Under the pieces are notes generated by a model, which was not told the DNA's origin, ran no database searches, and saw only the letters and a list, made by a program, of their open reading frames with translations. Positions 1 to 44,362 of a stretch of 44,362 nt of DNA are shown here, piece after piece. Origin of the DNA: a virus; IMG/VR virus record IMGVR_UViG_3300027805_000023, positions 1 through 44,362 of that record; one strand, given 5' to 3'. Position 1 is the stretch's first letter; each line of letters opens with the position of its first letter. A program made the position numbers and the translations under genes.

Positions 1-120
1 TTTAACATGACCAAGTTTACCAGCATCCATCCAACGCCCTACAGTTTTAGGGTCAACGTCAAACAAGGCAGCTACTTGTGAAGGGGTGTAGATCTTAGTA
101 AACTCTTTATCGTCAGCCAT
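1..120 (-). CDS. BldC-like helix-turn-helix DNA-binding protein (3' end outside the window)
   Basis: The gene starts at the ATG at 120 and runs off the left edge, so only the first 40 residues are visible. They contain YTPSQVAALFDVDPKTVGRW followed by a D-A-G-K-L stretch. This is the classic MerR/excisionase-type winged HTH as found in BldC, the small developmental regulator of Streptomyces, which has a near-identical TPAEVA..F.VDPKTV.RW core. It probably binds DNA as a small transcription factor. Its ATG overlaps the stop of the upstream gene by 8 bases, so the two are translationally linked. The missing half could make it an excisionase instead. The family assignment is strong; the regulatory role is inferred. 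Confidence 0.7.
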   Translation of the reverse strand, partial: MADDKEFTKIYTPSQVAALFDVDPKTVGRWMDAGKLGHVK

Positions 121-355
121 TACAACCACATCCTCCACTTGTATCCCTAAGAGTACTACAATCCCGGCAAATTCCAGAAAGTTTAGGGCTACGGTTAGCT
201 GCTACAGCTCCCGCATAATCATCTCCATGAGACCACCCTCTATTTATATAGCAATCTTTACAATGATAAATGGAATTTGTCATAACTCCGGTGTATTCAG
301 GATCTCCCTTTTTTACACCCTTCCACTTTTTTTTAAACTCATCTAAATCAGACAT
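113..355 (-). CDS. small cysteine-containing protein of unknown function
   Basis: An 80-residue protein not recognised as a named family. It has a lysine-rich N-terminus and two CxxC pairs, CKDC at about 33-36 and CRDC at about 63-66, plus a C-terminal GGCGCNG tail. This is compatible with a small zinc-binding fold. It sits between two coupled genes: its start follows the stop of the 119-residue gene after a 2-base gap, and its end overlaps the BldC-like start. A G-rich stretch (GTGTGG) lies just before the ATG. Function cannot be inferred from context. Confidence 0.6.
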   Translation of the reverse strand: MSDLDEFKKKWKGVKKGDPEYTGVMTNSIYHCKDCYINRGWSHGDDYAGAVAANRSPKLSGICRDCSTLRDTSGGCGCNG

Positions 356-356
356 A

Positions 357-716
357 TTACCACACTGATTCTGAGATATTGCGAGCTGTTCCCTGGTAGG
401 AACCCTTCTCCCCTGTAAAGTCTACACGGGTTGGTTGGAACTCATTATTAACATCTAGTACGTCTAGTACACCAAGCTCACGTGTACGGTATCCAAATCG
501 TGGTGGAAACAGCTGGATCTGTGGGAGTGGTGGTCGAACTAAGTCCTGTAATAAAGCTGCAGGCATTGTAGCTGAGCGAAGTGCTCTAGACATGAAAGCT
601 TCTTGAGCATTTGCAAATGGGCCCATGTAGTCGTAGCGCAATAGAGAGGCGTCTGGATCCTCACTTAGGATAGGACGACCTTTACTATAATCATAAATAC
701 TATTTTGGTTTTCCAT
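357..716 (-). CDS. hypothetical protein, 119 residues
   Basis: Not recognised. The protein is soluble and proline/arginine rich in the middle (a LVRPPLPQIQLFPPRFGYR segment), with no membrane segment, zinc motif or P-loop visible. The start is well supported by an AAGGAG ribosome binding site 8 bases before the ATG, and the ATG overlaps the stop of the upstream gene as TAATG. Coupling to neighbouring small genes suggests co-expression with the HTH/zinc-finger protein upstream. A virion or accessory role is possible but not shown. Confidence 0.6.
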   Translation of the reverse strand: MENQNSIYDYSKGRPILSEDPDASLLRYDYMGPFANAQEAFMSRALRSATMPAALLQDLVRPPLPQIQLFPPRFGYRTRELGVLDVLDVNNEFQPTRVDFTGEKGSYQGTARNISESVW

Positions 717-1123
717 TAGTTAGCTCCTTTGTGAGACCGTTCATGAGCAACAGCATCTTTTATAGGTACATCTGCTTTACACACATCGCAGCTTAATGTA
801 GAGGTCCCGTTAACCTGCTCTGCTTGTGTAATAGTTCTTGGTTTTGATCCTTCTGTAAGACTATCTCTTAACGCATCTATCTTATCTTTAGGATAAAAAT
901 AATCATGTTTACGCACACCGTTTGCGTCAGCTAAACCTTTAAATCGTTTTTCTACTGGGATGCGATTAATGCGTGTAAGAGAATGAACAGTGTCTGGGTG
1001 AATACCAAATATAGTAGCAACCTCTCTATGATTGTAATAACCTTCAGCGTTACGTGACTCATCAAGTGTAGGTCTACGCCCTGTTCTAGGGCGCCCGCCT
1101 TTGTTCCTAGATGGCTCTGCCAT
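716..1123 (-). CDS. HTH DNA-binding protein with C-terminal C2H2-like zinc finger
   Basis: 135 residues from the ATG at 1123, which overlaps the upstream stop as TAATG and has a GGTGG site just before it. An in-frame GTG at 1132 is a less likely alternative. The N-terminus is basic (NKGGRPRTGRRP). The centre reads YYNHREVATIFGIHPDTVHS, a probable helix-turn-helix. The C-terminus has CDVCKADVPIKDAVAHERSH, which fits a CxxC-x12-HxxxH zinc finger. This is most likely a sequence-specific DNA-binding regulator. The regulatory target is unknown. Confidence 0.65.
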   Translation of the reverse strand: MAEPSRNKGGRPRTGRRPTLDESRNAEGYYNHREVATIFGIHPDTVHSLTRINRIPVEKRFKGLADANGVRKHDYFYPKDKIDALRDSLTEGSKPRTITQAEQVNGTSTLSCDVCKADVPIKDAVAHERSHKGAN

Positions 1124-1674
1124 TAGTTCCACCGTGGTCTCATGTGCTGAAAGTTCTGACCAGTGCGTGGATTAAACTCTGCGGGAACGTTTGAAGATAT
1201 ATTTGCTTTACCATCATTAACAAGATGTGGTGCTGGAGCAAGCTCAACTTCTGGTGCTGTTCTCATACGAGAGTAGACCACTGCACCGTCGATAACTTCA
1301 AGTCGGTAGTTTTTTGGATTAAGACTTCTGTCTGGCTCAAGATTTTCTGGCCACATGTATTGAGCAGCATCAATGCGTTCACCCTTGTGCACACCACGTT
1401 GGTATGCTCGTTGATTCTGTCGGTTCTTTAATGAATCAAGAACTGTATCGCCTAATGAATAAGGCTTTCCCTTATCATCACGTCGTGTACGAATTGTTCC
1501 TAAGTATCCGTCTGGATACTCGGCTTGAGGTGCACGGCCAACACCCATACGTGCAAAATCCATACCGCTTCGAGGTACTACGGGCGTGCCTCCACCACCG
1601 GTGGTTGTATAAGCACCGATGTAACCGCTGGCTCCAAGATACTGCCAGTTTTGATGTGATGAAGGCATAGCCAC
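1123..1674 (-). CDS. hypothetical protein, possible virion component
   Basis: About 183 residues, rich in glycine, proline and tyrosine, with no enzyme motif or membrane segment. It begins GTG-GCT-ATG, so translation could start at the GTG (1674) or two codons later at the ATG (1668); neither has a strong ribosome binding site. A hairpin terminator lies directly upstream, so this gene either depends on read-through from the holin genes or on a promoter I cannot identify. The composition (YLGASGYIGAYTTTGGGG near the N-terminus) would suit a structural protein, but that is a guess. Confidence 0.55.
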   Translation of the reverse strand: MAMPSSHQNWQYLGASGYIGAYTTTGGGGTPVVPRSGMDFARMGVGRAPQAEYPDGYLGTIRTRRDDKGKPYSLGDTVLDSLKNRQNQRAYQRGVHKGERIDAAQYMWPENLEPDRSLNPKNYRLEVIDGAVVYSRMRTAPEVELAPAPHLVNDGKANISSNVPAEFNPRTGQNFQHMRPRWN

Positions 1675-1691
1675 ATAATACCGCTAAATGC

Positions 1692-1724
1692 AAAAAGCCG
1701 AAGGGGTTAACCTTCGGCCTTTTA
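1692..1724 (-). terminator. hairpin terminator after the minus-strand holin-like genes
   Basis: An 8-bp perfect stem GCCGAAGG (1697-1704) / CCTTCGGC (1711-1718) with a 6-base loop. On the minus strand the stem is followed by five T residues. On the plus strand it is followed by CTTTT, so weak bidirectional action is possible. It sits between the stop at 1738 and the start at 1674. Confidence 0.75.
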
Positions 1725-1737
1725 CTATTAAATTAAC

Positions 1738-2013
1738 TTACTTCTTAGCCTTAGATGCTTCTTGAGCTAGCTTCTTTCCAGCTTCGGTAGCAAGTGATGC
1801 CGCTACACGTCCAAATGCTGGATCCATTTTATTAGCATAGCGAAGGGCTACTGGGACTAATGATGCCCATAGAGCGTTAGCTACTAGTAGCCATTCTCCT
1901 GAACCAAAATCTAGTGGAGTTGCTGCTCCGCTTGTTTGCATGACAATCATTACTGCGCCAATAACCTGACCTGCCAAGTTACGTACGTAGGATTCAATCA
2001 TTGCTTTATTCAT
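1738..2013 (-). CDS. putative holin, two membrane segments
   Basis: 91 residues from the ATG at 2013, chosen because AGGAG lies 4 bases upstream; an upstream in-frame ATG lacks a site. Two hydrophobic stretches are visible, QVIGAVMIVMQTSGAATP (about 16-33) and WLLVANALWASLVPVALRYA (about 41-60). They are followed by a charged, lysine/alanine-rich cytoplasmic tail. This architecture fits a phage holin that permeabilises the membrane for endolysin release. The gene precedes a terminator and lies across the divergent region from the endolysin operon. The holin role is inferred from architecture and proximity. Confidence 0.6.
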   Translation of the reverse strand: MNKAMIESYVRNLAGQVIGAVMIVMQTSGAATPLDFGSGEWLLVANALWASLVPVALRYANKMDPAFGRVAASLATEAGKKLAQEASKAKK

Positions 2014-2057
2014 GTACTCCTCTTTCAATAGGTTAACAAGGTATTACCCCTGTAATA

Positions 2058-2063
2058 AATATA
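2058..2063 (-). promoter_or_regulatory. candidate -10 box upstream of the holin-like gene
   Basis: On the minus strand the sequence reads GTAGTATATT. The TATATT hexamer lies about 45 bases before the start at 2013. The same TAGTATAWT core appears upstream of three other minus-strand genes (7204, 7950, 16205). No convincing -35 box is visible, so this is a weak call. Confidence 0.3.
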
Positions 2064-2086
2064 CTACCACAGATTTGAAAGGATTA

Positions 2087-2356
2087 CTACTCGGTTGCGT
2101 CGTCCAAATGTTGTTCGAACCGGCCTTCTAGCTTAGCTAGCTTTTCACCAATAACAATCTGGTCATTACGTAGCTCTTTAAGCATAGGGATTATTTCTAA
2201 GTTAATCTTATCATTAAGACTTGATCCACCATTAGGCTTGAGCTCAGATAAAAAACTTTTCATCCATGCACGCAAAAGCCAAGATCCAATGACTCCTACA
2301 AAAGCTGCTGTTGCTGTAAATCCTGCAAGTGTTGTTGCCCAGTCTGCTGCGGTCAT
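2087..2356 (-). CDS. membrane protein with coiled-coil tail, lysis-associated (DUF2746-like)
   Basis: 89 residues from the ATG at 2356, which is preceded by GGAG 6 bases upstream. Longer in-frame starts lack a site and would run into the divergent control region. There is one N-terminal membrane segment (LAGFTATAAFVGVIGSWLLR, about 10-29). It is followed by a charged, probably helical C-terminus ending in LAKLEGRFEQHLDD. This resembles the small lysis-cassette membrane proteins of actinophages that act as a second holin or as spanin-like factors. It lies immediately upstream of the holin-like gene. The family comparison is from memory and unverified. Confidence 0.55.
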   Translation of the reverse strand: MTAADWATTLAGFTATAAFVGVIGSWLLRAWMKSFLSELKPNGGSSLNDKINLEIIPMLKELRNDQIVIGEKLAKLEGRFEQHLDDATE

Positions 2357-2386
2357 GTAATCTCCGGGAGTTGTAGTGACAATGCG

Positions 2387-2440
2387 TAAACTATGCCTCA
2401 TAGAATACACCTTGTACTGCTAAACTATGATCATAGTCAA
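2387..2440 (+). promoter_or_regulatory. two related operator-like palindromes in the divergent control region
   Basis: ACTATGATCATAGT (2424-2437) is a perfect 14-bp palindrome in the 98-bp gap between the divergent lysis operons. A second, imperfect copy, TAAACTATG-CC-TCATAG, starts at 2387. Both are preceded by TAAA and their starts lie 34 bp apart. The perfect copy contains TATGAT (2426-2431), a possible -10 box for the plus-strand operon, so a bound protein could block that promoter. The repeat is directly visible; operator function is inferred. Confidence 0.5.
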
Positions 2441-2454
2441 AAGGAGATGAGTGA

Positions 2455-4599
2455 TTGAACAGAAAACTAAGAATATTTACAGCCTTCCTGATGTCAGCAG
2501 GTTGGCTTTTTGTTGTACCTACAGAAGCTCGTGCATCAGAAGGCTTAACTGCTGAATTATATAATGTCCTGGGTCAAAATAATGCTCCCTACATACCACA
2601 AGGAGAGACTGCAACAGTAACGACAACTGTACCCAACATTGACTTTCAATGGGGTGGTGGTAGTGTTCTTGGTGGTCCTTCAGAAGATGTTATAGTAAGA
2701 TTTACTGGGTCTATACGCAGTAACACAACGCAAGATATATCATTCTTAGCACAAGCAGATGATGGAACTAAACTCTACGTAGACGGCGTCAATATAACAA
2801 ACGACTGGTTTGATAAAGGTGGGGGCGGAACTGTAAGCTCTCCAGTATCTTTCACAGCAGGAGTTCCAAAGACCATAGAATTACTGTACTATGAAAATGG
2901 TGGTGGTGCTTGGGTACAACTACTATGGAATCAATCTGGATCTATGCAGGTTATACCGGCCTCTGCTTTTACCTCTCAAGTTTATACACCAGTAGTTCCA
3001 AAGACAATAGGTGCCCCAAGAAATCTAACTGTAGTTGATGGGGCAACTTCAACAGTTTTAGATTGGGATGCTCCAGACACTGGTAATACTCAACCAGAAA
3101 GGTATGCTATTTCTTTTAGTGCAGACGGTGGTGGTTGGGGAATAGCTACAGGCAATGTAGGAGATGCCAACGCCCTTAATACAACTATCACCATAGATCA
3201 TTCATTGCTAGAACAATTAAAACCAAGTGGGACTGTTTGGTCATTCCATATTAGATCAGACAACGATACAGAGCGTTTATACTCTGCAAACTCAAATGTT
3301 GTTACATTAAAAATAGGAAAGACAGCGGAAGAGATTGCTGCTGAAGCAGCAGCTGCAGCAGAAGCTGCTCGAATAGCTGCCGAAGAGGCAGCAACTGCCG
3401 AAGCAGCAAGACAAGCAGCACTTGCAGCAGAGGCAGCAAGAGTTGCGGCAGAACAAGCAGCCGCTGAAGAGGCTGCGCGTATTGCTGCCGAGCAAGCGGC
3501 AGCTGCAGAGGCAGCACGCATCGCAGCAGAACAAGCTGCAGCACAAGCAGAAGCAGACAGACTTGCAGCACTTGCAGCAGCAGAAAAAGCAAGACTTGAA
3601 AAAGAAGCAGCGGAAAAATTAGCAGCAGAAGCAGAAGCAGCTCGTATTGCTGCTGAGAAAGCAGCAGCTGAGGCTGCAGCACGAGATAAAGCTGCAGCTG
3701 AAGCAGCAGCGCAAGCAGAGGCAGATAGATTAGCTGCCGAAGCCGCTGCAGCAGCAGCAGAAGCTGAGAGAATCGCTGCAGAGGCTGCAGCTGCTAAAGC
3801 TGAAGAAGAAAGAATTGCAGCGGAGGAAGCCGCAGCTAAGGCAGAAGCAGACAGGCTAGCTGCTGAAGAAGCAGCTGCTAAGGCAGAGGCTGAACGTCTA
3901 GCTGCAGAGGAAGAAGCTAAGGCGCAAGCTGAAGCAGATGCCAAAGCAGAGGAAGAAAGATTAGCTGCTGAGGCTGAGGCTGAGGCACAAGCAGAGGCGG
4001 ATGCTAAAGCAGAGGCCGAAGCTATAGCACAAGAAGAGGCTAATGCCAAAGCTGAAGCAGAGGCTGCTGCCGAGGCTGCGAAAGAAGAATTAAAAGAGGC
4101 AGCTGAAGCAGGTACGTTGACACCTGAGCAGAAAACAGAGGTTGCTAACACCCTTATTGAAGAGGCAAATGGTGGTCCTGTATCTGCAGAGGCTATTGCT
4201 GCTGCGGGAATTGAGTACAAAGACCTTCCCGAAAGTACTCCTGTTGAGGTTAGGCAGGATGAAAACGGCAATGAGGTTATAATTACAGCAGACGTTGCCG
4301 CAGCTCTCGTATTACTTGAGAACCCAGCGGAGTTAATTGGTGAATTATTTAGTGACCCAGGTCAAGCCCTTCAAGCACTCGGAAGTATCGGTGCTGATAT
4401 GTCTACAGAAGAACGTGAAGAGGCAACCGATATGGTTGTTGCCACAGTGGTTGCAGCCGGAGCTGCAATGAATGCTGTGTCAGCAGCTGCAGGAACTACA
4501 GGTGGAACTACATCCGGTGGATCTACAGGTGGTGGGGGCGGAGGAGGAGGCGGTGGCGCCTCTGGTGAGTCAAAAGGAATAAGGAGACGTAAACCTTGA
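2455..4599 (+). CDS. exported PA14 / fibronectin-III / long Ala-rich helix protein
   Basis: 714 residues starting at a TTG, with AAGGAG 8 bases upstream. Residues 1-27 form a Sec signal peptide (basic start, hydrophobic core, TEARA cleavage region). Residues about 28-180 are a PA14-like beta domain (ADDGTKLYVDG, YYENGGGAWVQLLW). Residues 185-288 look like a fibronectin type III domain. About 290-552 is an uninterrupted Ala/Glu/Lys/Arg helix resembling TolA. A conserved-looking globular domain follows at about 553-680, then a glycine tract and a basic GIRRRKP tail. It is first in the lysis operon and translationally coupled to a small holin-like gene. PA14 domains often bind carbohydrate. A cell-envelope or lysis role is inferred; a fibre role is also possible. 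Confidence 0.7.
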   Translation: MNRKLRIFTAFLMSAGWLFVVPTEARASEGLTAELYNVLGQNNAPYIPQGETATVTTTVPNIDFQWGGGSVLGGPSEDVIVRFTGSIRSNTTQDISFLAQADDGTKLYVDGVNITNDWFDKGGGGTVSSPVSFTAGVPKTIELLYYENGGGAWVQLLWNQSGSMQVIPASAFTSQVYTPVVPKTIGAPRNLTVVDGATSTVLDWDAPDTGNTQPERYAISFSADGGGWGIATGNVGDANALNTTITIDHSLLEQLKPSGTVWSFHIRSDNDTERLYSANSNVVTLKIGKTAEEIAAEAAAAAEAARIAAEEAATAEAARQAALAAEAARVAAEQAAAEEAARIAAEQAAAAEAARIAAEQAAAQAEADRLAALAAAEKARLEKEAAEKLAAEAEAARIAAEKAAAEAAARDKAAAEAAAQAEADRLAAEAAAAAAEAERIAAEAAAAKAEEERIAAEEAAAKAEADRLAAEEAAAKAEAERLAAEEEAKAQAEADAKAEEERLAAEAEAEAQAEADAKAEAEAIAQEEANAKAEAEAAAEAAKEELKEAAEAGTLTPEQKTEVANTLIEEANGGPVSAEAIAAAGIEYKDLPESTPVEVRQDENGNEVIITADVAAALVLLENPAELIGELFSDPGQALQALGSIGADMSTEEREEATDMVVATVVAAGAAMNAVSAAAGTTGGTTSGGSTGGGGGGGGGGASGESKGIRRRKP
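3322..4110 (+). repeat. alanine/glutamate-rich repeat tract in the PA14 protein gene
   Basis: GCA/GCT-rich, degenerate tandem coding repeat specifying units such as EAARIAAEQAAA every 13-14 residues. The encoded stretch is a single long helix or coiled coil of about 260 residues. The tract also produces a long spurious open frame on the opposite strand. Copy number may vary between strains because such repeats slip. Confidence 0.75.
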
Positions 4600-4766
4600 G
4601 AATACTAAAAGATATGGTTGATCAACTATGGACATTGTTAGGCATGTTTATTGCCTGGGTAGTCCTTGATGGATCTGCAAAGACCGTAGTTGGATACGCA
4701 ATCATCGGAACACTATTTGCATGGGCAGTTACTTATCCTCTACGTAACCCAAAGGATGAAGAATGA
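4596..4766 (+). CDS. 56-residue two-helix membrane protein, putative holin or antiholin
   Basis: Starts at the TTG at 4596, which overlaps the stop of the PA14 gene (TTGA), with AAGGAG 9 bases upstream. It ends in TGA overlapping the next ATG (ATGA). The protein has two hydrophobic segments, LWTLLGMFIAWVVLDG (about 11-26) and VVGYAIIGTLFAWAVTYPL (about 31-49), and an acidic tail NPKDEE. Size, two membrane segments and position directly before another membrane protein and the endolysin all suit a holin. Too short for ordinary ORF thresholds, but both couplings support it. Confidence 0.65.
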   Translation: MRILKDMVDQLWTLLGMFIAWVVLDGSAKTVVGYAIIGTLFAWAVTYPLRNPKDEE

Positions 4767-5122
4767 AATCAATCGGAAATATTTTGCTAAGAATCGTTGC
4801 AACATTTGCTGCTAGCGGTTTATCAGTTATCGGTGCCGGAGCTATTGCTGGCATCTCAACAGTAAAAGCAATAACAGTAGCTGGCCTTACAGCCGTTGCA
4901 GTTGTTGTAGAAAAGCTTGCCCGTGGTTTTATGAACGATGGAAAGCTAGACATTAATGAAATTAACTCAGCTTTTGCAGCTGTAGATTCACAGTCTAAGA
5001 CAGCAGCAGATCTAAAGGTTGATGCAGTTCAATCTGGACAAGACATTGTTATTTCATCAGATGCTAAGCCGGACGGCGAAGTCCCAGCAGAGCAACCAGT
5101 AGATGAGGATTGGAACAAGTAA
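4763..5122 (+). CDS. small membrane protein, putative holin, with EF-hand-like motif
   Basis: 119 residues. The ATG overlaps the previous stop (ATGA), with AAGGA about 8 bases upstream. The N-terminal half is hydrophobic and glycine/alanine rich, forming two probable membrane segments (about 7-30 and 34-50). It is followed by KLARGFMNDGKLDINEINSA, which resembles a degenerate EF-hand (DGxLxxxE), and a long acidic, soluble tail. The gene directly precedes the endolysin and shares a TAATG overlap with it, so it most likely helps endolysin reach the cell wall. Calcium binding is speculative because the loop is short. Confidence 0.6.
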   Translation: MKSIGNILLRIVATFAASGLSVIGAGAIAGISTVKAITVAGLTAVAVVVEKLARGFMNDGKLDINEINSAFAAVDSQSKTAADLKVDAVQSGQDIVISSDAKPDGEVPAEQPVDEDWNK

Positions 5123-5676
5123 TGGCAGACAAAGGAACAGCAGCTAAGCTAATTGAAGTTGCTACAGCAGAGCTAGGCACTATTGAAGGACCTAAAGATA
5201 ACGAAACAAAGTACGGAGCTTACACAAAGGCTAACTTTCAGCCATGGTGTGGGTCATTTGTAAACTGGTGCGCTAACGAGGCTGGTGTAAAGGTACCTAA
5301 TACCGTTTACACTCCAGGTGGAGCAGCAGCATTTAAGAAGGCCGGCGCATGGATTGATGGCGACATCGCAGATCCAGATGCTGGAGACATCGCCTATTTT
5401 GATTTCCCTTCAGACGGTGTCGATAGAATCAGTCACGTTGGAATTGTTATCAAGGACAACGGCGATGGAACTGTGTGGTGCATTGAAGGAAACACAAGCC
5501 CTGATGAAAAGGGATCACAGCGTAATGGTGGTCAGGTATCTAAGAAGCTTCGTGCTTACAAGAAGAATCCTAAGAAGGTTCTTATTTCAATCGTAGGCTT
5601 TGGTCGCCCTAAGTTTAGCGGAGCTCCTGCGGTTAACCCAGCTGCTCCAGTTAAGTGCCCTACTTGCGGTAAGTAA
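5122..5676 (+). CDS. CHAP-domain endolysin
   Basis: 184 residues from the ATG at 5122, which overlaps the upstream stop (TAATG); an in-frame TTG at 5110 is less likely. A CHAP cysteine amidase/peptidase fold spans about 5-150. The probable catalytic residues are Cys43 in PWCGSFVNWC, His105 in SHVGIV, and Glu122/Asn124 in IEGNT. It should cleave peptidoglycan peptide or amide bonds of the host wall at lysis. The C-terminus ends in a short CPTCGK tail rather than a full wall-binding domain. It is the last gene of the plus-strand lysis operon and is followed by a strong terminator. Confidence 0.85.
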   Translation: MADKGTAAKLIEVATAELGTIEGPKDNETKYGAYTKANFQPWCGSFVNWCANEAGVKVPNTVYTPGGAAAFKKAGAWIDGDIADPDAGDIAYFDFPSDGVDRISHVGIVIKDNGDGTVWCIEGNTSPDEKGSQRNGGQVSKKLRAYKKNPKKVLISIVGFGRPKFSGAPAVNPAAPVKCPTCGK

Positions 5677-5688
5677 TTAATTAAATAA

Positions 5689-5720
5689 GAAAGCCCCCTA
5701 TTGCTAGGGGGCTTTTTTAT
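5689..5720 (+). terminator. strong rho-independent terminator, probably bidirectional
   Basis: A perfect 10-bp stem AAGCCCCCTA (5691-5700) / TAGGGGGCTT (5705-5714) with a TTGC loop and a six-T run on the plus strand. It lies between convergent genes (endolysin, plus; metallophosphoesterase, minus). The minus-strand copy is also followed by a T-rich stretch, so it can end both operons. Confidence 0.88.
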
Positions 5721-5752
5721 TGGTCTGATGACTAGGCAAGATGCAGAACAAG

Positions 5753-6922
5753 TTACGCTAGTGGAGTACCAAACTTATCAACCGTTGAGTGAATCTCTTC
5801 ACCACGATACATTGTCTTACCCTTATGGATATGAACTTGGTCAAAGTGGAAGCTATCATCGTCACCATCTTTGTAGAAGATAACGCTTACTCCTTGTTGC
5901 CAATTCTCGAAGTACTGGAGCGCCTGACCTTTAACATCGACCCCACCCTTAACAGAAGGTACGGCCCCATCAACTCGGCATAGACAGCCGGGACTAAACG
6001 ATACACTCTTAATCGCTTGGTCACGATCAAACACAGTCTTACTCTGCTGTTCCATGCGATGCGTATGCCCAAAAAGTGTGGAGATATTCGGATTTGAATT
6101 CGCATATTGCGCTGCAGTCGAACCAGAAGAGTTAGCACGATCACCGTGCATAGCACGAAGACGCTTGTTAATCCAATGTGCAGCAGCTGGGTATCCATCA
6201 ATGAACTCAACTCCCAACTCTTCACATCGTAATAGGTTCTGTAGGCTTAGAACTGGCCAAGCCTCTGGCATATTGGCTACTTTAATACCGTAAGCAGCAG
6301 CAGCGTTGTTGTTAATAAAGCGGTTAAGACGCTTGTCATGATTACCCTCAAGAAGGATAATTCTCGCATCCACGCCGGCATTAGCACGCTGCTCAGCAAG
6401 AAAACGATGGCCACGATTAATAGCAAGCTGGGCAGTGTGAGCAAAGTTGGTCTCCTGTTCGTAAGTTCCATACATAGGTAGGTCTAGGAAGTCTCCTAGG
6501 TTAATAATTTGTGCAAGAGGGTGACCGTGGTCTAACCCTACAACTTGTAACGCCACATCCATAGCAGCCTCGTCATGAAAAGGATCTAATGATCCGTCCT
6601 CGTAGCGACGGTAACCAATCTGTGGATCAGGTAATGCTACAGCAACTTTCCAGTCGCTGCTTATAAGACCTGTTGTACGAATCTTTGGCTGTACAACTAC
6701 AGGCTCTGCATGTTGCACTGGTTGCCATGTTGGTCCCTCTCCCCATTTAGGAGAAAGAATAATCTTAGTGTCGTCAGGATTATTAGACAAGCTAACCTTG
6801 CTGATCTTTCCCACGTCTTCAGGACTTAACCCATTAGACTTTAACAGCTTGTCAATAGAACTTAAGCCACTGCTGGCTGCTGCGTCTGACTTGGCGGTAT
6901 TGTAGTTATCTTCTAGTGACAT
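5753..6922 (-). CDS. calcineurin-like metallophosphoesterase
   Basis: 389 residues. The metal-binding motifs are in order: DPQ (99-101), GDFLD (143-147), GNHD (193-196), HGD (259-261) and FGHTH (284-288). These define the metallophosphoesterase superfamily, which cleaves phosphodiesters or phosphomonoesters with a di-metal centre. The first motif carries Gln where the usual DxH has His, a change that could alter one metal site. The N-terminal 90 residues are not recognised. The gene ends the long minus-strand early operon at a shared terminator and overlaps the upstream small HTH-like gene by 10 bases. Substrate unknown; a nuclease or nucleotide phosphatase role is possible. Confidence 0.8.
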   Translation of the reverse strand: MSLEDNYNTAKSDAAASSGLSSIDKLLKSNGLSPEDVGKISKVSLSNNPDDTKIILSPKWGEGPTWQPVQHAEPVVVQPKIRTTGLISSDWKVAVALPDPQIGYRRYEDGSLDPFHDEAAMDVALQVVGLDHGHPLAQIINLGDFLDLPMYGTYEQETNFAHTAQLAINRGHRFLAEQRANAGVDARIILLEGNHDKRLNRFINNNAAAAYGIKVANMPEAWPVLSLQNLLRCEELGVEFIDGYPAAAHWINKRLRAMHGDRANSSGSTAAQYANSNPNISTLFGHTHRMEQQSKTVFDRDQAIKSVSFSPGCLCRVDGAVPSVKGGVDVKGQALQYFENWQQGVSVIFYKDGDDDSFHFDQVHIHKGKTMYRGEEIHSTVDKFGTPLA

Positions 6923-7152
6923 ATGCAGTTCCCGTTTCTGTGCTCTTTGAGCGACGTTATACCGAATGTTGCGCCTGCTGTTTTATAAAGACTGTGTAGA
7001 CTTCTAGTGGAGAAGTCATCATCATTTAATGAGTCTACAAATGCTATATGATCGCTGTCATTAAGGGATGTAGCCCATGCACCCACAACACATTTACCTG
7101 CAACGTTGGGGTTCTCTACTTTTGCTTTTGAATACAAAGCATCTAAACTCAT
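6913..7152 (-). CDS. small HTH-like phage protein ending in a CxC tail
   Basis: 79 residues with a strong AGGAGG ribosome binding site 6 bases before the ATG. The layout is a helix followed by LYKTAGATFGITSLKEHRNG and a CICH end. It resembles a widespread family of small actinophage proteins with a predicted helix-turn-helix and a terminal HRxGxCxC signature. It probably binds DNA, and the Cys/His tail may bind a metal. It overlaps the metallophosphoesterase start. The family resemblance is from memory and function is unknown. Confidence 0.55.
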   Translation of the reverse strand: MSLDALYSKAKVENPNVAGKCVVGAWATSLNDSDHIAFVDSLNDDDFSTRSLHSLYKTAGATFGITSLKEHRNGNCICH

Positions 7153-7169
7153 TGCGCCTCCTGTTTATC

Positions 7170-7200
7170 TAATAGGGGCCTAGGTTATAGGCCCCTATTA
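7170..7200 (-). promoter_or_regulatory. perfect hairpin at the predicted 5' end of the 7152 gene transcript
   Basis: TAATAGGGGCC (7170-7180) and GGCCCCTATTA (7190-7200) form an 11-bp perfect inverted repeat with a 9-base loop. No T tract follows on either strand, so it is a poor intrinsic terminator. It starts about where the promoter at 7204-7233 would begin transcription, so it may be a stabilising 5' hairpin or a protein-binding site. Confidence 0.5.
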
Positions 7201-7203
7201 AAC

Positions 7204-7233
7204 ATTATACTATAGATTAGTATGAAGAATCAA
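7204..7233 (-). promoter_or_regulatory. sigma70-like promoter TTGATT-N18-TATAAT
   Basis: On the minus strand TTGATT (7228-7233) is followed after 18 bases by TATAAT (7204-7209), then GTTTAATAGGGG. The latter string also follows the promoter at 16028-16056. It lies at the end of the 7217-7582 gene and would drive the HTH-like and metallophosphoesterase genes. Confidence 0.55.
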
Positions 7234-7582
7234 TACCTGATGCGAACCCACCACGCTTCATAACTGAAGGCATGACTGGTGCGTTAGCTAGCGTTGAAGC
7301 AGCTTCTGGCGAGGTGTTCTTCATGTAAGATGCTTTGATTGAATACGCAGCACCCTGTCGTTCTCCACCTTGGGCAGCTGGCACGTTTGGACGTGCAACC
7401 TTTGTTCCCATAGCGGTTGGGTCTCCAGCTTGTGCTCCACCCTTAGGCATGAGCTTTCCTGTAGTTGGTCGTACGTCAGCTGATGGTGAAGTGAACTTAG
7501 TTCCTTCTCCAGCACCCATTGTTGGACGACCCTGCGAAGCCATATAGCTTGCAGCATCTTTTGCTGTATCATTTTGTTTCAT
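7217..7582 (-). CDS. hypothetical low-complexity protein
   Basis: 121 residues, rich in Gly, Ala, Ser, Pro and Thr, with no enzyme or membrane motif. The sequence looks largely disordered (for example KLMPKGGAQAGDPTAMGTK). The ATG has only a weak site upstream. The region before it holds a direct GTTAGTG repeat (7585-7591, 7599-7605) and a TGAGATCTCA palindrome (7603-7612). It sits between the SpoVS-like gene and a promoter. It could be a minor virion protein or a disordered interaction protein; I do not recognise it. Confidence 0.5.
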   Translation of the reverse strand: MKQNDTAKDAASYMASQGRPTMGAGEGTKFTSPSADVRPTTGKLMPKGGAQAGDPTAMGTKVARPNVPAAQGGERQGAAYSIKASYMKNTSPEAASTLANAPVMPSVMKRGGFASGIDSSY

Positions 7583-7626
7583 AGTTAGTGCCTAACTGTT
7601 AGTGAGATCTCATTGCAAATGATATA

Positions 7627-7905
7627 TTAACTTACTGTAATTGTAAAGACAATCGCGCTTATCTGACCATCTCTTGAATCTACTGTTGTAAATCCTGGAC
7701 GGCAGGTTAGGTTCATACCACGAGGTGCCACATAACCGCTGGCAATAGCAATTGCTTTTACCGCCTGGTTAACTGCTGAGGCACCTACAGCGCGTAGGTA
7801 CACCTGAGGCTTTTCATATAGCGCATGCGCTATAGCTGAGCCTACTGATTGAGCATTTGAGCTTGCGCTTACACGCAAAAACTTCTCTTCTGTTGAGTCT
7901 GTCAC
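7627..7905 (-). CDS. spoVS: SpoVS-like protein (stage V sporulation protein S family)
   Basis: 92 residues from a GTG with AAGGAC upstream. It has the family signatures RVSASSNAQSVGSAIAHAL (11-29) and GASAVNQAVKAIAIASGYVA (41-60), followed by PRGMNLTCRPGFTTV. SpoVS is a small Alba-like protein that influences sporulation and septation in Bacillus. Homologues occur in actinobacteria and some phages. In a phage it may bind nucleic acid and alter the host cell cycle or gene expression. Full length and intact compared with the usual 85-90 residues. The family call is confident; the role in infection is unknown. Confidence 0.88.
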   Translation of the reverse strand: MTDSTEEKFLRVSASSNAQSVGSAIAHALYEKPQVYLRAVGASAVNQAVKAIAIASGYVAPRGMNLTCRPGFTTVDSRDGQISAIVFTITVS

Positions 7906-7949
7906 GAGTTGTAGTCCTTTAGGTTCGAGTTTTAGTCGCCCACCTAAGG

Positions 7950-7959
7950 AATATACTAC
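7950..7959 (-). promoter_or_regulatory. candidate -10 region upstream of spoVS
   Basis: The minus strand reads GTAGTATATT at the end of the upstream nuclease gene, the same 10-mer as at 2058-2067. It would begin transcription about 40 bases before the spoVS GTG. No clear -35 box is visible. Confidence 0.3.
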
Positions 7960-8303
7960 GGTGTATCTCCGTATCCCGCTGCCCTAAGTAGGCCTACAAA
8001 ATCTTCTAGTCTAAGGATGGTCACCCACTCCCCAATAGAGGCCTCTCCCTGCCCGTTTAAGCGCAGTACAGCTACGGGTAGATCTTTCCCATTATGACGT
8101 TCCTTTAACTGCTTTATAACGGCACTGGGATTGAAATCCTTGCGTGCCTTTACTTCCCAGTCAATCCCGATTGTGCCAGTAACATCAGTACCACTGCGAC
8201 CAGCACCAGTGCTCTCAGCAAATGGAAACCCATTTTCTGCAAGGTAGTTTGCGACAACTTTTTGTGATCTATATCCACGATGTTTCCTACTCTGACTAGG
8301 CAT
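7956..8303 (-). CDS. PD-(D/E)XK nuclease, Holliday junction resolvase-like
   Basis: 115 residues from the ATG at 8303, chosen for the AGGAGA site 6 bases upstream. It has a basic start (MPSQSRKHRGYRSQ), a probable helix with Lys and a glutamate, then GTDVTG and IDWEVKARKDF. The D...ExK arrangement (Asp in GTD, Glu and Lys in WEVKA) is the nuclease core of Hjc/VRR-like endonucleases. It probably cuts branched DNA during replication or packaging. It overlaps the 48-residue gene upstream by 8 bases. A second nuclease of similar type is encoded at 10114. Substrate specificity is inferred. Confidence 0.65.
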   Translation of the reverse strand: MPSQSRKHRGYRSQKVVANYLAENGFPFAESTGAGRSGTDVTGTIGIDWEVKARKDFNPSAVIKQLKERHNGKDLPVAVLRLNGQGEASIGEWVTILRLEDFVGLLRAAGYGDTP

Positions 8304-8442
8304 GAGGCTCTCCTGTGATTGCCTCCCACATTTCTTTTGCAATCTGTAGACGCAGCTCTTGCTCACGGTACTTCCACGTCTTTTCTACAGTCTTAATACC
8401 AAGCTCTTCATCTGTAAACAGTGATAGTTGTTCCCATGTCAT
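8296..8442 (-). CDS. 48-residue hypothetical protein, translationally coupled
   Basis: A short gene starting MTWEQLSLFTDEELG and ending TGEPHA. GGAGG lies 8 bases before the ATG. The ATG overlaps the upstream stop (ATGA), and its own TAG overlaps the next start by 8 bases. The protein is charged and probably helical, with no recognised domain. Both overlaps and the ribosome binding site make it a convincing gene despite its length. Placed between a phage protein of unknown function and a nuclease, it may be an accessory to one of them. Confidence 0.65.
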   Translation of the reverse strand: MTWEQLSLFTDEELGIKTVEKTWKYREQELRLQIAKEMWEAITGEPHA

Positions 8443-8921
8443 GTGTTGAACCTCCGTTGTCTAGATCTTAATCCTTCTCCAGCTGATGTACGACGTGTCA
8501 GCTCACGAGATACCACATTGCTATCTCTTTCAACATTAAGAGTCTTAGTCTCTAGCAGTTTACGAAACGCATACTTAATATCCAGATCGTGCACAAGCTC
8601 TTTCATCTCATCTGTAGCTGCAATAGTAGCCTTAGCCAAAGCAACGCGATCATTCTTACCTCCGGTCCAACCCTTCAGCATACCGGCAGCTTCGTACTGA
8701 TCTACAGAACGTTGAGCTTCTCTCTCATTAATAATAGAGATAGCCAAGGCTCCAGCTAAGTGGTCGTTCCATTGAGTTAGGTGTACAAATAGATCCATAA
8801 GACCTTCGTCGTCTAGATCTGTTATGTCTCTAGGCAAAGGTGGGATAGACTCATCCGGCTTAGGTGCCAAAGAAAAACCCAGCTCTGTTAAAGCATCAAC
8901 AACTTGCTTACTTACGCTCAT
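8439..8921 (-). CDS. hypothetical conserved-looking phage protein
   Basis: 160 residues from the ATG at 8921, with GGAGAG 7 bases upstream; longer in-frame starts lack a site. It is an all-helical-looking soluble protein with IPPLPRDITDLDDEGLMDLF (about 27-46) and a basic C-terminus (RRTSAGEGLRSRQRRF). No catalytic motif is visible. It lies directly downstream of the Cas4-like nuclease and overlaps it by 14 bases, so a role as nuclease partner or recombination accessory is possible but unproven. Confidence 0.55.
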   Translation of the reverse strand: MSVSKQVVDALTELGFSLAPKPDESIPPLPRDITDLDDEGLMDLFVHLTQWNDHLAGALAISIINEREAQRSVDQYEAAGMLKGWTGGKNDRVALAKATIAATDEMKELVHDLDIKYAFRKLLETKTLNVERDSNVVSRELTRRTSAGEGLRSRQRRFNT

Positions 8922-9798
8922 ATGATAACTCTCCATCTCTAAACGGTGCGCAACGCTTACAACCTTTTTGTAGGTTGATGTTACACACAGGCTCACGATC
9001 ATTCTCTACAGCCCAGGCAACATCACGAGCCTTGTCAAAGATCTCAGCTGTGTATTCTGGGTTGTACTTTACTACAAACTCTTTATACTCTTGGTTAGCC
9101 TTAAGCTCATAGATAAATACGATCTCGTCTGGAGCGCTAGGCAGTAAACCTTCTTCTAACATTAAGTGGCACAGGTGTAGGTATACCTGACCCTGTAGCT
9201 GGTGGGAACGTAGAGGTGTGCGAATATTCTTCCACACAACATCAATGTCGTTGTTATACTGAGCCATCATGGCAGGCATTTCCATACGGATAGTTCCTGT
9301 ACCGATTGACTTGATCTCAATAAGGCAGTCATCTCCTAGGCCTTTAATCCAACCGTCTGCGTGCCCGCGCATCATATACTTATCGCTGCGTAATGGGACC
9401 TCGTTATACACAATATCATCTAAAGAATAACCTGTAGAAGTGCTCCACACATACTCTCCAGTAGAAGGAACATACCACTTACCGTACAACACGCCCATAT
9501 CTTTAAACCACTTCTGCCACTTAGCGTGGATAGTGTGTCCCTCGGCAAAGATAGATGCCAGGCGCAGCGTAGTCTTATCACGAGTCTCTACGTAGTTACC
9601 TTTGATGGCGTGGTATTGGGCAACAGCACACCACTCCGCCTTAATAATATCTGAGGGATGGATGTAAGACTGATCACGCTCATCAAAAGGCTGCGCTAGA
9701 ACATGGCGCTCTAAGGCACCCATCAAGCGAGTCTCTCTTTTATTTGCATTAAGAAATGCTTTAAGATCCTTGCTCTGAATCGTTGTTGGTTTTGCCAT
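8908..9798 (-). CDS. Cas4-like / RecB-family Fe-S exonuclease
   Basis: 296 residues from the ATG at 9798 with GGAGGG 6 bases upstream. One cysteine lies near the N-terminus (Cys57 in AEWC) and three near the C-terminus (Cys272, Cys280, Cys283). This is the 1+3 pattern of a 4Fe-4S cluster in Cas4 and AddB-type nucleases. Between them are HADGW (146-150), LIEIKS (159-164) and a QxxxY motif (Gln203-Tyr207), the PD-(D/E)XK active site. It probably resects DNA ends to feed the phage RecA. No cas genes or repeats are nearby, so a CRISPR role is not indicated. Confidence 0.78.
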   Translation of the reverse strand: MAKPTTIQSKDLKAFLNANKRETRLMGALERHVLAQPFDERDQSYIHPSDIIKAEWCAVAQYHAIKGNYVETRDKTTLRLASIFAEGHTIHAKWQKWFKDMGVLYGKWYVPSTGEYVWSTSTGYSLDDIVYNEVPLRSDKYMMRGHADGWIKGLGDDCLIEIKSIGTGTIRMEMPAMMAQYNNDIDVVWKNIRTPLRSHQLQGQVYLHLCHLMLEEGLLPSAPDEIVFIYELKANQEYKEFVVKYNPEYTAEIFDKARDVAWAVENDREPVCNINLQKGCKRCAPFRDGELSYERK

Positions 9799-10114
9799 GC
9801 TTACCCTCCAGGTCAAGCCACTGGTCCAAAGTTAGACCGAGCTTTTTAATTTTACGCTGAGCTGCGTTTCGTTCTCGGTGGGATAGTCCGCCAAAGATTC
9901 CGTGCAACTCATCATTTAATATTGCTTCTTTAAGACATTCTTTTCTTACTGGACAAGGAGGTCTTCCATCCTTACCCCAGCATATGGCCTTTGCTTTATC
10001 CGCAATCGGCTTGTACAAAGCTTTGTCTCGTGGTGGAAAGAACATCTCTGTATCTTCTCCACGACACTTGGCTTCGTATCTCCAAGTCCAATCTGGATCA
10101 TCACTATATCGCAC
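9761..10114 (-). CDS. whiB: WhiB-family Fe-S regulator with expanded cysteine spacing
   Basis: 117 residues from a GTG that overlaps the upstream stop (TAGTG), with GAGGTGA upstream. It has Cys17 in AKCRG and a DTEMFFPPRD segment, then Cys45, Cys54 and Cys60, and GIFGG at 72-76 followed by a basic helix. WhiB proteins bind a 4Fe-4S cluster and modulate the host sigma factor. The canonical spacing CxxC-x5-C is changed here to C-x8-C-x5-C by six extra residues. The glycine turn is GIFGG instead of GVWGG. It overlaps the nuclease start by 38 bases. A second, canonical WhiB is encoded at 20170. Confidence 0.82.
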   Translation of the reverse strand: MRYSDDPDWTWRYEAKCRGEDTEMFFPPRDKALYKPIADKAKAICWGKDGRPPCPVRKECLKEAILNDELHGIFGGLSHRERNAAQRKIKKLGLTLDQWLDLEGKHGKTNNDSEQGS

Positions 10115-10431
10115 TACTCACCTCTTAATGCATTACGCATTTCAAAAAAATCCTCCTCTAGTAGCACCACATAGTTTTCGCCATCAAGATGCAGACCAAG
10201 AACTGGAGTTCTGCTATCAAGTATTGCTTCTTTAGTAATCTTTTCAAGTACTTCTGACTTGATAGTTACCGACTTCTTTCCTGTCCACTTATGCTCGATA
10301 AGAAGATCGTCACTTCTGACGTCTCCTTTACGAGACCAAAATGCACCGGAGGCGGCGCTGCGCTTGCCACCTGTTACTTTCTCTAAACGCTTTTCATGCT
10401 TTAGAGATTGCTTCTGACCTTCACTCTTCAT
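10114..10431 (-). CDS. Holliday junction resolvase-like PD-(D/E)XK endonuclease
   Basis: 105 residues. Lys-rich N-terminus, then GGKRSAASGAFWSRKGDVRS and LLIEHKWTGKKSVTI. The Asp in GDVR and the Glu/Lys in IEHK form the nuclease core, similar to archaeal Hjc and phage resolvases of this size. It should resolve branched recombination and replication intermediates. It starts inside the end of the recA-like gene (11-base overlap) and is coupled to whiB downstream, so it belongs to the recombination block. The substrate is inferred. Confidence 0.68.
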   Translation of the reverse strand: MKSEGQKQSLKHEKRLEKVTGGKRSAASGAFWSRKGDVRSDDLLIEHKWTGKKSVTIKSEVLEKITKEAILDSRTPVLGLHLDGENYVVLLEEDFFEMRNALRGE

Positions 10432-11479
10432 CTGGACTCAGCATAATAACTGGGGTCGACTTGAGCGTGTCCATTACTGCTGCGGTAAGTTCTTCTCTTA
10501 GATCAATCTCTTCACGTAGTGAGTCGATGAGAGCCTGAGCGCCTTGCCACTTACGATCATTATAGTACATCCAGCCACCCCGACGATCCACGATGCCATT
10601 GAGGATGGATAGGGCAACGATTTCCTTACCGGAATCGTAGCCCCCAGCGTTAACTGGTCCTCCATCTGCAAAGTAGAAGTCGAGGTAAGCTGTTTGCTGT
10701 GGCGGGTAAGTCTTGTTCTTAATTGTCCGGACACGGATTGTTTGCCCCACACGGCGCTTCTCCTGTCCAGTGCCTACCTCTAGCCAATCATCACGCTTTA
10801 CTTCGCAACGAACGCTGTAGGCATAGTCTTTGCCAAGACCACCCGGAGTTGTACGAGGATCGCCGTGCATGACACCGATCTTCATACGGTATTGGTTGAT
10901 CATCATGCCCAAGATTGGGCGTTCTGAATCAATCAAATCTCTTTTTGTTGCTGACGCAACCTTACGGAAGAACTTGTTAGTGATTAGAGCTCCTCGTCCA
11001 ACGGTGAATTCATCCATTTCTTTCTCATCCTCTGCTCCAGGAACCAAGGCAGGAAGAGAATCAATAACGACCATATCCACAGCTTTGCTTTCCATAAACG
11101 TAATAACCGCACCATATGCATCCTCCATGTTGTTAGTTTCTACAAGAATAACTCTCTCAGTTATAACACCGCAGAGCTCGGCGTACTTTGAATCAAAGTC
11201 TTCAGCAGCAATCCACACTGCAGTAAAGTTAGGATTAGCCTTTTGGTTAGCAGCAATCGTGCGAAGCGCTAATGCTGTCTTACCATGAGATGCCTCACCA
11301 ATAAGCTCTACCCAACGGTTCATTGGCCAGCCACCACCTAGTACAACGTCTAGTGTTAGTGAGCCGGTTGTAATGCGTGGAGAAAGAATCACTTCACTGG
11401 CAGCAACAACTGTGTTCTGTCCCAGCTTCTTGTTAAGCTGTGCGACAATCTTTAATGCCTCTGAGTTAATAACTGCCAT
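10421..11479 (-). CDS. recA: RecA-like recombinase
   Basis: 352 residues. Walker A is GEASHGKT at 61-68 and Walker B ends VVIDS at about 137-141. Other RecA features are SPRITTGSLTLDVVLGGG before the P-loop, an ITNKFFRKV helix, and INQ at the end of a strand. It forms ATP-dependent filaments on single-stranded DNA and drives strand exchange. It is somewhat diverged from cellular RecA and lacks the long C-terminal domain. It lies with Hjc-like and Cas4-like nucleases and is coupled by TAATG to a zinc-ribbon protein. Confidence 0.88.
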   Translation of the reverse strand: MAVINSEALKIVAQLNKKLGQNTVVAASEVILSPRITTGSLTLDVVLGGGWPMNRWVELIGEASHGKTALALRTIAANQKANPNFTAVWIAAEDFDSKYAELCGVITERVILVETNNMEDAYGAVITFMESKAVDMVVIDSLPALVPGAEDEKEMDEFTVGRGALITNKFFRKVASATKRDLIDSERPILGMMINQYRMKIGVMHGDPRTTPGGLGKDYAYSVRCEVKRDDWLEVGTGQEKRRVGQTIRVRTIKNKTYPPQQTAYLDFYFADGGPVNAGGYDSGKEIVALSILNGIVDRRGGWMYYNDRKWQGAQALIDSLREEIDLREELTAAVMDTLKSTPVIMLSPDEE

Positions 11480-11874
11480 TATCCGATCCTATCTACGATT
11501 GTTGTTGGATTAAATCCGCCTGATTGTCCTACCTGAATTGCCTTCTGTGTGGGCCCTGAACTGCTTCCACCTGTACCTGCAATGCCTGACCCTGTCTGTT
11601 GAATAGGGTATCCGCAATCGTAGCAGCGCATACGTTGCGTACCTTGTGGTGCAAAGTAGTTTCCTGAACCACAGTCTGGGCATGTGTCGGAGCGCTTAGC
11701 ACTCTGGGCCTTAGTAACTAACTGATCTGTCTCTGGATTGTAGCCAACACGTACGTTAGGCTGTTGTACCGGAGGTGTGTATGGAACCTGCGGTGCTGGT
11801 CCTGTAGGTGGCATTGCCTGTCGTGGAGTTGCTCCTCCACCTAATCTGCGAGCCCACCAATCGTTATTCGACAT
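11479..11874 (-). CDS. zinc-ribbon protein with disordered tails
   Basis: 131 residues. CPDCGSGNY (about 65-73) and CYDCGYP (about 84-90) form a CxxC-x16-CxxC zinc ribbon. The N-terminal half is proline/glutamine rich and the C-terminal half glycine/serine rich, both probably disordered. It is coupled to recA by a one-base TAATG overlap, which suggests a role with recombination or replication proteins. No further function can be read. Confidence 0.65.
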   Translation of the reverse strand: MSNNDWWARRLGGGATPRQAMPPTGPAPQVPYTPPVQQPNVRVGYNPETDQLVTKAQSAKRSDTCPDCGSGNYFAPQGTQRMRCYDCGYPIQQTGSGIAGTGGSSSGPTQKAIQVGQSGGFNPTTIVDRIG

Positions 11875-12319
11875 CTGTTTCCACCTTTGATTCTAATAGT
11901 CCTAAGTTAAAAAGAGTTGATATGCAGGATACCGACGAAGATATCGCTACAATCTTAAATAAATCTACAAGCTTCTCTTCTATATCGGCACCGAGCTTTA
12001 ATACATCTAGGTCGTTGTCATCATCATCTAAAAGATAAGCAGCAGCGGTTATACGAGACGCTAAGTCTGAATGAGAATCAATGAAAGGAATTAGACTAGC
12101 GAAGCGCTCTAAACGCTTTTGACTCTCTAGTTCTTCCATCTCAGCTACCTCATCAGAAATAGGAGGTAGACCTAAAGACTCTGCTATACCTTCTGCAGGC
12201 TCCAGCATAGAGTCGTATATAGCTTGTCGCATTAGTATAGGCAGAGGTATGTGCTTGATCTCAACACGGCTCTTCTTCTTTTTCTTTCGTTTAAAGATCA
12301 ATCTTTTGCCTCTCCCCAT
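11864..12319 (-). CDS. hypothetical acidic helical protein with basic N-terminus
   Basis: 151 residues. The first 20 residues are strongly basic (GRGKRLIFKRKKKKKSR), then a mostly helical, acidic body (LLDDDDNDLDVLKLGADIEE). The gene starts inside the 3' end of the polymerase gene (22-base overlap) and lacks a clear ribosome binding site, so expression may depend on coupling. It could be a polymerase or recombinase accessory; I recognise no family. Confidence 0.55.
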   Translation of the reverse strand: MGRGKRLIFKRKKKKKSRVEIKHIPLPILMRQAIYDSMLEPAEGIAESLGLPPISDEVAEMEELESQKRLERFASLIPFIDSHSDLASRITAAAYLLDDDDNDLDVLKLGADIEEKLVDLFKIVAISSSVSCISTLFNLGLLESKVETDVE

Positions 12320-14277
12320 TTATCTACTATTTTAACATCTGCTAGCATAGGTATTGACAGGGCTTTGATGCCCTCCATAGCCTCACGAATAGCTGCAGCT
12401 GTTTCTTCGATTACTTCCTTTGGCGCAACCGTTACCAATTCATCATGAATAGTAAGGATCATTGCAGCTTTGTCTGGCAACAATCCTTCTGCTCGTACCA
12501 TAGCCAGCTTAATAAGATCTGCTGCTGATCCCTGGATAACGGTGTTGAAAGCCTGACGTTCTGCTCCAGCACGCTTTCCAATTTCACGAGACAACATGTC
12601 TGGTAGGTAACGACGTCGGTTCATATACGTAAGTGCGTAGGGAACAGGGCCACGTCTACGTGTCTCTGCTACTACCTGACGCTTGTACTTAGTTATGGAA
12701 GGAAACTTACGTGCAAAGTTATCTAACAGATCACGAGCTTCTTTACCGGACACTCCGATAGAAGTAGCAATCTTCTCAGGACCAATACCGTACATCATAC
12801 CTAGCACAAGAGTCTTTGCGCCACTGCGGTCTACACCAACAGTGTCACCAATAGTTGTGTAAATATCTACGCCGTCTAAGTAGTTCTGGCAAAGCACTCT
12901 GTCACCACTGAAGGAAGAAAGAATGCGAGGTTCGATCTGAGAGTAGTCAGCTACAACAAGTTGGTAACCCTCTGGCGGTACAAAAAGATTTCTAATAGCT
13001 TTTCCATTAGCAGTACGTGGGTTGGGTACGTTCTGTAGGTTTGGATTACGGCTAGAGAAGCGTCCGGTCTCCGCACCATACTGAATGAAGTCTGTGTGGA
13101 TCCTGCCGTTCAAAAGCAGTGCTCTCTTAGCCACTGTTTTAGACTTGCCCGAAGTTGTCCTAGTTATGTCTCCACCAAGGTAAGGAATTACATAAGTAGT
13201 TAGTAACTTATTTAGGTCAGAATAATTAAGAAGGGCGTCAACCAGTGCATCCTTGCCCATGAATGCTTTGATTGCTGGTTCAGATACCGAGAAGTCTGAG
13301 ATGACAAGGTCATTACCTGCCTCATCATTCTTGACGCCCTTCGGGGTGAGTACACGTGGTTTAAGTCCGCGACCACCCTCCTTCTTACTAGAAAACAATA
13401 GCTTTTGTTTCTCAGGTACGCTGTTGATATTAAATGCTTTTCCTGCTAAGCGATAGATGGTTGCCTTAGTTTCTTCTAACTGGTTCTCAAGATCTTCTTT
13501 AAGAACTTTAAGAGCATCAACATCAATGTCTGCGCCATGAAGTTCCATGCGAGAGATTACATATAGCACATCCATCTCAAGCTTAAATACGCCCAGAACA
13601 TTATCACGCTCTAACTTAGGAGCATACTTATTCCATAGCTTCCAAGTCCACTCTGCGTCTAGCCCTGCGTAGGTAGCAACATCATCAAAGGTGTGCGCTT
13701 CAATCTGTGCGCCTACACCCTTGACCATGTGGTAATCAAACTCGCGCTTTAAACAATCATCAAGACCCAAGTTATGATTGTTACGAGTATCTAGAACAAA
13801 GGCTGCGTTGAGGGTGCAAGCATATGGCTTGGCAGGCAATTGTCCTAGATACTTCGTAACACTCTGTAGATCAAACTTTAAGTTGTGGCCAATCTTAAGC
13901 ATGTCACCAAAGAACAATGGCTTAAGGGCTTTAAATACTTCTCCGGGGGTAAGCTGCTCTGGGGCTTCTCCAAATACTTTAGTAGCTTTGCGCTCATCTT
14001 TACTGTAATCGGATGCACGAAGAGGCAGACCTTTAATGATACGGTCTTGTGCAGAAGGAAGTAAAGGATAGTCTGTATGAAGGTACTCACCATTAGGATG
14101 ACCCATAGGAATAACATCAACACGATCATTAGTAGCCATAGCAATCCACACGACTTGATTCTGTCGTGGATCGCCACGATGATCGCCCATGGTTTCTACG
14201 TCAAATACAAAAGCATCTTGTGTTAGATAGTACGACACAAGCTCTTGTAACTGTTCAGATGTTGTAATGATATTCAT
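12298..14277 (-). CDS. polA: family A DNA polymerase with 3'-5' exonuclease
   Basis: 659 residues; ATG with AGGAG 5 bases upstream. Proofreading motifs: Exo I D26-x-E28, Exo II N132/D136 in GHNLKFD, Exo III Y203/D207. Polymerase motifs: TGRFSSRNPNLQN (404-416), motif A DYSQIE at 444-449, motif B R484-x3-K488 to Y496-G497, motif C HDE at 611-613. There is no 5'-3' exonuclease domain, as usual in phages. The residue equivalent to E. coli Phe762 is Leu492. Phage work has associated Leu at this site with slower polymerases and less strictly lytic lifestyles. It is the replicative polymerase of this phage. Confidence 0.93.
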   Translation of the reverse strand: MNIITTSEQLQELVSYYLTQDAFVFDVETMGDHRGDPRQNQVVWIAMATNDRVDVIPMGHPNGEYLHTDYPLLPSAQDRIIKGLPLRASDYSKDERKATKVFGEAPEQLTPGEVFKALKPLFFGDMLKIGHNLKFDLQSVTKYLGQLPAKPYACTLNAAFVLDTRNNHNLGLDDCLKREFDYHMVKGVGAQIEAHTFDDVATYAGLDAEWTWKLWNKYAPKLERDNVLGVFKLEMDVLYVISRMELHGADIDVDALKVLKEDLENQLEETKATIYRLAGKAFNINSVPEKQKLLFSSKKEGGRGLKPRVLTPKGVKNDEAGNDLVISDFSVSEPAIKAFMGKDALVDALLNYSDLNKLLTTYVIPYLGGDITRTTSGKSKTVAKRALLLNGRIHTDFIQYGAETGRFSSRNPNLQNVPNPRTANGKAIRNLFVPPEGYQLVVADYSQIEPRILSSFSGDRVLCQNYLDGVDIYTTIGDTVGVDRSGAKTLVLGMMYGIGPEKIATSIGVSGKEARDLLDNFARKFPSITKYKRQVVAETRRRGPVPYALTYMNRRRYLPDMLSREIGKRAGAERQAFNTVIQGSAADLIKLAMVRAEGLLPDKAAMILTIHDELVTVAPKEVIEETAAAIREAMEGIKALSIPMLADVKIVDKWGEAKD

Positions 14278-14299
14278 TGCGCTCCTAAGGTTTGGTTAA

Positions 14300-14337
14300 G
14301 GGAGCCGGTAGAAAGGAGGTTCAAAAACCCGGCTCCC
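14300..14337 (-). promoter_or_regulatory. long-loop hairpin upstream of the polymerase gene
   Basis: GGGAGCCGG (14300-14308) and CCGGCTCCC (14329-14337) form a 9-bp perfect stem with a 20-base loop, in the 78-bp gap between the SSB-like gene and the polymerase. No T tract follows on the minus strand, so it is not a standard terminator. It might be an RNA processing site, an attenuator or a protein-binding element. Confidence 0.5.
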
Positions 14338-14355
14338 CCAACAAGATGGGACTAC

Positions 14356-15057
14356 TTATCCGTTGGCTGCGATTTCACGAGCAATCTCCGCAAGCTCTGC
14401 CTTGGTTGAAGTATGGAGAGCTTCAGGTCCAAGTGGCTTTAGGGTCTTGATTAACTCAGCAGCAGCAACAGGATCAATATCCCATTCCTCAGCAAGGTCA
14501 CGTTCTTTAACAGGTACAACGCTGTAAGATGTCTTGGTCCCCGTGCCAGTCTTACTTACTGCATAGTACATGTCTGGACGATTGAGAGGTGCTGTCTTCT
14601 TATCAGAAGCAAGCTTCTCAAGTTGTCCACAGAGGCGTACACCAACAATCATTAGTTGAACTTGTGGTTCTTCATCAGATAGATTTAGAACTGTAAAGGC
14701 GAACTTCTGTGATGGAATGCTACCAACTTGAACTAGTGGGTCGCCTTCGCCAATACCGATAAATGATTTCTTTCCTGGTCGATTAACCCAGTGTTGCATG
14801 AACACAATTGGTTCGTCGGAGATAAACTTTACAAGCTGAACATCTTCATCAAACTTGAAGTCAGTTGCAAATGATTTGGCAGATTTAGCTACAGCCTTCT
14901 TGGCTGCACTCCAACCAGTCTGAATGCTGGAGGATGTTGGTGAGGATGTATTTTCGTCCTCTTCAATAAACAGGTCATCTGCTTCTAGAGATGCTGCTGT
15001 TGTGTATGAGTCAACGTTTGGAACGTCTGACTTGTTGATACGTAGTGATGTGGTCAT
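14356..15057 (-). CDS. putative single-stranded DNA-binding protein
   Basis: 233 residues. After a Ser/Thr-rich linker (about 38-46) comes a beta-rich domain: VQLVKFISDEPIVFMQHWVN, SFIGIGEGDPL, KFAFTVLNLSD and VQLMIVGVRLCGQLEKL. It then continues through LNRPDMYYAVSKTGTG and YSVVPV. This order resembles OB-fold SSBs of phages (gp32/gp2.5-like), although the terminal acidic tail is not obvious. It sits directly upstream of the polymerase, as expected for a replication SSB. The call rests on fold-like pattern and context only. Confidence 0.55.
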   Translation of the reverse strand: MTTSLRINKSDVPNVDSYTTAASLEADDLFIEEDENTSSPTSSSIQTGWSAAKKAVAKSAKSFATDFKFDEDVQLVKFISDEPIVFMQHWVNRPGKKSFIGIGEGDPLVQVGSIPSQKFAFTVLNLSDEEPQVQLMIVGVRLCGQLEKLASDKKTAPLNRPDMYYAVSKTGTGTKTSYSVVPVKERDLAEEWDIDPVAAAELIKTLKPLGPEALHTSTKAELAEIAREIAANG

Positions 15058-15094
15058 TGGTTTCTTCTTTCATAGGATCAGTGGATCATGGTTA

Positions 15095-15571
15095 TTAGTT
15101 TGTTTCTTGACTGTGAATCTTTCTCCAGGTTTCCATCAATTCAATTGATAGATCTGTATGTCGGTTCCAATCAATGCGTGGAGCTTCCATAAGCCCGCGA
15201 GCTTCGAAAGCTTTTATAGTCGCCTCTACAATGTCTCTGCTGTACATCCGCCAACCTGGCTTCTTTACACCATCAACTACTATAGACTTGAGACGGTAAG
15301 GTGCACGTGGTATATAACCTTTGCGTTCCCAAAGTCTGATAGTCACTAGTGGACGACCTAGTGCAAGAGCAAAAGCCCCTGCACTAAATAATTCTACCAC
15401 ACTTCCGTTAGGTAGTTTCTTCACCTGAGACTCTGAGTCCCAGGAACCTTCTTCTTTTTTTACTCTAGGCTTCTTAGCCTCAGGATTCAGAGGACGGCGT
15501 TTCTTCTTAGAGCCTGGATAGAACTCATCCAACCCTGCAAAGATAAGGTCTACTGGATCCTGATTAGTCAT
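15095..15571 (-). CDS. MerR-like winged-helix DNA-binding protein
   Basis: 158 residues. The N-terminal 50 residues are basic (GSKKKRRPLNPEAKKPRVKK). The centre reads FALALGRPLVTIRLWERKGY, the HTH plus wing entry of MerR-type proteins, followed by a wing and RMYSRDIVEATI. It probably regulates phage or host promoters. It is coupled (ATGA) to the coiled-coil protein upstream, in a transcript that begins at the promoter at 16028-16056. The ligand, if any, is unknown. Confidence 0.7.
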   Translation of the reverse strand: MTNQDPVDLIFAGLDEFYPGSKKKRRPLNPEAKKPRVKKEEGSWDSESQVKKLPNGSVVELFSAGAFALALGRPLVTIRLWERKGYIPRAPYRLKSIVVDGVKKPGWRMYSRDIVEATIKAFEARGLMEAPRIDWNRHTDLSIELMETWRKIHSQETN

Positions 15572-16005
15572 GACTTGCTCGGGATGAACGCGTAGCTAAT
15601 AGACTTAGGATACATTTCATCGATCTCTTCTTCTGTGAGGAGACCTTCATATAGACAAGCCATTACTTCTGCCTCATCTAGTACCGGAACCATCTTATAG
15701 CAACGCTCTGTCAAGCCTTTGCTAAGTAAGATGCTAGATGCTTCGTCCTCATCAAGCTTCTGTGTGACACGTCGTTGACGTTGTAGAGACTGGTAGCCGT
15801 CTACTTCTTCTGGCAATGAATACCAGAGATGGCCCTTCTCATCAGGCGTACCTTCTTTATCAACAAGGTCTGATAGCTCTGTCTTAAGGCTTGATTGCTC
15901 TTTAGTTAGATCTTCGATACGACTACGTAGATTCACGTACTTGCGTACCTTACTTACAATTGGATTGCCCTCACTAGGCAAGTTTCTTTCAATTACATTT
16001 GGCAT
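15568..16005 (-). CDS. hypothetical coiled-coil protein
   Basis: 145 residues from the ATG at 16005. A GGGGGG stretch lies about 7 bases upstream; an upstream in-frame ATG would lie within the promoter leader. It has a charged coiled coil at about 24-48 (RIEDLTKEQSSLKTELSDLV), then a mixed domain with LTEEEIDEMYPKSISYAF near the end. No known motif is seen. It is the first gene after a good promoter and is coupled to the MerR-like regulator. Confidence 0.55.
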   Translation of the reverse strand: MPNVIERNLPSEGNPIVSKVRKYVNLRSRIEDLTKEQSSLKTELSDLVDKEGTPDEKGHLWYSLPEEVDGYQSLQRQRRVTQKLDEDEASSILLSKGLTERCYKMVPVLDEAEVMACLYEGLLTEEEIDEMYPKSISYAFIPSKS

Positions 16006-16027
16006 GTTTTTTACCCCCCTATTAAAC

Positions 16028-16056
16028 AATATAGCACAGATAATTTAGTCTTGCAA
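16028..16056 (-). promoter_or_regulatory. sigma70-like promoter TTGCAA-N17-TATATT
   Basis: On the minus strand TTGCAA (16051-16056) is followed by exactly 17 bases and TATATT (16028-16033), then GTTTAATAGGGG, the same 12 bases as after the promoter at 7204-7233. The leader to the ATG at 16005 is short. It should drive the coiled-coil, MerR-like, SSB and polymerase genes. Confidence 0.6.
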
Positions 16057-16200
16057 ATCCACCTTGATGTACTCTTTTAGGGCAGAGATGATTACATCCG
16101 TAACAGTACGGCCATCGATCTCGGCCTTGTCTTTGACAGCGGTCCAGAGCTCATTAGATACCCGGATGGTACGGGTTGGGGTCTTAGGTGCGTTTGGCAT
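16045..16200 (-). CDS. ribbon-helix-helix DNA-binding protein, 51 residues
   Basis: MPNAPKTPTRTIRVSNELW starts the protein, then AVKDKAEIDGRTVTDVI, two helices and an LQD end. A basic N-terminal arm, a beta strand TRTIRVS and two helices with the GRTVTDV turn are the Arc/CopG (RHH) fold. Such proteins act as dimeric repressors. No ribosome binding site is visible. A TATATT box ends 4 bases before the ATG, so the mRNA may be leaderless, which actinobacteria translate well. It overlaps the promoter of the next operon, so it may regulate it. Confidence 0.72.
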   Translation of the reverse strand: MPNAPKTPTRTIRVSNELWTAVKDKAEIDGRTVTDVIISALKEYIKVDLQD

Positions 16201-16204
16201 AAAG

Positions 16205-16213
16205 AATATACTA
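16205..16213 (-). promoter_or_regulatory. candidate -10 box for a leaderless RHH transcript
   Basis: The minus strand reads TAGTATATT immediately upstream of the RHH gene; TATATT spans 16205-16210 and only CTTT separates it from the ATG. The -35 region is weak. If used, transcription would begin at or near the start codon. Confidence 0.35.
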
Positions 16214-17794
16214 AACCATAGTGGTCTGTAAGAACGCCTTAAGACTACCTAAATTTAACTCCACACCGCCGTCAGAATTGATGCCTTCCCCATCCATAAT
16301 CGCATCGGCTACTGCATTCTTTTGACGCAGCATGTCGTGCTGTCGCTCCTCTATAGAACCCTCCATCAGGAAGTCTTGAATAACAATTGAAGGCCAAGTA
16401 CTAGAGGCCCTTCGTATACGCCCATTACGTTGTAGCGCCAGACCTGCGTTCCACGGAAGATCGTAATTAATAAGTAGGTTAGCCTGAGGGAGATCCACGC
16501 CATAGCCACCGGCGTCAGAACTAATAAGTATACGACAACTTGGGTCAGTTTGGAAAGTGACCTTAGCAACCTCTTTAGCTTTAGCATCTAGTTCTCCCGT
16601 ATAGATCTGTGGCTGATACTCTTCCAGGCGTGCTCCAAGTAGCTTAACCATATGTACATAGCTTGTAAAGATAACAACCTTATTTTGATCATTAACATCT
16701 AAGAACTCTGAAACATACCGGAGTAGTGCGTCAACTTTTGGATGAGATTTAAGAGGAGCAAGCTTACCCGTCTCATCTAAATCATTTACATACTTAGAAC
16801 CACTATCAGAATCTTTACGGTATCTACCAGCAGAGTTAGACAGTAAAGCGGGTGCATCGCAAAGCATTCTTAATGCCGTTAGTTTAGACATAATCTTGCC
16901 CTTCAAAGCATTTGCTGCAGTATCCTGATCTGCTCCAGAGTAGTGAGAGAAGATATCAAAGGATGTGCCGTAGCTTTCAATAGCATTTTCTAAATCCTCT
17001 AGGATTTCTCTGGCTATATGATTGTAAAGAGCTGCCCCTGCCCTATCAAAAGGTACTCGGATAGGTGGTGCAAAAATAGTGTCCGGTAAATACGGAGCTA
17101 CATCGGGATCTTGTTGTCGCTTTCTAACACTGGCATCACCCATAGCTTTGTTTAGTGTAGGAAGATTTCTATACTTCTCTACCCCACCAAAGTGGTTGCG
17201 TACAATAAACGTCTTGTCAAACAAATCAAACCGGCCCAATACCTTTTGATCTACAAACTGCATGATACTGTAGAGTTCTTCTGGCTTACCGTTTTCAATA
17301 GGTGTACCGGTAAGAGCAAACTTAACCTGACTAGTAAGTTTCTTTACTTGCTTTGATCGTTTTGATCTAAAAGACTTGATGGCTGTTGCTTCGTCGCAGA
17401 CAACGAATCCTCTTGCGAGGTGTTGAACATACTCCCAGTCATTAACAACCTGCTCGTAGTTAAGAATGACATAGTCAGTGAGCGAATGCCCCCAGTCGAC
17501 TGCCTCTCCGTATTGAATAGCTCTTTGTTTTGGCGTTCCATCAATGACCACAACGTTTGCAGTGTCATCTGTAAATTTCCTAATCTGTTCGGCCCACTGA
17601 TACTTCAATGAGGATAGACAAATAATAATACCTGGTTCAGTTATCTTTCCTAGGTCTTTAAGTTCTTCAAGTGCTGCAATAGTCAGGACAGTCTTACCCA
17701 AACCAAGGTCGTAGGCAACAAGCATCTTCTTGCGTGCCACCATAGCCTCTACGGCTTCTACTTGATAAGGTAAGAGTGTTCCTGTAAAACTCAC
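16211..17794 (-). CDS. SNF2-family (superfamily 2) helicase/translocase
   Basis: 527 residues from the GTG at 17794, whose GTGA overlaps the upstream stop and which has GGAG 9 bases upstream; an in-frame TTG at 17809 is less likely. Helicase motifs: DLGLGKT (motif I, about 29-35), DEAT (motif II, 134-137), LTGTP (motif III). The C-terminal half has VVIFTSYVHMV, SSDAGGYGVDLP (motif V) and QRNGRIRR (motif VI). It should translocate on double-stranded DNA using ATP and may act in replication-fork remodelling or recombination. A full-length two-domain core with no extra domains. Confidence 0.88.
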   Translation of the reverse strand: MSFTGTLLPYQVEAVEAMVARKKMLVAYDLGLGKTVLTIAALEELKDLGKITEPGIIICLSSLKYQWAEQIRKFTDDTANVVVIDGTPKQRAIQYGEAVDWGHSLTDYVILNYEQVVNDWEYVQHLARGFVVCDEATAIKSFRSKRSKQVKKLTSQVKFALTGTPIENGKPEELYSIMQFVDQKVLGRFDLFDKTFIVRNHFGGVEKYRNLPTLNKAMGDASVRKRQQDPDVAPYLPDTIFAPPIRVPFDRAGAALYNHIAREILEDLENAIESYGTSFDIFSHYSGADQDTAANALKGKIMSKLTALRMLCDAPALLSNSAGRYRKDSDSGSKYVNDLDETGKLAPLKSHPKVDALLRYVSEFLDVNDQNKVVIFTSYVHMVKLLGARLEEYQPQIYTGELDAKAKEVAKVTFQTDPSCRILISSDAGGYGVDLPQANLLINYDLPWNAGLALQRNGRIRRASSTWPSIVIQDFLMEGSIEERQHDMLRQKNAVADAIMDGEGINSDGGVELNLGSLKAFLQTTMV

Positions 17795-18003
17795 GCGTCT
17801 TGTCTCCAATGAATAAATGAACGAACGTATACAACACCATAGGCAATAGCTGACACAATAAAGCCGTACTGTTTTGTGGACACTGCATAAACTATCCAGA
17901 TAACCTCGTTAGCTAATAGGATTAACCAACCCCAGATAGTTTTTCTTCCAACAAAGTAAATACCAAAAACACCAATTGCTGCTAATACCCAGGACCACAT
18001 CAT
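17791..18003 (-). CDS. small three-helix membrane protein
   Basis: 70 residues. Hydrophobic segments lie at about 3-18 (WSWVLAAIGVFGIYFV), 23-41 (IWGWLILLANEVIWIVYAV) and 45-62 (YGFIVSAIAYGVVYVRS). The arrangement and aromatic content recall half of a PnuC- or SWEET-type carrier and similar small membrane proteins of actinophages. It is coupled to HNH upstream (ATGA) and to the SNF2 helicase downstream (GTGA). Transport of a nucleotide precursor is a guess; superinfection control is another possibility. Confidence 0.6.
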   Translation of the reverse strand: MMWSWVLAAIGVFGIYFVGRKTIWGWLILLANEVIWIVYAVSTKQYGFIVSAIAYGVVYVRSFIHWRQDA

Positions 18004-18467
18004 ACAAGCTCCTCTATGGGGCGTACGTTTTCTAAACGACGAACTGAATTGCAGACCTTACAGGTAATAGATGTAGTCTCTCCATTATGACGAGTACGTC
18101 TTTCGCTAACATGCACCTGTGCAGACTCACCAAAAAGAGGGTGGCCGTTAACACAAGTGGTTGGGTCTTGCTGCTTTTTAAGATTCTTAGTGTTCTCTGA
18201 AATTGTTACCAAACGAAGATGATCAGGGTTGCAGCAGTTTCTTACCCTACAGGTATGATCAACTACCATTCCAAAAACTACTGGTTCTTTTAATGTGGCA
18301 ACTACTAGCCTATGCACTAAATACGTAATGCCTTTATAAGAGAATCGACCATACCCGTCATCAATCTTACCGGTCCATAACCAACAGGTATCTGTTTTGT
18401 TAACCTTATCCCAGAATCTTTCTGGAAGCTCCTCTAAGATATTATAATCAATCGATGGTCTAGCCAT
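18000..18467 (-). CDS. HNH endonuclease
   Basis: 155 residues. CWLWTGKIDDGYGRF (about 28-42), a YLVHRLVV helix, then VVDHTCRVRNCCNPDHLRLV (about 68-87) form an HNH_3-type nuclease with His in DH and the NPDHL end. A C-terminal CVNGHP plus CKVC pair may bind zinc. It resembles free-standing homing endonucleases common in phages. It sits in-line in the operon with overlaps on both sides (to the dNMP kinase, 8 bases; to the membrane gene, ATGA), so it has not disrupted a gene here. Confidence 0.8.
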   Translation of the reverse strand: MARPSIDYNILEELPERFWDKVNKTDTCWLWTGKIDDGYGRFSYKGITYLVHRLVVATLKEPVVFGMVVDHTCRVRNCCNPDHLRLVTISENTKNLKKQQDPTTCVNGHPLFGESAQVHVSERRTRHNGETTSITCKVCNSVRRLENVRPIEELV

Positions 18468-19026
18468 GTGAAAGCACTCCTTGCATCCTTGTTTTAACCA
18501 TAAGCGTTAAGTCTTCTATAGATCCGTTGTTAGTAAAGATCTGATCAACAGGGTAGTCGTCCATCTGTGACTCAGACACGTGAGCGTTTACTGCGTTAAC
18601 GCCTATACGCTTAAGGCGCCATACCTGTGACTCTACCCCAGTAAACTGACTAATAAGCTTGATAGACTCCGCTTCATTGGTGAATCTTACATCAGTAATA
18701 ACAATGTTATCTGCAGGATCAATTGTTTTAAGCACTTCGTTTACCCAGAAGTCTTCACCAAATACTTTACGAGCAGCAACACCGGAGTTCTGAAGTAGAC
18801 GGCGAATGTGTGGGGATTGCTTAGCAACCTCCCAGCCATCACGATCAACCTTTGCTTTTACAAATAGAGGTTCCCCGGCAATTGAGTCGTACATAGGGTT
18901 AGTCTCATAAAGAAAGTCCCTGATCTTATCTGCAAAAGCTACACGGGTGTACCCATAGTTTTCTACTAGGATCTTAGCCACTGTGTCTTTGCCTGATTGT
19001 GCATAGCCTGTTAGTCCGATGATCAT
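18460..19026 (-). CDS. deoxynucleoside monophosphate kinase-like protein
   Basis: 188 residues from the ATG at 19026, which overlaps the primase stop (ATGA). A P-loop GYAQSGKDT lies at the N-terminus (residues 7-15 of MIIGLTGYAQSGKDT). It is followed by VAFADKIRDFLY, a lid-like ARKVFGEDFWV segment and NIVITDVRFTNEAE. This is the T4 gp1-like dNMP kinase pattern. It would phosphorylate deoxynucleotide monophosphates for phage DNA synthesis. Its position in the replication operon agrees. Confidence 0.75.
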   Translation of the reverse strand: MIIGLTGYAQSGKDTVAKILVENYGYTRVAFADKIRDFLYETNPMYDSIAGEPLFVKAKVDRDGWEVAKQSPHIRRLLQNSGVAARKVFGEDFWVNEVLKTIDPADNIVITDVRFTNEAESIKLISQFTGVESQVWRLKRIGVNAVNAHVSESQMDDYPVDQIFTNNGSIEDLTLMVKTRMQGVLSHG

Positions 19027-19988
19027 AAGAATGCTGCCTCTCCAAATACGGAATGTTTTGAACCCTCTAAGCAATAGTGTACCAAATCTTCTGGCATGTC
19101 TCCAACATCTTTATACTCGCTGCCCTGATAGTTTAAGAACCAACACTCCATGCCTTCTTTGCGAGTACGCTCAAGCATGTCTGCTGAAGCTTTTCTACCA
19201 GCAGCGTCGTTGTCCATAGCAAATATAAGCTTGTCTGCTGCCTTCATAAGCTGTAGCTGATCATCACTAATAGATGCACCAAAAGTTGATACCGCACCAA
19301 AAATTCCCATTGATGAGAGTTTAACTGCGTCTAGTGGAGACTCTACAACAATCATTGTTCCGGACTTAAACAGCTCAAGGCCAAACAATGTTTTTGATTT
19401 AGCTACGCCTGTAGGTCTGTTACGAAAGAAGCGTTCTGTTTGACTCTTCTCTTGCCAACCCATAAGCTTAAAGCCGTTAGGGTTTCTAATAGGTGTGATC
19501 CAGGAGTTCTTGTTAGGGTTCCACTTTACGCCGTGGAGCACACAAGCATCCTCTGTCAAACCTCTAGCAGATAAAGCCCAATCAGGTGCTACGCTGTCAA
19601 AAATTGACAGCCGTGCCTCACTCATCCCTACAGGTGCAGGGATAGGAATGTAGCTATTGCGAGCTTCCTCTAGCTGGCGTGCAAGATATTCAAAGTTAAC
19701 CTCGACATTATTGCGTAACCATTCCTTGGCAGCCTCAAAGTCTACGCGTCCCCATGTAGTGGTGAACTCTTTGATCTCACCAACAAGAGTAAGTAATGTG
19801 CCTTTGTATCCGCAAGAGAAGCAATGATGAACACCGCTCTCAGCATTCATAGACCAAGAAGGATTACTATCCTCTCGTCCGGTACGTTCTAAGTGCATAG
19901 GACATAACCCAAGCAACTCATCGCCACGCTGTGTCACCTCAATACCTAGATTGAGAAGCACACCTTCTACTGAACCCTCCGCGTACAT
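19023..19988 (-). CDS. dnaG: DnaG-type DNA primase
   Basis: 321 residues from the ATG at 19988, chosen for the GGGAGG site 4 bases upstream and the TGATG overlap. A CHC2-type zinc finger has CPMH near the N-terminus and CFSC about 26 residues later. A TOPRIM domain has MIVVESPLDAVKL (catalytic Glu) and AMDNDAAGRK (DxD-type metal site). It synthesises RNA primers on the template opened by DnaB. Shorter than cellular DnaG: no C-terminal helicase-binding domain is evident. It lies just downstream of the helicase and WhiB genes. Confidence 0.87.
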   Translation of the reverse strand: MYAEGSVEGVLLNLGIEVTQRGDELLGLCPMHLERTGREDSNPSWSMNAESGVHHCFSCGYKGTLLTLVGEIKEFTTTWGRVDFEAAKEWLRNNVEVNFEYLARQLEEARNSYIPIPAPVGMSEARLSIFDSVAPDWALSARGLTEDACVLHGVKWNPNKNSWITPIRNPNGFKLMGWQEKSQTERFFRNRPTGVAKSKTLFGLELFKSGTMIVVESPLDAVKLSSMGIFGAVSTFGASISDDQLQLMKAADKLIFAMDNDAAGRKASADMLERTRKEGMECWFLNYQGSEYKDVGDMPEDLVHYCLEGSKHSVFGEAAFL

Positions 19989-20173
19989 CAGTCCTCCCTC
20001 TCCCACCCTGGCTTATCTGGAAGCGTAGGCGCGGTAGCTTTAGCGCCACACAACGCACACTCCATCTCTGTAAAATACAAAGATACTTCGTAGTCTTCAA
20101 ACATAGCTTGTATGTTCCACAACATAGACCCGCAAATACAAACGTGAATCGGTTCCCCACGAAGATCCATCAT
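19988..20173 (-). CDS. 61-residue zinc-binding protein
   Basis: Starts MMDLRGEPIHVCICGSMLWN and continues through MECALCGAKATAPTLP. CxC near residues 12-14 and CALC near 40-43 can form a small zinc knuckle. The ATG at 20173 overlaps the whiB stop (ATGA), and the stop overlaps the primase start (TGATG), so it is locked between two clear genes. Such small zinc proteins are common in actinophage replication operons; function unknown. Confidence 0.65.
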   Translation of the reverse strand: MMDLRGEPIHVCICGSMLWNIQAMFEDYEVSLYFTEMECALCGAKATAPTLPDKPGWERED

Positions 20174-20415
20174 CGTCTTACCCTGCGCTTAATACGCCTA
20201 CGCTCTACAGGAGTTGTTCCACCCCATACACCTTCTTTTTCATTGGTGTTAAGGGCAAAGGACAAACACTTGTCTTTGATCCAACAATCATTACAGATGC
20301 TTTTAGCTTGCGCCACATCCTTGTCCTCGTACTCTTCTGGAAAGAAAATATCCGTGCTGTAGTCTATACATAACTGTGTCCCATCAAACGGACTTAATGC
20401 CACTGAAAGCTGCAT
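20170..20415 (-). CDS. whiB: canonical WhiB-family Fe-S regulator
   Basis: 81 residues from the ATG at 20415; longer in-frame starts would run deep into dnaB. Cys16 (QLC), Cys41, Cys44 and Cys50 (CNDCWIKDKC) ligate the 4Fe-4S cluster with canonical C-x2-C-x5-C spacing. GVWGG at 62-66 and a basic tail ERRRIKRRVRR complete the fold. It may bind the host primary sigma factor region 4. Phage WhiB (TM4) is known to interfere with host WhiB2 function and superinfection. The gene overlaps dnaB by 32 bases and sits in the replication operon. Confidence 0.88.
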   Translation of the reverse strand: MQLSVALSPFDGTQLCIDYSTDIFFPEEYEDKDVAQAKSICNDCWIKDKCLSFALNTNEKEGVWGGTTPVERRRIKRRVRR

Positions 20416-21619
20416 ACTCTTCAAAGCGCCCCTCCTCCCAATCCCACATAAGATCTGTTGAACCCATACCTGAAATACGACTTGCTGCAACTGTTAAAGA
20501 TCTAGATGAATCGTCTTCTTCATCCTGACGTTGTAATGCTAAAACAATATCTGAGTCCTGTAAGAACGATGATGTGTAACCAATAGAGTCTGCGGTTACT
20601 TTGCCACCACGCATCTTAGAACGCAAAGCCTGAGTACTAACTACAACAGGCACATCGTAACGCTGAGCTACACGCTTCATGTTACGAGTCAAGCTACGTA
20701 GTGATCGTTCGCTCTCAGTCTCTCCGGTCTCTTCGTCCATCATAAGATACATACCGTCAACGAATACGATATCTGGTTTGAACTTCTCGATCTTTGCTGA
20801 CAGTCCAGTTATAGTTCTAGCTGCAATGTTGTCTGGCATCCAGAACTCTTGGCGTAGTTCGCTAAGGTGCTCCCGATAATTCTTTTCTTCTTCTGGTTTG
20901 AGAGCACCACGGATCAAACGACTATGTGAAATGTGTGCACGCATAGCGTCGTAACGCGTCTTCATTTCTCTGGCTGTCATCTCAAACGACTGAAACATAA
21001 CCTTAAGGTTTTCATCCTGTGCACGGATGGCCATCTGCATTGCTAGAACAGACTTACCTGTCTTAGGCGGGGCCACTATAGTCCACAGCTGTTGCTTAAG
21101 TAATCCGGCAGTAATGTCATCAATAGTTTTAAATCCAGTAGAGATACCAAGCAAACCGTTAGGGCGTGTTTTAATACTCAAGTACTCATCGTAACGCTCT
21201 AGAGGGTTCTCGCTGAGGTTCTCGTCGTTAGACTCTCTAGTGTTATCGTTAAGAAGTGACTGCACCGCAGAACTCATAGTCTGAATAGCTGCGTTGTGAT
21301 CGCCCTGCTGTACAGACTGCTGAGCCTCTAGCAAAGTATCAATAGTCTTTTGACGCTTTCGATACTCTATTAACTGATCAATAAGATACTCAACGTTGTC
21401 CTCTACGGCATGCAAAGTGTAGGTAGGAAAGTTCTCTTTAACAGTAACGGAAGTAGGAACTTCTCCATACTTCTCGTTATGCTTTGCTATGAACTTCCAT
21501 ACCTGTCGGTTCATATCATTAAAGAACCAGTCTTCCTGCACACCAGACTCAACAAGGGGTCTTATATCCCTGTTACGAATGGCTTTGGAAAGCAAGCGCT
21601 CTTCATTATTTGCTGCCAT
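20384..21619 (-). CDS. dnaB: DnaB-like replicative helicase
   Basis: 411 residues from the ATG at 21619, with GGGAG 6 bases upstream. The N-terminal helical domain (about 1-125) joins a RecA-type ATPase: Walker A APPKTGKS at about 183-190, Walker B IVFVDG, and a later STQALRSKMRGG loop with an arginine-rich finger region. As a hexamer it unwinds DNA at the fork and recruits primase. Its loader and initiator are encoded upstream in the same operon, making a helicase-loading set. Confidence 0.88.
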   Translation of the reverse strand: MAANNEERLLSKAIRNRDIRPLVESGVQEDWFFNDMNRQVWKFIAKHNEKYGEVPTSVTVKENFPTYTLHAVEDNVEYLIDQLIEYRKRQKTIDTLLEAQQSVQQGDHNAAIQTMSSAVQSLLNDNTRESNDENLSENPLERYDEYLSIKTRPNGLLGISTGFKTIDDITAGLLKQQLWTIVAPPKTGKSVLAMQMAIRAQDENLKVMFQSFEMTAREMKTRYDAMRAHISHSRLIRGALKPEEEKNYREHLSELRQEFWMPDNIAARTITGLSAKIEKFKPDIVFVDGMYLMMDEETGETESERSLRSLTRNMKRVAQRYDVPVVVSTQALRSKMRGGKVTADSIGYTSSFLQDSDIVLALQRQDEEDDSSRSLTVAASRISGMGSTDLMWDWEEGRFEEYAAFSGIKSV

Positions 21620-22022
21620 GCATCGCTCCCTCATCTAAAAACCAGTGCCCATAGCGCATGCCACGAGAACCAATATCAATTACATACTTTACTTCTGGCC
21701 TATACGGAAGCTCTGCTACAAGATCTGCCACTACCGGATAAGCTTTTGAATAGTTAAACGGATTAGTTCCTAGATTGTCTAGATCTTCTAACACGTTGTC
21801 CATCTGATCTTGCGAATGTTCAAACCCAACTAGCTCTAAGGTGTAGTCATACTTTTCTCTAAACCTCCAGAAACTAGAAAGAGCTTGTCGGTCATAGGTA
21901 ACCTCTTCGTAAGGCACTTGTATACCAAGCACCCTATTAAACTTTAGTTCTCTAGACAGAATACAATCTAAAGCAACGACGACTCTCATAGGAATCTCGT
22001 TAGATATATCGCCCCCGCGCAT
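21606..22022 (-). CDS. HAD-like protein with degenerate catalytic motif (tentative)
   Basis: 138 residues from 22022, or 127 from the ATG at 21989; neither start has a good ribosome binding site. It begins PMRVVVALDCILS, which looks like a HAD motif I in which the first Asp of DxD is replaced by Ala. It ends in YVIDIGSRGMRYGHWFLDE, which could be a later strand of the same fold. Without the nucleophile it would not be an active phosphatase. An alternative is an unrelated Rossmann-like fold. It lies between dnaB and a SWIM zinc-finger gene. Confidence 0.4.
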   Translation of the reverse strand: MRGGDISNEIPMRVVVALDCILSRELKFNRVLGIQVPYEEVTYDRQALSSFWRFREKYDYTLELVGFEHSQDQMDNVLEDLDNLGTNPFNYSKAYPVVADLVAELPYRPEVKYVIDIGSRGMRYGHWFLDEGAMHGSK

Positions 22023-22024
22023 AT

Positions 22025-22321
22025 TTACAGAGCTACGATCTTGCCGTAGTTTACCAGCAATTCTCTGAACGCTACAGGATCTTCTGAGGCCATGCGGCTT
22101 TCGTAACGATCAACCTTGTTAGAGATTTCAACTGGATAGATTCCGTTGTTCTTCTCCATTTTATCTTTTACAAATCGTGTATGCTTGCAGTTGGTACGGG
22201 TGTTGTACCCAGGGCAATTGCATCGCAGCTTATGCGTATTTTGATTAACATGCACCTCGTGCACACCCGTATCAGATAAGAACATCTGTGTGATCATCCA
22301 AGACATATCAGGTACTTTCAT
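22025..22321 (-). CDS. SWIM-type zinc-finger protein
   Basis: 98 residues. KLRCNCPGYNTRTNCKHTRF holds the CxCx(n)CxH pattern of a SWIM zinc finger (Cys34, Cys36, Cys45, His47), with a basic flank. SWIM domains bind nucleic acid or protein partners. The rest is charged and helical. It is coupled to the helicase loader upstream (ATGA), so it may belong to the replication complex. Confidence 0.7.
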   Translation of the reverse strand: MKVPDMSWMITQMFLSDTGVHEVHVNQNTHKLRCNCPGYNTRTNCKHTRFVKDKMEKNNGIYPVEISNKVDRYESRMASEDPVAFRELLVNYGKIVAL

Positions 22322-22959
22322 TTTCGTAAATCTCCCTTATCAGATTCTACCTCAACCCACATGAATGCTTCATGGGCAAAGCTTGCCATTGGTTCACCAT
22401 ACGTACGTCTCCAACTGTCTGTACGAACATTTGTAGTAATGATTGTTGGAAGTCCTGAATTAAATCGTGCACGGATCAAAGCATCAAAAACATTTTCTGC
22501 CCAACCTGCTTGAGTCTTATATTCTTTACCAAGGTCATCTAAGATGAACAAAGGTATCGAGTGACGATCATCCCCATAGATCCTCTTTAACTCATCTTCT
22601 AATGAGTTGTCGGAAAAAGCACTCTTCTCAAGGCGCAAGAACTTTGGGTAGTCCAAGAATAGACCAGGCTGCTCCAGTTCGAATGGCATTGTCCGAATAA
22701 GCTCCTGGACCGCCACAGAGGCTAGGGTCGTCTTGCCGTGACCTGGTAACCCTACTAGTAGGAGTCCAAGCCCGCTAGAGGGGCTTCCAGGGCTTTTAAT
22801 GACCATTCCTGAGCGGACCTGCTCCAGCCAGATTTTGACCTTGTCCACGGCAGGGCCGTTATCGAGGTCTGAGAGCTCCATACCAATAGACTTCATAGGC
22901 AGGTTGGCTCGTAGGATCCGGTGACGGATACTCGGTGCGATCTTGTTCAGGTCGTACAT
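22318..22959 (-). CDS. DnaC/IstB-like helicase loader, AAA+ ATPase
   Basis: 213 residues. Walker A GLPGHGKTT (70-78) and Walker B LFILDDLG (137-144) are followed by PTIITTNVR (sensor 1-like) and a late arginine pair (SWRRTYGE). This is the DnaC/DnaI/IstB AAA+ pattern. It would load DnaB at the origin. Its start overlaps the initiator stop by one base, mirroring the O-P gene pair of lambda. The N-terminal 60 residues may bind the helicase. Confidence 0.8.
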   Translation of the reverse strand: MYDLNKIAPSIRHRILRANLPMKSIGMELSDLDNGPAVDKVKIWLEQVRSGMVIKSPGSPSSGLGLLLVGLPGHGKTTLASVAVQELIRTMPFELEQPGLFLDYPKFLRLEKSAFSDNSLEDELKRIYGDDRHSIPLFILDDLGKEYKTQAGWAENVFDALIRARFNSGLPTIITTNVRTDSWRRTYGEPMASFAHEAFMWVEVESDKGDLRK

Positions 22960-23888
22960 TACTTGCCTCCTAGTAGTTTGAGCATCTTCTCTTGCTGAGC
23001 CTTGAACTCTTCATCCACATAGGATGTAGGTAGTTCTTCGCGGGTAACCAAGCCGTGTGCGGTTGGGTAGTACGCTATGAACCTGCGCCAGATCTGAACG
23101 CCGATACCTGGGTCGTTAAGATTGCGTGGGTCCTCAAAGAACATTCTAATAGCTAGAAGCATCTGTTGTCTAGTCACGCCTTCTTTAATCATCTTGTTAA
23201 TCCAAATAGCAAGCTGCTGAGTGTTAAGCTGCATAGGAACATCACGAGCCTGACTGAGGTTGAGTAAAGATCCAAACTCTGCGACAAGATCCTTGGTGCT
23301 CCAGTCAGCCTCTGGCTTTTGTGAACGGTTACGCATTGGGTCAGACTCTAGGTCCTTGGCGCCGTACTTAGCCTGACGCATTGCCTTCTTGTCTTCGACC
23401 TTGCCGACAGCGCCACTGGCATCATCGTCTACCTCAAAGCGCAGGCGCTTCTTTGGCGCAGGTTGTTCTCCATCTAAATCCCATCCCATCTCATTACCTC
23501 CTTCACTTCTCGAGGACGCAGTCCTCGATATAGTAGAACTACGTAGTAGTTCTACTATAGGCTTGTTACTAGTACTAGTATTAGTATTAGTAGTTGTATC
23601 ACTGTCAATATACAAGAGCCCTGAAAAGCCGGTATTCAGACTTAAGAGCTTTTTTGCTGCTTCTGTGAACTTCATTGCGCTAAACCACTTGGTGCCATTC
23701 CACTCTCTGGTGGTCATGATGTACTGTCCGCGCTTTAATTCGTTGATCGCACCTTGGATTGAATCTCTACCTTCGGGCATGACGGCAGAGAGCTCGTCAG
23801 CCGATACGACTCGTCCAAGCTCTGCGTAGTATGCGAATAAGCCTCTTGCCCGCATAGACAAGTAGGGGTTTGAATATGGTGATTGCAT
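22959..23888 (-). CDS. replication initiator with winged-helix N-terminus (O/DnaD-like)
   Basis: 309 residues; GAGGAG 6 bases before the ATG. The N-terminal 75 residues form a winged helix (RGLFAYYAELGRVVSADELS, AINELKRGQYIMTTREWN). The middle (about 90-180) is low complexity, with DTTTNTNTSTSNKPIVELLR encoded over inverted repeats. The C-terminus (about 195-300) is helical with MLLAIRMFFEDPRNL and IWRRFIAYYP, suiting a helicase-recruitment domain. Next to the loader and helicase, this is the likely origin-binding initiator. Family assignment is by architecture only. Confidence 0.65.
   Translation of the reverse strand: MQSPYSNPYLSMRARGLFAYYAELGRVVSADELSAVMPEGRDSIQGAINELKRGQYIMTTREWNGTKWFSAMKFTEAAKKLLSLNTGFSGLLYIDSDTTTNTNTSTSNKPIVELLRSSTISRTASSRSEGGNEMGWDLDGEQPAPKKRLRFEVDDDASGAVGKVEDKKAMRQAKYGAKDLESDPMRNRSQKPEADWSTKDLVAEFGSLLNLSQARDVPMQLNTQQLAIWINKMIKEGVTRQQMLLAIRMFFEDPRNLNDPGIGVQIWRRFIAYYPTAHGLVTREELPTSYVDEEFKAQQEKMLKLLGGK
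23510..23597. repeat. candidate replication origin: two palindromes and hexamer iterons
   Basis: TCGAGGAC-GCA-GTCCTCGA (23510-23528) is followed directly by a 14-bp-arm palindrome centred on GTA at 23543-23545 (arms 23529-23542 and 23546-23559). Next come four hexamers ACTAGT, ACTAGT, ATTAGT, ATTAGT (23568-23591) and a fifth degenerate one. All lie in the low-complexity middle of the initiator gene, as in lambda O. Palindromes and repeats are certain; origin function is inferred. They could alternatively be RNA hairpins. Confidence 0.5.
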
Positions 23889-23909
23889 AATGTCTCCTCT
23901 ATAGATATT

Positions 23910-24176
23910 CTATCGCGGAGGTATGCGCTTTGGCAAATTGCCTTTCGGTAGCCCTGTAAAGATCTGCTCAACCATCAAGGAGAGGGTAAGACCTGCAAAG
24001 GTAGAACCAAGTACAAATGGTACTAGTTCCTTAAGTGATACTCCTAGAAGGAGACAAAAGATTATGTTAAGTGCGATACCTAACAACCCCCGCCACTTGT
24101 TTAGTGCGAATAGAAATGCTTCTACGGCAGACAGGATACACGCTGTAGCCAATGCGGAAATTAATAAGGTGCCCAT
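23910..24176 (-). CDS. membrane protein with three hydrophobic segments
   Basis: 88 residues from the ATG at 24176. Hydrophobic stretches lie at about 2-24 (GTLLISALATACILSAVEAF), 30-48 (LLGIALNIIFCLLLGVSL) and 52-70 (VPFVLGSTFAGLTLSLMV), then a basic tail (KGNLPKRIPPR). There is no good ribosome binding site. It is the last gene of the tail transcript before the initiator gene. A role in adsorption, lysis or exclusion cannot be distinguished. Confidence 0.5.
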   Translation of the reverse strand: MGTLLISALATACILSAVEAFLFALNKWRGLLGIALNIIFCLLLGVSLKELVPFVLGSTFAGLTLSLMVEQIFTGLPKGNLPKRIPPR

Positions 24177-24186
24177 ATAAAACAGT

Positions 24187-27100
24187 CTACTCTCTAAACA
24201 CTGCTCTGTCAATGTGGAAGTTCTGACCGGATACATAACCGCCTGTTGGGGTAGCTGTAACGGTTAGTATAGCGTACGCTGCTCCAGCAATATTAGCGAT
24301 AGAGTATGTGTCCGCCAAGTATGCCCAACGTGTGGTAGTAGTAAAGGTCTTAGTGTTTGTCTTACTGTACACAGATACATCTGCGGAGTTAAAGAACTCC
24401 ACCTTTAGCGCAAAGGTTCCCGCAGCGTTCGCGGCGTTTGGTCGCAAGGCAACAGATGCATAGTAGCTTGCACTATCAGAGATGTAAACCTTTGATGTCT
24501 TTATTCCAAAAGGAACACTTCCTGCAGATCCTGCAGTGGTTACTTTTGCATAAGCTTGTCCGTGAGTAACGTCTTCGCTAAACTCTGAGCCCCTTACAAT
24601 TACCCTACTGAGTGTAGAGTTTACTGCCACCCAAGATCCAAGGCTTGATTCAAAAGAGTTATTAGGAATTAGTGATTCCTTTAGATCAGGATAGCCGTAG
24701 TTTTCGTGACCTGTTTTAACAGCTATAGTAGTACCGTTAGCAATAAAGTTTGTAAGTGTGTTTTGTAAACGAGACAGCTTCACCTCGTAGTTGTATAAGA
24801 AGTTAGCCTTGCCTGAGTATGTGCTTTCTCCTTGAATAGCGTACATATTTTTAGCGCTGTTTATTGGGTTAAGTAGTGCTGTAGTATTTGTACCGTCAGC
24901 GGAGTCTACGTAGCGATGTGGGATACGACCATACTCTGCTTGAGTAGCATCAATGTGGAAGTACGTAGCACCTGCTACGGTTGCGGCAACAGATATTGTC
25001 CAAGATAAACTTGTAGCCCCTGCGGTAAGAGAGTAGACACCAGAAATTCTATGCCACACCGCAGTGTCGGTTGACGGTACTGTGTATGTTGTTCCGTTAA
25101 TAGTGTATGTTGCTGCAGGGCCTCTTACATATGCGGATACAATAAAGTCTTCCCCGCCTTCAGCAACATATGGAAGATAAGCTACACCTGTAATAGCAGT
25201 GGTTGTTGTGTACGCTACTTTACCAAAGTGTGTTCCAAACAATGGTCCAAGAGAAGCATCTGTTGTTACTCTTGTTAGAGTTCCTGTAGATGACCAGTCG
25301 GTAGTGTTTGCGTCAAACCCAGGGTTAGACATGTAGTTAACTATGTTCTTTGTTTCCCAACGAGTATAGTCAGGAGAATAATATTGTTGTGTAGTAGGAT
25401 CTGTAGGAGCGATTCCACCAATGCCTGAAAAGAATCTACTGGCAATATCTTTATGCTCAATCATCGCACCGTCAACATAATAAACTCTGTTGTTAATAGC
25501 TTCAGGAAAATATATGGTTACCTTAACCAAAGGATATCCAGAATCCTTAGTGTATGCAGGAGTGGTAGCTGTTACAGATATTTGTTTCTTTTCTGTAAGA
25601 GACAAGGTCATAGCGCTAGACTCAACAGTGTAGTGAGAGGTAGGGTAGTACTGTCCTTCTGTATCTAAAAAGACTCTTGTTTGTTCTTCCTCAGATACAT
25701 ATTGAGAAAACTCAACTTTTGCTACAGCTGTGTCAGCAAAGGTTCCTAAAATATAAGCACTAAATGTAAGTACCTTGCCCGGGTCTATAGCAACCCAATC
25801 AGAAACAATTGCAGCATTAGCAGCTGTAGCTGTAAACTTAAGGCACTGTGTTCCGTGCACACCGTAGGTTGTGACTCCGGAGGTTACGCTTTTATCAATA
25901 TCTAGAGATCCGCTAGACGCAGACCATCCAAATAAACCTGACTCAAAGTCACCATTTGATAAGTAGTTTTCTTTATCTCCTATAGCTTCTATTCTAATAA
26001 GTTTTGCGTCTTGATATTCAAGGCTGCTGTAAGCTTCAGCAAATTGAAATAGATCAAGTGCGTATCTACTAGATGACGCGGACGAAGGAGTTATTGTAAT
26101 AGATACTTTAGCAAATCTAGCGCCAATAGGGGACACGCGACCATTTCTTCCAGAGTCAGAAGAAGTCCTAAATTCTTTCCAACTTGTAGTTGTAGTCGAT
26201 GCCGTGCCTGCTGCGGTACTTCCCAAAGATACGCCAAACATGTTGTACCACGTAATAATAGCGGTAACGTTTGCTGCATTATCTCTGTGAAGTACTTGAC
26301 CGCTAAATAAATAACGAGTGTTCTCTTTTACAGATATTCCATACAAGGTAATATCTTCCCCATTGTTTGGCAAACTAAGAGTAACTGCAGTTGTTGCTGT
26401 TGTGGTAAGTTGAGCAAATCCAAGCAACCTAGGTTTAAAAATAGGGTCAAACAATACAAGAGTTTTATCAGGAATTGGCACGCCTGTTTCTACAGCATAT
26501 GTTTTTTGTACTAAGGTGCCGCTAGATGCTACCCAACGCCCCAGGCTCTCCTCAAATGAGGAATCATTGTAATCCAACATTAGGTTGTTACCCTCAACAA
26601 CATCGGCACCCCAATGCGTTAACGCTGTGACGTACGTGCTTATACCGGACTTAGTTCCCTTAATAGCATTGATAGTGTTTCCCGCTCCATATAAAGAACG
26701 GTGATAGCTGTCTCCCAAAGAAGGTTCATATGTAAGACCTAGATCTGTAACTCCGTAACGTAATAAAACAGATGGGGTATAGATGGAGTTTGCTGCTTCA
26801 CCTAAAAGATATGCTTGAGTACGCAATTGATCGTATACAAACGCATACATACTTAACACTTTATAAAGAGTATTGTCTTCATTCTCTCCCACACCGTCAC
26901 CAATATTTGCGGAGTCAGGATTAAGCCAAGCTTTTGGTACCCACCTAGTAATTGTATTTATTGTACTGGTTTGATTAACAACAATCTCGTAATCTTCCCC
27001 ACAGTTAATCCAGTTAAGTCCATTAAATATCCACAAAGAGTAGTGAATCTCTTGTGTGTTAGTAAAAGAAATAACATCAGTATGGGTGTTTGTAAATGCT

Positions 27101-27348
27101 GTGTAAGGTCCCCCTGCTACATACGTAGCATCATCGGGATTATCTAAACTTCCAATATGACTCTTTACTAGTTTCCAATGAGTAATTCCTGGGTCTGCTG
27201 GATCAGGTATAATATTTCCCCAGGTAATTTGAATAAGGTCGTAGTCTAAAGACGTAGCGACAAGATTTGACTCATAGTAAACACCTACAGTAGATAACTC
27301 ACCGTACTTAAATCCAGACCCATAGCGTCTAGTACCGTACTTTGCCAT
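24187..27348 (-). CDS. tail fibre/adhesin with four carbohydrate-binding-like modules
   Basis: 1053 residues; GGGAG before the ATG. The N-terminal region (about 1-250, including AFVYDQLRTQAYLLGE) resembles tail protein I-type baseplate attachment domains. Then four modules start with related motifs: LDYNDSSFEESLGRW (258), NYLSNGDFESGLFGW (461), NYMSNPGFDANTTDW (671) and LIPNNSFESSLGSW (893). Each is followed by a beta-rich domain of about 130-190 residues, like CBM4/9-type sugar-binding jelly rolls. Directly after gpJ, this is the probable receptor-binding fibre of the contractile tail. Receptor unknown; wall or capsule glycan is likely. Confidence 0.7.
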   Translation of the reverse strand: MAKYGTRRYGSGFKYGELSTVGVYYESNLVATSLDYDLIQITWGNIIPDPADPGITHWKLVKSHIGSLDNPDDATYVAGGPYTAFTNTHTDVISFTNTQEIHYSLWIFNGLNWINCGEDYEIVVNQTSTINTITRWVPKAWLNPDSANIGDGVGENEDNTLYKVLSMYAFVYDQLRTQAYLLGEAANSIYTPSVLLRYGVTDLGLTYEPSLGDSYHRSLYGAGNTINAIKGTKSGISTYVTALTHWGADVVEGNNLMLDYNDSSFEESLGRWVASSGTLVQKTYAVETGVPIPDKTLVLFDPIFKPRLLGFAQLTTTATTAVTLSLPNNGEDITLYGISVKENTRYLFSGQVLHRDNAANVTAIITWYNMFGVSLGSTAAGTASTTTTSWKEFRTSSDSGRNGRVSPIGARFAKVSITITPSSASSSRYALDLFQFAEAYSSLEYQDAKLIRIEAIGDKENYLSNGDFESGLFGWSASSGSLDIDKSVTSGVTTYGVHGTQCLKFTATAANAAIVSDWVAIDPGKVLTFSAYILGTFADTAVAKVEFSQYVSEEEQTRVFLDTEGQYYPTSHYTVESSAMTLSLTEKKQISVTATTPAYTKDSGYPLVKVTIYFPEAINNRVYYVDGAMIEHKDIASRFFSGIGGIAPTDPTTQQYYSPDYTRWETKNIVNYMSNPGFDANTTDWSSTGTLTRVTTDASLGPLFGTHFGKVAYTTTTAITGVAYLPYVAEGGEDFIVSAYVRGPAATYTINGTTYTVPSTDTAVWHRISGVYSLTAGATSLSWTISVAATVAGATYFHIDATQAEYGRIPHRYVDSADGTNTTALLNPINSAKNMYAIQGESTYSGKANFLYNYEVKLSRLQNTLTNFIANGTTIAVKTGHENYGYPDLKESLIPNNSFESSLGSWVAVNSTLSRVIVRGSEFSEDVTHGQAYAKVTTAGSAGSVPFGIKTSKVYISDSASYYASVALRPNAANAAGTFALKVEFFNSADVSVYSKTNTKTFTTTTRWAYLADTYSIANIAGAAYAILTVTATPTGGYVSGQNFHIDRAVFRE

Positions 27349-27359
27349 TTACTTCTCCC

Positions 27360-29129
27360 TTAAGCAATTCCACCAGTTACAGTACTCACCAAGTTGGATG
27401 AAGTAAGGTATAAAATTTCATTTGAGTTCACAGTAAAGTTAGCAGCACTTGAGCTACCGTCTTTATTGTACTTAGTAATTGAGGTAGAGGTGACTCCAGG
27501 TATAGATTGAATAGCTGTAATTACGGAAGAAATAGGAACAGTTCCACCAAAAACATTTTTATAGTACTGGAACAACCCGCTAGATCCTAGTAATGCTTTA
27601 TAGATTGCAAGTTTAATGTCGGATTGTTTATAAGTATCTTGAATAGTAACAGTAGCGTCTACGTATACAGGTACATATGTAGGAGGAAGAATGTTTAGTG
27701 TTACTCCAGCAGGAATTTTGTCTGCCATATATTGCAATACAGCAGATTGAATTGAGTACCAGTTATTTGTGGGAGTTGTTTTAATAGCTAGTCCTGTACG
27801 ACCATTTGCTGTTGCAGTGTTCCATGTTCCTGTAGCAGCATTTGTTACAGTAAAAGATGTAGTCGTAGGAACAGAAGCAATAGTTGCTCCAGAAAGATTA
27901 TACTGAGTTAGGTATAGACCTGAAATGTTGACTACGTTTCCTACAGAAAATCCGTGAGCAGAGGCTGTGTTGTATGTAACCGCAGATCCTGATCCGGAAG
28001 CATTAGCAATCGTAGTTTGAGGATAGCCTGGAGCAGCACTGTTGTCTTCTTGAGTCTGCAAGTATAGGTTTACAGATGAATAAACAGATGACTGTGCTTT
28101 TGTTTTTCCTACTTGACTTACTAATAGAGCTAGATCAGCATAGTCATCTAAAGTAACTGCGCGTCGTCTTGCTGATACGGCTGCTTTAATCTTTGTTTTT
28201 ATCTGACTAGTATTGTCTGCATCTGCCCCACCATAAGCTGGAGCCACGTTACTTACAGTAAGGTAGGTTAAGGCTTGAGTGTCTGTATTACCAGGAATAA
28301 AAGTTAATTCTGAAATAGAGTTAGATTTAATATTTCCTGCGGCACCAACACTGGTCTTATATGTAGCACTAATTAATTGACTTGCCGGTGGGATTTCTCC
28401 GTTAATTCCATCACCAAAAACAATATTTATTGTGCCGCTATCATTACGTTGTGTAGTAAATACTGTATCTGTAGGACCGTACTCTAAAAGAGAACTTACA
28501 TAGTTCCATAAGCTAAACGCTGCTGATTGCCCTACATACACACTGATAGAGGAGTCGATAATATTTGCATCCACAATTAAAAAACTCTGGTTTTCAACTC
28601 CGCTAGAGGTTCCTAGGTTTGCCGGCAGTGCCTTATTATAAGTACTGTCAATAAGGTCTGGACGATCTGTGTTTACTGTTTTACCCTCTTGAGCTTTTAG
28701 TGTGATTGTATCACCCGGAGCTAAAGCTGTTGCTGATTCAGTTGTCTCAAAATATACTGCTGAATATGGGCCGTAAGAAAGTGGGGCAAGTACTTGAGTC
28801 TTTACTGGAATATCAACAGCAGCTGTAGATACGTTTTCAAAGGTTACGTAGATCTCTGCTGGGGTTGGTCCAGACGGCTTATACCCATATAGCTTAGCTA
28901 AAGACAGTAACGTGCTGCGTTGAATAGCTGTGTCAATGGATGTCTCGTTTGCAATACGGTCTAGGTAGTGAGACATAATGTCGCCCATATAGGCAAATGC
29001 TTCTACCAGTACATAGCCAAGATCTGAATAGTCTGTAGGGTCCCAATCACTATTAGTCTTAGTTCTAATTAGCGTAATCAGATCTTCTTTGATAGATTCA
29101 AAGTCTCTAGATGTATAGTCAATTTGCAT
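27360..29129 (-). CDS. baseplate J-like wedge protein with inserted beta domain
   Basis: 589 residues. The first 130 residues (MQIDYTSRDFESIKEDLITL, DLGYVLVEAFAYMGDIMSHY) and the middle region VSARRRAVTLDDYADLAL are typical of the gpJ/T4 gp6 baseplate wedge family. An extra domain occupies about 370-447 (VNISGLYLTQYNLSGATIAS, FTVTNAATGT) and resembles one inserted in the sheath protein. The last 140 residues resume the J fold. It joins the fibre to the baseplate wedges. Confidence 0.82.
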   Translation of the reverse strand: MQIDYTSRDFESIKEDLITLIRTKTNSDWDPTDYSDLGYVLVEAFAYMGDIMSHYLDRIANETSIDTAIQRSTLLSLAKLYGYKPSGPTPAEIYVTFENVSTAAVDIPVKTQVLAPLSYGPYSAVYFETTESATALAPGDTITLKAQEGKTVNTDRPDLIDSTYNKALPANLGTSSGVENQSFLIVDANIIDSSISVYVGQSAAFSLWNYVSSLLEYGPTDTVFTTQRNDSGTINIVFGDGINGEIPPASQLISATYKTSVGAAGNIKSNSISELTFIPGNTDTQALTYLTVSNVAPAYGGADADNTSQIKTKIKAAVSARRRAVTLDDYADLALLVSQVGKTKAQSSVYSSVNLYLQTQEDNSAAPGYPQTTIANASGSGSAVTYNTASAHGFSVGNVVNISGLYLTQYNLSGATIASVPTTTSFTVTNAATGTWNTATANGRTGLAIKTTPTNNWYSIQSAVLQYMADKIPAGVTLNILPPTYVPVYVDATVTIQDTYKQSDIKLAIYKALLGSSGLFQYYKNVFGGTVPISSVITAIQSIPGVTSTSITKYNKDGSSSAANFTVNSNEILYLTSSNLVSTVTGGIA

Positions 29130-29130
29130 T

Positions 29131-29520
29131 TTAGTAGGTAACCGTTCCGTCCATATTAAATGTTGCTGTGCTAATATTAAGTGTTGTTACTGTATCGTCA
29201 GGAAGCATTAACTCTAAAGTAACGTTTTCAATACCTTCAAGCTCATCAAAGTTTATATTAACCTTTGATACCTCTATCTCAGGTATCCATTTGGCAACAG
29301 CTCCTCTAATAGCTATAGGTATGGCTACTCTTGCTTCGTTGTCGTTTTCAAAAAGAGCTCCAGACCAGTCTACACCATAGTCTGGCATCATAGGACGTTG
29401 CCCTATGTAAGTGCTGACCAAGGTTAAAACTCTGTCCAAATACAGCTTAGTGCTATTACCTGCGGTAGAAACTAATCCGTTAGGATCAATTGTGTACGGA
29501 TACGCAATGCTTGTTGTCAT
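29131..29520 (-). CDS. gp25/gpW-like baseplate wedge protein
   Basis: 129 residues from the ATG at 29520, chosen for GGAG 8 bases upstream and ATGA overlap with the upstream stop. DRVLTLVSTYIGQRPMMPDY and ARVAIPIAIRGAVAKWIPEI are the gp25/lysozyme-like wedge signature, with a GxRxMxPDYG-like core. It is a central part of the sheath-initiating wedge in contractile tails. Order V-W-J agrees with P2-like baseplate clusters. Confidence 0.85.
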   Translation of the reverse strand: MTTSIAYPYTIDPNGLVSTAGNSTKLYLDRVLTLVSTYIGQRPMMPDYGVDWSGALFENDNEARVAIPIAIRGAVAKWIPEIEVSKVNINFDELEGIENVTLELMLPDDTVTTLNISTATFNMDGTVTY

Positions 29521-30143
29521 GCTTGTACTCCAATCCATACGGGAAACTCAGGGTCTCCGGCTACAAACATAACCCAAACCTTTTGCCCCACCACAGGAAG
29601 GTTTCTATGAAACGTGTGTTCAGGAACCTTTATTGATGTGTCTGAGCTGGTAAGACCTGGTGCACTAAGACCGCTAGCAGCAGTGTACAGACTTTTTTCA
29701 TTGACGTCAGTCTTTGATGTAGGTGCGTTCTTGACAACATAGCTCTTTCCAATAGCTGACACCATCTCTTTGACCGGTTTTGGAGTAGTTGATCTTGTAT
29801 GTGCGTGGTTTAATTGACCCGCTCCAGGCTTAGCAACAATAGTTAGGGCCGGTATATCTGTGCTTCCGTACGCATCTGGTGTAGATGTTGGTTGAGTAGT
29901 TAGAAGAGCGGCAATTTCTGCAGCTGTATGAGGTAGGTGATCTGGGTGATTGTTGTTTGAGGTAATGGGTAAACAGCCTTCAGCCCAGTTAGAGACCTCA
30001 CCACCAGTAGGCATGCTTATCTGAAGCAGTACTCTATTTCTTTTTAAAGGGTCTACACCGGGAGCAACAATAGCAGAGTAAAGCCCAAAGAAACGAAGAC
30101 GTCCCTGAGGATCTTCACCGTAGTTTGAATATGCCTCGTTCAT
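29517..30143 (-). CDS. gpV/gp5-like baseplate spike or OB-fold protein
   Basis: 208 residues. The first 60 residues have an OB-fold start (RFFGLYSAIVAPGVDPLKRN). The end reads LPVVGQKVWVMFVAGDPEFP then WIGV, typical of the gp5/gpV OB domain split by a long loop. The loop holds disordered or Thr/Ser-rich sequence. It would form the central spike connector below the hub. It is coupled to the hub-like gene upstream (ATGA) and to gp25 downstream. No lysozyme domain or long beta-helix needle is present. Confidence 0.72.
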   Translation of the reverse strand: MNEAYSNYGEDPQGRLRFFGLYSAIVAPGVDPLKRNRVLLQISMPTGGEVSNWAEGCLPITSNNNHPDHLPHTAAEIAALLTTQPTSTPDAYGSTDIPALTIVAKPGAGQLNHAHTRSTTPKPVKEMVSAIGKSYVVKNAPTSKTDVNEKSLYTAASGLSAPGLTSSDTSIKVPEHTFHRNLPVVGQKVWVMFVAGDPEFPVWIGVQA

Positions 30144-30754
30144 TTAATAACCCTTCCAGAATCTGTAGCTGTCCATTTTAACACATTTGTTATCTGCGAT
30201 ATGTTGGGAGGGGTGTCGGCAAATGGGCTCATACCACTTACTGATGGGACTCCGACTGGAGAATCAACCGTAACCTGCGTTAAGGCTGTAGCCCCATCCA
30301 AAGAATCTAATGAAGAAGAGTTTGGAGATAGTTTGTATTCAGTAAGAATAGCTTCTGCATTGTTTAATGATTGACCTGAAAGCTCTGATTGAACATCTCT
30401 ATACGAAGAGTTTTTAGCGGCATCTGGGTTTGTATCACCTAAGACATCTGTTCCAACAACAAGTTCTTGCATATAGTCAGCAGGCCTACCACCAAATATG
30501 TGCTTGACCCTTAACACAGTCCAATACCCAGACATGCCGTTTGGAAGGCCGTCAAGATATATGGGATCGTATGGTCGTAGCGGTGCGTGACCAACAATGC
30601 TTACTACAGCTCTGTGTTGATACCTGTTTGCATTAGAATAGTCAGTAGCAATATGTTGAGCGTCTGCAAAAGATGAAGCCACTTCGTATACATGGTGGGT
30701 TTGAAAAGAAGCTGGAGATTCTGTAACAGGGTTGTCGTTTGAGAAGTTTTTCAT
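30140..30754 (-). CDS. second part of a split gpD-like hub protein
   Basis: 204 residues with AVVSIVGHAPLRPYDPIYLD then MSGYWTVLRVKHIFGGRPAD. This resembles the C-terminal beta domain of gpD/gp27 hub proteins, where it follows the domains seen in the 284-residue gene upstream. The two overlap by one base (TAATG), so the hub is encoded as two chains here. The rest of the sequence is linker-like and hydrophilic. Family call moderate; the split could also mean a distinct partner protein. Confidence 0.55.
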   Translation of the reverse strand: MKNFSNDNPVTESPASFQTHHVYEVASSFADAQHIATDYSNANRYQHRAVVSIVGHAPLRPYDPIYLDGLPNGMSGYWTVLRVKHIFGGRPADYMQELVVGTDVLGDTNPDAAKNSSYRDVQSELSGQSLNNAEAILTEYKLSPNSSSLDSLDGATALTQVTVDSPVGVPSVSGMSPFADTPPNISQITNVLKWTATDSGRVIK

Positions 30755-31608
30755 TATAAGAAGTACTCCTCGCTAGGTACCACAACACCTGCGTTTCCTG
30801 TAAGTTTAGATTTGTGCTTATGTTTAGTGCTAAGGACAGATCCATTTTGTGTATGCATTCCTGTAATTACCCGGTCCACACGAACCCCAGTATCCGGCGA
30901 GCTATCAGAAACTATTGGTTTAAACCCAAAACAAGTTCCAAGCATTCTTACTTCTGTAGTAGTAGCTCCAGAGTTATCGTCGTCTCCTGCATAATAAAAG
31001 TATGGTGCAGATTGTTTCTTATCTTTGTATATCTTATCTACAGATACAAAAAGGAGCGAAGTGTTTTCACAGCGCAAAACAAACCCTGTTGATTTAGCAA
31101 GACGTCGAAGAAGCTGCCAGTCACTTTGTCCTGCCTGTACAATACTGGCTTTTACTCTAGGGTGTCTTTGCGTAACCGGTTGTAAGTTGTGCTTAGTAGC
31201 AATACGAGATACTACTTGATCTGCTGTTAAATTTTTGTATATCTTTTGAGAGGTATCCTTAAGATAAAACGAAGGGCCCACACAGATAATGTCTGTGTTT
31301 CCACCAATAACTGTGTTGGATTGCTCTACCTGTGTTACATACCCGTTCCAAGTAGACTTCAATTTTTGAGACCTAAAGTTAAAGATAACAGGGTCTTTAG
31401 AAAGTATGGCATTCTGTTTAGGGTCTGGGTTACCTTTAAAGTGAAGTATTAGCATATCGTGCTCGCTACCTACTTGATAGAGTTCAGCACCAATAAGCAG
31501 AATGTCTAGATCTTTAGCTTTTGGAAAGGTAACAGAAAAATCAACCAAGCCACCAGAAGATTGCCAAACAAACGGTATCCAACTAGGACTGTCTATACTA
31601 GTTTCCAT
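30754..31608 (-). CDS. gpD-like baseplate hub protein (N-terminal part)
   Basis: 284 residues. ADQVVSRIATKHNLQPVTQR, a following SDWQLLRRLAKSTGFVLRCE and an N-terminal beta domain fit the gpD/gp27 hub family (VgrG-like fold). Usual family length is about 350-400, and the missing part is in the next gene. It forms the hub ring between tube and spike. It follows the LysM protein, overlapping its end by 11 bases. Confidence 0.72.
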   Translation of the reverse strand: METSIDSPSWIPFVWQSSGGLVDFSVTFPKAKDLDILLIGAELYQVGSEHDMLILHFKGNPDPKQNAILSKDPVIFNFRSQKLKSTWNGYVTQVEQSNTVIGGNTDIICVGPSFYLKDTSQKIYKNLTADQVVSRIATKHNLQPVTQRHPRVKASIVQAGQSDWQLLRRLAKSTGFVLRCENTSLLFVSVDKIYKDKKQSAPYFYYAGDDDNSGATTTEVRMLGTCFGFKPIVSDSSPDTGVRVDRVITGMHTQNGSVLSTKHKHKSKLTGNAGVVVPSEEYFL

Positions 31609-31882
31609 AAGGAATCCTTATATTTGTTCCTGGCATAATATCAAATGGGTCTAGGATTTCAGGATTGATGTCTAAAATTTCCCACCAGTATTTAGGGCCT
31701 AAGTTAAATGCCTCCGCAAGAGTTGCAAAGTTATCTCCCTCTTCCCATTTATGTACAATATATCTAATACCTACTTTATCAGAAAACTTTCTGTACACAG
31801 ATATAACATAATCACCGGTATACTTATGCTGTGTTTGAGACAAGGGTCCGTCGTAGTAACGAGATACGCGTTCTATAGCCAT
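31598..31882 (-). CDS. LysM-domain baseplate protein (gp53/tail protein X-like)
   Basis: 94 residues with AGGAGG 6 bases upstream. The C-terminal part has RYIVHKWEEGDNFATLAEAF then WWEILDINPEI and MPGTNIRIP, a LysM module. Contractile phage and injection systems have such a small LysM protein next to the hub (gp53 or tail protein X), joining wedges or binding the hub. The usual role is structural, not wall binding in the free virion. Confidence 0.75.
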   Translation of the reverse strand: MAIERVSRYYDGPLSQTQHKYTGDYVISVYRKFSDKVGIRYIVHKWEEGDNFATLAEAFNLGPKYWWEILDINPEILDPFDIMPGTNIRIPYGN

Positions 31883-31884
31883 AG

Positions 31885-33894
31885 TTATCCTCCTGTCGTT
31901 CCTGTGGTAGTTTTAGTCTTGGTATCTGTCTTATATTCTTTTCCTGTATTAGGAGATTTTCCTTCATATGCAGGATAACGTGTAAAGCCAATAGATAAAC
32001 GGGTTAACATAGGTACCATATTTTGATCAAAAATTCTATGAGTTACGCTTATTGAAGAAACTGAACCAAATAAACGCATGTTCTCGTTCAAAAATAACCA
32101 TACAGGTACTTTTGTAGTGTAGCCTATGTCTGCTGTAAGCTGTGTGCTCCCCTTCTCTAATAGTAGAGAGTTTGGTAGAGGGTCTCCTGTTAAAACGCGG
32201 TATAGAAACTCAATGTCATACTCTGTTCCTCGTGTTAATATACCATCCATCTCATATCCCTCTAAAAGTCTGCCATAGGCTGCAGGAACAGAGATGTTGC
32301 TTCTCATAACATCTTCTTGTGTGTAACGGTTTGCAGCACTATTGCGTATTAATTGTAAATAACTCATATCAGGTATTCTATTAATTAGCAAGTCAAAGCT
32401 AAAAGTTTGACTTCCAGCAAGAAGGATGCTCTTATCCTTAGATCCATAGGTCCAGTCAACCCCTGAATTATCAGAGTTTTCATAGGTAATCATCTCTGGG
32501 TTGTACATAAACCTAAAGCCCCATTGCAGAGCATTACCGGTTTTAGTTTTTTTAGATATTTTTTCAATATTCATTACTTTAGCAGTAATAGCGTCTTGAA
32601 AAATGCGACCACGTTCAGGTCTTGTTCCTAGATAGGTTTCTACTATGTTTCTAAAAGCACTGGGATCAAGCTCTGACCCATCAGAACTAAAGAAAGTATT
32701 CGTATTGATTCCAATCCTATTAGGGTAGGATACTCCTCTAGCATCTATATGTGGGGGAGGGTTCCATCTTAGTGCGTCTGTAGGTTGCGTTGGACGAACA
32801 ATTATAGCGCTTTCTTCGTCAGGAGTTGTACTCCCTGAAGGATCATCTACCTCTGCCCCACAGTTTCCTAGTTTTGCTGAAACAATTCCTTCAAGAATTT
32901 TTTCTAGGGAGGGGTTCATATAATATCCATTAGTGCCTGTTACATCAGTTGTGCCATTCTTTGCCGCAGACACTTCTACAGGTTTACTATATGTTAAGTT
33001 GCCGTCTTTATCTGCAAATATTCTTTGATACCTAATTACTGTTTTGCCTTTATAGGTTCCAGAAGTTGCTTTATAAACAAACCATTTTACTCCTGTCCAA
33101 ACTCTCTTTTTATCTTTAGTGCAGGTGTCGTACGCATAGCTGTAGGTAAAGTTATAGTAGTCACTAGTAGCTGGAAAAGTTGCGCCTCTAGCAGCTAACG
33201 CACCAGTAAAACCATTAGACGGATTGTTTTGAACAACACCGTCGGTACAGTTAATTCCTGGTTTCATGCCTGAAATCATTGCGTTAGTAATAGTTACTTG
33301 ATTTGCTGATGGGTGTGGAGTGGCCCCAGAAGGTGTTTGATAATTCTGTGGCATTACCTTTGCTGTAACTGTAAAAGCTGGACCCATTTTAAAGCTTTTT
33401 TTAATTATAGAATATATTGTGCTGTAGCCAGTTCCTGCAGACGCAGTGCCTGCCACAAGACCTGGGTATGAGGACGGTTGGAAGAATGTGTTTCCTGAGT
33501 TATGTGTGGCAGTGCTTAACTGTTTTGTATTTGTAGCGTCTACTGGTGTAAACTTTACATCAGTTATACAATCATCATTTAAAAAGTAGATACCATTAAA
33601 GGTAGGTGAATCTGTTACCTTTAAATAAAACTTAACTAAGTAGGTTATAGCAAAGTCTTTTTTTACCTTAATTGTTGTGGCATAAGGGGCTGACTCTGTA
33701 GCTGGTCCGGTATATACTACATTGCCACTTGGCGTTTCACGCGTTTCTTTATGAGACCACTCACCGTTAAGAAAAGAAGGGTCCTCATATAGGCTGGCGT
33801 ACAGGTCCAGTGTAGCTGTACCACCAGTGTTAGTAAGATATGTCTTATAGTCAGTGTATGCTGAGACTGTGTAAAAGTATTCATATGTTGGCAT
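31885..33894 (-). CDS. large baseplate/tail protein with C-terminal CIS-tube-like domain
   Basis: 669 residues. The N-terminal 380 residues are beta-rich, Thr/Tyr-rich and unlike any family I know. The C-terminal 230 residues read GFRFMYNPEMITYENS, QTFSFDLLINRIPDMSYLQL, RLLEGYEMDGILTRGTEYD and PVWLFLNENMRLFGSVSS. This order resembles the CIS-tube/LysM-linked baseplate proteins of contractile injection systems. It sits between tape measure and LysM gene, agreeing with a tube-initiation or hub-linking role. It overlaps the tape measure by one base (TAATG). Confidence 0.5.
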   Translation of the reverse strand: MPTYEYFYTVSAYTDYKTYLTNTGGTATLDLYASLYEDPSFLNGEWSHKETRETPSGNVVYTGPATESAPYATTIKVKKDFAITYLVKFYLKVTDSPTFNGIYFLNDDCITDVKFTPVDATNTKQLSTATHNSGNTFFQPSSYPGLVAGTASAGTGYSTIYSIIKKSFKMGPAFTVTAKVMPQNYQTPSGATPHPSANQVTITNAMISGMKPGINCTDGVVQNNPSNGFTGALAARGATFPATSDYYNFTYSYAYDTCTKDKKRVWTGVKWFVYKATSGTYKGKTVIRYQRIFADKDGNLTYSKPVEVSAAKNGTTDVTGTNGYYMNPSLEKILEGIVSAKLGNCGAEVDDPSGSTTPDEESAIIVRPTQPTDALRWNPPPHIDARGVSYPNRIGINTNTFFSSDGSELDPSAFRNIVETYLGTRPERGRIFQDAITAKVMNIEKISKKTKTGNALQWGFRFMYNPEMITYENSDNSGVDWTYGSKDKSILLAGSQTFSFDLLINRIPDMSYLQLIRNSAANRYTQEDVMRSNISVPAAYGRLLEGYEMDGILTRGTEYDIEFLYRVLTGDPLPNSLLLEKGSTQLTADIGYTTKVPVWLFLNENMRLFGSVSSISVTHRIFDQNMVPMLTRLSIGFTRYPAYEGKSPNTGKEYKTDTKTKTTTGTTGG

Positions 33895-36752
33895 TATAGG
33901 CTGCTCGCAATCTTCTTAAACTCTGCATCTTTTTTAAGTCTTTCCCCTACAAGTCGCACAAGACGTTCGGCTTCTACTGGGCTAGCACTTGCTATAGATA
34001 CTTTCATATCTAGGTTAATTGTAACATTAGAATTGGCTGTCATCGTACTACCACTAGAACTACGACGACCCATAGTAGCGTGGTTTGAAGCAACTCCGAT
34101 GTTCATAGAATCATTGCCACCACCTACTCCAACCGCCTTAGCCATAACATCTGCCTCAGCCAAGTGCTTAGTAAACGCTCCATTAGTGTACGCAGACCAA
34201 GCTTTAAAGCTAGTTCCTTGGTTACTTTTCTTCCAAGCAGCTTCAATATTAAATGTTGGGTCCTTAAGACGAGAGGCGTCACGATATGGATCGTTGTAGT
34301 CTTTCCACTTCTTTAACGAACGAATCTGAAACAGACCTATACTTGGACCCCATTTTTCATCCTGTAAGCTTACATCGCCCTTCGCATCAGAACGACCACC
34401 GGATTCAGCAATAGCAATAGCATAGGCTGTCTTAAGAGACTTTCCACTAAAGCCACCCCTAGCAATCATACTCATTACTTGTTTTTTATTCTTAGTTGGC
34501 TTACCCTTATAGTTATCAGGAATAGCTCCAAATGCATTAAGCTCTTCTTTAGAGTAGTGCTTAGTAAGATCGTTATAAGAGATACCGCCAAAGTCAGCAC
34601 TGTTTTGTAAAAAGCTGTCCAAACTGTTTGGTGAAAATACATCGGTTAGTGAGTTGTACTCATCAAACAGCATGCTTCCTACCTGTGTAGCTTTACCTCT
34701 AGAATTAAGTCCTGCAAGAATAGGAATCTTTGCGTTTGCCAACCAAGCTTCGGGGTCTACACGAACACCTGTTTTTGTTGCAATTTCAAAGTGAAGGTGT
34801 GCAGCTGTTGAGTTTCCACGACCAGGATCTTTAGGACCACCACCGGATAAACCAATGACGTCTCCCTTTTTAATTTTTTGATTAGTGCTTACACTGATGC
34901 GACGAAGGTGGCAGTACCTAGAGCTGCTTCCGTCAGGATGTCTGAGAAGAACATAGTTACCCCAACCAGTAGGTTGACTTCCTGTCTTCTCTACAACACC
35001 ATCTGCTACCGCTTTAACCGGTGTTCCGGAGGGAACACCGTAGTCTGTACCTTTATGGTCTACGCTGATCTTTTGTCCAGATTCAGCAGCTTTTCTTGCA
35101 GCGTCCGGTCTAAGACCGAATCTAGATGTGATAGGTGTACCAGTAGGCACTGGGCTAGCAGCAGGACTTGGTGTTGCAGATTCTTGACCGGCACCTGTTC
35201 CAACGTTCATGCTATCGCCGCGCTCACCACCCTTACCCATTAGTTGACCTACTAGGTTAGAACCTCCACCAATAAGAGCTCCAATAACTGCGCCAGGAAG
35301 TCCACCTCCTATAAGAGCACCTGTTCCAGCACCCGCACCTGTGCTCATTAGTAGTGAGCCCCAGTCAAATCCTCCCTTAGCCTTGGCGCTCTTATACCCC
35401 ATGTACGCAGACACAGCTGTTCCTACAACAGGTACACCCTTCATAGCAGAAGCACCAAACTTTGTAAGAGCAGAAGTAGCTCCGGTTTTTGACATCAAAC
35501 CTGCAGCACCAGGAAGTCCACCGCCGCCTTTACGTAACATTGCGGCAGTCATTGCTGCGCTCATACCAGTACTAGCTATCTGACTTACACCTCCAGCTAC
35601 ACCACCAGCATTAGGGAATGTTTGTAGGATAGCTTTGAGATTCATAAGCCCATCATTAACAGGGCCAAGAACCTCTGCCATTTTGCTATAACCATCATTA
35701 AGAGATGCTGCTGCATTTAAGCTGGTGTTATAACCACCAACTAATCCTTTTTCTGTAGCAAGGAGTTTCTTTGCCTCACTTGTATTCATCTTATAATTAG
35801 AACGTAAAGGGCTGCTCTTATCTACACCCATTGCATCTAACATCTTGTTTGGGTCTTTGCTATTCATAGCAGAGCTAAACTTTTTGTCGCTTCCAGCGCT
35901 AGCGCGAGCAACAATACCAGACGCTAAAAAGTTAAATAGGTCTGGGTCTCCTTCTGAAATTTGTTGAAGTGTAATGTTAGACTTGCTTCGTGGAGCATAC
36001 ACCATAGCAGCTTCAGCTTTAGTAAGCTTTTGTCCACGGAACATAAACTGATAAACTTTATTAATGAGTTGATCAGTTTTTTTAATTTCACCGTTAGAAT
36101 CACGTAGTTGTATTCCCATACGAAGCATAGTCATGCCGTTAAGACCAGCTACTGCTCCTGCAGCTTGCTGATTGCTCATGCCGCTAAACGCGGTCATGCC
36201 CGCCATCTGGCTCATAATGTTATTGGCACCTCGTGTGCCTGCAGCCATACCGCTAGAAAATAGTGCGGCTTGAGCCATGGTAGGACCCATAGCGCTTGTA
36301 GCTCCGCCACCAACTAACTTGTTAGCTTGACGTATTGCTCCACGAGATCCGCCCTGCACACCGCTAAGCCCAGCAAAGGTATCTGCTGTCATACGTTGTG
36401 TAACAGCATCCATGGTGTTAGGAGCCATGGCAGTATAGGCAGCGCCTATAGCCATGATTCCCATACCTACTTTACCGGCAGGAGTACTAAACTTTCCAAG
36501 GCTCTTGGACATCTTTCCGCCAGAACCACCGCTAGCGGCATCGCCTACTTCTTTTGCGGTGTCTTTTGTTTCGTCAAGAGTTTTGCCCCAGTCCTTAGCG
36601 ATCTTTTCTACAAGTTTTTCAACTTCCTTAAAGACCTTAAGCATCTCTTTAGGCAGCTCATCAAAGTCTTTTTCGCCCATGGCTCTTACAGCACCCTCTA
36701 CTCCAAGAAAGGGATTACCTCTGTCGTCAGGAGTTACTGAGTGTTGGGACAT
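33894..36752 (-). CDS. tape measure protein with M23 endopeptidase and lytic transglycosylase-like domains
   Basis: 952 residues. Helical and glycine/alanine-rich regions (about 1-510) form the tape. Residues about 540-680 are an M23 peptidase (SRFGLRPD, DHKGTDYG with His566/Asp570, HLHFE with His652/His654). Residues about 770-880 resemble a soluble lytic transglycosylase (AIAESGG with Glu783, SIGLFQI at 804-810). The tape sets tail length and can degrade peptidoglycan during genome entry. The two enzyme domains lie between two DSMN[V/I]G repeats (513, 881). The C-terminus is a beta/helical tail. Confidence 0.85.
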   Translation of the reverse strand: MSQHSVTPDDRGNPFLGVEGAVRAMGEKDFDELPKEMLKVFKEVEKLVEKIAKDWGKTLDETKDTAKEVGDAASGGSGGKMSKSLGKFSTPAGKVGMGIMAIGAAYTAMAPNTMDAVTQRMTADTFAGLSGVQGGSRGAIRQANKLVGGGATSAMGPTMAQAALFSSGMAAGTRGANNIMSQMAGMTAFSGMSNQQAAGAVAGLNGMTMLRMGIQLRDSNGEIKKTDQLINKVYQFMFRGQKLTKAEAAMVYAPRSKSNITLQQISEGDPDLFNFLASGIVARASAGSDKKFSSAMNSKDPNKMLDAMGVDKSSPLRSNYKMNTSEAKKLLATEKGLVGGYNTSLNAAASLNDGYSKMAEVLGPVNDGLMNLKAILQTFPNAGGVAGGVSQIASTGMSAAMTAAMLRKGGGGLPGAAGLMSKTGATSALTKFGASAMKGVPVVGTAVSAYMGYKSAKAKGGFDWGSLLMSTGAGAGTGALIGGGLPGAVIGALIGGGSNLVGQLMGKGGERGDSMNVGTGAGQESATPSPAASPVPTGTPITSRFGLRPDAARKAAESGQKISVDHKGTDYGVPSGTPVKAVADGVVEKTGSQPTGWGNYVLLRHPDGSSSRYCHLRRISVSTNQKIKKGDVIGLSGGGPKDPGRGNSTAAHLHFEIATKTGVRVDPEAWLANAKIPILAGLNSRGKATQVGSMLFDEYNSLTDVFSPNSLDSFLQNSADFGGISYNDLTKHYSKEELNAFGAIPDNYKGKPTKNKKQVMSMIARGGFSGKSLKTAYAIAIAESGGRSDAKGDVSLQDEKWGPSIGLFQIRSLKKWKDYNDPYRDASRLKDPTFNIEAAWKKSNQGTSFKAWSAYTNGAFTKHLAEADVMAKAVGVGGGNDSMNIGVASNHATMGRRSSSGSTMTANSNVTINLDMKVSIASASPVEAERLVRLVGERLKKDAEFKKIASSL

Positions 36753-36756
36753 TTAA

Positions 36757-36918
36757 TCACCGCCTTAGTTTATTTAGTACCTTCTGTAACCAATTAATTC
36801 GTTCTCTAGGTGATAAAGAACGAATTTCTGTTAACGTCCAACCTTCATAGTTCTGACTTAGTAAGTCATACATTTCAGTTAGAGTTTCATAATCAATCTC
36901 AGTCTCGAAATAGATCCG
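36757..36918 (-). CDS. probable frameshift extension of the tail chaperone (or a separate small gene)
   Basis: A frame free of stops from 36918 to the TGA at 36757 overlaps the end of the 274-residue gene by about 20 bases. Its product continues through IDYETLTEMYDLLSQNYEG, ending LQKVLNKLRR. No ribosome binding site precedes the only ATG (36873, 38 residues). The overlap requires a +1 (or -2) shift near the TTT-CGA-GAC-TGA end. Tail chaperone genes commonly use a programmed frameshift just before the tape measure, and position agrees. The fused form and its signal are inferred. Confidence 0.55.
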   Translation of the reverse strand, partial: RIYFETEIDYETLTEMYDLLSQNYEGWTLTEIRSLSPRERINWLQKVLNKLRR

Positions 36919-37723
36919 CTAATGATAGCGGAAGCGGCACCTCCTGGCCGCAAGACTGACATTCTTTCTTTAGTGCTCCTAATTGTGGACCCGGGTTGCG
37001 GTCTGCGATTTCCTTTAAAATAGTTCTGCGATCAAGCATACCTAAATTTCTAACTACTTCTGGTCCAACTACGGTCATACCATTAACTTCTAGAACACAG
37101 TTCTTTAACATAATAGTATCTAGTTCTGCAGAGGTTTTATTTGTTGATTCAATAATAGCCTTCTGTGTAGAACCTTTAGGTAACGTTACCAAAACTTTGC
37201 CGATTTTACAATCTACTGTAAACTCAGCGTCTCCATCAAGACGTTTAATCTCGATGTCTTTAGAAAGGTCTACAGTAAAAGTCTGCACTTCCTCGCAGTG
37301 AGGGCACAGTCCAGGACCTAACTTAATTTCATTACCAAAAGTAGCGCACCTAATAGCTAGGATTAACATCTCTCGGTCCCCAGCAAATAAAGAATCAAGT
37401 AGTTCTTTGGTAGCTGTTTCTTCTCCAATTTTAACAGTAGCTCGTTCTAAGATATAAAGTAGACCTTTAGCAGCATCAGGAATTTTAGAGATTGCCTCTT
37501 CATCTACTCCTGTAAGCTCTCTAATTTCTGCTTTAGAAATAAGACCGTTAAACGGATCAAACAAACCGCCAGGAAGATCTACATCTGTAGCAGGAGGCAA
37601 GGTTACTGGCGGCTTTACCGCTCTCACCATTGCCTCCTGATCAGACAATTCTGTAGCTTGCTTAGCTAACTTGTTTGCTAGTTCAGGGTTTGTATGCGAA
37701 TTTATAACTGTATCAGTGTTCAT
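36899..37723 (-). CDS. tail assembly chaperone (T4 gp26-like), zinc-containing
   Basis: 274 residues; AAGGA before the ATG. An acidic/proline N-terminus (about 35-60) leads to helices with TATKELLDSLFAGDREMLIL. It has a CPHC pair at about 139-142 and a CQSC pair near the C-terminus (about 255-258), a probable zinc-ribbon, and an LSLADLFRD end. This matches the T4 baseplate/gp26-like chaperone family found between tube and tape measure. Probably it coats the tape measure during assembly. An extended, frameshifted form is likely. Confidence 0.6.
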   Translation of the reverse strand: MNTDTVINSHTNPELANKLAKQATELSDQEAMVRAVKPPVTLPPATDVDLPGGLFDPFNGLISKAEIRELTGVDEEAISKIPDAAKGLLYILERATVKIGEETATKELLDSLFAGDREMLILAIRCATFGNEIKLGPGLCPHCEEVQTFTVDLSKDIEIKRLDGDAEFTVDCKIGKVLVTLPKGSTQKAIIESTNKTSAELDTIMLKNCVLEVNGMTVVGPEVVRNLGMLDRRTILKEIADRNPGPQLGALKKECQSCGQEVPLPLSLADLFRD

Positions 37724-37745
37724 ATTGTTTCCTTATATGTAGTGG

Positions 37746-38384
37746 TTAGCGGAGCGTTTTTGCTGTGTTTGCCGCTGTTAGATCAGTAGCGTAGCTTACG
37801 TCAAATCCTTCATGTACAAGCTGCATTTCTTCAACCATAAGGCTGTTAGCTCCTGCATCTAGGTTGCTGTAGGCTAGTGATGTAATCCATGCGTTGTAAA
37901 CCTTAAAGCGCAAAGATGTGTGCTGCTCGTATGGAGTTGCTGCATCTTGAGTAGTTGATCCAGAACCCTTATAACCGGCTGGGTTTGGGTGGCTTAGTAC
38001 CTGGATGTCTAGGTTACAACGGAAGTTTGCTCCAATGCCGCTAGTGGCAGAAGGAGTCATTACTGCAAACAAACGCTTCATCCAAAGAGGATTACCCTCT
38101 TGTCCAAGCATTACGCCCTTTGATAGGCTGATTGGAGTGAAGGAGGACTGTCCAGGGATCTGGTGCATGTTTGTATTGTATCCGCCTTCACGGTATGCAA
38201 TAGACTCTGTGTTGACACTTAGTCCAGACAATGATACGAAGCCCATTGTTCCAAACCCACCTTTCCAACCAGCAGTTGTGGTAGCACCTGCTGTAGGTGT
38301 GAAGGTAACAAGGAACTTAAAATTACGAACTGGATCCGTAATTATGTTACCATTCTGAATTTCATTACTTAGTGTACTTGTCAT
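37746..38384 (-). CDS. tail tube protein (T4 gp19 family)
   Basis: 212 residues; GGAG before the ATG. DPVRNFKFLVTF at the N-terminus, then GFVSLSGLSVNTESIAYREG and GGYNTNMHQIPGQ, are the signature of the gp19/T4-like tube family. It forms the rigid inner tube of the contractile tail. It directly follows the sheath gene with a 15-base gap, the standard order. Confidence 0.9.
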   Translation of the reverse strand: MTSTLSNEIQNGNIITDPVRNFKFLVTFTPTAGATTTAGWKGGFGTMGFVSLSGLSVNTESIAYREGGYNTNMHQIPGQSSFTPISLSKGVMLGQEGNPLWMKRLFAVMTPSATSGIGANFRCNLDIQVLSHPNPAGYKGSGSTTQDAATPYEQHTSLRFKVYNAWITSLAYSNLDAGANSLMVEEMQLVHEGFDVSYATDLTAANTAKTLR

Positions 38385-38399
38385 TTTTATTTATCTCCT

Positions 38400-40166
38400 T
38401 TACGCTGTTGCGTTTCCTGTTAGTTGTCCAATTCTGATGACAACAAACTCTGCTGGGTATTGTAAGGCTACGCCTATTTCAATATTTACTCGACCATTTT
38501 GAATATCTGACCAAGTAGTTGTAGTCTCATCAACCTTTATAAAATAAGCTTGGTCTGGAGAGTTGCCTCGAAGACCACCCTGTTGCCAGTAGTTAAGAAG
38601 GAAGTTTCCAATTCCTGTCTTTAGGCTGTTCCATAAAAGAGAATCGTTATTCTCAAATACAGCGAATGCGCTAAGATCTTTAGCTTGCTTTTCGATGAAT
38701 GTCAAAGAACGACGTACGTTGATGTAACGGTTACCAGGTGAGTTGTCCATTGTGCGTCCTCCCATAACAACAATTCCAGCGCCAGGGACGTTACGAATTG
38801 CGTTGATTGGGTCGGAGTATGTGTTAATATCATCAAGCTCTGCGTTAGTAAACAAGTGCTCAGTAGAGACTGCAAGAGCAATCTTGTTACCTAGACCCGC
38901 TGGAGTCTTGAATACTCCACGGCTCTTATCTGTAGCTAAGTATTGACCAACCATCGCAGCACCAGGTGCCTGAAGACGAACTGCTCCAGGGATCTTATTG
39001 CCGTCTGGGATGTTAACCCATGGGTAATAAGCAGCTGAAATGTTTCCAGTTGTAGATCCTGCAGCAATTGCCATAGTAGCTGTTACTTGAGCCTTAGCTG
39101 CTGTAACAGAAAGACCTGAAGGAGTATCTACAACAACAAATGCGTCATCACGTGATGCTGCATAAATCATAGCATCTCCATGAATCTGAGATGTTAGTGT
39201 TGATGTAGCTGCGTATGGTGCATCAGCTGCGTAGATAACTAGTGGATTTTGAACTGAATCAAATGATTCCCAAGCAGCAGAGTAATCTGCACGTACAAGA
39301 GCGGCACCGTCAGCACCACCAGTAAACGCAGTAGCTGCAGTGGCTGCAGTGTATGGCGTAGCTGTAGTAGAGATTCCTGATGCAGATACTCGTACAAGAC
39401 TTGATGTTGTATCAATTACAGACTTGAAATAGTACTTATCGGTTGAATCCATACTTAGATCTGTAAATGATTCTACTAGGTTTGTTGCTGAACCTACTGT
39501 GTAGTAGATGTTTAGACCAAAGCGGCCTGCAACACCTGCTGGTACTACCTGTGCTGAGTATGCAGTAGACCATGTTCCAGCGTTGATAGCGTTAAGTGTA
39601 AATACAGGTGTAGCAGTGATTGTAACTGTAGCTGTAGCTGTAGCGCCTGTTACGGCAGTACCGGTTGCAGCATTTGTTACTGTGAACTGTGTTGATGTTG
39701 CAGATGCAATAGTCACACCTGTTAGGTTAAATGTAGATGTGCTAAGACCTGTAATAGTTACTGTCTGTCCAGAAGCAAATGTATTTGCAGCTGTGTATGT
39801 AACAGTACCTGATGCTGCAGATGCTGCAGTAACAGTTGCTGTAAGTGTGGTAGTTGATGCTGCTTGGTTAATGAATGTGATGGTTCCTGGAAGTGCTCCA
39901 GCACCAGTGACACGACGTACGACCAATGATCCTCCGCCATTTGCGAAGAAATTGTATGCAGCCCATGTTAATGGGTAGGTGTCGTTTAATCCGCCAAATG
40001 TCTTCACGAAGTCTCCCCAAGACTGAACCAATTGAGGATCAGTTGCGTTACCCCTAGAAAGGGCACCAGCCATTGCACCTACTGATGCACTGGTATCTGG
40101 TAGTGAGACTTGCTGTGGAAGAGACACTTCTTGGACATAGACGCCTGGGCGACTGAATGTTGCCAT
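38400..40166 (-). CDS. contractile tail sheath protein with inserted beta domain
   Basis: 588 residues; AAAGGAG before the ATG. The start FSRPGVYVQEV, then FVKTFGG and SLVVRRV, and late motifs RNVPGAGIVVMGGRT, RYINVRRSLTFIE and FVVIRIGQLTG define the sheath family. An extra domain at about 107-182 (TVTITGLSTSTFNLTGVTIA, FTVTNAATGT) interrupts it and is similar to a segment inserted in the J protein. The sheath contracts to drive the tube through the host envelope. Confidence 0.92.
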   Translation of the reverse strand: MATFSRPGVYVQEVSLPQQVSLPDTSASVGAMAGALSRGNATDPQLVQSWGDFVKTFGGLNDTYPLTWAAYNFFANGGGSLVVRRVTGAGALPGTITFINQAASTTTLTATVTAASAASGTVTYTAANTFASGQTVTITGLSTSTFNLTGVTIASATSTQFTVTNAATGTAVTGATATATVTITATPVFTLNAINAGTWSTAYSAQVVPAGVAGRFGLNIYYTVGSATNLVESFTDLSMDSTDKYYFKSVIDTTSSLVRVSASGISTTATPYTAATAATAFTGGADGAALVRADYSAAWESFDSVQNPLVIYAADAPYAATSTLTSQIHGDAMIYAASRDDAFVVVDTPSGLSVTAAKAQVTATMAIAAGSTTGNISAAYYPWVNIPDGNKIPGAVRLQAPGAAMVGQYLATDKSRGVFKTPAGLGNKIALAVSTEHLFTNAELDDINTYSDPINAIRNVPGAGIVVMGGRTMDNSPGNRYINVRRSLTFIEKQAKDLSAFAVFENNDSLLWNSLKTGIGNFLLNYWQQGGLRGNSPDQAYFIKVDETTTTWSDIQNGRVNIEIGVALQYPAEFVVIRIGQLTGNATA

Positions 40167-40218
40167 TTAGTTTTACTCCTTTAGGTTAGGTTATTTTCTT
40201 AAAGTAACGGGATTGTAG

Positions 40219-40830
40219 TTAGTTTGTGGGGGTAGTAAACGAGGTTGTTTGCCACGTTAGTTCGATATTAGGGTCTGTTAGTACCTGGTAAGCTGGGACG
40301 AACTCATCGGTAAATACTTCTGCACTTACACGAAGATTGTAGACATTGCTAAAAAGGCGCTTACCGCCCTCATTAGTATCTCTTTTTGAAAACCCTAGGA
40401 GATCCATACGACGCCATGTGCTATCTTCTGGGATCCAGAGTTGTCCAAATCTGTACGGTATTCTTACTGGGCTTAGCATAGCAGATAATATCTGTCTATC
40501 GTGCCGCGGTTGACGAGACCAAGTAGATACCTGATAATATAAATCTAAAGGTATAGGCATGTTTACCATCTTTTTAGCATTGCCAGTTTGGGTTGTGTTA
40601 ATACCTTCAGGCGTGTAGGTAAGTGGCACGTAACCTCTGTGGGCACGCTCACGGTCCTCTGATACGCCGATCAAATCAATAGTGATATAAGGGTAGGTTT
40701 GATTACGGACATCTTTATCAGGGTGTCCATAGAACACAGGCACTGGGCGTGCAGCGCTTCCTCGGTCAGAGACTGTCAACCCACTAAGGCGACTTTTTAA
40801 TGCGGCATCCTCATTAATAAAAATAGACAT
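40219..40830 (-). CDS. putative tail terminator or neck protein
   Basis: 203 residues. PVFYGHPDKDVRNQTYPYIT, LIGVSEDRERAHRGYVPLTY and NVYNLRVSAEVFTDEFVPAY suggest a beta-sandwich tail-end protein like gp15/tail terminators of myoviruses. It sits directly upstream of the sheath gene, where neck and tail-completion genes are usual. Weak ribosome binding site. Assignment rests on gene order and size. Confidence 0.5.
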   Translation of the reverse strand: MSIFINEDAALKSRLSGLTVSDRGSAARPVPVFYGHPDKDVRNQTYPYITIDLIGVSEDRERAHRGYVPLTYTPEGINTTQTGNAKKMVNMPIPLDLYYQVSTWSRQPRHDRQILSAMLSPVRIPYRFGQLWIPEDSTWRRMDLLGFSKRDTNEGGKRLFSNVYNLRVSAEVFTDEFVPAYQVLTDPNIELTWQTTSFTTPTN

Positions 40831-40832
40831 GG

Positions 40833-41108
40833 TTATTTACCGTTCCTATCTATCATAAAGGAACGAATAGCTGGGGATAGGGGTGTGTCTGGAGTACCAT
40901 TCTCAATGTCCATAACACGGTCATCAGAATAGGTGATTACATGCCCGCCATCTTTATAGCGCATGTTAATATTGTTTACAGCCTCTGGTGTCCAGTTAGG
41001 CATACGTGAAGCATAACTACGTAGGAGCTGCTGATAGGAATCAGTTAGCTGCTCCTCTTGCTTGCGTACAGCGTACAACATCATTGCTTTCCATGAGGCC
41101 TTACCCAT
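40833..41108 (-). CDS. putative neck or tail completion protein
   Basis: 91 residues from the ATG at 41108, which overlaps the upstream stop by 8 bases. MGKASWKAMMLYAVRKQEEQ begins a helical stretch, followed by SRMPNWTPEAVNNINMRYKD and a beta end. It resembles small head-tail connectors in size and place, but no defined family is recognised. Confidence 0.45.
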   Translation of the reverse strand: MGKASWKAMMLYAVRKQEEQLTDSYQQLLRSYASRMPNWTPEAVNNINMRYKDGGHVITYSDDRVMDIENGTPDTPLSPAIRSFMIDRNGK

Positions 41109-41262
41109 TTTTTGTGAGCCACTTCGCAATGATATATCCTGCAACTAAACTTCCAACGACTTTCTTACCGCCGTTTTTATTTAGGTTGGAAACACCACGA
41201 ACGAACTCAACTTTGTCGGCATCCGTTTCTTCACGCAGGATGCGATTAGTAAGGTTAATCAT
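41101..41262 (-). CDS. small membrane-associated protein, 53 residues
   Basis: From the ATG at 41262 with GGAGG 5 bases upstream. The charged N-terminus (TNRILREETDADKVEFV) is followed by one hydrophobic segment near the C-terminus (KVVGSLVAGYIIAKWLTKNG). It starts a transcript region after a strong terminator. The leader carries a CCAGA-GAAA-TCTGG hairpin with a GNRA-type loop (41303-41316). Function unknown. Confidence 0.5.
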   Translation of the reverse strand: MINLTNRILREETDADKVEFVRGVSNLNKNGGKKVVGSLVAGYIIAKWLTKNG

Positions 41263-41302
41263 AAATCCTCCAATAGAGGTGCAAGGGTGTAGCTGCAGGG
41301 TT

Positions 41303-41316
41303 CCAGATTTCTCTGG
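41303..41316 (-). promoter_or_regulatory. GNRA-loop hairpin in the leader of the 41262 gene
   Basis: On the minus strand CCAGA-GAAA-TCTGG forms a 5-bp stem with a GAAA tetraloop, in a 74-base leader between terminator and start. It could stabilise mRNA or bind a protein. No promoter with good -35 and -10 boxes is visible in this leader. Confidence 0.35.
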
Positions 41317-41336
41317 CGTCATAGGATATCATAAAT

Positions 41337-41360
41337 GAAAAAGCCCCCTCGTGGGGGGCT
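41337..41360 (-). terminator. rho-independent terminator after the Lys/Cys-rich small gene cluster
   Basis: A perfect 7-bp AGCCCCC (41342-41348) / GGGGGCT (41354-41360) stem with a 5-base loop; on the minus strand it is followed by TTTTT. It ends transcripts from the 42071-41367 cluster, 7 bases after the stop of the 84-residue gene. Confidence 0.8.
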
Positions 41361-41366
41361 AAATCA

Positions 41367-41621
41367 TTACTTCTTTTTGGACTTCTTCTCTCGCTTGTCC
41401 TCGGCCTTTTCGCCCTTCTTACCTTCCTTGGCTTCGTGGCGCTTTTCCTGAGCCTTGATCTTCTTGACGTTTGCTACGTCCATTTTACGATCATCTTCTT
41501 GGGACTTAGGCTTACGGTGCTTCTTGTCCATCTTTTCAAACTTTTCTTTTTGTTCCTTGTCAAGACCTTTTGTGGTCTTAGCGTCCTGCTTCTTATCAGA
41601 CTTCTTTGTGTACTTAGACAT
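41367..41621 (-). CDS. extremely lysine-rich charged protein
   Basis: 84 residues, about one third Lys, with many Glu and Asp (for example MSKYTKKSDKKQDAKTTKGL and a KKSKKK end). There are no hydrophobic stretches, and it is probably a disordered or single-helix polycation. Its ATG overlaps the previous stop (TAATG). The last of four coupled tiny genes before a terminator. It may neutralise DNA in the head or be a scaffold-like factor, but this is speculation. Confidence 0.6.
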   Translation of the reverse strand: MSKYTKKSDKKQDAKTTKGLDKEQKEKFEKMDKKHRKPKSQEDDRKMDVANVKKIKAQEKRHEAKEGKKGEKAEDKREKKSKKK

Positions 41622-41764
41622 TACATACCCTTCTTTCGTACTACGTTGGCCTTCTTAGCCTTACCCTTTGAGTCTGACTTCTTATCATATTTCTTATTAG
41701 CAGCAGACAAAGTCTTCATTCCGTGCTTGTCTTTTGGCTTTCCGCAGCCACAGGTAGCGCACAT
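41621..41764 (-). CDS. 47-residue Cys/Lys-rich protein
   Basis: Starts MCATCGCGKPKDKHGMKT and continues basic to VVRKKGM. The N-terminal MCxxCGCG motif is shared with the 54-residue protein upstream, suggesting duplication. Three cysteines may bind a metal. It overlaps neighbours on both sides by TAATG. Too short for ordinary gene calling; the couplings support it. Confidence 0.6.
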   Translation of the reverse strand: MCATCGCGKPKDKHGMKTLSAANKKYDKKSDSKGKAKKANVVRKKGM

Positions 41765-41928
41765 TACTTCTTCTTCTTTTTACGTAGGGCAGCAAAGTCA
41801 GAGCCTTCTAGCTTGCCGTCTTTGTCTGTATCAAGCTTCTTTTGCTTTGGGGACATCTTCTTTGTAGTCTTCTTGCAAGCACCCTTGCAACCAGGCTTTG
41901 AGCAGCCACATCCACATGATTTACACAT
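41764..41928 (-). CDS. 54-residue Cys/Lys-rich protein with EF-hand-like loop
   Basis: MCKSCGCGCSKPGCKGACKK at the start (six Cys in 18 residues), then KLDTDKDGKLEGSDFAALRK. The segment D33-T-D35-K-D37-G-K-L-E-G-S-D44 matches the 12-residue EF-hand loop spacing with Asp at position 12. It ends in five lysines. Coupled on both sides by TAATG. A metal-binding role (Zn and Ca) is likely; biological function unknown. Confidence 0.6.
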   Translation of the reverse strand: MCKSCGCGCSKPGCKGACKKTTKKMSPKQKKLDTDKDGKLEGSDFAALRKKKKK

Positions 41929-42071
41929 TATTTTTTAACCGCTTTCTTTGTAGTAGGTTTTGTAACTTTTTTCTTTCCAGAGCCTTCAGGTACGCAGTTA
42001 GGGACCTTCTTCCCACCCTTCATCTTCATACCTACTTGAACGTAGCCCTTCCAACACGGATTCTCAGCCAT
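41928..42071 (-). CDS. 47-residue basic phage protein (NPCWKGY family)
   Basis: MAENPCWKGYVQVGMKMKGG, then KKVPNCVPEG and a Lys/Thr tail. The PCWKGY...GMK.K.GK.VPNCVP pattern is a short motif I recall from many aquatic phages, usually near structural genes. Function unknown. It is the first of four coupled tiny genes. Confidence 0.65.
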   Translation of the reverse strand: MAENPCWKGYVQVGMKMKGGKKVPNCVPEGSGKKKVTKPTTKKAVKK

Positions 42072-42073
42072 AC

Positions 42074-42373
42074 TTATACCGGATAATCTTTAGGGATATA
42101 GGAGTAAGATATGGCAACCGCACCTGAAGGTGTTACGTGGTTTGAGATGGCGTATAGAGTGTCTCCGCCAGATAACCATAGTTGAACCGTACCTCCCGCA
42201 TCAACTTGATTCCCGCCGTTAATTCCAACTGATGCCGTAATATCTGAGTCACCTATAAAGATATCTTGATTATCTCTATTGTTAATTGTGACTAGTGTGG
42301 GCCCAGCAGCTTTTGGTATTGAGGCTACAAGAACTGAGGATGTTCCCACAAGGTAATTGCTGTGAACAAACAT
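42074..42373 (-). CDS. small beta-rich protein, possible virion decoration protein
   Basis: 99 residues, AGGAG before the ATG. The sequence alternates hydrophobic and polar residues (VLVASIPKAAGPTLVTINNR, DIFIGDSDITASVGINGG, VQLWLSGGDTLYAIS), consistent with a jelly-roll or Ig-like beta sandwich. It sits among head and neck genes. A capsid decoration role is inferred from size and place. Confidence 0.45.
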   Translation of the reverse strand: MFVHSNYLVGTSSVLVASIPKAAGPTLVTINNRDNQDIFIGDSDITASVGINGGNQVDAGGTVQLWLSGGDTLYAISNHVTPSGAVAISYSYIPKDYPV

Positions 42374-42382
42374 TTATATCTC

Positions 42383-42955
42383 CTATAGGTTATATGGGTT
42401 GTAATTAGCGTAGGATTGGAACTGACTGTCATTAACCATTTCTTCAGCGTTAACCTGAACACATTGAAGATTGACTAAAGTATATTTATCGGTAACAAGT
42501 CCATCTAACCCAACTCTTATAGGAGAAAAAACATTGTTTCTAAAAACAATTCTATCTCGTAAATATAGATCTGGGTCATTAGTTATTGTGGATAACTTTC
42601 TAATGTTGGCCGCCACAGTTCCATACAGGCTTACCGCGTTCTCTATAACATCCATATTAAATAGTACATTAAGAGTATCTGTGTTATAAAAACCACGTTG
42701 ATCCTGAATAGTTGTTCCTTGGTCCAGGTTTGCCTGAACTACAGGAATAGTAATTTTTGGTTTCCACAAACGTCCAGCACTACCACTATCAGCTCCTACA
42801 TCGTAGATAGGGTCAATAACGCTGTTAGTCTTATCATAGATATACCAATCAATTGATGTACCTACGGTATGTACCAGCTCTTTAGTTACCCCAGAGATGC
42901 TGGAGGAACGCTCAAAGTCAATACTAAATCGACCCTCACGCTTATCTCCACGCAT
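42383..42955 (-). CDS. putative head-tail connector or structural protein
   Basis: 190 residues; AAGGAG before the ATG. The central part (VAANIRKLSTITNDPDLYLR, FRNNVFSPIRVGLDGLV) and a mixed alpha/beta pattern suit a virion protein. No enzyme motifs. It is located between the lectin-like and tail completion genes, so head-tail adaptor is likely but not shown. Confidence 0.45.
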   Translation of the reverse strand: MRGDKREGRFSIDFERSSSISGVTKELVHTVGTSIDWYIYDKTNSVIDPIYDVGADSGSAGRLWKPKITIPVVQANLDQGTTIQDQRGFYNTDTLNVLFNMDVIENAVSLYGTVAANIRKLSTITNDPDLYLRDRIVFRNNVFSPIRVGLDGLVTDKYTLVNLQCVQVNAEEMVNDSQFQSYANYNPYNL

Positions 42956-42964
42956 TATATCTCC

Positions 42965-43180
42965 TTATTCAGTAGGACGGCTAAACGTGCCTGTTTCTGG
43001 ATCGTAAATGTCTCCCATACGAATACCTTGTTTTCCATGTTCTGTAACATCAATTGCTAAGGGTTCGCTTAATACAATAGCTGCCATGCGCTCATCTAAA
43101 TGAATGACCTGTACAACTGCATTGTCAATTACGTATGCCACAATATTGGGAGGCATTACTCTAGGTGCTTCTGTTGTCAT
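42965..43180 (-). CDS. hypothetical protein, 71 residues
   Basis: GAGGAA before the ATG. Short beta-rich sequence (NIVAYVIDNAVVQVIHLDER) with an IYDPETGTFSRP end. No known motif. It belongs to the same transcript as neighbours, with a gap of only 3 bases upstream. Confidence 0.5.
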   Translation of the reverse strand: MTTEAPRVMPPNIVAYVIDNAVVQVIHLDERMAAIVLSEPLAIDVTEHGKQGIRMGDIYDPETGTFSRPTE

Positions 43181-43183
43181 GTG

Positions 43184-43432
43184 TTATTCCTCTATCTCTT
43201 CTTTATATGAAATTCGTATCGACTCCCACTTATGTAGTGGGCAAGACGCGTTTGGTAACTTTACCTTTTGAGACATAAAGCAGCCGCACTCTTTACAGTT
43301 TCCAGTAGGAAGTAAAGATGGGCATGCTTTGCATATAGCAAGACGCCCCTCAGCATCTACAGTATCTACTCGTCCCAGGTTTTTATTATACAGGTCCCAA
43401 GGCCTAGCTGGACGGTCATAGGGTGTGCTCAT
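43184..43432 (-). CDS. cysteine-rich zinc-binding phage protein
   Basis: 82 residues from the ATG at 43432, chosen for GGAG 8 bases upstream. AICKACPSLLPTGNCKECGC followed by CPLH gives a CxxC...CxxCxC...CxxH set. This resembles a small phage zinc-binding family found near structural genes of myoviruses. Function unknown. Confidence 0.65.
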   Translation of the reverse strand: MSTPYDRPARPWDLYNKNLGRVDTVDAEGRLAICKACPSLLPTGNCKECGCFMSQKVKLPNASCPLHKWESIRISYKEEIEE

Positions 43433-43442
43433 ATTGTGCTCC

Positions 43443-44362
43443 TTAGTTTGGTGATGCCGCAAAGTTATCTACAAAAACTGCCCCAGGATTATTTGTAGCA
43501 GGTCCCTTAATAATACCAGGTTTTGTGCCAGTGTTAGGCGATGTTTGAGCCGCGGAGTATGTGCCAATTGCTGAACCTCCGTTATAAACCGTATAGCTCA
43601 AAGTGTTGCCAGAGGTAGTAACTGATACTCTAGTTGCCGGAGAAACTAGGTTGTGTGCATTAACTTCTGTTATTGTTCCAGCAACCGACTTTAAAACTTT
43701 AATCTGATATTGAGCAGCTGTAGCTGTTTGAGTACAAGAGTAGGTAGTACAGCAAGTGTAGTAATCAGTACAGCAGTTACCGCAGCAGGTGTTTGACTCT
43801 TCAATAGCGTTACCGCAAGCACACCCAAGACTAGCACAAGGATCAACTTCGCACACATTCTCCCCATACTCGCAGGCACCATAACTATCATAGTAATAAC
43901 ATACAAACGAACATACGAGCTCTGAACAACAACAGTCCATAGTATCTGGTGCAGCATTGCCGCAAGGACAAGATCCGCAACAATACACGGTTTGGCTGCA
44001 AGTAGTGCAGCTTTCACATGTTGTAGTGTAGCTGTAATTGTAGTTATAGTTTGTGCCTACCACAGCCCACCAATTATTAGCATCAACACCCCAAACAACT
44101 ACACCAGTGGAGTATGTAATATCGGCTGATACAACCATATTTGATGAACCTAGTTCAACTACGGCAAGAGGGTATGATGAACCGGCTGTAGCAGACTCTA
44201 TTGCTTGAGTGCCGTTAGCAAACCAAGACCCTCTTAAGTTACTCCAAGCGTTTCCAGTATCTGTGTTACCTAAAGTACCTGCAGCTGTTGTTCTAGTAAA
44301 TGAGTCAGTGATAGCAGCTAAAAACCATATTCTCCAAGTACCCGCTACTTTGATGTAGCCCC
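43443..44362 (-). CDS. lectin-like (LamG/concanavalin-type) protein with a 24-cysteine insert; start outside window
   Basis: Open to the right edge: 305 residues are visible and the real start is beyond 44362; an internal ATG at 44138 is not the start. The parts GTWRIWFLAAITDSFTRTTA, VVVWGVDANNWWAVVG and YQIKVLKSVAGTITEVNAHN to AVFVDNFA look like a LamG-type beta sandwich. Between two of its strands (bases 43734-44018) about 95 residues carry 24 Cys, often as CC or CxC. The lectin-like fold suggests surface binding. Whether the insert makes disulfides or binds metal is open. Confidence 0.62.
   Translation of the reverse strand, partial: GYIKVAGTWRIWFLAAITDSFTRTTAAGTLGNTDTGNAWSNLRGSWFANGTQAIESATAGSSYPLAVVELGSSNMVVSADITYSTGVVVWGVDANNWWAVVGTNYNYNYSYTTTCESCTTCSQTVYCCGSCPCGNAAPDTMDCCCSELVCSFVCYYYDSYGACEYGENVCEVDPCASLGCACGNAIEESNTCCGNCCTDYYTCCTTYSCTQTATAAQYQIKVLKSVAGTITEVNAHNLVSPATRVSVTTSGNTLSYTVYNGGSAIGTYSAAQTSPNTGTKPGIIKGPATNNPGAVFVDNFAASPN
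43734..44018 (-). other. cysteine-rich insertion segment within the lectin-like protein
   Basis: Encodes about 95 residues with 24 Cys, from TTTCESCTTCSQ to CCTTYSCTQ, including CCGSCPCGN and a related LGCACGN. The two flanks join a single beta-sandwich pattern if the segment is removed. The CGNA repeats hint at internal duplication. Confidence 0.7.

Follow-up and report, generated by a model that had tools for sequence, protein, structure and literature searches.

Two actinobacteriophage proteins found where the tail meets the host, the tip of Douge gp20 (8ZDP) and the receptor-binding domain of TM4 gp23 (9N6A), have a concanavalin-A-like fold, and the surface domains of Douge, including the central-fibre tip, bind mycobacterial glycans (PMC13033339). 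In the ultralong CDR-H3 of bovine antibodies (germline segment IGHD8-2), a hairpin of another beta-sandwich is drawn out as a stalk of two strands, in which Tyr alternates, and this stalk carries a hypervariable, disulfide-rich knob (PMC5994613, PMC8602281). An even number of Cys is found in 84% of cow heavy chains and has been taken as evidence of pairing (PMC7366855). Hypervariable adhesin surfaces are also known in phage tail proteins diversified by retroelements, where the changes are adenine-directed point changes. Phage proteins, which come from the reducing cytoplasm, are usually poor in Cys.

The window analysed here is a 44,362-base record of an uncultured virus. It ends with the gene of a split lectin-like tail protein (43443–44362, minus strand), the 5′ end of which is lost at the contig end together with about 30 N-terminal residues; the open frame (44360–43443) encodes 305 of about 335 residues. 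Full-length relatives (L003, L005, L007, L008) are about 335 residues long, start with MAGRVKVAGTWR and contain three N-terminal K-V-x-G-T-W repeats (including YTKVAGTWRTV and, as the last, GYIKVAGTWR) followed by the lectin-like domain. The last repeat is retained in the window (44328–44360, minus strand). All 24 Cys of the protein lie in residues 115–209 (44018–43734), about 25% of which are Cys. This agrees with the preliminary description, which had noted 24 Cys within 95 residues at 43734–44018. The CGNA repeats that it mentioned are also present, as a first CGN-DTM-CC motif, CGNAAPDTMDCCC (43926–43964, minus strand; also in L122, L068, L066 and L113), and a second CGN motif in the insert, CGNAIEESNTCC (43782–43817, minus strand). 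The insert-bearing frame is not a chance frame, since relatives at 64–79% identity (plus one 100% copy) keep both the frame and 20–24 Cys, and 90 open reading frames were found with both flanks.

The flanks of the insert are a single concanavalin-A-like domain interrupted at one hairpin turn. This conclusion rests on homologues that lack the insert and on structure prediction. L334 and L277 are continuous through the site, with a 10-residue turn (PRYSLSDGVY), and the bacterial L344, L345 and L347 have no insert and an ordinary hairpin at this position, e.g. NYWRFGRIDGGTYVLEQI. AlphaFold, used with an alignment of 64 family members, gave a model with a mean pLDDT of 84, in which both flanks fold together in one sandwich that is mostly above 90. 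The N-terminal half of the sandwich (WFLAAITDSFTRT...VDAN; 44076–44327, minus strand), mostly above 90, and the C-terminal half (43446–43682, minus strand) were both assigned from the model and its structural matches. The best of these were the Douge central-fibre tip (8zdp; Z 18.2) and CBM66 (Z 18.0), followed at Z 15.4 by the receptor-binding domain of TM4 gp23. The fold is thus that of concanavalin-A-like lectins and LamG domains, with Z values of 13–18 to many such structures. The likeness to the Douge and TM4 proteins concerns the sandwich only, at 8–11% sequence identity. CBM66, GH43-associated domains and L-type lectins likewise share the sandwich (Z 13–18), but the phage protein gave no match to their sequence families and, to our knowledge, none of these domains carries such a knob. 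No laminin G or concanavalin-A-like Pfam profile scored above its gathering threshold among 64 members, and the window protein had no Pfam match at all. The proposal of a LamG-type sandwich split by an insert was therefore borne out by the insert-free homologues, the model and the structural matches; flanks belonging to different domains were found neither in the homologues nor in the model.

The insert itself is predicted to form a two-stranded stalk with a less certain knob. In the AlphaFold model of the window protein, an ascending strand (residues 96–125; 43986–44075, minus strand), with the alternating Tyr of NYNYNYSY followed by Cys115, 118 and 121, pairs with a descending strand (residues 197–226; 43683–43772, minus strand), with Cys197, 203, 204 and 209, as a ribbon of about 30 residues. 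The knob comprises about 70 residues (126–196; 43773–43985, minus strand). Its inner hairpin (147–157/163–173) has a pLDDT of about 88–89 and its loops 128–144 and 176–195 are mostly below 50. The exposed knob suggested earlier is thus retained as a predicted protrusion on a stalk, the tip of which is modelled with low confidence. The model of L122, a member with 31% identity, was confident only in the sandwich and in a central mini-module (pLDDT about 90), and its stalk was not built confidently. Therefore, the stalk is a prediction for the window subgroup and a hypothesis for the other members.

Among known designs, this one comes closest to bovine ultralong CDR-H3, in which a sandwich hairpin is likewise prolonged into a stalk with alternating Tyr and a knob, and Gly, Tyr, Ser and Cys are prominent in the composition of both. 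Yet the phage protein is not a member of that class, its sandwich being a lectin and not an immunoglobulin. There is no common descent, the phage inserts have more Cys (up to 34), and their diversity lies between phage genomes rather than arising by somatic diversification. We therefore regard the likeness as an analogy, not as kinship.

An initial protein search yielded 7 close relatives. Because its query motifs were restrictive, the search was extended to DNA patterns matching the conserved D-A-N-x-W-W strand; this gave 90 usable open reading frames with both flanks, including 80 distinct sequences at the site of insertion. Another, unrelated pattern (the CPxGGTL module), scanned later, provided 34 new inserts, which served as a hold-out set. 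Altogether, 114 distinct sequences have their insertion at the same hairpin turn, with insert lengths of 10 to 378 residues. As the records are fragments from uncultured phages, sampled with patterns that need a D-x-N-x-W-W strand or a CPxGGTL module, frequencies in this family are not population frequencies. The inserts vary to an extreme degree and comprise CGN-DTM-CC motifs, CYQT repeats, CNPYN repeats, GYGCT repeats and CPSGGTLSGTTC modules; searches with degenerate insert motifs returned the seven close relatives and chance matches, and nothing else. Two contigs each encode two lectin paralogues with different inserts (L124, 2859–3872 and 10848–11972; L074, 3396–4325 and 4775–5710).

Some inserts share with disulfide loops of other phage proteins the 12-residue module CPxGGTLxGxxC, which has one Cys pair per copy. 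This module also occurs in Cys-rich proteins without a lectin flank, which account for 26 of the 65 distinct module-bearing proteins (among them L353, L360, L363, L364, L370 and L397). Many of these are on contigs of 5–12 kb, which may be filamentous phages. In L334 (7054–9144) and L277 (2361–4454), the loop is empty and the protein ends in a C-terminal tail of Cys-rich modules with polyproline linkers and 45 Cys, to which the knobs have apparently been relocated.

The number of Cys was even in 80 of 80 distinct sequences (range 0 to 34) and in all 34 hold-out inserts, hence in 114/114, three of which were free of Cys. Tyr, Gly, Asn, Ser, Thr and other residues had odd counts in 28–43 of the 80 sequences, i.e. 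in roughly half, indicating that the effect is specific to Cys. Clustering at 70% left 55 Cys-bearing clusters, none with an odd count, and on a tree based on the flanks the Cys count changed at least 43 times without producing an odd tip. Part of these even steps is automatic, because two-Cys modules are duplicated, though such duplication in its turn suggests that Cys are used in pairs.

Individual pairs could be proposed from co-loss. Among the six closest sequences compared, Cys150 (43911–43913) and Cys170 (43851–43853) were both missing in L003 and L004, and Cys131 (43968–43970) and Cys193 (43782–43784; all four on the minus strand) were removed in L006–L008 by matched two-residue deletions in opposite strands. 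Both joint losses are in line with the pairing of strands in the model. By strand register, residue 150 lies opposite residue 170 in the predicted hairpin (150+170 = 147+173 = 320). The agreement with the model is not fully independent because the sequences with co-lost pairs sat in the input alignment of AlphaFold. In the window insert, five Cys pairs fall in one register (i+j = 324; best-register test, p = 0.015 against shuffled positions). The excess of in-register Cys was not significant in most of the other members tested, and we therefore do not claim such a ladder as a rule of the family.

The preliminary description had left the choice between a disulfide-rich knob and a metal cluster. 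Even counts in 114/114 sequences, together with the co-lost pairs, are what would be expected of a disulfide-rich mini-domain with fully paired Cys. We considered the possibility that the Cys instead hold metal, as in zinc ribbons or a metallothionein-like cluster, the insert being a metal-stabilised knob or a metal scavenger. Dense Cys with CxxC and CC spacings would suit such a role, and four-Cys zinc sites also yield even counts. Yet His is nearly absent (28, compared with 1134 Cys), the number of Cys need not be a multiple of 4 (30 of the 55 clusters), single Cys pairs come and go, and none of the 64 members matched a Pfam zinc family; the Cys/His ligands in groups of about four that mark zinc and metal-cluster domains were not found. 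Metal binding is accordingly very unlikely in our view. Because counts are always even, follow no multiple-of-4 rule and are accompanied by almost no His, we strongly prefer, on these sequence grounds, the reading that the Cys of the insert are joined in disulfides, so that the first half of the earlier suggestion is favoured over the second.

Comparison of close relatives suggested how the inserts may change. The inserts of L007 and L008 are 95% identical and their flanks 73% and 75% (pairwise flank range 73–78%), whereas the window protein and L008 share 49% of the insert and 88% and 82% of the flanks. The DNA shows the same switch in identity, and blocks of conserved sequence border the insertion site on either side. 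These sequence comparisons support a swapping of inserts as cassettes between backbones in the window subgroup. Diversification by a retroelement appears less likely: no reverse transcriptase was found in the 19 fragmentary records searched, window included, and whole inserts and their lengths vary, unlike the adenine-directed point changes of retroelement-diversified proteins, with which the hypervariable adhesin surface is shared.

Could the insert be low-complexity sequence that has expanded almost neutrally in a loop that tolerates it, the lectin domain alone binding the host? Tandem repeats such as CYQTCYQT, CNPYNCNPY and GYGCTGYGC do resemble products of slippage, but strict parity in 114 sequences would be unexpected under neutrality and compensated deletions preserve the matching of the stalk strands, making this explanation extremely improbable.

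The surroundings of the gene point to the tail. In close relatives, which are contractile actinophages, the lectin gene belongs to a tail-fibre module. Directly upstream of it are genes for a Peptidase_S74 fibre end, for three small proteins, for tail-fibre assembly, for two GT25 glycosyltransferases and for a 430-residue repeat protein, and a DUF6171 gene comes after it. In L008, the genes of the three small proteins (262–687, 690–1124 and 1124–1504) separate the fibre-end gene from that for tail-fibre assembly; two of the proteins were scanned and matched no family, and it is possible that the three are further variable tip proteins. The next gene downstream in the window encodes a DUF6171 protein of 92 residues (43184–43462, minus strand) and overlaps the end of the lectin gene. 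A tail sheath gene (38400–40166, minus strand; PF17482 and phrog_23) indicates that the tail is contractile. The window also encodes a 714-residue protein (2455–4599) on the plus strand, opposite to most window genes; its N-terminus resembles a signal sequence, and it contains a long repeat region rich in Ala and Glu.

WhiB serves as a marker of actinophages (PMC6802176; PMC10202952). The host is assigned to the actinobacteria because the window contains two genes for WhiB-like regulators (9863–10084 and 20194–20373) and WhiB was found above cut-off in 19 of 48 family records.

From synteny and fold, we infer that the lectin protein is displayed on the virion, and the concanavalin-A-like fold combined with the tail-fibre synteny suggests that the lectin or its knob binds a receptor. 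Probably, then, the protein is a host-recognition lectin, a tail-fibre-associated adhesin with an exchangeable, variable, disulfide-paired stalk and knob that contacts the host. The lectin domain would serve as a scaffold and perhaps make an initial weak contact with glycans, while the stalk would project the small knob beyond the lectin surface to structures on the host surface. Disulfides would form once the virion has left the reducing cytoplasm, probably after lysis into oxic water, and would fix the knob; they would stabilise a loop with little other core, so that drastic changes in sequence could be tolerated. The knob would be altered through swaps of whole inserts that leave the scaffold untouched, Cys being added or lost two at a time.

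A disulfide-bonded insert might also be purely structural or protective, with no part in host recognition; it could, for example, act as a stiff spacer, form a cap that resists proteases or contact another virion protein. The long predicted ribbon stalk fits such a role, as do the fibre architecture represented by Peptidase_S74 and repeat proteins nearby and the occurrence of Cys-free, Tyr-rich versions. We consider it unlikely, since hypervariable, exchanged inserts on conserved flanks fit a changing partner, as in host recognition. The Tyr-rich, Cys-free inserts found at the same site in L053 (10394–11527) and L065 (7418–9166), of 148 and 96 residues, respectively, indicate that Cys is not essential.

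The family is a large, undescribed one in uncultured actinobacterial phages. The window protein had no match in Pfam, PHROGs or NCBIfam; among 64 other members, phrog_25859 matched 13 and phrog_36019 nine, both without assigned function. Sequence searches gave no match in the PDB, in GenBank phages (queried with seven different members) or in plasmids, and no close relative in bacterial genomes; two of 396 genomes from an actinomycete's phylum had versions of the domain, only without insert. No prior description of the family was found in the open-licence literature. The view that no phage domain of this kind had been described thus held in all these searches, and the insert did not turn out to be a known ordinary domain.

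These findings provide a direct and testable handle on host recognition by phages of uncultured actinobacteria. Despite the usual scarcity of Cys in phage proteins, the most variable part of this family is built from apparent disulfides. The family is also a natural library of more than 100 disulfide-rich loops on a single scaffold, of use in understanding and engineering binding proteins, and it stands out as a candidate case of convergence with the ultralong antibodies of cattle. More tentatively, and with somewhat less than even confidence, we propose that putatively aquatic actinophages practise an antibody-like display, in which a conserved lectin scaffold presents, in a single loop set aside for them, interchangeable disulfide-rich knobs, exchanged by recombination at the conserved loop edges, that set host range. 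If true, this would be a general, non-immune route to hypervariable binding loops, convergent with the antibodies of cows.
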